Positions 1 through 39,290 of a DNA stretch of 39,290 nt are shown one piece after another (positions within the stretch are counted from its first letter, which is position 1; every line of letters begins with the position of its first letter). The notes beneath the pieces are model-generated. The model was not told the DNA's origin and did not search any database. It saw only the letters and a program-made list of their open reading frames with translations. The DNA comes from a virus: positions 1 through 39,290 of the IMG/VR virus record IMGVR_UViG_3300046736_000044. One strand, given 5' to 3'. The position numbers and the translations under genes are program-made.

Positions 1-127
1 GGACGCACCGGCCGACACGACCGACCCGACGGAGCGGGCTTCCACGATCGTGCCGCAGGCGCCGTCCGCTGAGGCGTTGGCCGCCGGGACGATCCTCGGG
101 GCTGTCCCGATCCGGCAGGACGTTGCT
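1..127. repeat. Terminal direct repeat, left copy (assembly overlap)
   Basis: Bases 1-127 are identical to 39164-39290. A 127-base exact end-to-end match equals a common maximum assembler k-mer, so it most likely marks a circular assembly graph path rather than a biological terminal repeat. Joining the ends restores one continuous reading frame across the junction. Confidence 0.95.
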
Positions 128-250
128 ACCGCGGATGAGGGTGAGGTTCGGGTGGAAGAGTACGAAGCGCTCGACGGCAACGGTGTTCCGGTGCGTGTTC
201 GGCACATCATCGATGGCCCGGACAAGGGAAAGACGTTCCGCATCGAATAA
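2..250 (+). CDS. Small protein after the capsid gene, 3' part (split by contig ends)
   Basis: This is the C-terminal part of a 121-residue protein whose start lies at 39048. When the 127-base end overlap is collapsed, the frame runs without interruption from ATG 39048 to the TAA here. The N-terminal half is acidic and rich in Ala, Pro and Thr, so probably disordered. The C-terminal part (EEYEALDGNGVPVRVRHII) looks like a small beta domain. It sits between the major capsid gene and the head-tail connectors, where small head-decoration or connector-associated proteins are usual. I do not recognise a family, so a structural role is inferred from position only. Confidence 0.8.
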   Translation, partial: DAPADTTDPTERASTIVPQAPSAEALAAGTILGAVPIRQDVATADEGEVRVEEYEALDGNGVPVRVRHIIDGPDKGKTFRIE

Positions 251-364
251 GCACCCTGCCCCTGATCAGGGTTAGGGCGACCGGGCGACGGAACCAGGGC
301 CGCCACAGACGCTATGCCGGTGTCTGTTCCTGGTTCCGCCGCTATAACAGGAGGGTATGGAACG

Positions 365-802
365 GTGATCCGATACGCCACGGTTGACGCGCTCGCGGAC
401 TACTCACCTAACCTGGATCACCCGGATGATGTAGAGCGGTATCTTCGGGCCGCATCACGTCTTGTCGGTTCGGCTACCCGGTTAGCCCGTTATTACACTC
501 TCCCGAGTGGGCTACCCGAGGACCCTGACCTGGCCGCCGCACTCTCCGATGCGGTGTGTGAGCAGGTCACCGCATGGGTGTCGAACGGGGTTGACCCCGA
601 CACAGGGCAGGTCACCGAAGCATCACCCGGGGTGGTCAAGTCCGTCACCCTCGGCCCGCGGGCCGTGACGTATGAGGGCGCAACCACCGGCAGCGCTGGC
701 ACCGAGTCGCCCGCGATTGACGCGCTCACCGTGCAGGCGTGGCTGATCCTGGTTGACGCCGGTTTGATCGGGTCGGCCGTGTCCGCGGTGCGTGGCTGGT
801 GA
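365..802 (+). CDS. Head-to-tail adaptor (connector) protein
   Basis: A 145-residue protein starting VIRYATVDALADY. The start is GTG 365 because AGGAGGG at 349-355 lies 9 bases upstream; an in-frame ATG at 314 has no such site. Composition and length match the Gp15/Gp19 class of head-tail adaptors that dock on the portal: an N-terminal YATV element, helices (RYLRAASRLVGSATRLARYY) and a later beta stretch (VKSVTLGPRAVTYEG). It is the first of four overlapping genes that fill the connector positions between capsid and major tail protein. The family assignment rests on order and pattern, not on a search. Confidence 0.75.
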   Translation: MIRYATVDALADYSPNLDHPDDVERYLRAASRLVGSATRLARYYTLPSGLPEDPDLAAALSDAVCEQVTAWVSNGVDPDTGQVTEASPGVVKSVTLGPRAVTYEGATTGSAGTESPAIDALTVQAWLILVDAGLIGSAVSAVRGW

Positions 803-1134
803 CCTCTTCCCTGTACGCGCACACCGTTGTGGTGGAAACCCTGGTGGGTGCTGACCCCGAGTGGGGCGGCGCGGGGTTCGCCTCGCCGGTGACGATTTCC
901 TGCCTGATCGCCGAACAAACGAAACTCGTCCGGTCACCGGACGGCAACGACGCCATCAGCGGCACACAGATCTACGCGGACCCCGCCGCCGGCGCCGTGT
1001 TGCTGCCCGGGTCGCGGGTGACCCTGCCGGTGGCGCCGCACCGACCGGCGCAGTCCGTGACAACGGTGATCACCCTGGACTCGATCGTCGTGGGTGATCC
1101 GGACGTGGACGGGGTTACGGCGATGTGCGAATGA
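799..1134 (+). CDS. Head closure (stopper) protein
   Basis: A 111-residue, beta-rich protein with few helices, starting at GTG 799 inside the stop of the adaptor gene (GTGA overlap), which implies translational coupling. In siphoviruses the second connector gene normally encodes the stopper that closes the head after packaging, and size and position fit that role. Features are a DPEWGG turn, alternating hydrophobic strands and the run GSRVTLPVAP. No diagnostic motif is visible, so the function is inferred from synteny. Confidence 0.65.
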   Translation: MTSSLYAHTVVVETLVGADPEWGGAGFASPVTISCLIAEQTKLVRSPDGNDAISGTQIYADPAAGAVLLPGSRVTLPVAPHRPAQSVTTVITLDSIVVGDPDVDGVTAMCE

Positions 1135-1496
1135 GCGGGGACGGTGCCGCAGCGTTCGCCGGCCGCCTCGCAGCGGTGGCAGGGCAGACCAGGGCGGCAG
1201 CGTTGCAAGGGCTTGGGGATTGGGCGGAGCACGTCCTAGAACAGTCGTCCCGGATTGTGCCAATCGAAGAGGGCACGTTGCAGAACTCCGGGACCACCGC
1301 CGTGGACGCCGGTTCGATGACGGCCGCCGTGGGGTATGGGCGGGGCGGGGCCGCAGCGTATGCGGTGATTCAGCATGAGAAGCCGATGCGGCACGACGCC
1401 GGCCGGTCCGACCACTACCTCAGTGATCCGGCCGAGCAATCCGCCGCGGTTGCTCAGACGATCCTGGCCGGTCGTATCCGTTCGGTGCTGTCGTGA
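1131..1496 (+). CDS. HK97 gp10-like neck/tail completion protein
   Basis: A 121-residue protein from ATG 1131, which overlaps the previous stop as ATGA. The sequence has the HK97-gp10-like layout: an N-terminal amphipathic helix (AFAGRLAAVAGQTRAAALQG), then VPIEEGTLQNSG, which resembles the family's typical P-x-x-T-G-x-L-R-x-S segment, a YAVIQHE stretch, and a final helix after HYLSDPA. Members of this family act at the head-tail junction. It is the third of four coupled connector genes. Confidence 0.75.
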   Translation: MSGDGAAAFAGRLAAVAGQTRAAALQGLGDWAEHVLEQSSRIVPIEEGTLQNSGTTAVDAGSMTAAVGYGRGGAAAYAVIQHEKPMRHDAGRSDHYLSDPAEQSAAVAQTILAGRIRSVLS

Positions 1497-1912
1497 GCTT
1501 CCTCAACGACCTAGCCGTCGGGCTGAGAGCAAAGCTCCGGGCCGCGGGGCTCACCGTGCCGGCGCCTACCGCCGCGGTCACCGATAACACCGTGGTCCTG
1601 ACCGTGGCTTTGATCAACGCACCCGACGACGCCGACCAAGAAGGCCGCACCGCCGCAACCGGTGGCGGCGCCGTGGACGTGCGGGTGACGTGCCTACTCC
1701 GATCAAACCGTCAGGGTGACACGCAATGGCTCGGGGACACATCGGAGACGATCGCCCGCGTCATAGGTACGATCCGAAACGAAACACTGAACGGCTGCCC
1801 TATCTCGTGGGTGCGTTACCAGTACGGCACAGACCTCGGCATCGGTGACCTCGGCAGGCCAGAGGCATCGGAGAACTACATCGCACGGACGGCCCGTCCC
1901 GCGTTGGTATGA
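1493..1912 (+). CDS. Tail terminator-like protein
   Basis: A 139-residue protein from GTG 1493, overlapping the preceding stop (GTGA). It sits immediately before the major tail protein, the usual place of the tail terminator, which caps the tail tube and joins it to the head. The N-terminal helix (FLNDLAVGLRAKLRAAGL) followed by alternating beta segments (NTVVLTVALI, AVDVRVTCLLR) fits that alpha/beta fold. No unmistakable motif is present, so this is a positional assignment supported by size. Confidence 0.65.
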   Translation: MSFLNDLAVGLRAKLRAAGLTVPAPTAAVTDNTVVLTVALINAPDDADQEGRTAATGGGAVDVRVTCLLRSNRQGDTQWLGDTSETIARVIGTIRNETLNGCPISWVRYQYGTDLGIGDLGRPEASENYIARTARPALV

Positions 1913-1967
1913 CCCCGCATCACCCGGCCGGAATGACTGACCGGGCTCTCACTCAGGAGGCAGCACT

Positions 1968-2714
1968 ATGGGCGCACCCGTCATCACTCCCTCGGTTGTA
2001 GGGCAGTCCACCCCGGCACTAGCCACGGTGTTTCAGGTCGACCTGGCCAGGGGCACCACCCTCGGCGCCGGGTCCTGGACCACCGCGTTCGGTATGAAGT
2101 CAATCAAGCTGGGGCAGTCCACCGGGAAGCAGGACAACTCCGACGCCGACACAGGCCGTTGGACCTCCGAGGCCGTGACCTCGTTGGGTCGGACCGTTGA
2201 AATGGAGTTCGAGCGGAAGATCTACCCTGCCGTGTTCGACGCCGGCCAGGAAGAACTCCGCCTGATCGCCAAGAACGACCCGCCGCTGTTGGTGCATTGG
2301 CGCACGTTCGACCGGTACGGCCGAACCGACAACTGTGAAGAGGGCTTCGCTGTTGTGGAGTGGTCCCCGCAGGGTGGCGGTCAGCAGGACTTGCAGAAGG
2401 TGCAGGTCACCCTGACGAATCAGGGGCAGCCCTCCGTCATTGCGAACCCGGTGGCTACCGCTACTGCACCCGTGATCACCTCGGTGACCCCGAACTCCGC
2501 TGTTGCGACTGGGACCGCAGTCACAATCAAGGGCTCCAATTTCTCCGCCGTGACCTCGGTGAAGTTCGGCGCCGGTGTCGTCGCGGCCGGTAACTACACA
2601 ATCGTGAATGATCAGACGATTGTGGCTATCGCGCTCGCCACCACAGGGTCGCAGCCGGTGACCGTGATCAACCCCGCCGGCACGTCCAACGCTGTCGCGT
2701 TCGTCCACGCCTAA
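1968..2714 (+). CDS. Major tail (tube) protein with C-terminal IPT/TIG domain
   Basis: A 248-residue protein whose ATG 1968 follows AGGAGG about 8 bases upstream. Residues 1 to about 160 form the tail tube domain (KSIKLGQSTGKQDN, RTVEMEFERKIYP, LLVHWRTFDRYG). Residues about 166-248 are a recognisable immunoglobulin-like IPT/TIG domain: PVITSVTPNSAVATGTAVTI, GSNFS, SVKFG, and the typical ending PVTVINPAGTSNAVAF. Ig-like domains on tube proteins decorate the tail surface and are thought to give weak binding to cell-surface sugars. It is followed by the frameshifted chaperone pair, as in lambda-like tails. Confidence 0.9.
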   Translation: MGAPVITPSVVGQSTPALATVFQVDLARGTTLGAGSWTTAFGMKSIKLGQSTGKQDNSDADTGRWTSEAVTSLGRTVEMEFERKIYPAVFDAGQEELRLIAKNDPPLLVHWRTFDRYGRTDNCEEGFAVVEWSPQGGGQQDLQKVQVTLTNQGQPSVIANPVATATAPVITSVTPNSAVATGTAVTIKGSNFSAVTSVKFGAGVVAAGNYTIVNDQTIVAIALATTGSQPVTVINPAGTSNAVAFVHA

Positions 2715-2723
2715 CCCCGGCCG

Positions 2724-3209
2724 GTGAAAGACTTCACCGAGTTCGCTGTAGGCCCGTTGCGGGTGCCCATCAATGGGCGTCTATGGGAATTGCCGCCCAT
2801 TGACATCGCAACGGGGCTACTCCTACGACGGGCCGTCACCGATCAGGACGCCGCAGCCATCGAAGAGTTGGCCGGCACCGATGACGAGTCCGCGTACCGC
2901 CGGGTACTCGGCCCGGTATACGACGAGATGAAAGCCGCGGGTGTGCCGTTCGCCGCACTGGACCGTGCCTACCTAACCGCGATCACAGACCACCAACGGG
3001 GCCGCCTGGTCGCTGAAATGGTGTGGGAGTTGGGGCACGACCCAAAAGCGATAGAGGGGTTGATTCAAGCGGCCGGAAGGATTGCAACGTCTGGTGTGGG
3101 TCCGGCGCCTACAACCCCGAGGCGCAACTCTGGGAAAACTACTCGCACGTCCCGGGGTGCCAAGCAGAAGCTCGGGACTCCGCCAGGCCGATCGACTGGC
3201 CGACCGTAG
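2724..3209 (+). CDS. Tail assembly chaperone, short (unshifted) product
   Basis: A 161-residue protein, equivalent to lambda gpG, starting at GTG 2724 ten bases after the tail tube stop. The N-terminal part (TEFAVGPLRVPINGRLWELP) followed by helices is typical of actinophage chaperones. The zero frame ends in a basic, low-complexity tail of the kind expected when the conserved C-terminus is reached only by frameshifting. The slippery heptamer CCCAAAA lies at 3041-3047 in correct phase. The protein should coat the tape measure during tail assembly and is absent from virions in relatives. Confidence 0.88.
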   Translation: MKDFTEFAVGPLRVPINGRLWELPPIDIATGLLLRRAVTDQDAAAIEELAGTDDESAYRRVLGPVYDEMKAAGVPFAALDRAYLTAITDHQRGRLVAEMVWELGHDPKAIEGLIQAAGRIATSGVGPAPTTPRRNSGKTTRTSRGAKQKLGTPPGRSTGRP

Positions 3210-3433
3210 TCGAACGGTGGTCCCTCGTGGTCGCTGATTTCCAGCACCTACTAGGGATCGACCTCGAAAGCGTGTTCTGGTCGAAGTCGTGGCGATGGTT
3301 CGAGATCCGGGTATGCGCGATGCTGGCCTACCCGGACAGTCTGCTCGGCGCCTCGATCGACGCTGACCGGAAGAAAACGGAACCCGACCGGGCACCCGAA
3401 GCAACCGACGCCGACATGATGGGGGCCGCATGA
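2724..3433 (+). CDS. Tail assembly chaperone, -1 frameshift product (G-T fusion)
   Basis: Predicted joined product: frame of 2724 through the AAA codon ending at 3047, then the -1 frame from base 3047 to the stop at 3431-3433, about 236 residues (108 + 128). The downstream part carries the real-looking C-terminus (IDWPTVVERWSLVVADFQHL, WSKSWRWFEIRVCAMLAYP), and has no start codon with a ribosome site of its own. Its stop overlaps the tape measure start as ATGA, which is the conserved lambda-type arrangement. The T part is thought to hold tube subunits while the G part coats the tape measure. Confidence 0.85.
3041..3047 (+). other. Programmed -1 frameshift slippery site CCCAAAA
   Basis: The heptamer reads C-CCA-AAA in the zero frame (GAC CCA AAA), exactly the X-XXY-YYZ phase needed for tandem slippage. 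It lies within the overlap of the two chaperone frames (3023-3209) and slipping back one base leads into the frame that ends at the tape measure start. Confidence 0.88.
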
Positions 3434-6400
3434 GCATCAACGTTGGCGAACTAGTCGCAACGATGCGCCTCGATGACGCCTCATTCACGCAGGCGATCCG
3501 CGGGGCGCCGGCGGAAGCTGCTCGCGGCATGGCCGGAGTGACTAGCGCTGTCAGTGGCGCCGCAGCGAACACATCAGGGTTATGGCAGGACGCCGCCGGG
3601 AAGTGGCGGAACGCTACCGGGCAGTTTGCTTCCACCGTTGAGCGGCAGATGGCCGGCATCCCACCCGCAGCCGGGCAGGCAGGGCAGCGCGCAGGGGAGG
3701 CACTCGGCCGGGGTGCGCAGGACGGGGTCAATCAGTCCCGCGGATTCTTCGGCCGGCTCGGCGCCGACCTCGGGGAAGAGTTCATCGGCGGGATCAAGAA
3801 GATGATCGCAGCCGCGGGTGTCATCGCCGGCGGTAAAGCTTTGCTTGGTTTCTTCAAGGACTCAATCGACGCCGCGGGCGATTTTAACGAAACCGTATCG
3901 ATGGCCGGCGCCATCTTCGGTAAGAGCTTCGGCAAGGTAGAAGAATGGTCTAAGACCGCAGCAACCGCGCTCGGACTGTCACAGGCCGCCGCGTTGGAAG
4001 CTGCCGCCGGATTCGGGGACATGTTCCTACAGTTGGGTTTCACTGGGGACGCCGCCGCGGATATGTCAACCGGGACCGTCCAGCTGGCCGCCGACCTCGG
4101 TTCGTTCAAGAACCTAGAGACGGGTGACGTACTCGACCGAATCGGGGGGGCGCTCCGGGGAGAATATGACTCCCTACAGGCCGTGATTCCGAATATCAAC
4201 GCCGCCCGGGTCGAACACGAAGCGCTGGCCGCGTCGGGGAAATCAGCGGCGTCCGAGTTGACTGCTGCGGAGAAGGCGACCGCGGTACTGGCCATCGTCG
4301 CCGCGGATGGATCTCGGGCTGTGGGTGACCTCGCTAAAACCTCGGATGGTGCCGCAGGAACAAGCAAACGACTGGCGTCGCAATTCGAGGATTTGCAGGT
4401 CAGTATCGGCCTAAAGCTGATGCCTGCTTGGCAGGCGTTCCAATCACTGCTCGGCGCCGGTATCGGCATCCTCGGTGGGCTCGTGTCCGTCGTCGCGGAT
4501 GTGGTGTCCTGGTTCGCGCAGTTGCCGGGGCCGGTGCAGGCCGGGGCTATCGCGTTCGCCGCATGGGTCACTGTCGGCCCGCAGGTCGTGGGGTTCCTCC
4601 GCGGGTTGCTGTTCGTGATCCCACTCATCCTGACCTCGGTGGGTGGGCTCGCCGCCGGGTTCCGGGCCGCCGGTGCCGCGATGCTGACCGCGTTCGGTGG
4701 GCCGATCGGGTTGGCGATCCTCGGGGTTACCGCCGCGATCGGCATATTCATGGCTAGGACCTCCGACGCTGAAACCACCGTGTCGAACTTCGCCGGTGCG
4801 ATCGATGAGGCGACCGGGAAGCTATCTGCCAACGCTGACGAGGTGATCCGCAACGGAGCCGCCGAAGCGGGGCACTTGCAGGCATACAAGGCGATCGGCG
4901 GGGCTGTCACCGATTACACAGGGGCGTTGAAAGGGCTCGGTCCGGAACAGGACCGGGTACACACGGCGATCCTCGACGCCGCTGAGGCAGCGCTTAAGCA
5001 GTCTGGTGCGTGGGGTCGCATGGTGGCGAAGGGGCTGGAACTGTCGACCAACTCCCGGCAGGTCGCGTCTGACATCCTCGCCGCTGGTGACGCCGGCCAG
5101 TACTCATCCGACCAGTTCAACGCCGTGCTTGGTGTGTCTACCAACCTCGCCGGTGACATGAAGGTCCTCGCTGACCAGTCGGGGACCGTCGCGATTAAAC
5201 TCGAAGAGGCCGGCGCTGGGGCTGAGGGTGCCGGGGCGAAGGTTGAAGAGGCAACACCGCCGATGGATAACCTGGCTGCCGCGACGAAGGAGATGGGCTC
5301 CGCCGCGTCCGGTGCGGAGGTTGCCACGAAGTTCCTACTCGCCGCGATCAACGAACTGAACGGGGGCAGCGTCACGGCGCAGCAGGCCGCGGACCTGACC
5401 GCCGCAGCGTTCCGCGGTATCGGGCAGTCACAGCGGGATGCGCAGACCGCGCAAATGGATCTCACCCAGGCGAATATGGATTACGCCGCGGCAGCTGCGA
5501 ACCTCGCCGCTGTGTTGGCGAATGGTGAATCGACCCAGGATCAGATCACCGCCGCGCAGTTGGCGAACGATGCGGCATTGATCAAGGTGAAGGACTCCGA
5601 GGATGCGGTCGCGCAGTCGTCGGCGGATATGTACGACGCCGGGGTGAAGGCTAGGGATGCCGCGCTGGCGCAGGCCGGCGCCGCCGTCGAGTTGGCACTA
5701 CGACACGGCGACGTGTCCGGGGCTGCTGCCGCCGCAGCGTCCGCAATCGACACAGCTAAGACGGCATTCATCAATGCTCAGTCACCAACCGACATTGAAT
5801 CGGGGAAGGCGCAGAACCTCGCAGACCAACTGTTCGGTATCCCCAAGGATGTGGCAATCAAGCTCGCGGAGTCCGGCGCCACCGCAGTGCAGAACGCCGC
5901 GAAGCAAACCACCACCGATGTTGGGAACGTCCCGCGGGGGCCGATCACAACAACGTTCGCAGTGGACGCGCCGCGATCGACCGTTAACGACTACATCCAG
6001 CTGTTGAACTCCACGCCACCAAAAAAGACCACGATTATGGAGACGATCATCCAAGGGGCGCCGAAACCGGGGCACCTAGGCGGGGCGTTGGCCGGGTATG
6101 CCGGGGGTGGCGCCACCCGGAGCACAGGGCCGTTCACGGTAGATAGCCAACTCGCGGTCGTGCACAGGGGCGAACACATGCTCGACGCCGGGGACGTGTC
6201 CCGGCTCGGTGGGCAGAACGCGACCTATGGTTTCCGGGATGCTATGGCCGCTGGTGGGGCGCAGGCCGCCGCGATGTGGCTCCTGCAACGCAACGGTGGG
6301 CTACCTGGGGCGATGGCACCGGCGACCGGGCCGGTGACGGTAGCGGGCAACTCAGGGCCGCGAACCGTGATCCAGTTCGGGGACGTGCGGGTCGGGGAGT

Positions 6401-6453
6401 ACCGGGACGCTAACGACCTGATCAACCGGGCCGCGTATATGGGGATCAACTGA
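3430..6453 (+). CDS. Tape measure protein
   Basis: A 1007-residue protein, one of the two longest products, with ATG 3430 overlapping the chaperone stop. It is Ala/Gly-rich and largely helical. A hydrophobic stretch spans about residues 336-441 (LLGAGIGILGGLVSVVADVV, FLRGLLFVIPLILTSVGGLA, IGLAILGVTAAIGIFMA), the usual central membrane-active region of tape measures. At roughly 1.5 angstrom per residue it predicts a tail near 150 nm, an inference from the family rule. No peptidase or lytic transglycosylase motif is obvious. Its stop overlaps the next start as TGATG. Confidence 0.95.
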   Translation: MSINVGELVATMRLDDASFTQAIRGAPAEAARGMAGVTSAVSGAAANTSGLWQDAAGKWRNATGQFASTVERQMAGIPPAAGQAGQRAGEALGRGAQDGVNQSRGFFGRLGADLGEEFIGGIKKMIAAAGVIAGGKALLGFFKDSIDAAGDFNETVSMAGAIFGKSFGKVEEWSKTAATALGLSQAAALEAAAGFGDMFLQLGFTGDAAADMSTGTVQLAADLGSFKNLETGDVLDRIGGALRGEYDSLQAVIPNINAARVEHEALAASGKSAASELTAAEKATAVLAIVAADGSRAVGDLAKTSDGAAGTSKRLASQFEDLQVSIGLKLMPAWQAFQSLLGAGIGILGGLVSVVADVVSWFAQLPGPVQAGAIAFAAWVTVGPQVVGFLRGLLFVIPLILTSVGGLAAGFRAAGAAMLTAFGGPIGLAILGVTAAIGIFMARTSDAETTVSNFAGAIDEATGKLSANADEVIRNGAAEAGHLQAYKAIGGAVTDYTGALKGLGPEQDRVHTAILDAAEAALKQSGAWGRMVAKGLELSTNSRQVASDILAAGDAGQYSSDQFNAVLGVSTNLAGDMKVLADQSGTVAIKLEEAGAGAEGAGAKVEEATPPMDNLAAATKEMGSAASGAEVATKFLLAAINELNGGSVTAQQAADLTAAAFRGIGQSQRDAQTAQMDLTQANMDYAAAAANLAAVLANGESTQDQITAAQLANDAALIKVKDSEDAVAQSSADMYDAGVKARDAALAQAGAAVELALRHGDVSGAAAAAASAIDTAKTAFINAQSPTDIESGKAQNLADQLFGIPKDVAIKLAESGATAVQNAAKQTTTDVGNVPRGPITTTFAVDAPRSTVNDYIQLLNSTPPKKTTIMETIIQGAPKPGHLGGALAGYAGGGATRSTGPFTVDSQLAVVHRGEHMLDAGDVSRLGGQNATYGFRDAMAAGGAQAAAMWLLQRNGGLPGAMAPATGPVTVAGNSGPRTVIQFGDVRVGEYRDANDLINRAAYMGIN

Positions 6454-7316
6454 TGGCAACCGACTACTCACTGACGACCGCCGTTTTTCGTGGGCTCACG
6501 TTCGGGCGCGGTACGCCGAGGCTGATCAACCCGGACAAGGGCATCGCCGGGTGGTTGGCGCTGCCCGGATACACGATGGACAAGCAACCGAGGTTTGGTG
6601 GGCACGGCTCGGCTAATGCACCGGTCCACCATGAGGGCCGGACCGTGGTTGTGTCCGGGTTCGTTGACCAACGGCCGGACCGTGACCTGTTGGTTGCTGA
6701 GTTCCGCCGCATCATGGTCCCGAACGTTGACCCGCTCACCGAGGAACCGTTGACTGTCACGGTGGCAGGGCAGACCCGGACGGTGTTCGGGAAGCTAGTC
6801 GCCGCTGACCTGGACATGTCACCGCGTTGGGGACAAGGGTCCTTCCCCTACAAATTCATGGTCGACTGCTCATCGGCGTTCAAGCTCGGCGCGCACCAAC
6901 GCTCAGTCCTGCAGATGGGCTCGCCCGGTGCAGGGGTCACACCACCCTTGACGCCACCGGTGACGCTGCCGGCGGGTGTGGCCAACGGGTCCGGGGTGAT
7001 CTACAACGACGGGACCGCACCCGCCGATGTGATTTACGAGCTCGCCGGGTCACAGTCAGTGCCGGGGGTTGCGAACCTCACCACCGGGCGCACGATCCGG
7101 GTCAACCTGAACATGGGCGATAGTGACCTGCTGGTGATCGATACAGGTAACGGGACGATCACCCTGAACGGGGAATCACGATTCCCCGACGCGCTGTCAG
7201 ACCTGATGGTCGATATGCGCCTCGCGGTCGGGGCCAACAATGTGCAGGCGACAGGGCAACCAGGGGCGACCGGACCGCGGACGTTGACCGTGGATTACTA
7301 CGACACCGATTGGTGA
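6453..7316 (+). CDS. Distal tail protein (Dit-like)
   Basis: A 287-residue protein from ATG 6453, sharing one base with the tape measure stop. The gene directly downstream of the tape measure normally encodes the distal tail protein, a ring connecting tube to tip. The sequence fits: an N-terminal beta region (TTAVFRGLTFG), GRTVVVSGFVDQRPDRDLLV, FPYKFMVDCSSAFKLG and a C-terminal galectin-like beta domain with GNGTITLNGESRFPDAL and a final LTVDYYDTDW. That C-terminal pattern recurs in actinophage minor tail proteins of this position. Confidence 0.82.
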   Translation: MATDYSLTTAVFRGLTFGRGTPRLINPDKGIAGWLALPGYTMDKQPRFGGHGSANAPVHHEGRTVVVSGFVDQRPDRDLLVAEFRRIMVPNVDPLTEEPLTVTVAGQTRTVFGKLVAADLDMSPRWGQGSFPYKFMVDCSSAFKLGAHQRSVLQMGSPGAGVTPPLTPPVTLPAGVANGSGVIYNDGTAPADVIYELAGSQSVPGVANLTTGRTIRVNLNMGDSDLLVIDTGNGTITLNGESRFPDALSDLMVDMRLAVGANNVQATGQPGATGPRTLTVDYYDTDW

Positions 7317-7329
7317 CAGGAGAAACGCA

Positions 7330-8322
7330 ATGGCTGCAACTATTCCGCAGGGTGCAACCCTGTTGCTCGGTTCGTGGGCTGACGGGGAAACCTACGCAGG
7401 GAAGGCACTCCGGTACGGCGCGAACGCTGCGACCGTCGTCGGTGGTGTAGCGAAGCTCGGGAAACGTGGCGGGATCATCCCCGCGCAGGGCAACCCCGGG
7501 GAGGTGACCGTTACCTCCGCTACCTCGGTCACGATCAAGGCTTGCCAGATCGTTGTGGCGTCCGCGAACAACGTCGGTGCCCACGTCATGACCCTGACAA
7601 CTGACACCGTGATTGACACCATCACATCCGACCCGACAAACCCCAGGATCGATGTCCTAGTGGCCGAGGTGATCTGCGACGACGCCACCGGGGCCGGCAC
7701 GTCCTGCCAGATCAAACGGGTAGTCGGTACCGCCGCAGCTTCACCGGTTCGGCCGTCAACAACTACCGGGCTGCCTACCAACGGGCAGTATCAGGAGATA
7801 GCGCAGATCCGGGTGAACGCCGCCGGTGCTGGGCTGGTCGTCACGAAGGCCGCCGGTATCGATGGGGTGCTCACTGTGTCACCGGGTGGTGTGGTCCCGG
7901 TGTCTTCCTACACCGAAGCGTTGGCCGAGTTACCACCATTCAACCCGTTTATTACCCCGGACCTGATCCCATGGACGATGGGCGTTACCTCTGCAGCCTG
8001 CTACGTGACATCACCATTTATCCGTGTCGCTAATGCCTTCTCATCGGGAAGCGGGAGCAACACCACGGACGGCAACGGAGAGGGTGGATTCGCTTGGGGT
8101 GTCCCTGTTAATGGGGTCCTAACCCCGCAGTCCTTCCCTAACGGCTGCCTTGGTGCGTTCATTTCTGACGCGTCAGGCGCGTTCGATGAACCTCTGGATT
8201 TCAAGGTCATTTCTTTGTCTGCCAGTGGGGGCTCGTTCCGGGTTTATCGGCAGACAGCCAACCCCGGAACGAGGTTTACAGGCGCAAATCTGAGTGTATC
8301 AATCTTGGGTTTCGGGTACTGA
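7330..8322 (+). CDS. Minor tail protein, possible receptor-binding component
   Basis: A 330-residue protein from ATG 7330, preceded by AGGAGA. The N-terminal two thirds (LRYGANAATVVGGVAKLG, VTVTSATSVTIKACQIVVAS, IDVLVAEVICDDATG) resembles a virion-attachment region found in tail tip proteins of Gram-positive phages. The last about 110 residues (from about base 7960) form a Ser/Gly/Phe-rich beta domain that ends the protein. This C-terminal stretch has visibly lower GC and different codon choice, suggesting a separately acquired tip domain. Receptor binding is inferred from the layout, not shown. Confidence 0.65.
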   Translation: MAATIPQGATLLLGSWADGETYAGKALRYGANAATVVGGVAKLGKRGGIIPAQGNPGEVTVTSATSVTIKACQIVVASANNVGAHVMTLTTDTVIDTITSDPTNPRIDVLVAEVICDDATGAGTSCQIKRVVGTAAASPVRPSTTTGLPTNGQYQEIAQIRVNAAGAGLVVTKAAGIDGVLTVSPGGVVPVSSYTEALAELPPFNPFITPDLIPWTMGVTSAACYVTSPFIRVANAFSSGSGSNTTDGNGEGGFAWGVPVNGVLTPQSFPNGCLGAFISDASGAFDEPLDFKVISLSASGGSFRVYRQTANPGTRFTGANLSVSILGFGY

Positions 8323-9488
8323 TGGCCCGCTGGTCGCTGATGGTCACGAGGTGGGGCACCGGGCAGGTCCTCGCCCGGACACCCGCTGGGGGTGTCAAAT
8401 TCACTGACACCCTCCGGGCCGGGGGTGTCCTGGACTGCTCAGTGTCCGTCGACGCGCCGTTTCTATCCGGACAGCCCGAGGACGATTTGTGGCGTCGGGT
8501 GCTGTGGCCCTGCCTGAACGGCAATCCGATGGGCGCCTACGTCCTGACCTCGTTCAAGTGGAACTCAACGTCGGGGATGATCGAGTTGCACGGTGACCGG
8601 GTTGACCAGGTGTTGTGGCGCCGCACCATCCGCCAAACCCTGTCGTTCACGCAGATCGACCAGAACGACATTCTCCGGGATCTCATCCGCGCTGGGATGT
8701 CCGTAGCAACCCTGTTCACGCCGGCGCCGGTGACTCAGGACTGGCCCATCCCTTCCGGTATTCCTTGGTGGACGTTGAGTACCAACAAATCGGGGGTGTT
8801 GCGGGACCGGCTCGAGACGCCGGGGAATACCGACGACGGCTACCCGGCGCAGGCACGGAAGGTGATCGGTCAGATGGTCAAGAATCTCACCGAGCTTGGG
8901 GATGAACCGGGGACCACTACTTTGCCGGGGCCGGAGTACCGGTTGCTGTACCGCAGGCAGGACGACGGCACACCGTACGTGTATTGGGACATCGGTTACC
9001 CGACCGTTGGTGTGGAGCGCGGCAACCAGGGCCGGAAAGTGTTCGAGCACCCGGGGGGGAACGTGTCCTCGGTGACGATGGCTGGCGACGGAACCGGGAT
9101 GGGTAACCGGGTGGAGGTGCTCGGCGCCGAGGCTGCGGGTGTCAGGTTGATCGGGGACGCCAACACTCTGCAGAACGACCCCGTTAACGGACTCCCCTAC
9201 TTGGAGATCGTGGTGTCCGATCAGGCCACCGACCAGGCCACTCTCAACCAGAAGGCCGCCGGCCGGCTCGCCGGGGCTAACCGGCCGCTACTCGGGGTGG
9301 ACGTCGAGCTCGTAGGAAACCGGGCACCGGTGGCCGGAACCTACCTGCTCGGTGACTCGGTGGTCCTCAAGACCAGGATGGGCCGGCGGGGGTTGACTTC
9401 CCGGGACATGCGCATCACCGGGCTTGCAACGACCGTAGACGCAACGGGGGACTCGGAGAAGGTAGTTCCTACCCTGATGAGCCTATGA
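8322..9488 (+). CDS. Tail hub/tail-associated protein, Gp37-like
   Basis: A 388-residue protein starting at ATG 8322, overlapping the previous stop by one base. It resembles the ReqiPepy6 Gp37-like tail proteins (Tal/hub class): an N-terminal beta domain with FTDTLRAGGVLDCSVSVDAP, YVLTSFKWNSTSGMIELHGD and WRRTIRQTLSFTQIDQNDIL, then a C-terminal region with RVEVLGAEAAGVRLIG and a closing beta segment that carries GLTSRDMRITGL. Members form the baseplate hub at the tail tip. No catalytic peptidase motif is evident. Confidence 0.82.
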   Translation: MARWSLMVTRWGTGQVLARTPAGGVKFTDTLRAGGVLDCSVSVDAPFLSGQPEDDLWRRVLWPCLNGNPMGAYVLTSFKWNSTSGMIELHGDRVDQVLWRRTIRQTLSFTQIDQNDILRDLIRAGMSVATLFTPAPVTQDWPIPSGIPWWTLSTNKSGVLRDRLETPGNTDDGYPAQARKVIGQMVKNLTELGDEPGTTTLPGPEYRLLYRRQDDGTPYVYWDIGYPTVGVERGNQGRKVFEHPGGNVSSVTMAGDGTGMGNRVEVLGAEAAGVRLIGDANTLQNDPVNGLPYLEIVVSDQATDQATLNQKAAGRLAGANRPLLGVDVELVGNRAPVAGTYLLGDSVVLKTRMGRRGLTSRDMRITGLATTVDATGDSEKVVPTLMSL

Positions 9489-9787
9489 GGGTGCCACCGG
9501 TTAACCCAGCGTCGGAACTGGCGAACGTGCAGGCGTTGGCGGAGCGTGTCCGGCAGTTGGAGGCCACCGTACTGGGGCTGATCACACGGCGCGCGACGTA
9601 TGCGCAGCGGGGGACGGTGACCGCGTTCGTGGGTGGATCAACCACCGCAACAGTGCAACTCACGAACGGGGCGACCGTGACGGCCCGGTACCTGCAGAAC
9701 GCTTACACACCGGTGGTCGGGCACAAGGTGTTCGTGATCTTCGGGCCGGAGGGGGTGCTGATCGATGGGCGCGACTCGGTGCCGTAA
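9485..9787 (+). CDS. Small tail-tip protein with OB-like beta domain
   Basis: A 100-residue protein from ATG 9485, overlapping the hub gene stop as ATGA. Residues 1-38 form a helix (ELANVQALAERVRQLEATVL) that could trimerise. The remainder is a compact beta domain with RGTVTAFVGGSTTATVQLTN and VGHKVFVIFGPEGVLIDG, similar to small tail spike or fibre-base domains of many phages. Position after the hub supports a tail-tip role. Confidence 0.7.
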   Translation: MRVPPVNPASELANVQALAERVRQLEATVLGLITRRATYAQRGTVTAFVGGSTTATVQLTNGATVTARYLQNAYTPVVGHKVFVIFGPEGVLIDGRDSVP

Positions 9788-9867
9788 CGATGACGTACCG
9801 ACAACAAACTGTTGGATACTGACGGTCACAACTGGGCACTGCCGGTCACCAAAGGGGGTGTCATCGG
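9788..9867. other. 80-base gap with short direct repeat
   Basis: No gene. It contains two 12-base direct repeats differing at one position, ACTGACGGTCAC (9818-9829) and ACTGCCGGTCAC (9838-9849), 20 bases apart (about two helical turns), and the ribosome site AAAGGGGG for the next gene. It separates tail genes from the lysis block and could hold a promoter or binding site, but I cannot identify a convincing -35/-10 pair. Confidence 0.4.
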
Positions 9868-10389
9868 GTGGAACCGTCAAGCATCGGTGTACTCATCGCC
9901 GCGCTCGGCGCGCTCGGGTCACTCGCCGGCGGAGCTTGGGCTCTCCGCGCGATCCTGAAGAACAAGCTGATCACCCTCGCATCCCATAACGAGCACATCG
10001 CGCAGTGGCAGGCGCAGGTGGAAGGGCTCCGGCAACGCCTCACCGAGCAGGATGCACAGCACCAACGGGAACGGGACCGGGCCAACACCGTGGCCGAGTC
10101 CCGAATCCTTGACGCGAAGGCCGCAGCCGATGCCAGGGTGTCGGACCGGGATCAGCAGATTGATGACCTTAGGGCCGATCGGGATTACCGCATCGGGGAG
10201 CTCGCCCGGCAGAACGCTCAACTGTGGTCGGCGTTCACTCTTACGGATGAGGCTTACAAGCAAATCACCGGGGCTAGGCTGGCAACACAGAACAACGCAC
10301 TACGCACCGTGGCGCACGTGCTCAGCGCTTCCCCCCTTGCAGACGAACTACCACCTACCGTGGGCAGTGATGGCAACACAACCGGATGA
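9868..10389 (+). CDS. Membrane-anchored coiled-coil protein at the head of the lysis block
   Basis: A 173-residue protein from GTG 9868, with AAAGGGGG ten bases upstream. Residues 5-30 form one transmembrane helix (IGVLIAALGALGSLAGGAWA), followed by a basic patch and a long charged coiled coil (EHIAQWQAQVEGLRQRLTEQ, DRDQQIDDLRADRDYRIGEL) and a short polar tail. A single N-terminal anchor plus coiled coil directly before holin and endolysin genes recalls the LysZ or spanin-like proteins of actinophage lysis cassettes. That is inference; no lipobox or second partner is visible. Confidence 0.6.
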   Translation: MEPSSIGVLIAALGALGSLAGGAWALRAILKNKLITLASHNEHIAQWQAQVEGLRQRLTEQDAQHQRERDRANTVAESRILDAKAAADARVSDRDQQIDDLRADRDYRIGELARQNAQLWSAFTLTDEAYKQITGARLATQNNALRTVAHVLSASPLADELPPTVGSDGNTTG

Positions 10390-10567
10390 CCCGCACGGCT
10401 CGGGATGGATGGACCCCGCCGAGGCGGAAGCACGCGCGCACCACGTCAAACGCCACGCGGACCTACTCTCGGGGTTGGAGCAGAAACACGCCGATTGGTG
10501 GGACCGTCTGGACAAGGCCAACCATTTCCGGCAACGGTGGGAAGAAGTGACGGGGCGGGCATCGTGA
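10370..10567 (+). CDS. Small charged protein in the lysis block
   Basis: A 65-residue hydrophilic protein starting at ATG 10370 (an adjacent in-frame GTG at 10367 is possible), overlapping the end of the upstream gene by 20 bases. It is rich in His, Asp, Arg and Trp (AEARAHHVKRHADLLSG, KHADWWDRLDKANHFRQRWE) and predicted helical. It ends inside the start of the next membrane protein gene (GTGA). I do not recognise a family. Coupling on both sides suggests coexpression with the lysis genes. Confidence 0.6.
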   Translation: MATQPDDPHGSGWMDPAEAEARAHHVKRHADLLSGLEQKHADWWDRLDKANHFRQRWEEVTGRAS

Positions 10568-10890
10568 TCTATTTCGTTGACGATTTTGGGCGGGTACTGA
10601 CTCCCCTGCTGTTCACCTACATGTTGTTCCGGTACGTGACCTCTACAAGGTTCTGGTCTTACTGGGATACCCGCGCGATTGCCTACTTGCTGGGGTGTGT
10701 CGCCGTTGTCGGTTGGGCGTCTCTGATCATTTCCGGGTCAACTGCACCGGTGATACCGCCGTGGGAATGGGCACCCTATGTCAGTGCTGCGATGTGGTTG
10801 GTCGTGGCGTCGGCTGGGGTTGCTCTGGTCGGTGGGTATGAGCGGGAGCAGTACCGGGCACGCCGCACGGTGAGCAAACACGAGGACTAA
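10564..10890 (+). CDS. Three-helix membrane protein, candidate holin or antiholin
   Basis: A 108-residue protein from GTG 10564, overlapping the preceding stop as GTGA. Three hydrophobic segments are visible at about residues 9-24 (GRVLTPLLFTYMLFRY), 38-58 (AIAYLLGCVAVVGWASLIIS) and 69-91 (SAAMWLVVASAGVALVGGY), followed by a charged tail (REQYRARRTVSKHED). Small membrane proteins next to the endolysin are commonly holins; a second candidate follows at 12638 and a third at 31985, so one may act as antiholin. The topology is visible, the role is inferred from context. Confidence 0.65.
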   Translation: MIYFVDDFGRVLTPLLFTYMLFRYVTSTRFWSYWDTRAIAYLLGCVAVVGWASLIISGSTAPVIPPWEWAPYVSAAMWLVVASAGVALVGGYEREQYRARRTVSKHED

Positions 10891-10902
10891 CCCGGCTAGC
10901 GT
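10885..10902 (+). promoter_or_regulatory. Candidate late promoter/operator variant upstream of lysis genes
   Basis: GACTAA-CCCGG-CTAGCG (10885-10901) is a degraded form of the early operator CACTAG-N5-CTAGTG, with a -10-like TAGCGT at 10897-10902. The base 14 positions after this box begins ATG 10916. No good -35 is found 16-18 bases upstream, so activity would need an activator. It matches the site at 36928-36945 before the head genes. Confidence 0.45.
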
Positions 10903-10915
10903 TACCATCTCGGGT

Positions 10916-11092
10916 ATGACCGACACAGACCCCGGTATTGACGCGCACCTAGAACGGCAGGCCGACACACCCGAGGGGTTCGTCCGGCTCGATGACGGCC
11001 GGACCCGGCCCGTTGGCGGGACCAACGACAACGAGTCACCCGGGAAGGGCACACCCGGTTACCTCCCCGACCCTCCGTGGGCGAAGCTGTGA
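10916..11092 (+). CDS. Small hydrophilic protein before the endolysin
   Basis: A 58-residue acidic, Gly/Pro-rich protein from ATG 10916. The N-terminus is helical (DPGIDAHLERQADTPEGFV), the rest probably disordered (VGGTNDNESPGKGTPGYLPD). The stop overlaps the likely endolysin start GTG 11089 (GTGA), so it probably serves translation of the endolysin or is coexpressed with it. There is no clear ribosome site, and the operator-like box at 10885-10902 is close upstream, consistent with a very short 5' leader. Family unknown. Confidence 0.6.
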   Translation: MTDTDPGIDAHLERQADTPEGFVRLDDGRTRPVGGTNDNESPGKGTPGYLPDPPWAKL

Positions 11093-12015
11093 CCGCCGCG
11101 GACGACTACCGGGCGATCGTGGGCCGGCTCCGGTCGTGGGGGTTCCGGATCACCGAAACCGATGGGTGTTATGGCCGGTCGAACGGGCTCGGGTGGGCTC
11201 GTGGCGTCCCATGCGGGCACGTGAACCACCATTTCGTGTGCTCAATGAACCCCGCCCAGACCTACATTGACGGAATCGTGTCGATGCTCGTCGCGGGGCG
11301 GACCGTGAATTGGTTCGCGGATGTGAACGGTGCCGGGTACCTGATCGGCACAGGGCCGCTCAACCACTCCGGGCAAGGCAATAGCTCGGTCCTCAACCGC
11401 ACCATCGCCGGGCTGGCACCCACCGGCCCAGCCGGCGCCGCCGGGGACATGACCGGCAACACCTACTACTCCGGGACCGAGTGTCAGCACCCTGGGGACT
11501 CCACACCGTGGCCGCAACCGATGGTTGACGTGATGGTCGCTATCTCCGCTGCGGAGGCCATGCAGTGGGGTTGGTCCGCGGGTGCGGTGATTGATCATTA
11601 CGAGTGGACGAACCGCAAAATTGATATGTCCCTGTATGGCGGGCCGAGCTCGGGCAGCACCGCGGGAAACAGGATGCGCGCCGCTGTGACCGCACGTATG
11701 ACCGGCGCAACGCCGGCACCGACTCCGACAAAGGAATGGGACGAAATGGCAACCAAGGACGAAATCAAGCAGGCTGTCCGCGACGTGTTGGGCGAGTCCG
11801 CCCCGTCACAGATGGTCAACGACTCGGTAATCAACGTGCTGCGGGGCGATGAGTTCAAGGGCGAAATCGTGGCCTTAGTCATCGCAGCAATCAATAGCGG
11901 AGAGTTCGCGCAAAAGATCAACGACCTAGTAATCAACGTGCTCCGATCTGACGAGGCGCGTGGAATAACCGACCTAGCCGCCGATGGGAAGATCGACAAC
12001 CCCCCAAAAGGCTGA
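11089..12015 (+). CDS. Endolysin: N-acetylmuramoyl-L-alanine amidase
   Basis: A 308-residue protein; GTG 11089 is chosen because it overlaps the upstream stop as GTGA, with GTG 11077 as an alternative. Residues about 20-205 have the Amidase_2/PGRP pattern: VNHHF (His47-48, zinc-type histidine), GTECQH near 134, and VIDHYEWTNRKID near 168-180 (His170 and the typical lysine-aspartate end). This enzyme cuts the amide bond between MurNAc and the stem peptide. After a Pro/Thr linker (PAPTPTKEWDE) the C-terminus carries two related 16-residue units (VNDSVINVLRGDEF and INDLVINVLRSDEA), perhaps for wall binding or oligomerisation. An internal ATG 11747 preceded by AAAGGA may also be used. Confidence 0.88.
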   Translation: MTAADDYRAIVGRLRSWGFRITETDGCYGRSNGLGWARGVPCGHVNHHFVCSMNPAQTYIDGIVSMLVAGRTVNWFADVNGAGYLIGTGPLNHSGQGNSSVLNRTIAGLAPTGPAGAAGDMTGNTYYSGTECQHPGDSTPWPQPMVDVMVAISAAEAMQWGWSAGAVIDHYEWTNRKIDMSLYGGPSSGSTAGNRMRAAVTARMTGATPAPTPTKEWDEMATKDEIKQAVRDVLGESAPSQMVNDSVINVLRGDEFKGEIVALVIAAINSGEFAQKINDLVINVLRSDEARGITDLAADGKIDNPPKG

Positions 12016-12029
12016 ACCCCGGTATCGAC

Positions 12030-12638
12030 ATGTCGGGGCTCGACCCGCGGGACCTGGTGCTCAACGAAACCGTCCGGGCATGGCGTGATCGGTATCCGGG
12101 CCGGTGGGATCTCCTGCTACCGGTGATGCTGATCGTGGACGCCGAGTCGGATTGGCGGGTGTTGGCGAACGACGGGACCGCGCCGGGGTTGAAGGAGTCG
12201 CAACGCGCAGTGCTCAGGGAGTCGTCCCGGGTGTTGGCCGAGCAAGGGTGGCCGACCTCGTGGGTGGGTCACAACGGGATCTCAGTCGGCCCAACGCAAG
12301 CGTCACCCTCGGAAGCAACCACGCTCGCCGCTCGCCCTTGGGCCGGTTGGGGCACGATCCGGGAATGCATGGACACCTATCACATCGTGGGGGTGACCCT
12401 CGAAGAGCTGGACCTTGTGGTCGGCTCCGACCGGGCACTAACTGATGTGGTGGAACTCTGCTACGAGGTGCAACGGTGGCTAGTTCCGGGCTATGACCAG
12501 GCTGGCACGGTGGCGGAGCGGGATGCCCTGTTCTGGTCGGCGCCGGAAACACTGAACTACTTCCACCGGGTGACCCGCGTCAAGACCATGATGGACAACT
12601 ACCACCCGCGGTATTTCACCGACGAAGGAGCTACCTGA
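12030..12638 (+). CDS. Second lysis enzyme, lysozyme/transglycosylase-like
   Basis: A 202-residue protein from ATG 12030. It shows the signature order of lysozyme-like transglycosylases: MLIVDAESDW (Glu39 in the catalytic position) followed about 45 residues later by HNGISVGPTQASPSEA, which matches the G-x-x-Q motif after the catalytic Glu in soluble lytic transglycosylases. It would cut the glycan strand while the neighbouring amidase cuts the peptide link. No signal peptide is seen, so export would depend on holin. Its stop overlaps the holin-like gene (TGATG). The family call is from motif pattern only. Confidence 0.65.
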   Translation: MSGLDPRDLVLNETVRAWRDRYPGRWDLLLPVMLIVDAESDWRVLANDGTAPGLKESQRAVLRESSRVLAEQGWPTSWVGHNGISVGPTQASPSEATTLAARPWAGWGTIRECMDTYHIVGVTLEELDLVVGSDRALTDVVELCYEVQRWLVPGYDQAGTVAERDALFWSAPETLNYFHRVTRVKTMMDNYHPRYFTDEGAT

Positions 12639-12931
12639 TGCCTGATGATTCCCTGCCCGTTGGTACCGTCCTGCCGGCTGGCGGGCCGACCCCGCCGTCC
12701 ACCTCGGACAAGGCTGTGTCCGCGGCTGTGTGGGGTGCTGTGCCCGCTGTGCTCGCGTTGCTCGCCACATGGTTGGAATCGGCACCGAACACCATCCCCA
12801 GCGTTGACCCGCAGGTGTGGACAGTCCTGGCGTTGCTGCTGACCGTGGCAACACCGATCGTGTCCGCTATCGCAGCGCAACGGAAAGGGAACACCCTCAA
12901 ACAACCCGTACAGATCACCGCCGCCCCGTAG
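12638..12931 (+). CDS. Holin candidate, two transmembrane segments
   Basis: A 97-residue protein, ATG 12638 sharing a base with the upstream stop. Two hydrophobic helices are clear, at about residues 24-46 (AVWGAVPAVLALLATWLE) and 60-81 (VWTVLALLLTVATPIVSAIA), with a polar N-terminus and a short basic C-terminal tail (AAQRKGNTLKQPVQ). That is a class II holin layout, and it lies directly after two cell-wall enzymes. A third membrane candidate at 31985 leaves open which protein sets lysis timing. Confidence 0.75.
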   Translation: MPDDSLPVGTVLPAGGPTPPSTSDKAVSAAVWGAVPAVLALLATWLESAPNTIPSVDPQVWTVLALLLTVATPIVSAIAAQRKGNTLKQPVQITAAP

Positions 12932-12942
12932 CCTTACCGATT

Positions 12943-13830
12943 GTGACCAACATCTATGGGCCGGATCATCCTGCTGGTGTGCTCACCCTCGGGGATCTCG
13001 GGCCTTGGCAGTACATGCTGTCCGCGTCGGTGGCCGCCTCGACGGTCATCACTCACGTTCGGTATTTCGTGGCGTCAACCCTGCTCGCCGCCGAGCTCGG
13101 AGGCGCCGCGGACTATCAGATATGGCGGGATGGGGAACCGACCTCGGTTGTTACCGGAACGTTCACCATCCCCGCCACGGTTGGGTGGATCACCGACTCG
13201 CTCGCAACACCCTTGCAGGTTCCGTCCGGCCGGCGGATGTGTTTGGCGATTTCCCTAGACGCCGCGGTCGCGCAGCACGCTGGGGAAACACCGGGGGTTA
13301 TGCCGTTCGTGTCCGGGCTCATCACCTGCCATGGGTCGTCTGCCTACCAAACCACCGACCGGGTTTACACGTTCGACCCGTCATCGGGGGCACACCCGAA
13401 CGATGGAAGCCGATCAACTTTTTATTTAGATGTGGAGTTCGCCGTGAGTGAGCTTGTCGACCTGGACCCCGCGCTGATGACTGCCGGCGACGTTGTGCTA
13501 CTCACTCAGCAGGTTCGGGGGGAAGTGAACTCAGTTACCGCGGACACTGACGCGGTAATCGCTAACCTGCATATCGAAGGAGGGCCGCGGGATGGGATGG
13601 ATGTCGATTACTGGATTCCCGACACTCCTGCCGGGCTCGCGTCCGCGACGATGACTCTCCACCAAGAGCTACCCGACCAGGCGCTGATGTCTGTATGGGA
13701 GTCGTCGGGTGGTGCTCTGTGGACCTATGAGGGTGGCGGGATTTATCACTGTGGTGTCGGTGGTACGGACTACCCGAAGGGGACGAACACCACACGAAAT
13801 GACACGCCGTCGCTCGTTCCCTACCCGTAA
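12943..13830 (+). CDS. Virion surface protein with DUF4082-like beta domain
   Basis: A 295-residue protein. GTG 12943 (VTNIYGPDHPAG) is the first usable start after the holin stop; its ribosome site is weak. Residues about 10-125 resemble a DUF4082-type jelly-roll: GVLTLGDLGPWQYML, HVRYFVASTLLAAELG, VTGTFTIPATVGWITDSLA, TPLQVPSGRRMCLAISL. Such domains appear in secreted or virion proteins with carbohydrate-rich partners. The rest is beta-rich with an aromatic C-terminus (WTYEGGGIYHCGVGGTDYP). It begins the host-surface block 12943-17961. The DUF4082 match is my reading of the pattern and needs profile comparison. Confidence 0.6.
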   Translation: MTNIYGPDHPAGVLTLGDLGPWQYMLSASVAASTVITHVRYFVASTLLAAELGGAADYQIWRDGEPTSVVTGTFTIPATVGWITDSLATPLQVPSGRRMCLAISLDAAVAQHAGETPGVMPFVSGLITCHGSSAYQTTDRVYTFDPSSGAHPNDGSRSTFYLDVEFAVSELVDLDPALMTAGDVVLLTQQVRGEVNSVTADTDAVIANLHIEGGPRDGMDVDYWIPDTPAGLASATMTLHQELPDQALMSVWESSGGALWTYEGGGIYHCGVGGTDYPKGTNTTRNDTPSLVPYP

Positions 13831-13889
13831 CCCTGCCCGGGGTGCCTATGCTGACCGGGACAGGATGACCCACGACCCTAGGGGCGCTC
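13831..13889. other. Short gap with possible -10
   Basis: No gene. TATGCT at 13847-13852 fits an actinobacterial TANNNT -10 but no good -35 precedes it. The region could hold a weak or activator-dependent promoter for the fibre genes. Confidence 0.25.
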
Positions 13890-14513
13890 ATGGTTGCGAA
13901 GATGCACGCACAGAACATTGTTTCGATGGGCGCAGCCGGGATTAACTGGGCGTCGGACACGATCAAGGCGATGCTGTGCACGTCCGCGTACACACCGGAC
14001 CCGATCACACACGCATTCAAGAGCTCGGTGACGAACGAGGTTACGGGCACCGGGTACACCGCAGGCGGGGCCACGTTGGGTGGGAAGAACACACCGGCCG
14101 TGACTGCCGCTAACTCGTGGGGCACGTCCCGGGCGAACTCCACCGCCTACGCAGCGGGGGCCGTCGTCCGGCCGGCCACCGGGAATGGGTTCTTGTACCA
14201 GGCGTCGACCGGGGGTACTTCGGGCGCGTCGATTCCGACCTACCCGACGACCATCGGGTCCACCGTCACGGACGGTTCCGTTGTCTGGACGTGCGTGGGG
14301 CAGGGCATCGTCACCTGGACCGCGACTGACCCGACGTGGACAACTTCCACGATCACCGCGCGTTCTATCGTGATCTACAAGGACACCGGTACCGCCGGGA
14401 CCTCACCGATCATCATGAGTGATTCCGGTGATGGTTCGGACAAGGTGTCCTCGGCGGGGACGTTTACCGCTGATCTGGACAACACCCTCGGGGTTGCGTA
14501 CTTCTTCGTCTAA
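13890..14513 (+). CDS. Structural protein with inserted carbohydrate-module-like domain
   Basis: A 207-residue protein from ATG 13890. The two ends (AGINWASDTIKAMLCTSAYT and SIVIYKDTGTAGTSPIIMS) belong to a beta-rich phage structural protein type often found beside tail fibres. Between them, about residues 75-150 form an insertion with the W...YAAGAVVRPATGNGFLYQ, SGASIPTYPTTIGSTVTDGS and VWTCVG pattern, a widespread small module in phage tail proteins that resembles chitin/carbohydrate-binding modules. The layout suggests domain insertion into an existing fold. A surface-adhesion role is inferred. Confidence 0.6.
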   Translation: MVAKMHAQNIVSMGAAGINWASDTIKAMLCTSAYTPDPITHAFKSSVTNEVTGTGYTAGGATLGGKNTPAVTAANSWGTSRANSTAYAAGAVVRPATGNGFLYQASTGGTSGASIPTYPTTIGSTVTDGSVVWTCVGQGIVTWTATDPTWTTSTITARSIVIYKDTGTAGTSPIIMSDSGDGSDKVSSAGTFTADLDNTLGVAYFFV

Positions 14514-14557
14514 ACCGCCCTCACTCCTGACCGTTACCGGGAAGGGGGCGAGTCAGC

Positions 14558-17500
14558 ATGACGCAACTCTCTGGCTACGGGCTGAATGAGGGTTCCGGCA
14601 CTACCACCGCCGACGCCACAGGCAACGGGCGCACCCTCACTGTGTCCGGCGGGTGGGCCGCGACCGCGAAAAACGGCGCGGGCCTTGGGTCCGGTGGCGG
14701 TGCTGTGGGCGCTGTCGGCGCAGGGTCTCTCAGCGCGTTCACCGTTATGGGTTGGGTGAAACTGTCCCTACCATCTGGCGGTAATTACTACGGTGTCTTA
14801 ACGTCAGCTACTAGCTCGGTCAACGGGTATTATTTGGAGGTTTCTGCGTCGGGTGCTGCCCTACTGCTGGACTGCTACAACGGGACAGCCACCGTTAACG
14901 CCACGTCTACCTTCCCTGTTAACACCGCCACGCATTTAGCGATGACCTTATCCGGTGGCACGACGACCCTCTATATCAACGGGGTTGCAGCCGGAACCTC
15001 AGCATCTGGTACGGCGCAGAACTTCGGGGCCGCGGACTGGGCCATCGGCGCCGGTAACGGCGATATCGGGCCGGGGGCGTCCGATTGGATCGATGAGGTA
15101 AAGGTCTTCGACACTGCCCTGACTGCTGGGCAGATCGTTACCGAGATGAACACCGCAATCGGTGGGGCGACCTCGGTAACGATGACCGTGGGCGTCGCCC
15201 GGGAAGCGTCCGCTGCGGGGCCGGTGGCTCTCAGTGGGGTTGCATCGGTCACGATGTCGATCGGGTCCGGCCGATCACAAAGCGCGGCCGGTCCTGTCGC
15301 GCTGTCCGCAGGGGCCAACGCGACGATGACCGTGGGCGCCGCGGGCGCTGCCTGCCGGTCCGGCGCTGTGGCACTGTCCGGGGTTGCTCACACCACAATG
15401 ACGGTTGGCCCGGGTCGGGTACAGGTCGCCGCTAGTCGGGTGCAGATGGTGGGGCTCGGCTCTGCTGTGTTCATCACCTCGGTATCTGCCAATGGCCGGT
15501 ACATGCTGGACCAGAACTCGGCGCCGATCCTCATCCGGGGTGACTCGCCGTGGTCGATGCTGATTGACCTGTCGTCCTCGGAGATGGACACCTACCTCAC
15601 GAACCGGGCCGCGCACGGCACAAACATGATGCTGTGCACCCTGGTCGGGTCCATCGAAAACGGTGGCGGCAACAACAACGGGGAAACCTACGACGGGATA
15701 CTTCCGTTCACGTCGGGGGATTTGAACACACCGAACGCTACCTATTGGGCTCGGATGGATTCCTACCTTTCCAAGGCTGAGGCGTTGGGGATCACCCTGA
15801 TGATCTACGGGCTCGACGGGTGGAACACCAAAGCGGGGGGGGTGTTTGACGGTAAGTCCACCGCGGATTGCCAGGCGTTCGGGGCGTTCATCGGTGCCCG
15901 GTGGTTGTCCCGACCGAACATTGTTTGGGCGTTCGGTGGGGACTATGACGCCAATATTGGGCCGGGGACGTTCGCTGATCCGCAGTTCAATGCGTTCCTA
16001 ACCGGTATCCGATCAGCGGGTGATAACCGGCCGGTCACGATCCAGAACAACTACATGCGGTCGCTCAGCTCTGACTCGACGTATTGGGAGCAACGCGCAG
16101 ACTTAAACTTCGCGTATACCTATTTCGCAACTTATGACGCCGTTCTGGCCGGGTACGCCAAGTCGTGGACCGCGACCGGTGGGAAACCGTTACGCCGCCC
16201 TGTGTTCTTCGGTGAAGGCGAGTACGACTCCTCACTGGTCGGTGATGGTGGGTCCGCTGCTGCTGTTCGGCGGCAGGCCGGTTGGGCTCTCACGTCGGGG
16301 GCGTGTGGTGCGTTTACCGGCCAAGAAGGGGTGTGGAACTTCAATTCCGGTTGGGGTTCGCTGCTGTCGTCGGCGCAGTCGGCGCAGCATCAGAAGATCC
16401 TGGACACGTTCGCGGGGCTGTCGAAGTGGCACCTGCTGGTCCCGGACACAGGGTCAGCGCTGGTCACGTCGGGGCGTGGCACCCCGTACGTGTTTTCGAC
16501 TCAGTCGGATAACCGTTGGAACTCAACCTCGGACTATGTGACGGCGGCCGTCACCCCGGATAAGACCCTCGCGGTGATCTACAACCCGAACACCGCGAAC
16601 GGCATCACGATCAACGCCAGCGCGGTCGGCACATCGCCCACCCTGCGCAGGGTGGACCCGTCGACGGGCACATCCACCGGGATGACGTGGACGACGACAC
16701 CGGCCGACCCGGGGAACAACGCCGCCGGGCAGAAGGATTGGCTGTTCATCATCGAGGCGGCGGCTGACGCGACGATGACCGTGGGCGCCGGTCGTGCTCG
16801 GGGCGGGTCGGCCGCGGTTTCCCTGTCTGGGGTGGGCAACGCCACGGTGACGGCAGGTGCAGGCCGGTCGGCTGGCTCGGCGGGGCCGGTGGCACTGTCC
16901 GGTGTAGGCAACGCTGCGCTTCTCGTTGGGTCGGCGGGCTCGACCGGTACGGCCGGATCGGTAGCCCTATCCGGTACGTCCTCGGTGACGATGACCGTGG
17001 GGTCGGCGGGTGCGACTGGCTCGGCGGGTGCGGTTGCCCTGTCCGCGGTCGGTGTCGCGACGATGACCGTGGGCGCTGGGGCTGCCACTGGTAGCGCTGG
17101 GCCGGTGCTGCTGGCCGGTACATCCACTGTGACGTTCCCCGTGGGCGCTGCTGGTGCGGTGGGTGCTGCCGGTGCGGTGCTGCTACTCGCCGGGCAGACC
17201 GCGACCCTGACGATGGGCGCTGGCGGGTCGGCGGCCGGTGCTGGTGCGGTGGCACTCAGCGGGATCGCCAACGGCACGCTGACCGTGGGCGCGGGTGCTG
17301 GCGCCGGGCGGGCCGGTCCGGTCGCTCTGGTGACCTCTCAGCCCGACACCACCATGCCGGTCGGTGCAGCGGTCGGTGTGGGGCGTGCCGGGGCTGTGCA
17401 GATGTTCGCCGGGTCCAACGCTGATCTCACCGTGGCCGCCGCCCGGGCGACCGGTGCCGCGGGTCCTGTGGTCCTGTCCGGGGTTGCTCACACCACGATG

Positions 17501-17635
17501 ACCGTCAATCCCGGGCGGGCCGCCGGGCGGGCCGGTCCGAACAGGCTCACCACCGCCGGGGCTATCACCATTGTTCGGGAGTTCGCCGGCCGGATCATCG
17601 CCGCCCGCCGGTGGCGCGGAAGGATCAGACCATGA
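14558..17635 (+). CDS. Tail fibre with LamG-like, DUF4038/GH140-like glycosidase and two repeat arrays
   Basis: A 1025-residue protein from ATG 14558 with GGGGGCGAG upstream. Residues 1 to about 200 form a LamG/concanavalin-like domain (AFTVMGWVKLSLPSGG, TTLYINGVAAGTSAS, DWIDEVKVFDTALTAGQI). Residues about 205-300 hold four 24-residue repeats. Residues about 303-735 match the DUF4038/apiosidase-like TIM barrel plus its C-terminal beta domain: ILIRGDSPWSMLIDL, WAFGGDYD (Asp462) and FFGEGEYD (Glu553/Glu555) are candidate catalytic positions. Residues about 736-1000 hold eleven more repeats, then a basic tail (REFAGRIIAARRWRGRIRP). It probably degrades or binds a host surface polysaccharide. The substrate is unknown. 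Confidence 0.82.
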   Translation: MTQLSGYGLNEGSGTTTADATGNGRTLTVSGGWAATAKNGAGLGSGGGAVGAVGAGSLSAFTVMGWVKLSLPSGGNYYGVLTSATSSVNGYYLEVSASGAALLLDCYNGTATVNATSTFPVNTATHLAMTLSGGTTTLYINGVAAGTSASGTAQNFGAADWAIGAGNGDIGPGASDWIDEVKVFDTALTAGQIVTEMNTAIGGATSVTMTVGVAREASAAGPVALSGVASVTMSIGSGRSQSAAGPVALSAGANATMTVGAAGAACRSGAVALSGVAHTTMTVGPGRVQVAASRVQMVGLGSAVFITSVSANGRYMLDQNSAPILIRGDSPWSMLIDLSSSEMDTYLTNRAAHGTNMMLCTLVGSIENGGGNNNGETYDGILPFTSGDLNTPNATYWARMDSYLSKAEALGITLMIYGLDGWNTKAGGVFDGKSTADCQAFGAFIGARWLSRPNIVWAFGGDYDANIGPGTFADPQFNAFLTGIRSAGDNRPVTIQNNYMRSLSSDSTYWEQRADLNFAYTYFATYDAVLAGYAKSWTATGGKPLRRPVFFGEGEYDSSLVGDGGSAAAVRRQAGWALTSGACGAFTGQEGVWNFNSGWGSLLSSAQSAQHQKILDTFAGLSKWHLLVPDTGSALVTSGRGTPYVFSTQSDNRWNSTSDYVTAAVTPDKTLAVIYNPNTANGITINASAVGTSPTLRRVDPSTGTSTGMTWTTTPADPGNNAAGQKDWLFIIEAAADATMTVGAGRARGGSAAVSLSGVGNATVTAGAGRSAGSAGPVALSGVGNAALLVGSAGSTGTAGSVALSGTSSVTMTVGSAGATGSAGAVALSAVGVATMTVGAGAATGSAGPVLLAGTSTVTFPVGAAGAVGAAGAVLLLAGQTATLTMGAGGSAAGAGAVALSGIANGTLTVGAGAGAGRAGPVALVTSQPDTTMPVGAAVGVGRAGAVQMFAGSNADLTVAAARATGAAGPVVLSGVAHTTMTVNPGRAAGRAGPNRLTTAGAITIVREFAGRIIAARRWRGRIRP
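15170..15457 (+). repeat. First array of 72-base/24-residue repeats in the fibre
   Basis: Four units of 24 residues, consensus TMTVGxGRxxxxAGPVALSG with a two-residue lead such as SV, NA or HT. The last unit (AHTTMTVGPGR...) is nearly identical at DNA level to the last unit of the second array. The array separates the LamG-like and glycosidase-like domains. Confidence 0.9.
16763..17557 (+). repeat. Second array of 24-residue repeats in the fibre
   Basis: Eleven units (ten of 24 and one of 25 residues) of the same Gly/Ala/Val/Ser repeat as 15170-15457. The final unit again begins AHTTMTV and continues NPGR. Units diverge enough that the array is old, yet boundaries stay in register. It probably forms a rigid beta stalk distal to the glycosidase domain. 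Confidence 0.88.
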
Positions 17636-17961
17636 GCGAACGCTTCCACTACCTCACATCCGATGCTGTGACGGTGGCCGTTTCGTCACCGGACGGTGAC
17701 CCGGTTGGGGATGACGTGACGGTGACCGCGGGGCTTGGGACCGCGTGGCGCCCACCGGGCGCCCTCACTGACTGCTCGTGGGTGGGTGCCGCATCGGCGG
17801 ATCGGGAGTTTGCTTTGCCTATCAACCCGACCGGGGCGCCACCGTTGGCGAACGGGGTTTATCGGGTGTGGTTCCGGTTGTCGGGTGCGGGGGTGGCCCC
17901 GCTGTCGCCGTTGGTGTGCGCCGAGGATCAGGTCGTGATTTTTGGGCGGCCGACACCCTGA
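17632..17961 (+). CDS. Small beta-rich structural protein after the fibre
   Basis: A 109-residue protein from ATG 17632, which overlaps the fibre stop and has GGAAGGA 8 bases upstream. It is beta-rich and looks like one Ig-like or jelly-roll domain (DAVTVAVSSPDGDPVGDDVT, GVYRVWFRLSGAGVAPLSP, DQVVIFGRPTP). It closes the late operon; the next bases contain the early promoter. A role as fibre partner or tail-tip protein is inferred from location. Confidence 0.65.
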   Translation: MSERFHYLTSDAVTVAVSSPDGDPVGDDVTVTAGLGTAWRPPGALTDCSWVGAASADREFALPINPTGAPPLANGVYRVWFRLSGAGVAPLSPLVCAEDQVVIFGRPTP

Positions 17962-17965
17962 CCAC

Positions 17966-18000
17966 TTGCACCCTCACACTAGACCGACTAGTGTGAGGGT
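17966..18000 (+). promoter_or_regulatory. Early promoter P1 with 13-bp-arm palindromic operator
   Basis: -35 TTGCAC (17966-17971), 17-base spacer, -10 TAGTGT (17989-17994). A perfect inverted repeat runs from 17970 to 18000: arm ACCCTCACACTAG, spacer ACCGA, then the exact reverse complement. It covers the spacer, the -10 and the predicted transcription start and ends one base before ATG 18001, so the mRNA should be leaderless and repressible by a dimeric protein. Confidence 0.85.
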
Positions 18001-18246
18001 ATGGAGAAAACGACCGAATCACCACCGCGCATGATCATCGACCGGCAAGCCTACGAGATCGCCAAAGCGACCAGCGGGCTCCGGTACGACCTCGACGTGG
18101 CCGAAGCACTGCAGGTTCACCCCGTCACATGGACCCGCATCCTCGGAGGCACCTACGTCCTCACCCCCAGGGTTCAGGGGCTCATCCGCGGGTTGTTCCC
18201 GGACCACGCTGACGCCATCATCGTTCCGGCTCGGGGGAAGTCGTGA
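18001..18246 (+). CDS. Small HTH DNA-binding protein (Cro-like), probable autoregulator
   Basis: An 81-residue protein whose ATG 18001 directly follows the P1 palindrome. The centre (DLDVAEALQVHPVTWTRILG) has the shape of a helix-turn-helix with a recognition helix around HPVTWTRIL, in the lambda-repressor-like class, and a basic C-terminus. It is the first gene of the early region. The simplest reading is that it binds the CACTAG-N5-CTAGTG operators at 17970, 22737 and 25961 and controls its own and other early promoters. No ribosome site is present because the transcript should begin at the AUG. Its stop overlaps the next start (GTGA). Confidence 0.72.
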   Translation: MEKTTESPPRMIIDRQAYEIAKATSGLRYDLDVAEALQVHPVTWTRILGGTYVLTPRVQGLIRGLFPDHADAIIVPARGKS

Positions 18247-18425
18247 CCGACTGGGAACCTGACACCCTGCACCCGAACGAGGTTGAGGTTTGCGCCGACT
18301 GCCTCACGCACTCATGCCTTACCGGTGCTCTGCCCTGCCCGGACGCCGGCCGCGACTCGGAGGTCCGCACGGTGGCCGAGCTCCGGCAACTCGCTCTCGA
18401 ATCACCCGACGCTTACGCGCTCTAA
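18243..18425 (+). CDS. Small cysteine-containing protein
   Basis: A 60-residue protein from GTG 18243, overlapping the stop of the HTH gene. Four cysteines in CADCLTHSCLTGALPC could bind a metal ion, and the C-terminal part is a helix (RTVAELRQLALESPDAYAL). It is acidic overall. I do not recognise a family. Coupled translation suggests that it is made together with the HTH regulator. Confidence 0.6.
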   Translation: MTDWEPDTLHPNEVEVCADCLTHSCLTGALPCPDAGRDSEVRTVAELRQLALESPDAYAL

Positions 18426-18428
18426 CCG

Positions 18429-18439
18429 CACCCGACCAA
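18429..18439 (+). promoter_or_regulatory. Start-associated repeat CACCCGACCAA, copy 1
   Basis: Exact 11-base copy, followed by AGGAAATCGTG and ATG 18451. One of five exact copies that all lie shortly upstream of early-gene starts (others at 21888, 22802, 26140, 28946). Confidence 0.75.
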
Positions 18440-18450
18440 AGGAAATCGTG

Positions 18451-18966
18451 ATGACTGAACCGACCCGACCCCCAACCCGAACCGACCTGCAGCGGCAACT
18501 GATCTACCTGGCCGACCTCGCCGCGATGGCGAACGAGGCAGCGAAACACATCCGCAAAGTGTTGCCCACGATCATGGAAGTAGGCGACAAGGCAGAGCCG
18601 ACGATCCCTACCGGTGACCCGATCGAACCCCCAGCGGGGACGGTGACCTATCGGCGCCCGTCGCAGTCCGTCATGGTCACCGCCGAGGATGTGTTCCGCG
18701 CGTGGGTGGACGACAACTACCCAGGAGAAATCGAGTTGGTAGAGCGGGTCCGGCCCGCTTTCATGTCCCGGTTCATCGACGCCAACGGGATTGTCGTCGG
18801 CCCGTCCGGGGAGATCGACATCCCTGGTATCGCCGTCGTCACAGGGTCACCCTCGATCGCTGTGGTGACGAACAAGAAGAACCTTGACCAGTTGCGTGGG
18901 GCGATGCGGGATCTCACCGTGGGTGACCTGCTGACCGTCCGCGCCATCGAAGGACCAAGCAAATGA
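18451..18966 (+). CDS. Protein preceding the ERF recombinase
   Basis: A 171-residue protein from ATG 18451, with AAAGGAA as ribosome site (GTG 18448 is an adjacent alternative). Residues 12-45 are helical (LQRQLIYLADLAAMANEAAK). The rest contains VTAEDVFRAWVDDNYPGEIE, VRPAFMSRFIDANG and a beta stretch (SPSIAVVTNKKNLDQLRG). Its stop overlaps the ERF gene (ATGA), so it is likely a partner in recombination or DNA metabolism, but I recognise no family. Confidence 0.65.
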   Translation: MTEPTRPPTRTDLQRQLIYLADLAAMANEAAKHIRKVLPTIMEVGDKAEPTIPTGDPIEPPAGTVTYRRPSQSVMVTAEDVFRAWVDDNYPGEIELVERVRPAFMSRFIDANGIVVGPSGEIDIPGIAVVTGSPSIAVVTNKKNLDQLRGAMRDLTVGDLLTVRAIEGPSK

Positions 18967-19835
18967 CCGAACCGGCACGTCTTGAGGTTGTGCAGGCATG
19001 GTCCGCTGTGATGGCCGATGTTCGCTCTGTCGGGAAGGACTCGAAGAACAACACCCCGGGGCAGACCTACATGTTCCGCGGGATTGATGCGGTGATGAAC
19101 GCCGCCGGGCCGGCGATGCGCGCGCATGGTGTGATCGTCACACCGCACCGCATCCGCTCTATCGACTACACAACTGTGACCGTGGGGAAGAACCAGACTG
19201 TGATGGCATCGGTTCGGGTGCTCGTGACCTACCGGATCAGGGGGCCGCTCGGTGACCATATCGACGTGACAGTCCCGGGGGAGGCGTTCGACTCCGGCGA
19301 CAAGGGCACAGCGAAAGCTATGTCCGTGGCCTATCGGACGATGCTGCTGCAGTCGTTGACCCTGCCCACTGATGACCCGGACCCTGACGCCGCCAGGTCC
19401 GCACCGGACATATCGCAGGAAGAGGCGCAGGACCTCGGTAAGTGGCGTGGCATGGTGTCCGCAGCCGGGAGGGACCAGGCCAAACTGTCCGCGTTGTGGA
19501 CGCAGATGAAGGCCGAGTGGGATTCGGTGCCGTGGTCACCCGAGCGTCACGCGGTGCTATTGGATGCGGTGAACCGTGCGAAGGAACCGGCACCGGCTGA
19601 ACCTGCTCGGCCGCCGGCGCCGGAACACCCGGAACCGCGACCCGATACGGCGGAGCTTGACGCGCAGGCCGCGGCCGATTGGGACGCCGCATGGCGTGAG
19701 AAGCTGGCCGCCGCGACCGAAGGCCGGAAATCGGCGGAGGTTCGGGCGCTGATCAAACTAGCGAAGGAGGCAGGCGCAGCCGTGCTCGCCGCAGAGGGCA
19801 CCGCGGTCCTCGACCGGTGGAGGGCGGAACGGTGA
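18963..19835 (+). CDS. ERF-family single-strand annealing protein
   Basis: A 290-residue protein from ATG 18963. The N-terminal about 145 residues have the ERF pattern: VQAWSAVMADVRSVGKDSKN, YMFRGIDAVMNAAGPAMRAH, VTYRIRGPLGDHIDVTVPGE and GDKGTAKAMSVAYRTMLLQS leading to TLPTDDPDPD. ERF proteins bind single-stranded DNA and anneal homologous strands in phage recombination and genome circularisation. The C-terminal half is Pro/Glu/Ala-rich with a late helical region and looks linker-like. RusA resolvase (25468) would process the resulting junctions. Confidence 0.9.
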   Translation: MTEPARLEVVQAWSAVMADVRSVGKDSKNNTPGQTYMFRGIDAVMNAAGPAMRAHGVIVTPHRIRSIDYTTVTVGKNQTVMASVRVLVTYRIRGPLGDHIDVTVPGEAFDSGDKGTAKAMSVAYRTMLLQSLTLPTDDPDPDAARSAPDISQEEAQDLGKWRGMVSAAGRDQAKLSALWTQMKAEWDSVPWSPERHAVLLDAVNRAKEPAPAEPARPPAPEHPEPRPDTAELDAQAAADWDAAWREKLAAATEGRKSAEVRALIKLAKEAGAAVLAAEGTAVLDRWRAER

Positions 19836-20332
19836 CCAGAGCTATGGGATCCCATCACTCCGCGCGGGCAATAACGACAACGTGGTTAACCCCGCCGCAC
19901 ATCACGGACGCGCTAGGCGTGTTCGACCTTGACCCGTGCGCGGCTCCCGAACCGCGACCCTGGCCGACCGCCCGCCGCCACATCGCGCTACCGGACGACG
20001 GGTTAGCGGCTGACTGGTCCGGTGCCCGGGTGTGGCTCAATCCGCCATACGCTGACAGTGTGTGGGTGTGGCTATCAAAGCTCGCCACCCACCGGGGCAC
20101 GGCCCTGATATTTGCGCGAACCGAAACGGCCGGGTTCGTGGCGCAAGTGTGGGCGAAAGCTGCCGCGGTCCTGTTCCTGCATGGGCGGCTGCACTTCCAC
20201 CACCCGGACGGGCGCCGCGCGCTCGCTAACAGCGGGGCACCATCCTGCCTAGTTGCCTACGGCACCACCGACGCTATCTCGCTGCGTCACTCAGGGCTGG
20301 CCGGAACGTTCGTAACGGGGTGGGATCGGTGA
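19832..20332 (+). CDS. Dam-like DNA N6-adenine methyltransferase
   Basis: A 166-residue protein. GTG 19832 overlaps the ERF stop (GTGA); ATG 19844 is an alternative. The phage DNA N-6-adenine-methyltransferase pattern is clear: TTWLTPPHITDALG, FDLDPCAAPE and the catalytic VWLNPPY at residues 67-73, followed by GTALIFARTETAGFV. It transfers a methyl group from S-adenosylmethionine to adenine, probably hiding the phage genome from restriction. The length is normal for this short family. It is one of three methyltransferases here. Confidence 0.88.
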   Translation: MTRAMGSHHSARAITTTWLTPPHITDALGVFDLDPCAAPEPRPWPTARRHIALPDDGLAADWSGARVWLNPPYADSVWVWLSKLATHRGTALIFARTETAGFVAQVWAKAAAVLFLHGRLHFHHPDGRRALANSGAPSCLVAYGTTDAISLRHSGLAGTFVTGWDR

Positions 20333-20577
20333 GAGCGACCCTGTGGGTTCACTACCGGGACGGGGGCCGGGCGCTCGTCCCGATCCGGGACACACCGTTA
20401 CGGATCTACTACCTGTGGCGCCGGCTCGGCACCGTGACGCACTGGGCTGGCCGGCCCGTTAAGCGCTGTGTCCTGCACCTTGTCCCGCCACCGTTCGGTG
20501 ACGTGCTGGCGACCCTGCTGGGGTTCGCTGTGATGGCCGGGCTCGGCGCGTGGATGGCAATCAAAGGGCTCGGATAA
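20329..20577 (+). CDS. Small protein with C-terminal membrane segment
   Basis: An 82-residue protein from GTG 20329, overlapping the methyltransferase stop (GTGA). The N-terminal part is basic and beta-like (ATLWVHYRDGGRALVPIRDT, HWAGRPVKRCVLHLVPPP). Residues about 58-80 form one hydrophobic helix (VLATLLGFAVMAGLGAWMAI). It could be a tail-anchored membrane protein. No family is recognised and no role can be argued beyond early coexpression. Confidence 0.6.
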   Translation: MRATLWVHYRDGGRALVPIRDTPLRIYYLWRRLGTVTHWAGRPVKRCVLHLVPPPFGDVLATLLGFAVMAGLGAWMAIKGLG

Positions 20578-20612
20578 CCGATGACCCACCAACAACCGAA
20601 GGACAATCCGAC

Positions 20613-21824
20613 ATGACCGCACCATCCGCAGAGTTCCAAATCGGGACCGCCGACCTCCGCCGAGGGCTGCTCGCCCTCGCGCCGCACGTGAACACCGACC
20701 CCGACCGGGCCGACACCCACCGAATCCGCTTCGAGCTCGGTGACGAAGTGGTCCTACTGGCCACCGATGGTTACACCGCCGGCATGTACGCCACATCCGC
20801 GGATCACGTCCGAACCTTCAACCACGACTACGTAGACATCACACCCTCGGATGCTCAGAAGATCCTGGCCGTGTTCAAGGCCGGGAAGGACGAGGACGCC
20901 GACTACCCCGACTCGGTGCTGCAGTTCGAGGCGACGGAGAAGGCGCTCCGCATCCGTGACATCAGTGGGATGTTCGCCGGCCACGAGCTGGACCTACCGG
21001 CCACACCATCGGGGGAGTTCCCGAACGTGGCCCGCCTGTTCCGGGACCGCCTCGAGATCGCCGCCCCGCCGTCGTTTGACGACGACACGGTGCAGGTCAA
21101 CGCGAAACTACTGGCCCGATTCAGCGTGTCGGGGAAGCAGATCGGTGGGCCGCTCACCATCGACACCAGCACGAGCCCGTATCTGGTGGCATCGGGTGAG
21201 GTGTTCGTGGGTTTGCTCATCCCATCCCGGATCACCGACGAGATCCGCGGCACCCTGCGGGACACGCTCCGCCGGTGGACTGACACCGCACGCCGGGTAG
21301 CCGGTGCCCACGCCGGGCGGAAGGCCGACGAGTCGGCCCTGTCTGACCGGCTGGTGGCCGCAGTGAAGCACGTTGGTATCAGGCAGGCCGCGACCGTCCT
21401 AGGAGTGGCTGAGGGGCTGTCAATCGGTCGGGCTGAGGCCGCTGATCTGTTGCTGTCGATGGAGGGTCACGGGTTGATCGAACGGAAGGGGAAGAAACGA
21501 ACCGTCTTGTTCGCGCCGGATGAGGTTGACCGGGTGTTGTGGCGACTCGCTAACCCCGGGCAAACGGAGGTTGACCCGATGACCGAGGCGGAGGCAGCCG
21601 AGCTCGGGGAACCGATCGACCTGCCCGACATGCCAACCGGCACCGAGATGGAGTGGCCGCCGGCCGATGCGTTCAAGGTCGACCCGGACGATTCGACGCT
21701 TGCCGGGGTTGCCCTGCCGCCCGTGTCGCCGTTCTCGGACACGCCTGCGCCCCCGTCACCGTTCACTGACTCCGATGGCAACGAGTTGCCGACCGCGCCG
21801 ACATCGCCGTTCGATACGCCGTAG
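20613..21824 (+). CDS. Two-domain sliding-clamp-like protein fused to FtsK-gamma-like winged helix
   Basis: A 403-residue protein from ATG 20613 (GAAGGA 16-21 bases upstream). Residues about 8-235 resemble the last two domains of DnaN: VLLATDGYTAGMY recalls the TDGYRLA motif, and PLTIDTSTSPYLV...VGLLIPSR recalls the clamp C-terminus (PMRL end). Residues about 240-310 resemble the FtsK gamma winged helix: LSDRLVAAVKHVGIRQ, LSIGRAEAADLLLSMEGHGL, IERKGKKRTVLF. The tail is acidic and Pro-rich with three SPF motifs (SPFSDTP, SPFTDS, SPFDTP). It may tether host polymerase or other replication proteins to phage DNA. The clamp assignment is inference from pattern. Confidence 0.72.
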   Translation: MTAPSAEFQIGTADLRRGLLALAPHVNTDPDRADTHRIRFELGDEVVLLATDGYTAGMYATSADHVRTFNHDYVDITPSDAQKILAVFKAGKDEDADYPDSVLQFEATEKALRIRDISGMFAGHELDLPATPSGEFPNVARLFRDRLEIAAPPSFDDDTVQVNAKLLARFSVSGKQIGGPLTIDTSTSPYLVASGEVFVGLLIPSRITDEIRGTLRDTLRRWTDTARRVAGAHAGRKADESALSDRLVAAVKHVGIRQAATVLGVAEGLSIGRAEAADLLLSMEGHGLIERKGKKRTVLFAPDEVDRVLWRLANPGQTEVDPMTEAEAAELGEPIDLPDMPTGTEMEWPPADAFKVDPDDSTLAGVALPPVSPFSDTPAPPSPFTDSDGNELPTAPTSPFDTP

Positions 21825-21831
21825 AACGCCG

Positions 21832-21877
21832 AGAGCCGGTCACCTGTCCCGAGGGGTGTCGGCAGGTAACCGGCTCT
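21832..21877 (+). terminator. Long hairpin after the clamp gene, no U-tract
   Basis: Arms AGAGCCGGT (21832-21840) and ACCGGCTCT (21869-21877), extended by one mismatch and ACCTG/CAGGT inside, loop about 16 bases. It starts 7 bases after the clamp stop. No T-run follows, so it is either a U-less actinobacterial terminator or an RNA-stabilising structure. Confidence 0.7.
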
Positions 21878-21887
21878 ACGATGTGTT

Positions 21888-21898
21888 CACCCGACCAA
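21888..21898 (+). promoter_or_regulatory. Start-associated repeat CACCCGACCAA, copy 2
   Basis: Exact copy, 37 bases before GTG 21936 and followed by GGAAAG. It lies between the hairpin and the replication-initiator gene. Confidence 0.75.
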
Positions 21899-21935
21899 GG
21901 AAAGCACCAGACCTACCGCCGAAAGGACCGCCGCT

Positions 21936-21998
21936 GTGGACGACAACCTCACTACAGAAGGGCAGAGCTATGAACAAGCACCATCGTATCGCAGGTGA
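21936..21998 (+). CDS. Possible 20-residue leader peptide before the initiator gene
   Basis: GTG 21936 has a strong ribosome site (GAAAGGA, 8 bases upstream) and opens a 20-codon frame ending 6 bases before GTG 22005, which itself lacks a good ribosome site. A second tiny frame, ATG 21970 to 22008 (12 residues), ends in a GTGA overlap with 22005. Either could couple translation to the initiator. The peptide itself is probably not functional. Confidence 0.4.
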   Translation: MDDNLTTEGQSYEQAPSYRR

Positions 21999-22004
21999 CC
22001 CCCA

Positions 22005-22568
22005 GTGAGCATCGAAGCTGTCGCATGGGTGCTCCGGGAAGCGCCAACGACCGACGCAGAATCCACGCTCATCCTGTTGGGTCTGGCGAACCACGCACAC
22101 CACGACGGCACCGCGGCATGGCCCGGGCAGGCGACCTTAGCCCGGTATGCCAGGTCCAGTGAGCGCACAGTGCGCCGGCGGCTGGTCGAGATGGAAGCGG
22201 CCGGAATCGTGATCCGCGGGGATCAGCAGATGGTTGCGCACCTACCCGCGAACCGTCGCCCGGTGGTGTGGGACATCCCGGGAGTTATCCACAATCAGGG
22301 GGGACAGGCTGACCGGGCAGACTCGGTCAGGGGGGACAGGAACGACAATCAGGGGGGACAGGATCAGGGTTTAGGCCGGTCACTGGTGGCCGACAAACCG
22401 TCCTTAGAACCATCAGAGAAAACGTCCTTAGAGACCAAGATCAGATTTGCTCCGGTTTCTCCGCTGCTCGCTTCGCTTCGCGCGGAAACCCCGCTCCCCG
22501 CCCCGACGTGCCCGCACGGCTCGAAACCGTGGAGATGTGAGACATGCCGCCCCGCATCGAACGGATAG
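22005..22568 (+). CDS. Replication-initiator-like winged-helix protein
   Basis: A 187-residue protein from GTG 22005. Residues about 1-75 have the helix-turn-helix replication protein pattern: SIEAVAWVLREAPTTDAEST, ILLGLANHAHHDGTAAWPGQ, ATLARYARSSERTVRRRLVE, MEAAGIV. After VVWDIPGV the coding sequence runs through a DnaA box and three iterons that give a Gly/Gln/Asp-rich linker (NQGGQ units). The C-terminus has a short cysteine motif (CPHGSKPWRCETCRP). The arrangement mirrors lambda O, whose gene contains the origin to which the protein binds. No helicase or primase is encoded nearby, so host replication proteins would be recruited. Confidence 0.78.
   Translation: MSIEAVAWVLREAPTTDAESTLILLGLANHAHHDGTAAWPGQATLARYARSSERTVRRRLVEMEAAGIVIRGDQQMVAHLPANRRPVVWDIPGVIHNQGGQADRADSVRGDRNDNQGGQDQGLGRSLVADKPSLEPSEKTSLETKIRFAPVSPLLASLRAETPLPAPTCPHGSKPWRCETCRPASNG
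22285..22432 (+). other. Candidate replication origin: DnaA box, iterons, AT-richer segment
   Basis: TTATCCACA at 22285-22293 is a perfect DnaA box. TCAGGGGGGACAGG occurs exactly at 22295-22308, 22327-22340 and 22349-22362 (spacings 32 and 22, near whole helical turns), with a partial ATCAGGG at 22363-22369. About 35 bases later CGTCCTTAGA is repeated at 22399-22408 and 22423-22432 in an AT-richer stretch that could unwind. All lie inside the initiator gene. Confidence 0.75.
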
Positions 22569-22729
22569 AGCGGGACTGTCCGTGCCCGTGGAAGCACCGG
22601 TTCGCGACGGAGTATTTCGCCCTGGCCGAGGCGAAGATGGTGCGGAAGAAGGCCAAACACAAGATGTGGGTCTACTGCTGCCCGTGCGGTTACTGGCACA
22701 CGACCTCGAAGGCGCCGCGCACCACTTGA
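22544..22729 (+). CDS. Small cysteine-rich (CPC) protein
   Basis: A 61-residue basic protein from ATG 22544, overlapping the end of the initiator gene by 25 bases, with GGAGATG upstream. Two paired cysteine motifs, DCPCPWKHRF and YCCPCGYWHT, flank a Lys-rich helix (FALAEAKMVRKKAKHKM), which looks like a one-zinc fold. Similar small zinc proteins are frequent in actinophage early regions, with no known function. It is followed by early promoter P2. Confidence 0.68.
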   Translation: MPPRIERIERDCPCPWKHRFATEYFALAEAKMVRKKAKHKMWVYCCPCGYWHTTSKAPRTT

Positions 22730-22754
22730 CACCCTGCACTAGTCCGGCTAGTGT
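22726..22754 (+). promoter_or_regulatory. Early promoter P2 with CACTAG-N5-CTAGTG operator
   Basis: -35 TTGACA (22726-22731), exact 17-base spacer, -10 TAGTGT (22749-22754). The operator CACTAG-TCCGG-CTAGTG (22737-22753) occupies the same position relative to the -10 as in P1. The next gene starts at 22835, so this transcript has a leader of about 75 bases carrying repeat copy 3. Confidence 0.85.
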
Positions 22755-22801
22755 CTTAGTTGTTACCGGTTGGCCCTGACCTCGGGGGCAGGACCAAACA
22801 C

Positions 22802-22812
22802 CACCCGACCAA
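22802..22812 (+). promoter_or_regulatory. Start-associated repeat CACCCGACCAA, copy 3
   Basis: Exact copy within the P2 leader, 22 bases before ATG 22835, which has GAAAGGG as ribosome site. Confidence 0.75.
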
Positions 22813-22834
22813 CGCACCACCGAAAGGGCACACC

Positions 22835-23212
22835 ATGACCGAGCACACCGCACCGAAGCTGAACGACGCAGGCTTTCCGGTGCTCACCCAGGCCGAGCAG
22901 GACAACACCACCGCCGCGGAATGGGCCGCCGCGCAGGAGCTCGCCGCCGCGAACAACGGCCGGCTCACGGACGACCCGGCACCGTTCGACCCTTGGGCCA
23001 CCCGTGCCGCGCTGCTCGCACTGAATGAGCAGGTAACCGCAGCGTGGCGGTCGCTGAGCACCGAGAACGCGGCGCATGGCCGGACCACCGGCGACCCCGC
23101 ATGGTTGCGTGAGGATGCACTGTGGACGCTCATGGACGCGATCAACGCCGCGTCAACGGCTGCTCACCTTGCCTACGCGGTGGACCGCACCCTCAACGGG
23201 CCGACCCGATGA
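22835..23212 (+). CDS. Hydrophilic Ala-rich protein, first gene under P2
   Basis: A 125-residue protein from ATG 22835 with ribosome site GAAAGGG 6-8 bases upstream. It is mostly helical: FPVLTQAEQDNTTAAEWAAA, WATRAALLALNEQVTAAWRS, WTLMDAINAASTAAHLAYAV. It is acidic near the N-terminus. As the first gene of the P2 transcript it should be expressed early and strongly, so a host-takeover role is possible, but no family is recognised. It overlaps the next start as ATGA. Confidence 0.65.
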   Translation: MTEHTAPKLNDAGFPVLTQAEQDNTTAAEWAAAQELAAANNGRLTDDPAPFDPWATRAALLALNEQVTAAWRSLSTENAAHGRTTGDPAWLREDALWTLMDAINAASTAAHLAYAVDRTLNGPTR

Positions 23213-23976
23213 CCTACTACAAGGCAACCCGACCGGACGGAACCGATTTCCACACAGGCACCGTGGATTACGGGTCCGCGCTGCTCACCGGTGACCCGCT
23301 CGTCCACCCGACCGCCGGGTCTGAGGATTTCGCCCGGGATGACGCAACTTTCTACTTCTCGGTTGCTACCGTCCCCACGGATTGCACCGGCATGTCGTGG
23401 CCTTGCAGGTTGTTCGAGGTCGAACCAATAGGGGAAACGTGGCAGCCCGATGTCCGGGGACTGCCGAACAAGGTTGCGTGCCTGTCGTTGCGGGTTGTTC
23501 GTGAGCTTGACGCGGTGGATGCGTTCGGGCCGCAGGGTGCGCAACTGCGGGACCTGATCGGGCAGGCCGCGAATGTCACCAAGTCGCAGGCGAGGGAGTT
23601 AGCCGCCGCTCGGGTCGCCGCTCGGGTCGCCGCTGGGGTCGCCGCTTGGGTCGCCGCTGGGGTCGCCGCTCGGGTCGCCGCTTGGGTCGCCGCTCGGGAC
23701 GCCGCTTGGGTCGCCGCTGGGGTCGCCGCTGGGGTCGCCGCTCGGGACGCCGCTTGGGTCGCCGCTGGGGTCGCCGCTGGGGTCGCCGCTCGGGACGCCG
23801 CTTGGGACGCCGCTGGGGTCGCCGCTGGGGTCGCCGCTTGGGACGCCGCTTGGGACGCCGCTCGGTCGCTCAACGTCCGTGACCTCATCAGCGAAACCGG
23901 GTTCACTAAAGCTCATTACGACCTACTGACCGGCCCATGGGCCAGTGTGATGGGAAAGGTCCACCCCAATGACTGA
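23209..23976 (+). CDS. Protein with 22 tandem tetrapeptide (V/D-A-A-R/G/W) repeats
   Basis: A 255-residue protein from ATG 23209. Residues 1 to about 125 are a normal domain resembling phage DUF7666-like proteins: MTYYKATRPDGTDFHTGTVD, FYFSVATVPTDC, RLFEVEPIGETWQPDVRGLP. Bases 23602-23865 then encode 22 consecutive tetrapeptides, xAAx, where position 1 is V or D (once A) and position 4 is R, G or W. The C-terminus (LNVRDLISETGFTKAHYDLL) caps the array. Similar DAAW/DAAR arrays occur in other phage proteins and some immunity-like proteins. The periodicity suggests a regular helical stack; the function is unknown. Confidence 0.75.
   Translation: MTYYKATRPDGTDFHTGTVDYGSALLTGDPLVHPTAGSEDFARDDATFYFSVATVPTDCTGMSWPCRLFEVEPIGETWQPDVRGLPNKVACLSLRVVRELDAVDAFGPQGAQLRDLIGQAANVTKSQARELAAARVAARVAAGVAAWVAAGVAARVAAWVAARDAAWVAAGVAAGVAARDAAWVAAGVAAGVAARDAAWDAAGVAAGVAAWDAAWDAARSLNVRDLISETGFTKAHYDLLTGPWASVMGKVHPND
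23602..23865 (+). repeat. 12-base tandem repeat array, 22 units
   Basis: Unit G(T/A)CGCCGCT(C/G/T)GG. All variation is at two positions: T/A in codon 1 (V or D) and C/G/T in codon 4 (R 7, G 8, W 7 units). A higher-order 48-base unit, DAAW-VAAG-VAAG-VAAR, repeats twice, indicating past slippage or unequal recombination. Confidence 0.95.
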
Positions 23977-24169
23977 CATCGGGCAGGCCGTGACCGTCTC
24001 CGGGCGGCACGGCACCACCGTGAACCACGAGTCCCACGACACGTTCCCAACGCTGGCCGGGAAGTATCACCCGACCCACCCCGGCTGCAGGCAGTGGCAT
24101 CTAGTGCGTTGGGATGATTGGCCCGACGACGAGTGGGTGCCCGCGCACCTGGTGACCGCCGATGCCTGA
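23969..24169 (+). CDS. Small hypothetical protein
   Basis: A 66-residue protein from ATG 23969, overlapping the end of the repeat protein by 8 bases. The N-terminal half is beta-like (GQAVTVSGRHGTTVN), and the C-terminal half has His, Cys and Trp (GKYHPTHPGCRQWHLVRWDD). It could be a small SH3-like or metal-binding fold. It overlaps the following zinc-finger gene by 8 bases. No family is recognised. Confidence 0.6.
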   Translation: MTDIGQAVTVSGRHGTTVNHESHDTFPTLAGKYHPTHPGCRQWHLVRWDDWPDDEWVPAHLVTADA

Positions 24170-24341
24170 CGACCGGCCGGACCTGTACGGGCGACTGAGG
24201 TTCGCGGAGGCCCGCCGGGATGCCCTGACCCGGGTGTGCCCATTCTGTGAGCAACCCGTGGGCGCTGAGTGCCTCAACGCCTATACGGGGGAACCGGTCC
24301 GGCACATCCCCGCGCACCTAGACAGGACGAAACACGCATGA
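24162..24341 (+). CDS. Small zinc-finger protein
   Basis: A 59-residue protein from ATG 24162. The CPFCEQPVGAECLNAYTGEP sequence followed by VRHIPAH has the C-x2-C...C...H spacing of the zinc-binding mini-proteins common in actinophages, preceded by a helix (YGRLRFAEARRDALTRV). Its stop overlaps the cytosine methyltransferase start (ATGA), so the two are translationally coupled. Binding to DNA or to a partner enzyme is plausible but not shown. Confidence 0.68.
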   Translation: MPDDRPDLYGRLRFAEARRDALTRVCPFCEQPVGAECLNAYTGEPVRHIPAHLDRTKHA

Positions 24342-25471
24342 CCGCACCCCGGATAGGTTCCCTGTTCACCGGTTACGGCGGCCTCGATCTAGCGGTGGAG
24401 GCTGTCACCGGTGGGCGAACCGTTTGGGTGTCCGACATCGACCCCGGAGCCCGGAAGATACTCGCCCACAACTGGCCGGACGTCCCGAACCTGGGGGACA
24501 TCACCCGCATTGATTGGGACACTGTCGAACCTGTGGACATCATCACCGGAGGCTCACCCTGCCAAGACCTCAGCCTCGCCGGGAAACGTGGCGGGATGAC
24601 AGTCGGAACCCGTTCCAACCTGTGGGTTTCCATGCGTGAAGCAATCGCGAAACTACGACCCGGCCTTGTGGTTTGGGAAAACGTGAGAGGTGCCTACAGT
24701 GCAACAGCAGATAGCGAAATGGAACACTGCGCGGGATGTGTGGGAGACACCCGAGGTCGCTCCCTGCGGGCACTTGGGCGTGTTCTCGGAGACCTGGCCG
24801 ACCTCGGGTATGACGCGGCATGGCACGGCCTACCGGCTTCCGACGTCGGCGCACCTCATGGCCGATTCCGATGCTTCCTCATCTCGTGGCCTACTACCGA
24901 CCCCGCGAGCGTCGGACGGGGAGAAGGGATCACCGAACCAGCGGGGATCGTCGGGGGATCTAATGCTGGCCCCGGCAGTGCTGGCCTTGCTCCCGACCCC
25001 TACAGCGCGGGATCACAAGGAAGGGAATATGACCCGAGAGTAGGCGGGGGCGAACCTGTCCGATATTCGGTTGCTACTACCCACACCGGAAGCGAAGAAC
25101 TCGCACGCTGGACCCGACCTCGCACGGATCAACAGGGACGGTTCGGGGGGGCACGATCTGGTCACGGCGGTCTATTTGATATCCCCACCGGTTCAATAGC
25201 AGGCCCCGGGTTCTCGTGGGGCGGTTACGGTCCCGCCGTCCACCAGTGGGAAGCAATGACCCGGGACGCACCACCGCCGACGATGGGCGGCCGACGCGGA
25301 TCGCGGCAACTCGCCCCACGGTTCGTGGAATGGATGATGGGACTACCGGACGGGCATGTCACCGGCGTCCCTGGACTTGACCGGGTGGAGCAGTTGCACG
25401 CACTGGGGAACGGTGTTGTCCCCGAGCAGGCCGAAGCCGCGCTAAGGCACCTATTCGAGGCCGTCGCATGA
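24338..25471 (+). CDS. DNA (cytosine-5) methyltransferase
   Basis: A 377-residue protein from ATG 24338. Motif I is SLFTGYGGLD (8-17), the catalytic motif IV is GGSPCQDLS with Cys75, motif VI is WENV (Glu114), motif VIII is GAPHGRFRCFLI (about 171-182), and the C-terminal motif X is LHALGNGVVPEQAEAAL. It would methylate cytosine at C5, most likely as protection against restriction. The variable region between motifs VIII and IX (about residues 185-300) is Gly/Pro-rich. In the same DNA a second frame is open at 24690-25043. It ends in an ATGA overlap with the RusA gene. Confidence 0.92.
   Translation: MTAPRIGSLFTGYGGLDLAVEAVTGGRTVWVSDIDPGARKILAHNWPDVPNLGDITRIDWDTVEPVDIITGGSPCQDLSLAGKRGGMTVGTRSNLWVSMREAIAKLRPGLVVWENVRGAYSATADSEMEHCAGCVGDTRGRSLRALGRVLGDLADLGYDAAWHGLPASDVGAPHGRFRCFLISWPTTDPASVGRGEGITEPAGIVGGSNAGPGSAGLAPDPYSAGSQGREYDPRVGGGEPVRYSVATTHTGSEELARWTRPRTDQQGRFGGARSGHGGLFDIPTGSIAGPGFSWGGYGPAVHQWEAMTRDAPPPTMGGRRGSRQLAPRFVEWMMGLPDGHVTGVPGLDRVEQLHALGNGVVPEQAEAALRHLFEAVA
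24690..25043 (+). CDS. Overlapping reading frame inside the C5 methyltransferase gene
   Basis: A 117-residue frame (GTG 24690, or GTG 24699) in the +1 frame relative to the methyltransferase. Its sequence looks like a real protein type that I recall from actinophage methyltransferase loci: HLGVFSETWPTSGMTRHGTA, YRLPTSA, LLPTPRASDGEKGSPNQRGS, GDLMLAPAVLALLPTPTARD. The same bases encode essential methyltransferase motif VIII. Beyond its TAG (25041-25043) the frame stays meaningful to 25199 (RLLLPTPEAKNSHAGPDLAR, DGSGGHDLVTAV). Ribosome site is weak. Expression is unproven; the alternative is a chance or relic frame. Confidence 0.45.
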   Translation: MPTVQQQIAKWNTARDVWETPEVAPCGHLGVFSETWPTSGMTRHGTAYRLPTSAHLMADSDASSSRGLLPTPRASDGEKGSPNQRGSSGDLMLAPAVLALLPTPTARDHKEGNMTRE

Positions 25472-25968
25472 CGGGCTCTCTGGTGATTCCTGGTGTGCCT
25501 GTGCCGCAGGGATCGAAGAAACCCGGGCGCGTGTTCTACAAGGGTGGGAAGCCGCGGGCGTCGGTGATCGATGACAACGGGCCGACCCTGAAGGCGTGGC
25601 GGAAGGCCGGCGCGAAGGCGATTCTCGAGCAGTACCCGGGGTTGACCGAGTTCGGTCCGCTGATCGGCTGGCATGTTCCGGTGGCTGTGTCGGTGCGGTT
25701 CGTGTTTCCGTACCGGGTTGCTGACCGGGCCGAGATCCGCCGAGCGGACAAGGCCGGTCCGTGCCAGCACGTCATCGGGTGCGTTCACCTGCCGTGGCAC
25801 ACGGTGAAACCCGACTCCGACAAGTGCCTAAGGGCACTCTTTGACGTGCTGACTATCGGGCATGTGTGGGCGGATGATGCGCAGTGCTGCCGGGTGGAGT
25901 TGTTGGCTTATCGGGGGCCGAATCCGATGACGGTTGTTCATTGGGTTCCACTTGACACCCAACACTAA
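25468..25968 (+). CDS. rusA: RusA-family Holliday junction resolvase
   Basis: A 166-residue protein from ATG 25468. The RusA pattern is clear: IPGVPVPQGSKKPGRVFY at the N-terminus and KPDSDKCLRALFDVL then HVWADDAQ. Asp116, Asp118 and Asp137 keep the 2- and 19-residue spacing of the three catalytic aspartates of E. coli RusA (70, 72, 91). RusA cuts four-way junctions symmetrically as a dimer. Here it complements the ERF annealing protein and may clear branched DNA before packaging. The length is a little above the usual 120-140, due to an insertion of about residues 85-110. Confidence 0.92.
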   Translation: MTGSLVIPGVPVPQGSKKPGRVFYKGGKPRASVIDDNGPTLKAWRKAGAKAILEQYPGLTEFGPLIGWHVPVAVSVRFVFPYRVADRAEIRRADKAGPCQHVIGCVHLPWHTVKPDSDKCLRALFDVLTIGHVWADDAQCCRVELLAYRGPNPMTVVHWVPLDTQH

Positions 25969-25987
25969 GACGACTAGTGTTCTTGGT
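25952..25987 (+). promoter_or_regulatory. Early promoter P3 with operator, leaderless transcript
   Basis: -35 TTGACA (25952-25957), 17-base spacer, -10 TAGTGT (25975-25980), ATG seven bases later at 25988. Inverted repeat AACACTA (25961-25967) / TAGTGTT (25975-25981) corresponds to the P1/P2 operator with one internal mismatch. The -35 overlaps the end of the RusA gene. Confidence 0.85.
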
Positions 25988-26122
25988 ATGAGCACACAGG
26001 AACTCGCCAAGGCCCGCTACAACTGCCGCGTTGCGCAACTCACCGGCGAAATGGTGACCGAAGGGTGGGACCGCAAGACCGCGGCCGCCATAGCCCGGGA
26101 GTTCGCCAAGCACGGCGCATAG
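25988..26122 (+). CDS. 44-residue helical protein from a leaderless transcript
   Basis: ATG 25988 lies seven bases after the P3 -10, where transcription should start, and no ribosome site precedes it. The protein (STQELAKARYNCRVAQLTGE, GWDRKTAAAIAREFAKHGA) is basic and helical and may be a small DNA- or protein-binding factor. Its placement directly behind a strong controlled promoter parallels the HTH gene at 18001. No family is recognised. Confidence 0.68.
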   Translation: MSTQELAKARYNCRVAQLTGEMVTEGWDRKTAAAIAREFAKHGA

Positions 26123-26139
26123 CGATTCACCTGCACAAA

Positions 26140-26150
26140 CACCCGACCAA
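26140..26150 (+). promoter_or_regulatory. Start-associated repeat CACCCGACCAA, copy 4
   Basis: Exact copy in the 43-base gap before ATG 26166; followed by CCGAAGGAAAACACC, which includes the ribosome site. Confidence 0.75.
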
Positions 26151-26165
26151 CCGAAGGAAAACACC

Positions 26166-26531
26166 ATGAGGATTCAGCACACCGCAGCTTGCGAACAGAA
26201 CACGATGGGCCGGGCCGTGGCCCTGTTCCGGGAAAGCATCGCGGACGGCTACAACTACGATCTGACCGGGCTGCGCCCGGATGGTCACGCCGAGTCCGCG
26301 CGGGATCTCAACCCGGTGCATCTTTTCGCCCACCTGGACCAGATAGTCGAAAAGATGCACCGGTTCGACTCGTGTGATTGCGCGAAGCTCGCGCTCGGGC
26401 GCTGCCAGACGGAACTCACCCGGTTACGGCAGGCGCAGCGCCACGCATTCAGCGCTGACAGGCTCGGCCCGATCGCTGACTACACCGCCGTCCGGGACGA
26501 ACTCCGCGCGTACATCGCCGGCACACGCTGA
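26166..26531 (+). CDS. Hypothetical helical protein
   Basis: A 121-residue protein from ATG 26166 with GAAGGAAA as ribosome site. It is largely helical: NTMGRAVALFRESIADGYNY, HLFAHLDQIVEKMHRFDSCD, CAKLALGRCQTELTRLRQAQ. Cys at CDC and GRC could pair or bind metal. It overlaps the next gene by one base (TGATG). I recognise no family; the context is early, second gene of the P3 transcript. Confidence 0.65.
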   Translation: MRIQHTAACEQNTMGRAVALFRESIADGYNYDLTGLRPDGHAESARDLNPVHLFAHLDQIVEKMHRFDSCDCAKLALGRCQTELTRLRQAQRHAFSADRLGPIADYTAVRDELRAYIAGTR

Positions 26532-26710
26532 TGTACGACTACGACGAGTCAGACGCAGCCGCGGAGGGCACGCAGTTCGACCCGCGTGCGGACGGAGACC
26601 CGCGCGGATGGTCCGATGACCGGGCGAACGACATTGACCTATCTGGTGGCGGGGCTGTGTGGTGCCCTGCTCACGAGGCATGGGAGGCACGCGCCGTGAT
26701 GTGCCCATGA
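26531..26710 (+). CDS. Small acidic protein
   Basis: A 59-residue protein from ATG 26531, overlapping the previous stop by one base and the next start by four (ATGA). It is strongly acidic (YDYDESDAAAEGTQFDPRAD, GWSDDRANDIDLS) with a C-terminal CPAHEAWEARAVMCP segment whose two cysteines and histidine might bind metal. Acidic early proteins can mimic DNA, but nothing specific supports that here. Confidence 0.55.
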   Translation: MYDYDESDAAAEGTQFDPRADGDPRGWSDDRANDIDLSGGGAVWCPAHEAWEARAVMCP

Positions 26711-27111
26711 GCACCCTCACAGCCGCTTACCGGGTCGTTGACCACCGGGACGGGGGTGTGTGCGTCTGGTGTGGCAACAGGGCCGCCGAGCACCACCACC
26801 GGTACCGGCGCGGTATGGGCGGATCATCCGACCCGCAGATCAACGACCCACGGAACCTACTCAGTGCGTGCGCGTTCCACCACCGGCTCACAGAGTCGCA
26901 ACGCACCGTGGCGCGGGACATCACCGGCTGGTGCGTCCCAACACTCGGGCAGGCGTTCACAACCCCGGTGCTCACCCTTTGGGGGTGGCGACTACCCACA
27001 GCCGGCGGCACCTGGCTACCTATCGGACCGAAGTACACCGCGACATCGTGCGCTGAGGCTGAACAACTAGCCCGACGGCTCGGGCTCATCACCGAAGGGG
27101 ACGACCAGTGA
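26707..27111 (+). CDS. HNH endonuclease-like protein
   Basis: A 134-residue protein from ATG 26707. The HNH core is visible: GGVCVWCGNRAAEHHHRYRR (Cys19, Cys22, His29-31), GMGGSSDPQINDPRNLLSAC (Asn50, Cys55) and AFHHR (His58-59), a beta-beta-alpha metal fold with structural zinc cysteines. Phages use HNH enzymes for packaging or as free-standing nucleases; this one is about 5 kb before the large terminase rather than adjacent, so a packaging role is open. The second half is a separate Trp/Gly-rich region with a final helix. Confidence 0.82.
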   Translation: MSTLTAAYRVVDHRDGGVCVWCGNRAAEHHHRYRRGMGGSSDPQINDPRNLLSACAFHHRLTESQRTVARDITGWCVPTLGQAFTTPVLTLWGWRLPTAGGTWLPIGPKYTATSCAEAEQLARRLGLITEGDDQ

Positions 27112-27224
27112 GAACAATCAAGCAATGGTGGCAGGACCGGAAAGCGAAGCGGGCACGCTTTGACCGGGTGTGCTCGGATCTTGATGAGGCGATCGACCGG
27201 GACTACCCGCGGCCAGCGCAGTGA
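27108..27224 (+). CDS. 38-residue basic protein
   Basis: GTG 27108 overlaps the HNH stop (GTGA). The peptide (RTIKQWWQDRKAKRARFDR, VCSDLDEAIDRDYPRPAQ) has a basic, aromatic N-terminal helix and an acidic end. The stop overlaps the next start in the same GTGA manner, so it fits into the coupled series. It is short, but the tight coupling on both sides supports it. Confidence 0.5.
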   Translation: MRTIKQWWQDRKAKRARFDRVCSDLDEAIDRDYPRPAQ

Positions 27225-27430
27225 GCGCCACCAACCGGAAAACACCGGAACCACTCACCCACCTAATCCGACGCATCGTCACGGACTGCCGCGCCGTAGG
27301 ACAACCATGCACACCCACCCTGCTAGCCGACGCCATCGCCGCCGCCGGCTGGCACCACGACCAGGCACCCGTCCACCCCAACGGCTCACACGACCGTGTG
27401 AGCGCCACCAATGGAAGGAACACCGAATGA
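27221..27430 (+). CDS. Small hypothetical protein
   Basis: A 69-residue protein from GTG 27221 (GTGA overlap). The centre (LTHLIRRIVTDCRAVG, PCTPTLLADAIAAAGW) is helical and may be a winged-helix-like or three-helix fold, with a polar, probably flexible tail (SHDRVSATNGRNTE). The phrase SATNRK at the start and SATNGRN at the end come from a short duplicated DNA segment (GTGAGCGCCACCAA). It overlaps the secreted protein gene by four bases (ATGA). Confidence 0.58.
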   Translation: MSATNRKTPEPLTHLIRRIVTDCRAVGQPCTPTLLADAIAAAGWHHDQAPVHPNGSHDRVSATNGRNTE

Positions 27431-27645
27431 CCCGCAGGATCAAAGGCACCCTGACCGCAATGGCGCTCACCCTGACCGCGATCGTCGCACCCGTAGCGGT
27501 CGCACCCGCAGCACACGCCGACCCCTGGCAATACGCCTGCTGGCTCAACACACCACACAACGGCAGCGGCCAGTGGTTCTACATGAACGCCAGCATTTAC
27601 CGGCTGTTCGTGGCGCAGGGGAAACTCTGCCGCGAGTTCCACTAA
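27427..27645 (+). CDS. Secreted mini-protein with Sec signal peptide
   Basis: A 72-residue protein from ATG 27427. Residues 1-31 form a textbook signal peptide: basic start (MTRRIKGT), hydrophobic core (LTAMALTLTAIVAPVAVAP) and AHA before the mature DPWQY, a signal peptidase I site. The mature part has about 41 residues with two cysteines (YACWLN, GKLCREFH) that could form one disulfide, and many aromatic residues. A phage protein exported during infection could block superinfection or alter the envelope; that is inference. It ends the local operon, followed by a strong hairpin. Confidence 0.8.
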   Translation: MTRRIKGTLTAMALTLTAIVAPVAVAPAAHADPWQYACWLNTPHNGSGQWFYMNASIYRLFVAQGKLCREFH

Positions 27646-27652
27646 CCAGACC

Positions 27653-27694
27653 CGCACCGGCCCGAGCGGACCACAGACCTCTCGGGCCGGTGCG
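27653..27694 (+). terminator. Strong 14-bp hairpin, no U-tract
   Basis: Perfect arms CGCACCGGCCCGAG (27653-27666) and CTCGGGCCGGTGCG (27681-27694), loop of 14 bases. It lies 8 bases after the secreted-protein stop. It is the strongest terminator-like structure in the window despite the missing T-run. Confidence 0.8.
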
Positions 27695-27715
27695 CAACCA
27701 ACCGAACGGTAACCA

Positions 27716-27832
27716 GTGAAGATCTACATAGACACCCACGACTGGTGGATCGGGTACTACCGGGGCGACACACACAACTACGTGTGCCCACTACCGTGCC
27801 TAGTCATCCGATGGGCACGCAGACCCGCCTAG
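27716..27832 (+). CDS. 38-residue aromatic protein
   Basis: GTG 27716 begins a short frame (MKIYIDTHDWWIGYYRGDTH, NYVCPLPCLVIRWARRPA) with a striking Trp/Tyr content and two cysteines in CPLPC. The ribosome site is weak. It resembles small conserved actinophage proteins of the IYIDTHDWWIGYYRG type that I recall from early regions, but I cannot name a function. It stands alone between the hairpin and the small-terminase-like gene. Confidence 0.55.
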   Translation: MKIYIDTHDWWIGYYRGDTHNYVCPLPCLVIRWARRPA

Positions 27833-27835
27833 CAT
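27830..27835 (+). promoter_or_regulatory. Weak candidate -10 (TAGCAT) before the packaging region
   Basis: TAGCAT fits TANNNT and resembles TAGCGT of the late-type sites, in the context CCGCCTAGCATGAG. No operator arm and no -35 are visible. The following gene has its own ribosome site. Confidence 0.25.
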
Positions 27836-27868
27836 GAGTCGGTATCCGACAACAAAGGAGCCGACGAG

Positions 27869-28354
27869 ATGGCGCGAGGCGCAGCGAACCCCAATCATCC
27901 GCACCGGCTCACGGCTGCAGCGAAACAGGCTCGGGCGCTTGAACTCCGCGTGTTGGGGTGGACGATGCAGGACATAGCGAGGGAGCTTGGTTACCGGTCG
28001 CACGCGTCTGTGTCGGAGGGAATCACCCTTGCGTTGCAGCGCAGGGAGAAGCCGGCCGCGGACGAGCTCGCCCGGATTCATATGGAGCGGTTGGAGATGG
28101 CCGCGCGTGCGGTGATGAAGCGCATCTCTGCTGATCAGGACGCCGGTTCGGGGAGGCTGTCGGCGGGGCAACTGTCGAAGCACACACTCAGCTTGACCCG
28201 GATTCTGGCGGCGCAAGCGAAGTATGTGGATGTGTATTCGGAGGGTCAGGGCCTCGGCCCGGTGGTGTCCCTGCTGGAGCAACTGTTGTCGACGCCGCCG
28301 GCTGGTGCTGACCCGGATGACCCGATGCTGATGGACACGGATTCACCCGCGTAG
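27869..28354 (+). CDS. HTH protein, probable small terminase subunit
   Basis: A 161-residue protein from ATG 27869 with AAAGGAG about 9 bases upstream. The N-terminal helix-turn-helix (ALELRVLGWTMQDIARELGY, RSHASVSEGITLALQRR) followed by PAADELARIHMERLEMAARA has the layout of actinophage small terminase subunits, which recognise phage DNA and feed it to the large subunit. A further helical region (HTLSLTRILAAQAKYVDVYS) may serve oligomerisation. The large subunit lies 3.8 kb downstream on the same strand, an uncommon separation, so a plain transcription factor remains the alternative. Confidence 0.62.
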   Translation: MARGAANPNHPHRLTAAAKQARALELRVLGWTMQDIARELGYRSHASVSEGITLALQRREKPAADELARIHMERLEMAARAVMKRISADQDAGSGRLSAGQLSKHTLSLTRILAAQAKYVDVYSEGQGLGPVVSLLEQLLSTPPAGADPDDPMLMDTDSPA

Positions 28355-28387
28355 GCGAACGAGCACACCTAAACGCAGTGCGTGCGA

Positions 28388-28393
28388 TACGCT
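28388..28393 (+). promoter_or_regulatory. Candidate -10 (TACGCT) for a leaderless transcript
   Basis: TACGCT lies 6 bases before ATG 28400, overlapping a small inverted repeat GCGT-GCGAT-ACGC (28380-28392). No good -35 is seen. The geometry matches the leaderless promoters at 17966 and 25952. Confidence 0.35.
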
Positions 28394-28399
28394 TACGCC

Positions 28400-28561
28400 A
28401 TGACTGACGAGAAGAAACCACCCCGAGCGACGATCACGTTTCGGCTATCGCCGACCGTGACTCAATGGATTGACGACCTCGCCGCGACGGAGAACCGCAC
28501 ACGCTCGCAGATGCTCCGGGTCCTGGTGTCCGAGGCAATCACCGCCCGGACGAAACGATGA
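28400..28561 (+). CDS. Ribbon-helix-helix DNA-binding protein
   Basis: A 53-residue protein from ATG 28400. The beta strand RATITFRLSPTVTQWIDDLA and the two helices ATENRTRSQMLRVLVSEAI make a typical Arc/MetJ/CopG-type fold, which binds palindromic operators as dimers. There is no ribosome site, and a -10-like TACGCT sits 6 bases before the start, so the mRNA may be leaderless. A palindromic promoter at 28647-28681 immediately downstream is a natural candidate target. An alternative is regulation of terminase-region genes. Confidence 0.78.
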   Translation: MTDEKKPPRATITFRLSPTVTQWIDDLAATENRTRSQMLRVLVSEAITARTKR

Positions 28562-28681
28562 TGCCGCGTTGCTTGTCCGCCGATGGGCTGGTGTATTTCG
28601 TTCTTGACGCCACGCGGAACGATCAGCGGGTAAATGTTCTAACCACTTGCGTTGTGACCCGTATGGGGTACATTGGTACCC
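28562..28681. other. 120-base intergenic region holding promoter P8
   Basis: No convincing gene: the frame opened by ATG 28561 has no ribosome site and overlaps the next gene. The right end carries the palindromic promoter described separately. Confidence 0.5.
28647..28681 (+). promoter_or_regulatory. Promoter with distinct palindrome GGGTAC-N4-GTACCC, leaderless
   Basis: -35 TTGCGT (28647-28652) in the context CCACTTG shared with P1-P3, 16-base spacer, -10 TACATT (28669-28674). A perfect inverted repeat GGGTAC-ATTG-GTACCC (28666-28681) covers the -10 and ends directly before ATG 28682. It is a different operator from CACTAG-N5-CTAGTG. Confidence 0.75.
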
Positions 28682-28864
28682 ATGGAAGAGACGTTGATCA
28701 GACGGGCGAAACACTCGCCCGGTTGGCAGGACTGGTCGCGTCGGATGGCGGCCCTGGAGCAGACGGACACGGAGCGTCTGGCGCGCATCCTGGCGGTGTT
28801 CATCGACCCGCCTGAACTGTCCGAAGCTGTGGGTGCGGTGAAGGCCGCAGGGTTCCACCGGTAG
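28682..28864 (+). CDS. 60-residue helical protein from a leaderless transcript
   Basis: ATG 28682 follows the -10 TACATT by seven bases and directly abuts the GGGTAC palindrome; no ribosome site is present. The protein (EETLIRRAKHSPGWQDWSRR, MAALEQTDTERLARILAVFI, LSEAVGAVKAAGFHR) is helical and charged. A longer version from TTG 28673 is possible but would begin inside the palindrome. Family unknown. Its tight control suggests a regulator or early effector. Confidence 0.65.
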   Translation: MEETLIRRAKHSPGWQDWSRRMAALEQTDTERLARILAVFIDPPELSEAVGAVKAAGFHR

Positions 28865-28945
28865 AACGAACGGGCCGCGGTCGACCACCTACGGGGGCGA
28901 TGGGGATAGCAACGCGGGGCGTCGAGGGTAACGGCGCACTTATCT

Positions 28946-28956
28946 CACCCGACCAA
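28946..28956 (+). promoter_or_regulatory. Start-associated repeat CACCCGACCAA, copy 5
   Basis: Exact copy 13 bases before ATG 28970, with GGAAGG between. The 105-base gap 28865-28969 otherwise holds no gene. Confidence 0.75.
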
Positions 28957-28969
28957 ACAGGAAGGCACC

Positions 28970-29233
28970 ATGATGGGCGTTATCACTGACGCGACCGATA
29001 CCGAACCGTACGACAACGGGACGCGGTGGCGACCGGCCGCTAGTACCGACCAACTCACCCCGCGGGAGTTCGCCGCGGTGATGGACTCGCGACCTCGGCA
29101 TCCTGCCCGGGTTACGTGGGACCGGCTCACCGAGCACATGGAGAAGTACTCCGACCAGCTCACACCGCGGGAGTTCGCCGCTATCGAAGTGACGTGCCGG
29201 GCGTTGCAGGCCATAGCGGACGGTGCCCGATGA
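28970..29233 (+). CDS. Protein with internal duplication (DQLTPREFAA)
   Basis: An 87-residue protein from ATG 28970 (or 28973), ribosome site GGAAGG. Its DNA contains a 29-base direct repeat with two mismatches (29048-29076 and 29153-29181), giving DQLTPREFAAVMD and DQLTPREFAAIEV. The two halves are helical and may form a pseudo-dimer. It starts a coupled run of small genes (ATGA into 29230). No family is recognised. Confidence 0.65.
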   Translation: MMGVITDATDTEPYDNGTRWRPAASTDQLTPREFAAVMDSRPRHPARVTWDRLTEHMEKYSDQLTPREFAAIEVTCRALQAIADGAR

Positions 29234-29358
29234 CCCGGGTCAGGGAGCTTGTCGGGTCGTGGCTGATCGTCCTTGGCGCCTACGTCGCCGGTGGGACACC
29301 GTTCGGGCGCCGCCTCGGTGCCGCTCTGCTGGCCGACCAGGCTGACCACGATGGGTGA
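29230..29358 (+). CDS. Small membrane-spanning protein
   Basis: A 42-residue protein from ATG 29230, overlapping the previous stop as ATGA. One hydrophobic segment (LVGSWLIVLGAYVAGG) is followed by a basic and then an acidic end (GRRLGAALLADQADHDG). It overlaps the next gene by 8 bases. Small single-pass proteins of this kind are common in phage early regions; function unknown. Confidence 0.5.
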   Translation: MTRVRELVGSWLIVLGAYVAGGTPFGRRLGAALLADQADHDG

Positions 29359-29530
29359 GCAACGGACCCGGGACGCCCGCGTATCGATCCGGGTCACGAC
29401 CGCCGGCCGGGAAGTGCTCGACCAGAAGGCCGCGGAGTTCCACCTATCAACGTCCGACGTTGCACGCATGGCGTTGGCCTACGGGTTGCAGCACATGCCG
29501 GCACCACCACCGAGGGGAATCAAACTATGA
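29351..29530 (+). CDS. Ribbon-helix-helix-like protein
   Basis: A 59-residue protein from ATG 29351. RVSIRVTTAGREVLDQKAAE supplies the strand and first helix, and STSDVARMALAYGLQHM the second helix, of a ribbon-helix-helix dimer. It is the second such protein in the window (the other at 28400). It is coupled to the next gene (ATGA). A role in transcription control is likely, its operator unknown. Confidence 0.7.
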   Translation: MGEQRTRDARVSIRVTTAGREVLDQKAAEFHLSTSDVARMALAYGLQHMPAPPPRGIKL

Positions 29531-29937
29531 ACCATCACGACACGGTGGCGACGGACCCGGGGCTCGTGTTCATCGATCCGCCGCGGTTACCGAACGCCGA
29601 CCAGTTGGGCGTTGAGCGTCACCCGGACGAGGACCCACACGACCTCCCCGACCTCGCCGCAGCCGGAACCATCCCCACGCTCCACCCGTGGCCGCGGGGG
29701 CGCTGCCGGAGCATCATCGGCACCGTGCCGTGCTCACTGATGACGGACCACGCAGGCCAGCACCGTTACCCACCGATCCAGGTCCGCTCCCGGTACGGGA
29801 TGACCCGGGTCCATTGCTGGGCGTGTGACTGGTCGGTTACCTACGACGTGAAGTGCCACCGCCCGGCAAATATCCGTGAGTCCGCGCGGTGGGCGATCCG
29901 GTTCCACCTGGTCAACGCTCACGGTTGGGATGCCTGA
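29527..29937 (+). CDS. Hypothetical protein with zinc-finger-like C-terminus
   Basis: A 136-residue protein from ATG 29527. The first half is acidic and Pro-rich (DPPRLPNADQLGVERHPDED), with a GRCRSIIGTVPCSLMTDHAG segment, and the C-terminal half contains VHCWACDWSVTYDVKCHRPA, then RFHLVNAHGW, giving C-x2-C...C and H-x4-H that suggest zinc binding. The latter resembles a C2H2-like pattern seen in phage proteins. Coupled to its neighbours on both sides. Function unknown. Confidence 0.62.
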   Translation: MNHHDTVATDPGLVFIDPPRLPNADQLGVERHPDEDPHDLPDLAAAGTIPTLHPWPRGRCRSIIGTVPCSLMTDHAGQHRYPPIQVRSRYGMTRVHCWACDWSVTYDVKCHRPANIRESARWAIRFHLVNAHGWDA

Positions 29938-30128
29938 TGGACCCCGCGAAGCTGATCGGTGACGTGCTGGCCGCGTGGGCACGGCAAGGGTGTGCGCTGC
30001 CCGTCCGGGACGCATACGTGCTGGCCGAGATCGCAGTCGCCGTGACAACGAAACAAAGTATCAAACCCACGACCGCACCCGATGCGCCGTGGTCGGATGA
30101 CCCACGATCGGAAGGAATGGGCGCATGA
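29937..30128 (+). CDS. Small hypothetical protein
   Basis: A 63-residue protein from ATG 29937, sharing one base with the previous stop (TGATG). An N-terminal helical part (AKLIGDVLAAWARQGCALPV, RDAYVLAEIAVAVTT) is followed by a flexible acidic tail. It overlaps the following gene by four bases (ATGA). No family is recognised. Confidence 0.58.
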   Translation: MDPAKLIGDVLAAWARQGCALPVRDAYVLAEIAVAVTTKQSIKPTTAPDAPWSDDPRSEGMGA

Positions 30129-30436
30129 TCAACCGTGTGATCGACAAAGGCCCCAGGATCAGGCACGACCTCGCCGGCGGCATCATCGGCGTAGTCGTCG
30201 GGCTGCTCGTCGGGGCCGCGGTGACATTCGCTGTCGCTGTCCCGGACACCGAAGGGGTCACGTCGGACCGGGAAGTGTGCATCGCCGCCGCCGAGCGTTG
30301 GGCGCAGATCGACGCCACCTGGTCGAAGTTCACAGTGGAAGGCACCACCGGGTTGAGTCAGGATGAGGTTGGGGTGTTGGACCGTGCGCGTGAGGCTGCT
30401 CACCGGTACCTCGAAGGCTGCAGGGATGGTCTGTGA
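30125..30436 (+). CDS. Membrane-anchored protein with extracytoplasmic domain
   Basis: A 103-residue protein from ATG 30125. After a basic N-terminus (INRVIDKGPRIRHDL) comes one long hydrophobic helix (GGIIGVVVGLLVGAAVTFAV), then an 65-residue helical domain with two cysteines (REVCIAAAERWAQIDATWSK, DRAREAAHRYLEGCRDGL) that might pair outside the membrane. The basic start suggests N-in, C-out topology. Superinfection exclusion is one possible role; nothing specific proves it. Confidence 0.65.
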   Translation: MINRVIDKGPRIRHDLAGGIIGVVVGLLVGAAVTFAVAVPDTEGVTSDREVCIAAAERWAQIDATWSKFTVEGTTGLSQDEVGVLDRAREAAHRYLEGCRDGL

Positions 30437-30921
30437 TGGCCGATCCTGCCCGCCGTGTCGTCCCGACCAAAGGGGATGACATCATCGCCGCCGAACTGAG
30501 ACGGGCCGCCGCCGAACTGAACGCGGCCGGTTGGCCAACCGACGTGCATCAACTCCGGGAGGCAGTCGACGCATTCGCCGCGCCATCGCCGCGACCGCCG
30601 GAGGAATGGACCCGGGAAGAGTGGGCGGAACTGCAGGCCGACCTAGACGAACTAGCCGGAGAGGACCCGGACGTGGCCGCCGCAGCGAAGGCTGTTGACG
30701 ACCTGACGGTGAGGATCAGCGCGGAAGTCCGGGAAGCGTTGGCCGCCGCGACCGATGCCGAGCTCGTGGAGCACCACGGGGACGCCATGGTGGGCCGCCG
30801 GTACGGTGCCGCTGCAGCGATCGAGGATGAGCAACGACGCCGGCACACCGTGCGGTTTCCGCGTGAGGCGTGGTCGACACCGGTGCCGGGGCAGCGACCC
30901 GATAAGCGCAGACACCCGTGA
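30433..30921 (+). CDS. Hypothetical acidic helical protein
   Basis: A 162-residue protein with adjacent starts GTG 30433 (GTGA overlap) and ATG 30436. It is strongly helical and charged: DDIIAAELRRAAAELNAAGW, EEWAELQADLDELAGEDPDV, EVREALAAATDAELVEHHGD. A coiled-coil or helical-bundle shape is likely. A stretch near its start contains CCCGACCAAAGG, a partial match to the CACCCGACCAA repeat. No family is recognised. Confidence 0.62.
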   Translation: MMADPARRVVPTKGDDIIAAELRRAAAELNAAGWPTDVHQLREAVDAFAAPSPRPPEEWTREEWAELQADLDELAGEDPDVAAAAKAVDDLTVRISAEVREALAAATDAELVEHHGDAMVGRRYGAAAAIEDEQRRRHTVRFPREAWSTPVPGQRPDKRRHP

Positions 30922-31109
30922 AGGTCACCATCCTGACCGTTGTCCCGGATGGTGAGGTGACGATCATGGACATGCCAACCGAGGACGCGCTAGCACTGTC
31001 CGAGGAAATCCAGTCAGGCGAGTCGCCGTGGTTGACATTCGACCTGGACGACTCTGTTACCTGCCTTGTGGCGCGTCGTCACATCGTGCGAATCGACATC
31101 GAAGGATGA
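30918..31109 (+). CDS. Small hypothetical protein
   Basis: A 63-residue protein from GTG 30918 (GTGA overlap). The sequence alternates strand-like segments (KVTILTVVPDGEVTIMDMPT, SPWLTFDLDDSVTCLVARRH, IVRIDIEG) with one short helix, a compact alpha/beta mini-fold. It is similar in type to small actinophage proteins adjacent to methyltransferases. Function unknown. Confidence 0.6.
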   Translation: MKVTILTVVPDGEVTIMDMPTEDALALSEEIQSGESPWLTFDLDDSVTCLVARRHIVRIDIEG

Positions 31110-31264
31110 CGCGGGTCGACCAGGGCAAGGGGCCGTTGTGGATGCGGCAGGAGCATCAGGCGTTGCTGAACAGGCAGCGCCGCCGGTGGGACACGTGGAA
31201 TACCCAGCCCGGACCGGTCGTCCTTGCCTTGCCGTACCCGCACGTACTGAGCAGCCACCTATGA
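31106..31264 (+). CDS. 52-residue basic protein
   Basis: ATG 31106 overlaps the upstream stop (ATGA) and the frame ends in an ATGA overlap with the methyltransferase. The peptide is basic and aromatic (RQEHQALLNRQRRRWDTWNT), then hydrophobic (QPGPVVLALPYPHVLSSHL). The coupling supports it as a gene; the function is unknown. Confidence 0.5.
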   Translation: MTRVDQGKGPLWMRQEHQALLNRQRRRWDTWNTQPGPVVLALPYPHVLSSHL

Positions 31265-31965
31265 CGGACCCGTACTGGTCCGGTGATGGGATCACGCTCT
31301 ACCTCGGGGACTGCCGGGACGTCCTCGCAAGCATGGGTGACCGTTCCGTGTCCGCAGTCATAACCGATCCGCCCTATTCAGAGCGAACTCATGGGATGGC
31401 TAAGACCAACAAAGGCCACGACACAAGGGCGATCGGGTTCGCAAGCATAACCGAAGCAGAACTGAATGCCGTGCTCGTTGAGTGCGGTCGGGTCACGGAT
31501 CGCTGGGTTGTCAGCACGCTTGACTATCGTCACGCATTCCGCGTTGACCAGTCCCCGCCGGAAGGACTCAAAACGCTCCGCATCGGAGTATGGGTCAAGA
31601 CCAACCCCATGCCGCAAATCTCAGCCGACCGCCCGGGGCAGGGTTGGGAGGCTATCGCTTTCATGCACCGCGACGACACTAAACCGACATGGAACGGCGG
31701 TGGTAGGTCAGGTGTCTGGACTTACCCAGTGGCGCAGGGTCAGGGACACCCGACATCCAAACCTCTGCCCATGGTCAGCGATTGGGTACGCCTGTTCACC
31801 AATCACGGCGATACAGTCCTCGACCCGTTCGCAGGATCGGGCACCACTTTACGGGCAGCCAAGAACGAGGGGCGTAAAGCCATCGGGGTTGAACTAGAGG
31901 AACGGTACTGCGAGATAGCCGCCCGCCGCCTTGACCAGGGCGTCCTAGACTTCAACACCGCGTAA
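31261..31965 (+). CDS. DNA methyltransferase, N4/N6 (beta-class order)
   Basis: A 234-residue protein from ATG 31261. The catalytic DPPY (36-39) near the N-terminus precedes the AdoMet-binding LDPFAGSGTT (about 187-196), the order of beta-class amino-methyltransferases; DPPY favours N6-adenine. The target-recognition region lies between them (WVVSTLDYRHAFRVDQ, MHRDDTKPTWNGGGRSG). GHPTSKPLPMVSDWVRLFTN is also typical of this family. Its first half has lower GC than its neighbours, a hint of separate origin. As a solitary enzyme it would protect phage DNA from restriction. Confidence 0.92.
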   Translation: MTDPYWSGDGITLYLGDCRDVLASMGDRSVSAVITDPPYSERTHGMAKTNKGHDTRAIGFASITEAELNAVLVECGRVTDRWVVSTLDYRHAFRVDQSPPEGLKTLRIGVWVKTNPMPQISADRPGQGWEAIAFMHRDDTKPTWNGGGRSGVWTYPVAQGQGHPTSKPLPMVSDWVRLFTNHGDTVLDPFAGSGTTLRAAKNEGRKAIGVELEERYCEIAARRLDQGVLDFNTA

Positions 31966-31971
31966 CCGCCG

Positions 31972-31977
31972 CATACT
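31972..31977 (+). promoter_or_regulatory. Candidate -10 (CATACT) for a leaderless holin transcript
   Basis: CATACT is 4/6 identical to TATAAT and lies 7 bases before ATG 31985, which lacks a ribosome site. A convincing -35 was not found. Confidence 0.35.
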
Positions 31978-31984
31978 CGCTGTT

Positions 31985-32188
31985 ATGGGATCGAGGTACG
32001 CCAACCCTGACATGTGGGTAACCGCCGCGGACAGGGCAATCCAAACCGCCGCAGCGACCGCGGTAGCGCTCGTTGGTTCCAACCTGGCCGGGATCACCGG
32101 TGTTAACTGGCCGGAACTGTTGAACGTGTCCGCCGCCGCCGCGCTCGTGTCACTGCTGACGAGTATCGCCACCGCAAGGCGGGGTTGA
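31985..32188 (+). CDS. r1t-like holin beside the terminase
   Basis: A 67-residue protein from ATG 31985. The pattern MWVTAADRAIQTAAATAVAL, GITGVNWPELLNVSAAAALV and SLLTSIATARRG matches the phage r1t holin family: two membrane helices separated by a short loop with the conserved W near the second helix. It stands about 20 kb (in the linear coordinates) away from the endolysin, directly before the large terminase. It may be the true holin, while the proteins at 10564 and 12638 modulate lysis, or the reverse. Confidence 0.75.
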   Translation: MGSRYANPDMWVTAADRAIQTAAATAVALVGSNLAGITGVNWPELLNVSAAAALVSLLTSIATARRG

Positions 32189-32192
32189 CCCC

Positions 32193-33449
32193 GTGGGTTT
32201 GTCGGCGCGTCAATGGGCGTCCATCAAACACGCCACCGGGGTGGTCAACCTTTGGGACGGCTCGGCCCGCGCCGGCAAGACCACCAGCGCGAACATCGCG
32301 TTTCTGAACTATGTCAGGCACGCACCACCCGGGCACCTAGCCATCATCGGTAAGACCCTCGACACGATCGTCCGCAACGTCCTGTCACCGATGAAGCAAC
32401 TACACCCCGGGGCCGTGAAGTTCCGGCGCCGCTCCACGCACTGTGTGATCCTCGGCCGGGAGGTGGAGTTGATCGGCGCCGGCGACGCCGCCGCGGAAGA
32501 ACGCTTGCGGGGGCTCACCCTGGCCGGTGCGTATGTGGACGAACTCACCCTCATGGATGAGCACATGTTCCAAACCCTGCTCGGCCGGCTCTCCGGTGAC
32601 CACGCCAGGCTGTTCGCCACGACGAACCCGGACACCCCGGCGCACTGGCTGAAACGGCTCTACATCGACCGGGTGAAGAAAGGTCTGCTGCCCGGTTGGC
32701 ATGTTTGGCGTTTCACGATGGACGACAACCCCGGGATCTCCGAAGAACGAAAAGCACGGTACCGCCGTGAGTACACCGGGCTGTGGTACCGCCGGTTCTA
32801 CCTCGGTGAATGGGTCGCCGCCGAGGGCGCCGTGTTCGCTGACTGGGACCCGCTCCGCATGGTCATCCCATGGGGGAAACTCCCGACGATGCAACGCCTA
32901 CTCGGTGTGGGGGTGGACTACGGCACGAACAACCCGACCGCCGCCCTGCTGCTCGGCCTCGGGTTGGACTCACGGCTCTACCTCGTGGACGAGTGGCGGC
33001 ACGACGGGCGCATAGACGGTCGCTGGACGGACACGAGGCTGGTCAAGGGGCTCGGGGATTGGATGGCGCAACCTCACCTACCGCTCGATAACCGGCCCGG
33101 GCAGGTCACGAGGGATGAACCACCGATTGAGTGGATATTCGTTGACCCCTCCGCCGCATCACTACAGGCGGAAATGGTTGAACAACGGTTCGGGAGGCTC
33201 GCCAACGCCGACAACAAAGTGTTGCCAGGTATTCAACTCATGTCCTCGATGTTGTCCACTGACCGGCTGAAGGTCGCTGACCGCTGCCATGGGTTCATCG
33301 ATGAAGCACCCGGCTACTCGTGGGACCCTGACCAGGCAGCGAAGGGCAAAGACGCGGTGATCAAGTCCGCTGATCACAGTTTGGACGGTGGCCGGTATGC
33401 GATCCAATCGACTCATCACTCATGGCGTTCACTAGTCCGCACTGTGTGA
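32193..33449 (+). CDS. terL: Terminase large subunit
   Basis: A 418-residue protein from GTG 32193. The ATPase domain has Walker A GSARAGKT (23-30) and Walker B AGAYVDEL (Asp116-Glu117), followed by the coupling region ATTNPDTPAHWLK. The RNase H-like nuclease domain begins at GVGVDYGTNNPTAALL (Asp242) and includes FVDPSAASLQAEM (Asp318) and the C-terminal aspartates near SADHSLDGGRYAI. It cuts and pumps DNA into the prohead through the portal encoded next. The length is typical of the PBSX-like group; whether packaging is cos or headful cannot be read directly. Confidence 0.95.
   Translation: MGLSARQWASIKHATGVVNLWDGSARAGKTTSANIAFLNYVRHAPPGHLAIIGKTLDTIVRNVLSPMKQLHPGAVKFRRRSTHCVILGREVELIGAGDAAAEERLRGLTLAGAYVDELTLMDEHMFQTLLGRLSGDHARLFATTNPDTPAHWLKRLYIDRVKKGLLPGWHVWRFTMDDNPGISEERKARYRREYTGLWYRRFYLGEWVAAEGAVFADWDPLRMVIPWGKLPTMQRLLGVGVDYGTNNPTAALLLGLGLDSRLYLVDEWRHDGRIDGRWTDTRLVKGLGDWMAQPHLPLDNRPGQVTRDEPPIEWIFVDPSAASLQAEMVEQRFGRLANADNKVLPGIQLMSSMLSTDRLKVADRCHGFIDEAPGYSWDPDQAAKGKDAVIKSADHSLDGGRYAIQSTHHSWRSLVRTV
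33430..33448 (+). promoter_or_regulatory. Operator half-site at the end of the terminase gene
   Basis: CACTAGTCCG (33430-33439) is identical to the left half of the P2 operator, followed by CACTGTG in place of GCTAGTG. TACGCT at 33454-33459 could be a -10 for the portal gene. It overlaps terminase codons, so chance is possible. Confidence 0.3.
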
Positions 33450-33488
33450 CCGTTTACGCTCAGTGAACCAACTGACCGGAGGACCACG

Positions 33489-35066
33489 ATGCCACTGCCT
33501 ATCCCCGACCAGGAGTGGCCACCGAAACCCCTCGCCCCGTTGCTGTCCGAGTTCTACCGGTGGTCCGCCTGGTACTCCGGCGACGTTGACCAACTCACCG
33601 CAGCGTATGGGGCGACACCGATAGCGCAGCAACTGAACCGGCCGGCGCAATTCTCCGGCGGCCTCCGCGGGGTAATGGGCCGGGTGATCTGGGGCAACCC
33701 GATCGAACAGGGATCGGACGATGACCGGTTGCACGTCCCGCTCGCGTCGGACCTGTGCGCCGCTACCGCAGAGCTGCTGTACTCGGAGCCGCCGACGATC
33801 ACCACCACGAACACCGCAGCGAATGACCGGGTGAACGAGTACATCCGCGACGGACTCCTCACGTCCATGGCCGGTGGTGTGGAGATCGGCGCCGCGCTCG
33901 GCGGCCGGTACGTGCAAGCTGTGATCCCCGCCGGCGGCACAAGGGCAAGGTTTGAGCAAGTCGCCTACGACGGGGCATGGCCGGTATTCACTTGCGGTGA
34001 GCTCCGCTCGGTTGCGTTCTGGTGGGAGCTCGGCGCAACACAAACCGGTGGAATGGTGTGGCGCCACTTTGAGTCACACGACCTCGACCCCACAGGTGTG
34101 GGGGTGATCCGACACGGCCTGTACCGCGGGACTCGGGACAAGGTAGGGCAGCGGATGGACCTGACCGCGCACCCCGACCTCGCCGAGCTCGCCGCAGCGT
34201 TCCCTGATGGTGTGGTGGACACAGGGACCCCGGGGTTGGATGTGGTGCACATCCCCGGTAGGCAGCCACAACGGTTGTGGCGAACCAAGGAAATCGGGAA
34301 GGACCTCGGCCGGTCCGTGTTCCAAGGCGTTGAGGGGGCGTTGTCGAAACTGGACGACGCCTACTCATCGTGGATGCGGGACGTTGACCTCGGACGGTCC
34401 CGGCTCATCGTGGCTGACTGGCTGTTGGAGACAGGGGGTAAGCCGGGTATGGGTGCGATGTTTGACCTGGACCGCCGGCTGATCACACCGTTGGCGATGC
34501 CACGGGCGCTCGGCACTGACTCGGCGTCGGATCCGATCCGGCAGATTCAATTCGCTATCCGGGTGGAAGAGCACCGGGCAACGTGCCAAGAACTGACCGA
34601 AGTCATCTTGCGGGCCGCGTCATTCTCCGCGAACACGTTCGGTGAGGATGAGAACGGGAACGCGCAAACCGCGACCGGTGTCATTAGCAAGGACTCCCGG
34701 TCGATGCGGACCCGAGACGCTGTGCTCAACAACGAACGGCCCGCGTTGGAAACCATCCTGCGTAAAGCACTCAGCATGGATCAGAAGGCGGGGCTCGGCC
34801 CGGTAGCCGACGACGCGCTGACCGTGGAGTTCACCGGTGGTGCGCAGGAAACACCCTTGCAGGTGGCCGGCACCCTGCAAGCGCTCAGGGCTGCGGAGGC
34901 CGCATCGGACCTGACGATTGTGGGGATGCTCCACCCCGATTGGACTGTGGAGCAGGTAGCGGAAGAGGTGCGTTTGATCCGGGAGGGCGCCGCCGCACGG
35001 GCGAACCTTGACGCGACCACCGCGACGATGGACCTCGGCGGGACCGATGCCGGTATCACCGGCTGA
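33489..35066 (+). CDS. Portal protein
   Basis: A 525-residue protein from ATG 33489, with CGGAGGA as ribosome site. Order after the large terminase, size and sequence (WYSGDVDQLTAAYG, ASDLCAATAELLYSEPPTIT, VLNNERPALETILRKALSMD, and the C-terminal VAEEVRLIREGAA) fit actinophage SPP1-like portals, in which twelve copies form the DNA channel at one capsid vertex. The stem/crown order cannot be mapped precisely by eye. Its end overlaps the MuF-like gene by 20 bases. Confidence 0.9.
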   Translation: MPLPIPDQEWPPKPLAPLLSEFYRWSAWYSGDVDQLTAAYGATPIAQQLNRPAQFSGGLRGVMGRVIWGNPIEQGSDDDRLHVPLASDLCAATAELLYSEPPTITTTNTAANDRVNEYIRDGLLTSMAGGVEIGAALGGRYVQAVIPAGGTRARFEQVAYDGAWPVFTCGELRSVAFWWELGATQTGGMVWRHFESHDLDPTGVGVIRHGLYRGTRDKVGQRMDLTAHPDLAELAAAFPDGVVDTGTPGLDVVHIPGRQPQRLWRTKEIGKDLGRSVFQGVEGALSKLDDAYSSWMRDVDLGRSRLIVADWLLETGGKPGMGAMFDLDRRLITPLAMPRALGTDSASDPIRQIQFAIRVEEHRATCQELTEVILRAASFSANTFGEDENGNAQTATGVISKDSRSMRTRDAVLNNERPALETILRKALSMDQKAGLGPVADDALTVEFTGGAQETPLQVAGTLQALRAAEAASDLTIVGMLHPDWTVEQVAEEVRLIREGAAARANLDATTATMDLGGTDAGITG

Positions 35067-36927
35067 CGCCGCACTGCTCGGCAAGGGATTGTTGGAGATC
35101 TACTCCGACGCCGAGCTGCAACTGCTGGATCTGATCGGTAGGGCGATCACGAGGGGGATTGATACGCCGTCGTGGCGTGAGCATCAACTGATCGCTGTGC
35201 AAACCCTGCGGGCGCAAACGTTGAAGCTGACGAAGGACTTGGAGAAGGCCGGGACGAAGGCCGCGGGGGATGCTGTGCTCGCCGGGTACAACCGGGGCGC
35301 AGCCGTCGCAGGTATCGACCTCGCCCGGCTCGGCGGGTCGACCACGGGGGCGTTCGGGGGTGTCGACACACGCGCGGTTCAAGCGCTGACCTCGGCTGCG
35401 GGGGATCAGATACGGGACACGGGTTTGGTGATCAGGTCGCAGCAGGAGGCGATCTACCGGGATGTGGTGCAGCAGACCGCCGGCCGGCAACTAACCGCCG
35501 GCATGACCAGGCGGGACGCCTCGTGGGATGCCATGCAAACGTGGGCCGACCGCGGCGTTACCGGGTTCGTTGACAGGGCCGGCCGATCCTGGTCAATGAC
35601 GTCCTATGCGGAGATGATCGGCAGGACCGCCGCGACACAGGCCATCATGCAAGGGCACCGGGACCGGCTGGTCGACGCCGGCCGGGACCTCGTGATGATC
35701 TCCGACGCACCGGAAGAGTGCGAACGGTGCCGACCGTGGGAGGGCAAGGTCCTTTCCCTCACAGGGCAGACCAGGGCGGGCACGTACACCGCCGCGGAAA
35801 CGTCCTACGTTGTGGCCGGCACGCTCGCACAAGCGACCGCGGCCGGGCTGTTTCACCCGAACTGCCGGCACCGGACGACCGCTTACCTGCCAGGGATCAC
35901 CCCGCCACTGTTGGACACGGAGGACCCCGAGGGGGACAAGCTCAGGCAGCAACAACGCTACCGGGAGCGGCATATCCGGGAGTTGAAGCGGAAGGCGCAG
36001 ACGGCCCGGACGATGACGCCGAACAGTCCGGCCGCCGCGATCGCCGCGAAGCGGTTGCGCACTGCACAGGCTGATTTCAAGGTGTGGCGTGATGTGAACG
36101 GGCGGAAGGACCTCGCCTACCGCACATCGATTAAGACACCGACGGCTCGGCCGGTGGCGCCGCGTGTCCCGGACGTGCCCGCCGAGCTCGTCCCGGACCC
36201 GAAGCCGAAGCGCACGCCCAGGACACCACCGGCTGACATGCGGGATTGGAACACCCGGGAGCTACGCACCGCATCCGACGCCGACATAGAGGCAGCGTTG
36301 CAATCCGCTCTAGCGGAGGACCACCCCGGGGCCGACAGGATCATCACCGAGCTCGACCGGCGGGACTCCCTGCCGATGCTGGAAGCGCAACGCGCCGAAC
36401 GTCGCCGGCTCGCGGTGGAAGCGCAACGGGCGAAGCGGGCCGACACGAGGGCTGCAGCGATGCAGGCGAAGGCCGGCGAGGTGACCCGCCGGATCGACGC
36501 CGGGGAGGACCCGCGCTCGGCGTATGCGGATGTGATGGGTGTGTCGATTGAGAAGCAGTTGAAGGCGGAGGCGTTCCAACGGCTGAAGGCGTCCGGGTCA
36601 CGCGGGGACACGTTGGATCAGATGATCCGGTCCGATTACAACGACGAGGTTTACCGGTTGTGGAACGCAGCGGAGGACGACTGCCGCGGCCAGTTGTTGA
36701 ACCGGGAGGGTGAGGCGTGGAATGCGAAACACGCCGACCGGCCGGGCCTGCAGATCGACCCGTTGGACTTGTTCACCGGCCCGGAAAAGCGGGCACGTAA
36801 GTGGGCGTCGGACGAGCTGAAGGCGTGGTGGGATCGGAACGGGCGGCCGACGTTGGAGCAGTACCGGGCGCAGGTCATTTCGGGGACGCAGAAACGGGAG
36901 CGGGGCACGGATGATTTCCTGGTGTGA
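35047..36927 (+). CDS. MuF-like minor capsid protein with long C-terminal extension
   Basis: A 626-residue protein from ATG 35047 (within the portal gene end). Residues about 140-290 carry the Phage_min_cap2/MuF pattern: AEMIGRTAATQAIMQGHRDR, CERCRPWEGKVLSLTG (Cys225, Cys228) and LFHPNCRHRTTAYLPG (His270). After a Pro-rich linker a 300-residue charged helical region follows (MLEAQRAERRRLAVEAQRAK, LDQMIRSDYNDEVYRLWNAA). MuF proteins enter the head and may be ejected with DNA. The C-terminal extension could be a capsid-internal or effector part; I see no toxin motif. Confidence 0.85.
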   Translation: MPVSPADAALLGKGLLEIYSDAELQLLDLIGRAITRGIDTPSWREHQLIAVQTLRAQTLKLTKDLEKAGTKAAGDAVLAGYNRGAAVAGIDLARLGGSTTGAFGGVDTRAVQALTSAAGDQIRDTGLVIRSQQEAIYRDVVQQTAGRQLTAGMTRRDASWDAMQTWADRGVTGFVDRAGRSWSMTSYAEMIGRTAATQAIMQGHRDRLVDAGRDLVMISDAPEECERCRPWEGKVLSLTGQTRAGTYTAAETSYVVAGTLAQATAAGLFHPNCRHRTTAYLPGITPPLLDTEDPEGDKLRQQQRYRERHIRELKRKAQTARTMTPNSPAAAIAAKRLRTAQADFKVWRDVNGRKDLAYRTSIKTPTARPVAPRVPDVPAELVPDPKPKRTPRTPPADMRDWNTRELRTASDADIEAALQSALAEDHPGADRIITELDRRDSLPMLEAQRAERRRLAVEAQRAKRADTRAAAMQAKAGEVTRRIDAGEDPRSAYADVMGVSIEKQLKAEAFQRLKASGSRGDTLDQMIRSDYNDEVYRLWNAAEDDCRGQLLNREGEAWNAKHADRPGLQIDPLDLFTGPEKRARKWASDELKAWWDRNGRPTLEQYRAQVISGTQKRERGTDDFLV

Positions 36928-36945
36928 CACTAGCCCGGTTAGCGT
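36928..36945 (+). promoter_or_regulatory. Late promoter/operator variant before head assembly genes
   Basis: CACTAG-CCCGG-TTAGCG (36928-36944) aligns base for base with the P2 operator except in the right arm, and contains -10-like TAGCGT (36940-36945). No good -35. ATG 36957 is 11 bases after the -10, giving a leader of only a few bases. Same type as 10885-10902. Confidence 0.5.
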
Positions 36946-36956
36946 AGGGTGGGCGC

Positions 36957-37166
36957 ATGGGTGCTGACGGCCTAGGGCCGGGGCTCGACTCTTACGTGCG
37001 GGCGCAGGGCAGGCGGGCCGCCGAGCGGTTCAAGCGGGGCGAAGGCGCGACCCGCTGCCCGTACGACGCCAACGCCGGGCTCACGTCGGCCCGGTTGGCT
37101 CGGGCGTGGACCGAGGCACACCGGGAAACCCTGCAACCACCCGACCCGAAACCCCTACCCACCTGA
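36957..37166 (+). CDS. Small protein between MuF and scaffold genes
   Basis: A 69-residue basic protein from ATG 36957, behind a late operator variant. It is hydrophilic and partly helical (LDSYVRAQGRRAAERFKRGE, TSARLARAWTEAHRETLQPP) with a single CPYD motif. The pattern resembles small actinophage proteins located between MuF and scaffold. It has no ribosome site. Role unknown, perhaps head assembly. Confidence 0.6.
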   Translation: MGADGLGPGLDSYVRAQGRRAAERFKRGEGATRCPYDANAGLTSARLARAWTEAHRETLQPPDPKPLPT

Positions 37167-37211
37167 TGCCGCGGGTTTACCCTGTGATCACCACCGACAC
37201 AGGGAGTAACC

Positions 37212-37979
37212 ATGCACGGAACGATCCTGCCAGCACCGACGATGATCGGAAGGCGGAAAGATGGCCGACCAATTTGGCTCGCCCAAGGCGGCGCGGAGGA
37301 CGCAGGCGGGGCCGGTGGCACTGGGGCCGGCGCCGGTGACCCGGGTGGCGACCAGGGCGGCACAGGTAGCAGCGCGGGAAGCGTGGCGGGCCAGGCTGCT
37401 GCGGCTGGCGGCGCAGCGCAGGGCATCACGACGGACGACCCGACAGAACTGAAAGCCATCATCGCCCGGTTGCAGGGTGAGGCCGCCACCGCTGGCGGGA
37501 AGTCGCGGGACGCCGCCCGTGCCGCGGCCGCCGCCGACGCTGAGAAGGCGTTGACAACGAAGATCGCCGCCGCGCTCGGGCTCACCCCGGACGAGAAGGC
37601 CGACCCTGTGAAGCTCACACAGCAGGTGGAGCAGTTGACCGCCGCGAACGTGGAACGGGACCGGGAACTCAGCATCTACCGGATGGCGCTCGCCCCGGGT
37701 ATGGGTGTCGACGTTGGCCGGTTGCTGGACTCCCGCTCTTTCATGCGCGCCGTTTCGAGCATCGACCCGAACGGGGACACGGCCGAGCAGGACATCAAAA
37801 CAAAGATCACCGAAGCGCTAACATCAGATCCGACACTACGGGCACGCGCAGGTGGCGCGGCCGGTGGCAGCTTGGAACACTCCGGCGGGGCCGGTGACCA
37901 GCGGAACCCAGATCTGTCGAAGCTCCACGGAACTGATCTCCTCGCCGGGGCGTACGCCGCCGGACCCCACTCGAAGTAA
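37212..37979 (+). CDS. Scaffolding protein
   Basis: A 255-residue protein from ATG 37212, with CAGGGAG upstream. It has the scaffold composition: a flexible Gly/Ala-rich region (residues about 25-75: GGAGGTGAGAGDPGGDQGGT), then a long charged coiled coil (TELKAIIARLQGEAATAGG, KLTQQVEQLTAANVERDREL, SIYRMALAPGMG), then a C-terminal region that would bind capsid subunits (LHGTDLLAGAYAAGPHSK). It directly precedes the major capsid gene, as expected. The protein should be removed or lost before packaging. Confidence 0.88.
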   Translation: MHGTILPAPTMIGRRKDGRPIWLAQGGAEDAGGAGGTGAGAGDPGGDQGGTGSSAGSVAGQAAAAGGAAQGITTDDPTELKAIIARLQGEAATAGGKSRDAARAAAAADAEKALTTKIAAALGLTPDEKADPVKLTQQVEQLTAANVERDRELSIYRMALAPGMGVDVGRLLDSRSFMRAVSSIDPNGDTAEQDIKTKITEALTSDPTLRARAGGAAGGSLEHSGGAGDQRNPDLSKLHGTDLLAGAYAAGPHSK

Positions 37980-37988
37980 GGAAACCCG

Positions 37989-38942
37989 ATGGCCGTAACC
38001 CTGGCGCAGTCCGCGACGATCAGCCAGAACGACCTGCAGCGCGGTGTGCTGGAGACGTTCGTGCAGGAATCCCCCGTACTTGACCGGCTGCCTTTGAAGA
38101 CGATCCAGGGCAACGCCTACGCATACAACCAGGAAAGCACCCTGCCGGGTGTTGCGTTCCGGCTCGTGAACGAGGCGTACACCGAGTCGACCGGCACGTT
38201 CAACCAGGCAACGGAGTCGCTGGTCATCCTCGGTGGTGACGCCGACGTGGACCGGTTCATCGTGCAGACCCGCGGGAACCTGAACGACCAGCGCGCCGAG
38301 CAGACCAAACTGAAGGTCAAGGCCGCCGCCTACAAGTTCCAGGACCATTTCTTCAACGGTGACGTGACCGTTGATACCAAGGGCTTCGATGGGTTGAAGA
38401 AGCGCCTCACCGGTGCGCAGGTCATTTCCGCCGGCACGAACGGTATCCCCGCGTCCGGGTCGCAGGCGTTGGCGATGGCATTCATGGATCAGCTTGACCT
38501 GTTGATCGCCGCTGTCCCGGGCATCAATTCCACCAACGGTGCGCTGTACGCCAACTCCGCGATCCTGCCTCGGCTCCGCTCGGGTGCCCGGTGGGCCGGT
38601 GGGTTCGACACCGTGCGGGAGGACGCCACCGGGAAGCGTGTTCTCACGTACAACGGCATTCCGATCCTCGACCCGGGTGACAACCTCGCCGGTGCCCGCA
38701 TCCTGCCGCAGACGGAAACGCAGGGCGCATCCTCGGTTGCGTCCAGCATCTACGCGGTGAAGTTCGGGGCCGACGAGTCCGACCGTGGGGTGACCGGGCT
38801 GACGAACGGTGGAGTGATGGTTGACGACCTCGGCCTGTTGCAGTCGCAGCCCGTTTACCGGACCCGCATCGAGTTCTACTGTGGTCTCGCGGTGTTCGGT
38901 GGCAAGGCCGCCGCACGGTTGCAGGGTGTTCTAGCGTCCTAG
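37989..38942 (+). CDS. Major capsid protein
   Basis: A 317-residue protein from ATG 37989 with AAGGAAA just upstream. Position after the scaffold and sequence (ETFVQESPVLDRLPLKTIQG, KLKVKAAAYKFQDHFFNGDV, TNGALYANSAILPRLRSGAR, KRVLTYNGIPILDPGD and the C-terminal YCGLAVFGGKAAARLQGVL) fit an HK97-fold capsid subunit of the DUF2184-like type. HK97-fold is inferred from order and pattern. There is no separate head protease gene, in line with a scaffold that is simply expelled. Confidence 0.93.
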   Translation: MAVTLAQSATISQNDLQRGVLETFVQESPVLDRLPLKTIQGNAYAYNQESTLPGVAFRLVNEAYTESTGTFNQATESLVILGGDADVDRFIVQTRGNLNDQRAEQTKLKVKAAAYKFQDHFFNGDVTVDTKGFDGLKKRLTGAQVISAGTNGIPASGSQALAMAFMDQLDLLIAAVPGINSTNGALYANSAILPRLRSGARWAGGFDTVREDATGKRVLTYNGIPILDPGDNLAGARILPQTETQGASSVASSIYAVKFGADESDRGVTGLTNGGVMVDDLGLLQSQPVYRTRIEFYCGLAVFGGKAAARLQGVLAS

Positions 38943-38944
38943 TC

Positions 38945-38990
38945 GGTGGGTGCCCGGTTCCCTGTGTCGGATCAGGACCGGGCGCCCACC
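38945..38990 (+). terminator. 14-bp hairpin after the capsid gene, no U-tract
   Basis: Arms GGTGGGTGCCCGGT (38945-38958) and ACCGGGCGCCCACC (38977-38990) pair fully with one G-T wobble; loop 18 bases. It lies 2 bases after the capsid stop and may reduce read-through so that capsid message accumulates. The 105-base gap 38943-39047 otherwise holds no gene. Confidence 0.8.
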
Positions 38991-39047
38991 CTTCGGGGAA
39001 TACTTAGATCCGGCACCCACACCCACACAAGCCAGGGAGCGCGAACC

Positions 39048-39290
39048 ATGACCGCACGTAAGACCGCTGACAAGGACACCGAGGCCGCTGTGGCGCCGCA
39101 GGTTGTCCCGGATGAGACCCGCTTGGACACCGACGTGCACGCACCGGCGACGAACGCACCGGGGGACGCACCGGCCGACACGACCGACCCGACGGAGCGG
39201 GCTTCCACGATCGTGCCGCAGGCGCCGTCCGCTGAGGCGTTGGCCGCCGGGACGATCCTCGGGGCTGTCCCGATCCGGCAGGACGTTGCT
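39048..39290 (+). CDS. Small protein after the capsid gene, 5' part (continues at base 2)
   Basis: ATG 39048, in AGGGAGCGCGAACC context, opens the protein that continues across the circular junction to 250 (116 + 250 bases, 121 residues in all). The N-terminus (TARKTADKDTEAAVAPQVVP, DETRLDTDVHAPATNAPG) is Lys/Ala/Asp-rich and probably disordered. Role unknown; position after the capsid gene suggests a head-associated function. Confidence 0.85.
   Translation, partial: MTARKTADKDTEAAVAPQVVPDETRLDTDVHAPATNAPGDAPADTTDPTERASTIVPQAPSAEALAAGTILGAVPIRQDVA
39164..39290. repeat. Terminal direct repeat, right copy (assembly overlap)
   Basis: Exact copy of 1-127. Removing it gives a 39,163-bp circle with an intact gene across the junction. 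Confidence 0.95.

Follow-up and report, generated by a model that had tools for sequence, protein, structure and literature searches.

A lambda O-type layout points to a replication origin within the initiator gene of an uncultured actinobacterial phage

Positions 22285-22451 of the window (the whole stretch of DNA analysed, i.e. the 39,290 nt of virus record IMGVR_UViG_3300046736_000044, positions 1-39,290) very probably constitute a theta-type phage replication origin embedded in the initiator gene. The source of the record is an uncultured phage of actinobacteria. On the sequence evidence taken as a whole, an intragenic origin of the lambda O layout is well supported, and a direct role of host DnaA at this origin is moderately favoured. 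Since the record carries a terminal direct repeat of 127 bp, it is consistent with a circle of 39,163 bp, the size given in the original prediction. The features discussed below are compiled in Table 1.

Table 1. Features of the putative origin region and of the adjoining gene (positions refer to the window).
Feature	Position	Strand	Remarks
Sliding-clamp-like gene	20550-21824	+	phrog_947 (2.7e-5); upstream of initiator gene
Initiator gene	22005-22568	+	187 aa, GTG start; HTH_36 and phrog_1032 matches
DnaA box TTATCCACA	22285-22293	+	one base 5' of iteron 1; sole perfect match in record
Iteron 1, TCAGGGGGGACAGG	22295-22308	+	exact; one base after DnaA box
Iteron 2	22327-22340	+	exact copy of TCAGGGGGGACAGG; 32 bp after iteron 1; different reading frame
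Iteron 3	22349-22362	+	exact copy of TCAGGGGGGACAGG; 22 bp after iteron 2
Putative degenerate iteron 4, TTAGGCCGGTCACT	22371-22384	+	in 22-bp register; 8/14 matches
Predicted DNA unwinding element	22392-22451		nearest-neighbour stability scan
Three AACCGTCCTTAG-type units	22396-22431	+	12-bp steps; strand-specific second origin element of the family

In profile searches the initiator matched HTH_36 (2.2e-7) and, among PHROGs, phrog_1032, named 'replication initiation protein' (8.9e-16), followed by weaker matches to PHROGs 8540, 678 and 391, which are named 'replication initiation O-like'. The profile match is accompanied by the conserved MS..A..WAL start, and both place the protein in the HTH_36/phrog_1032 family. 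The protein consists of an N-terminal winged helix, a linker that is encoded by the origin region and predicted to be disordered, and a C-terminal CPHG..W.C..C(R) motif. An AlphaFold2 model reached a mean pLDDT of 93-98 at residues 1-90, which adopt a winged-helix-like fold, and was of low confidence beyond. When this model was compared with the PDB by Foldseek, only generic MarR-like winged helices were retrieved, none of them with E <0.001, and a phmmer search of the PDB gave nothing useful. Among viral models, many phage HTH proteins were matched, including the putative replication protein O of Escherichia phage Min27 (1.4e-5). The iterons, the DnaA box and the AACC units are all encoded by the linker 3' of the winged-helix domain, in agreement with the earlier placement of these elements within the coding sequence of a winged-helix replication protein. 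The C-terminal motif of the initiator (CPHG..W.C..C) is of the zinc-knuckle type, and such CxxH...CxxC(R) motifs recur in actinobacterial members, for example L012, L026, L027, L033, L107, L109 and L161.

Relatives were gathered from phages, plasmids, viral contigs and prokaryote genomes, yielding 113 non-redundant core members; a first scan of genome contigs gave no confirmed relative. The family includes phages of Arthrobacter, Gordonia and Pseudomonas as well as elements in genomes of Micromonospora, Cellulomonas, Nocardioides and Streptomyces. Most members share a common layout 3' of the HTH domain: three to six direct repeats, often ACGGGGTGCA or GGGGGGACA, are followed by AACC units. The repeats are mostly located at +280 to +400 of the gene, and the mode of their spacing is 22 bp.

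The three exact 14-bp iterons of the record were found at the originally described spacings of 32 and 22 bp, and no further copy with up to two mismatches is present in the record. A partial fourth copy had also been proposed. The motif TCAGGG at 22364, 15 bp past iteron 3, is out of register, but a degenerate copy that follows the 22-bp register can be recognised, and relatives L006, L007, L022 and L031 have GGCCGGTCA/GGCCGGACA iterons at this place. Iterons 1 and 3 are in the same reading frame, iteron 2 in a different one. Three copies of even a 10-mer arose in none of 5000 synonymous recodings of the initiator gene. At least four copies of an 11-mer (two mismatches allowed) occur in 104 of 110 family genes as compared to 32 after codon shuffling. 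Such comparisons show the iterons to be under selection at the DNA level. An inverted half is frequently seen at the end of the last iteron (GGGGTGCA...TGCACCC; L015, L025, L036 and L066), which suggests dyadic binding sites for initiator dimers.

The iterons are followed by an easily melted tract that starts at 22392 and corresponds to the AT-richer stretch noted before; its 60 bp form the second-weakest duplex of that length in the 39,163-bp genome. Within it, the repeated CGTCCTTAGA that had been reported is present, not as a pair but as two of three AACCRTC-type units, which start at 22396 (AACCGTCCTTAG), 22408 (AACCATCAGAGA) and 22420 (AAACGTCCTTAG). Units of the type AACC(G/A)T(C/A) occur in 77 of the 113 family genes. 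AACCGTC was counted 102 times in 40 kb of family linkers versus 35 times in 518 kb of flanks, a 38-fold enrichment, and its orientation in the linkers is strand-specific (102 forward, 1 reverse complement). Spacing between units ranges from 10 to 13 bp and is most often 11 bp, no multiple of 3. In the family, the first unit begins 23-24, about 34 or 46-47 bp past the last GGGG-core iteron, i.e. at whole helical turns; in the record, the first unit belongs to the 46-47 class when measured from iteron 3, and lies 25 bp from degenerate iteron 4. Among 58 high-GC members, 33 have their first unit within the least stable 2% of the locus, as opposed to 6% of control positions; part of this weakness stems from the base composition of the unit itself. 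Like the iterons, the AACC units are shown by family-wide comparison to be under DNA-level selection.

The perfect DnaA box TTATCCACA of the original prediction was likewise found. As a box arises in 581 of 5000 synonymous recodings of the initiator gene (about 12%), the one in the record is not beyond chance and, taken alone, could be a product of the encoded peptide. At the level of the family, TTATCCACA occurs 16 times in the linkers of 95 high-GC members versus 0.37 expected from the flanks; reversed or scrambled controls gave no match in the same linkers, and boxes are about 43-fold denser in the linker than in the immediate flanks. At least one box, in either orientation, is present in 17 of the 95 high-GC genes, so that most relatives lack it, and it appears to have been gained on about 11 lineages (11-12 changes by parsimony). 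All 15 PVDN peptides in linkers are encoded by CCT GTG GAT AAC, the opposite strand of which reads GTTATCCACAGG, even though GAT makes up only 22% of linker Asp codons; this strict codon choice shows selection on the DNA for the box in the family. A selected DnaA box beside iterons, as in a DnaA-assisted iteron origin, is found at the level of the family but is not significant in the record alone. A later and smaller sampling of 29 additional members added boxes in L263, L276 and L277. Recurrent gain of a docking site for host DnaA suggests that these phages borrow the start machinery of the host.

Substitution of the box for a helicase-recruiting C-terminal tail was considered and rejected as a rule, as L276 has a YPRK..WLN tail together with two boxes. 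Known tails (O-type or YPRK) were found in none of 17 box-bearing genes versus 43 of 96 others (Fisher 2e-4), with P rising to 0.055 after phylogenetic correction and being 0.14 for the YPRK tail alone. The box is also associated with C-terminal CxxH..CxxC motifs (Fisher 0.007, kinship ignored).

As a positive control, lambda gene O was read; the four iterons annotated in it begin at +348, +368, +392 and +415 (spacings of 20, 24 and 23 bp), and the interval from +348 to +432 is close to the location of the repeats in the present family. In lambda, the iterons lie in gene O after the DNA-binding domain and are followed by an AT-rich tract (PMC7466680). The record shows the same order, with iterons in the initiator coding sequence past the DNA-binding domain, here a winged helix at the N terminus as in the lambda O family, and an adjoining easily melted tract. 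The proposal of a lambda O-like intragenic origin with a host DnaA box is supported, as relatives show this arrangement at the same place, a melting-prone tract adjoins the iterons and selection for the box is seen across the family. The resemblance is one of layout and not of direct sequence: the initiator and lambda O have no alignable similarity (BLASTP E 2.7; hhalign probability 0.1%). The C-terminal domain of lambda O, present in 15 of the 113 relatives, is absent from the initiator, and so is the YPRK..WLN tail of Arthrobacter phages. Through modular relatives that join the same N-terminal domain to the C-terminal domain of lambda O, such as L066 (BLASTP 3e-11), the family is nevertheless tied to lambda O. 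The record further differs from lambda in having a DnaA box inside the gene, no P gene, and phased AACCRTCC units in place of a plain A-rich tract.

Neither DnaB nor DnaC/IstB was matched in the record, and no primase or polymerase was detected among the 27 ORFs scanned with PHROGs. An adjacent helicase-loader gene was not recognised either (no IstB/DnaC match and no P-like PHROG among the 27 ORFs), though an unrelated loader could escape such detection. Combination of a host DnaA box with this gene content had been regarded as striking. Lambda, however, encodes no helicase, primase or polymerase and relies on those of the host, so a phage without its own helicase is not special in this respect. 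Moreover, lambda itself has DnaA-protected sites near pO (PMC3985674), and DnaA boxes are routine beside plasmid iterons, as detailed below. The sliding-clamp-like gene upstream matches genes of Gordonia phages annotated as DNA polymerase III sliding clamp, and its product is a possible replication partner of the initiator. Relatives of this gene are annotated inconsistently as sliding clamp, FtsK-like translocase or RusA-like resolvase. Between both genes lies an inverted repeat (21832-21877; 15-nt arms, 93% complementary, 16-nt loop), which is likely a terminator or operator. A 12-bp repeat, CGCCGCTGGGGT, is present in about 21.6 copies at 23604-23869 within ORF 23122-23976 and encodes AAxV-type tetrapeptide repeats. 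The GC-skew plot that had been suggested as a check was uninformative; nearly all genes are on one strand, and no switch occurs near 22 kb.

Arthrobacter phages Leona, Galaxy, Abidatro and Andrew encode a protein annotated as HTH or 'replication initiation protein' that is 39-52% identical in its N-terminal part, and their genes have iterons and tandem AACCGTCC units at the matching place. RusA and DNA methylase genes are close by, and no phage DnaB was found in the records tested. In contrast to the record, these proteins have a YPRK...WLN..RWED C-terminal domain and their genes lack a DnaA box. Gene 54 of Pseudomonas phage JBD68 (gp54) likewise has in-gene iterons (AACGGGGTGCAAC), mostly spaced by 22 bp and followed by CCGTC/AACCA units, but this phage has its own DnaC-like loader and DnaB, and no DnaA box. 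Origins of the iteron plasmids RK2, P1, F and pSC101 are located outside the rep coding sequence. They resemble the record in combining iterons with DnaA boxes, which are routine there (PMC4980987), and differ in their Rep proteins; the unwinding element of RK2 holds 13-mer repeats (PMC10797057).

From the layout and by analogy with lambda and iteron plasmids, protein binding, melting, helicase loading and a part for DnaA are inferred as follows. The winged-helix initiator would bind the 22-bp-phased iterons and wrap the DNA, and the resulting strain would melt the adjoining AT-richer AACCRTCC tract, at which host DnaB helicase could be loaded. Host DnaA at the box beside iteron 1 probably aids melting, helicase recruitment or both, given that no phage helicase or loader is recognisable and the initiator lacks both C-terminal domains of its relatives; this is the least certain step. 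A broader proposal, put forward tentatively, is that actinobacterial phages and prophages repeatedly recruit host DnaA to a lambda O-type origin via the extended box GTTATCCACAGG in the initiator coding sequence, and that the helicase lands on single-stranded DNA at the helically phased, strand-specific AACCRTCC array, in which case a minimal initiator devoid of a helicase-recruiting tail would suffice.

A competing possibility of some weight is that the same origin works with no direct part for DnaA: the initiator alone might melt the DNA and recruit DnaB, or the box might merely tune initiation or transcription as in lambda, where transcriptional activation of the origin is the known DnaA effect according to works cited in PMC3985674. 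The absence of the box from most family members and the chance level of the one in the record are in line with this possibility, whereas its recurrent independent gains and strict codon choice show that selection acts on it within the family. Plasmid DnaA boxes titrate DnaA (PMC5835720), but a site that titrates the host protein or serves regulation, with no connection to the origin, is improbable here in view of the concentration of boxes in the origin-bearing linker. Still less probable is that the repeats are operators through which the HTH protein controls its own operon, negatively or positively, with the origin elsewhere. Iteron initiators often autoregulate, and the best, albeit weak, PDB matches of the model were MarR-type regulators; the sites, however, are found about 290-370 nt into the gene and not at a promoter; they adjoin a duplex whose stability ranks second-lowest in the genome, and their arrangement is that of the lambda origin. 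That the repeats are simply a by-product of low-complexity peptide sequence in the linker (NQGGQ, EPSLEPS) is hardly credible, since the predicted disorder of the linker and the recurrence of EPS-like peptides are set against iteron copies in different frames, the failure of synonymous recoding to reproduce them and the 11-bp peak of AACC unit spacing.

Two elements of the preferred origin reading appear to be new, namely the AACC array with its phasing and strand specificity, and the DnaA box that evolved repeatedly within a coding sequence, both known here from sequence alone. Searches of the open-access literature, where absence is weak evidence, yielded no description of an AACCRTCC array, nor of DnaA boxes inside actinophage genes. 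Many actinobacterial phages lack recognisable replication machinery, and the start sites of their DNA synthesis are mostly unmapped. The sequence rule that emerges, 22-bp iterons followed about two turns on by AACCRTCC units at 11-12 bp inside an HTH_36 gene, allows origins to be predicted with near base-pair precision for about one hundred phages and prophages, and the involvement of host DnaA becomes directly testable in laboratory phages.
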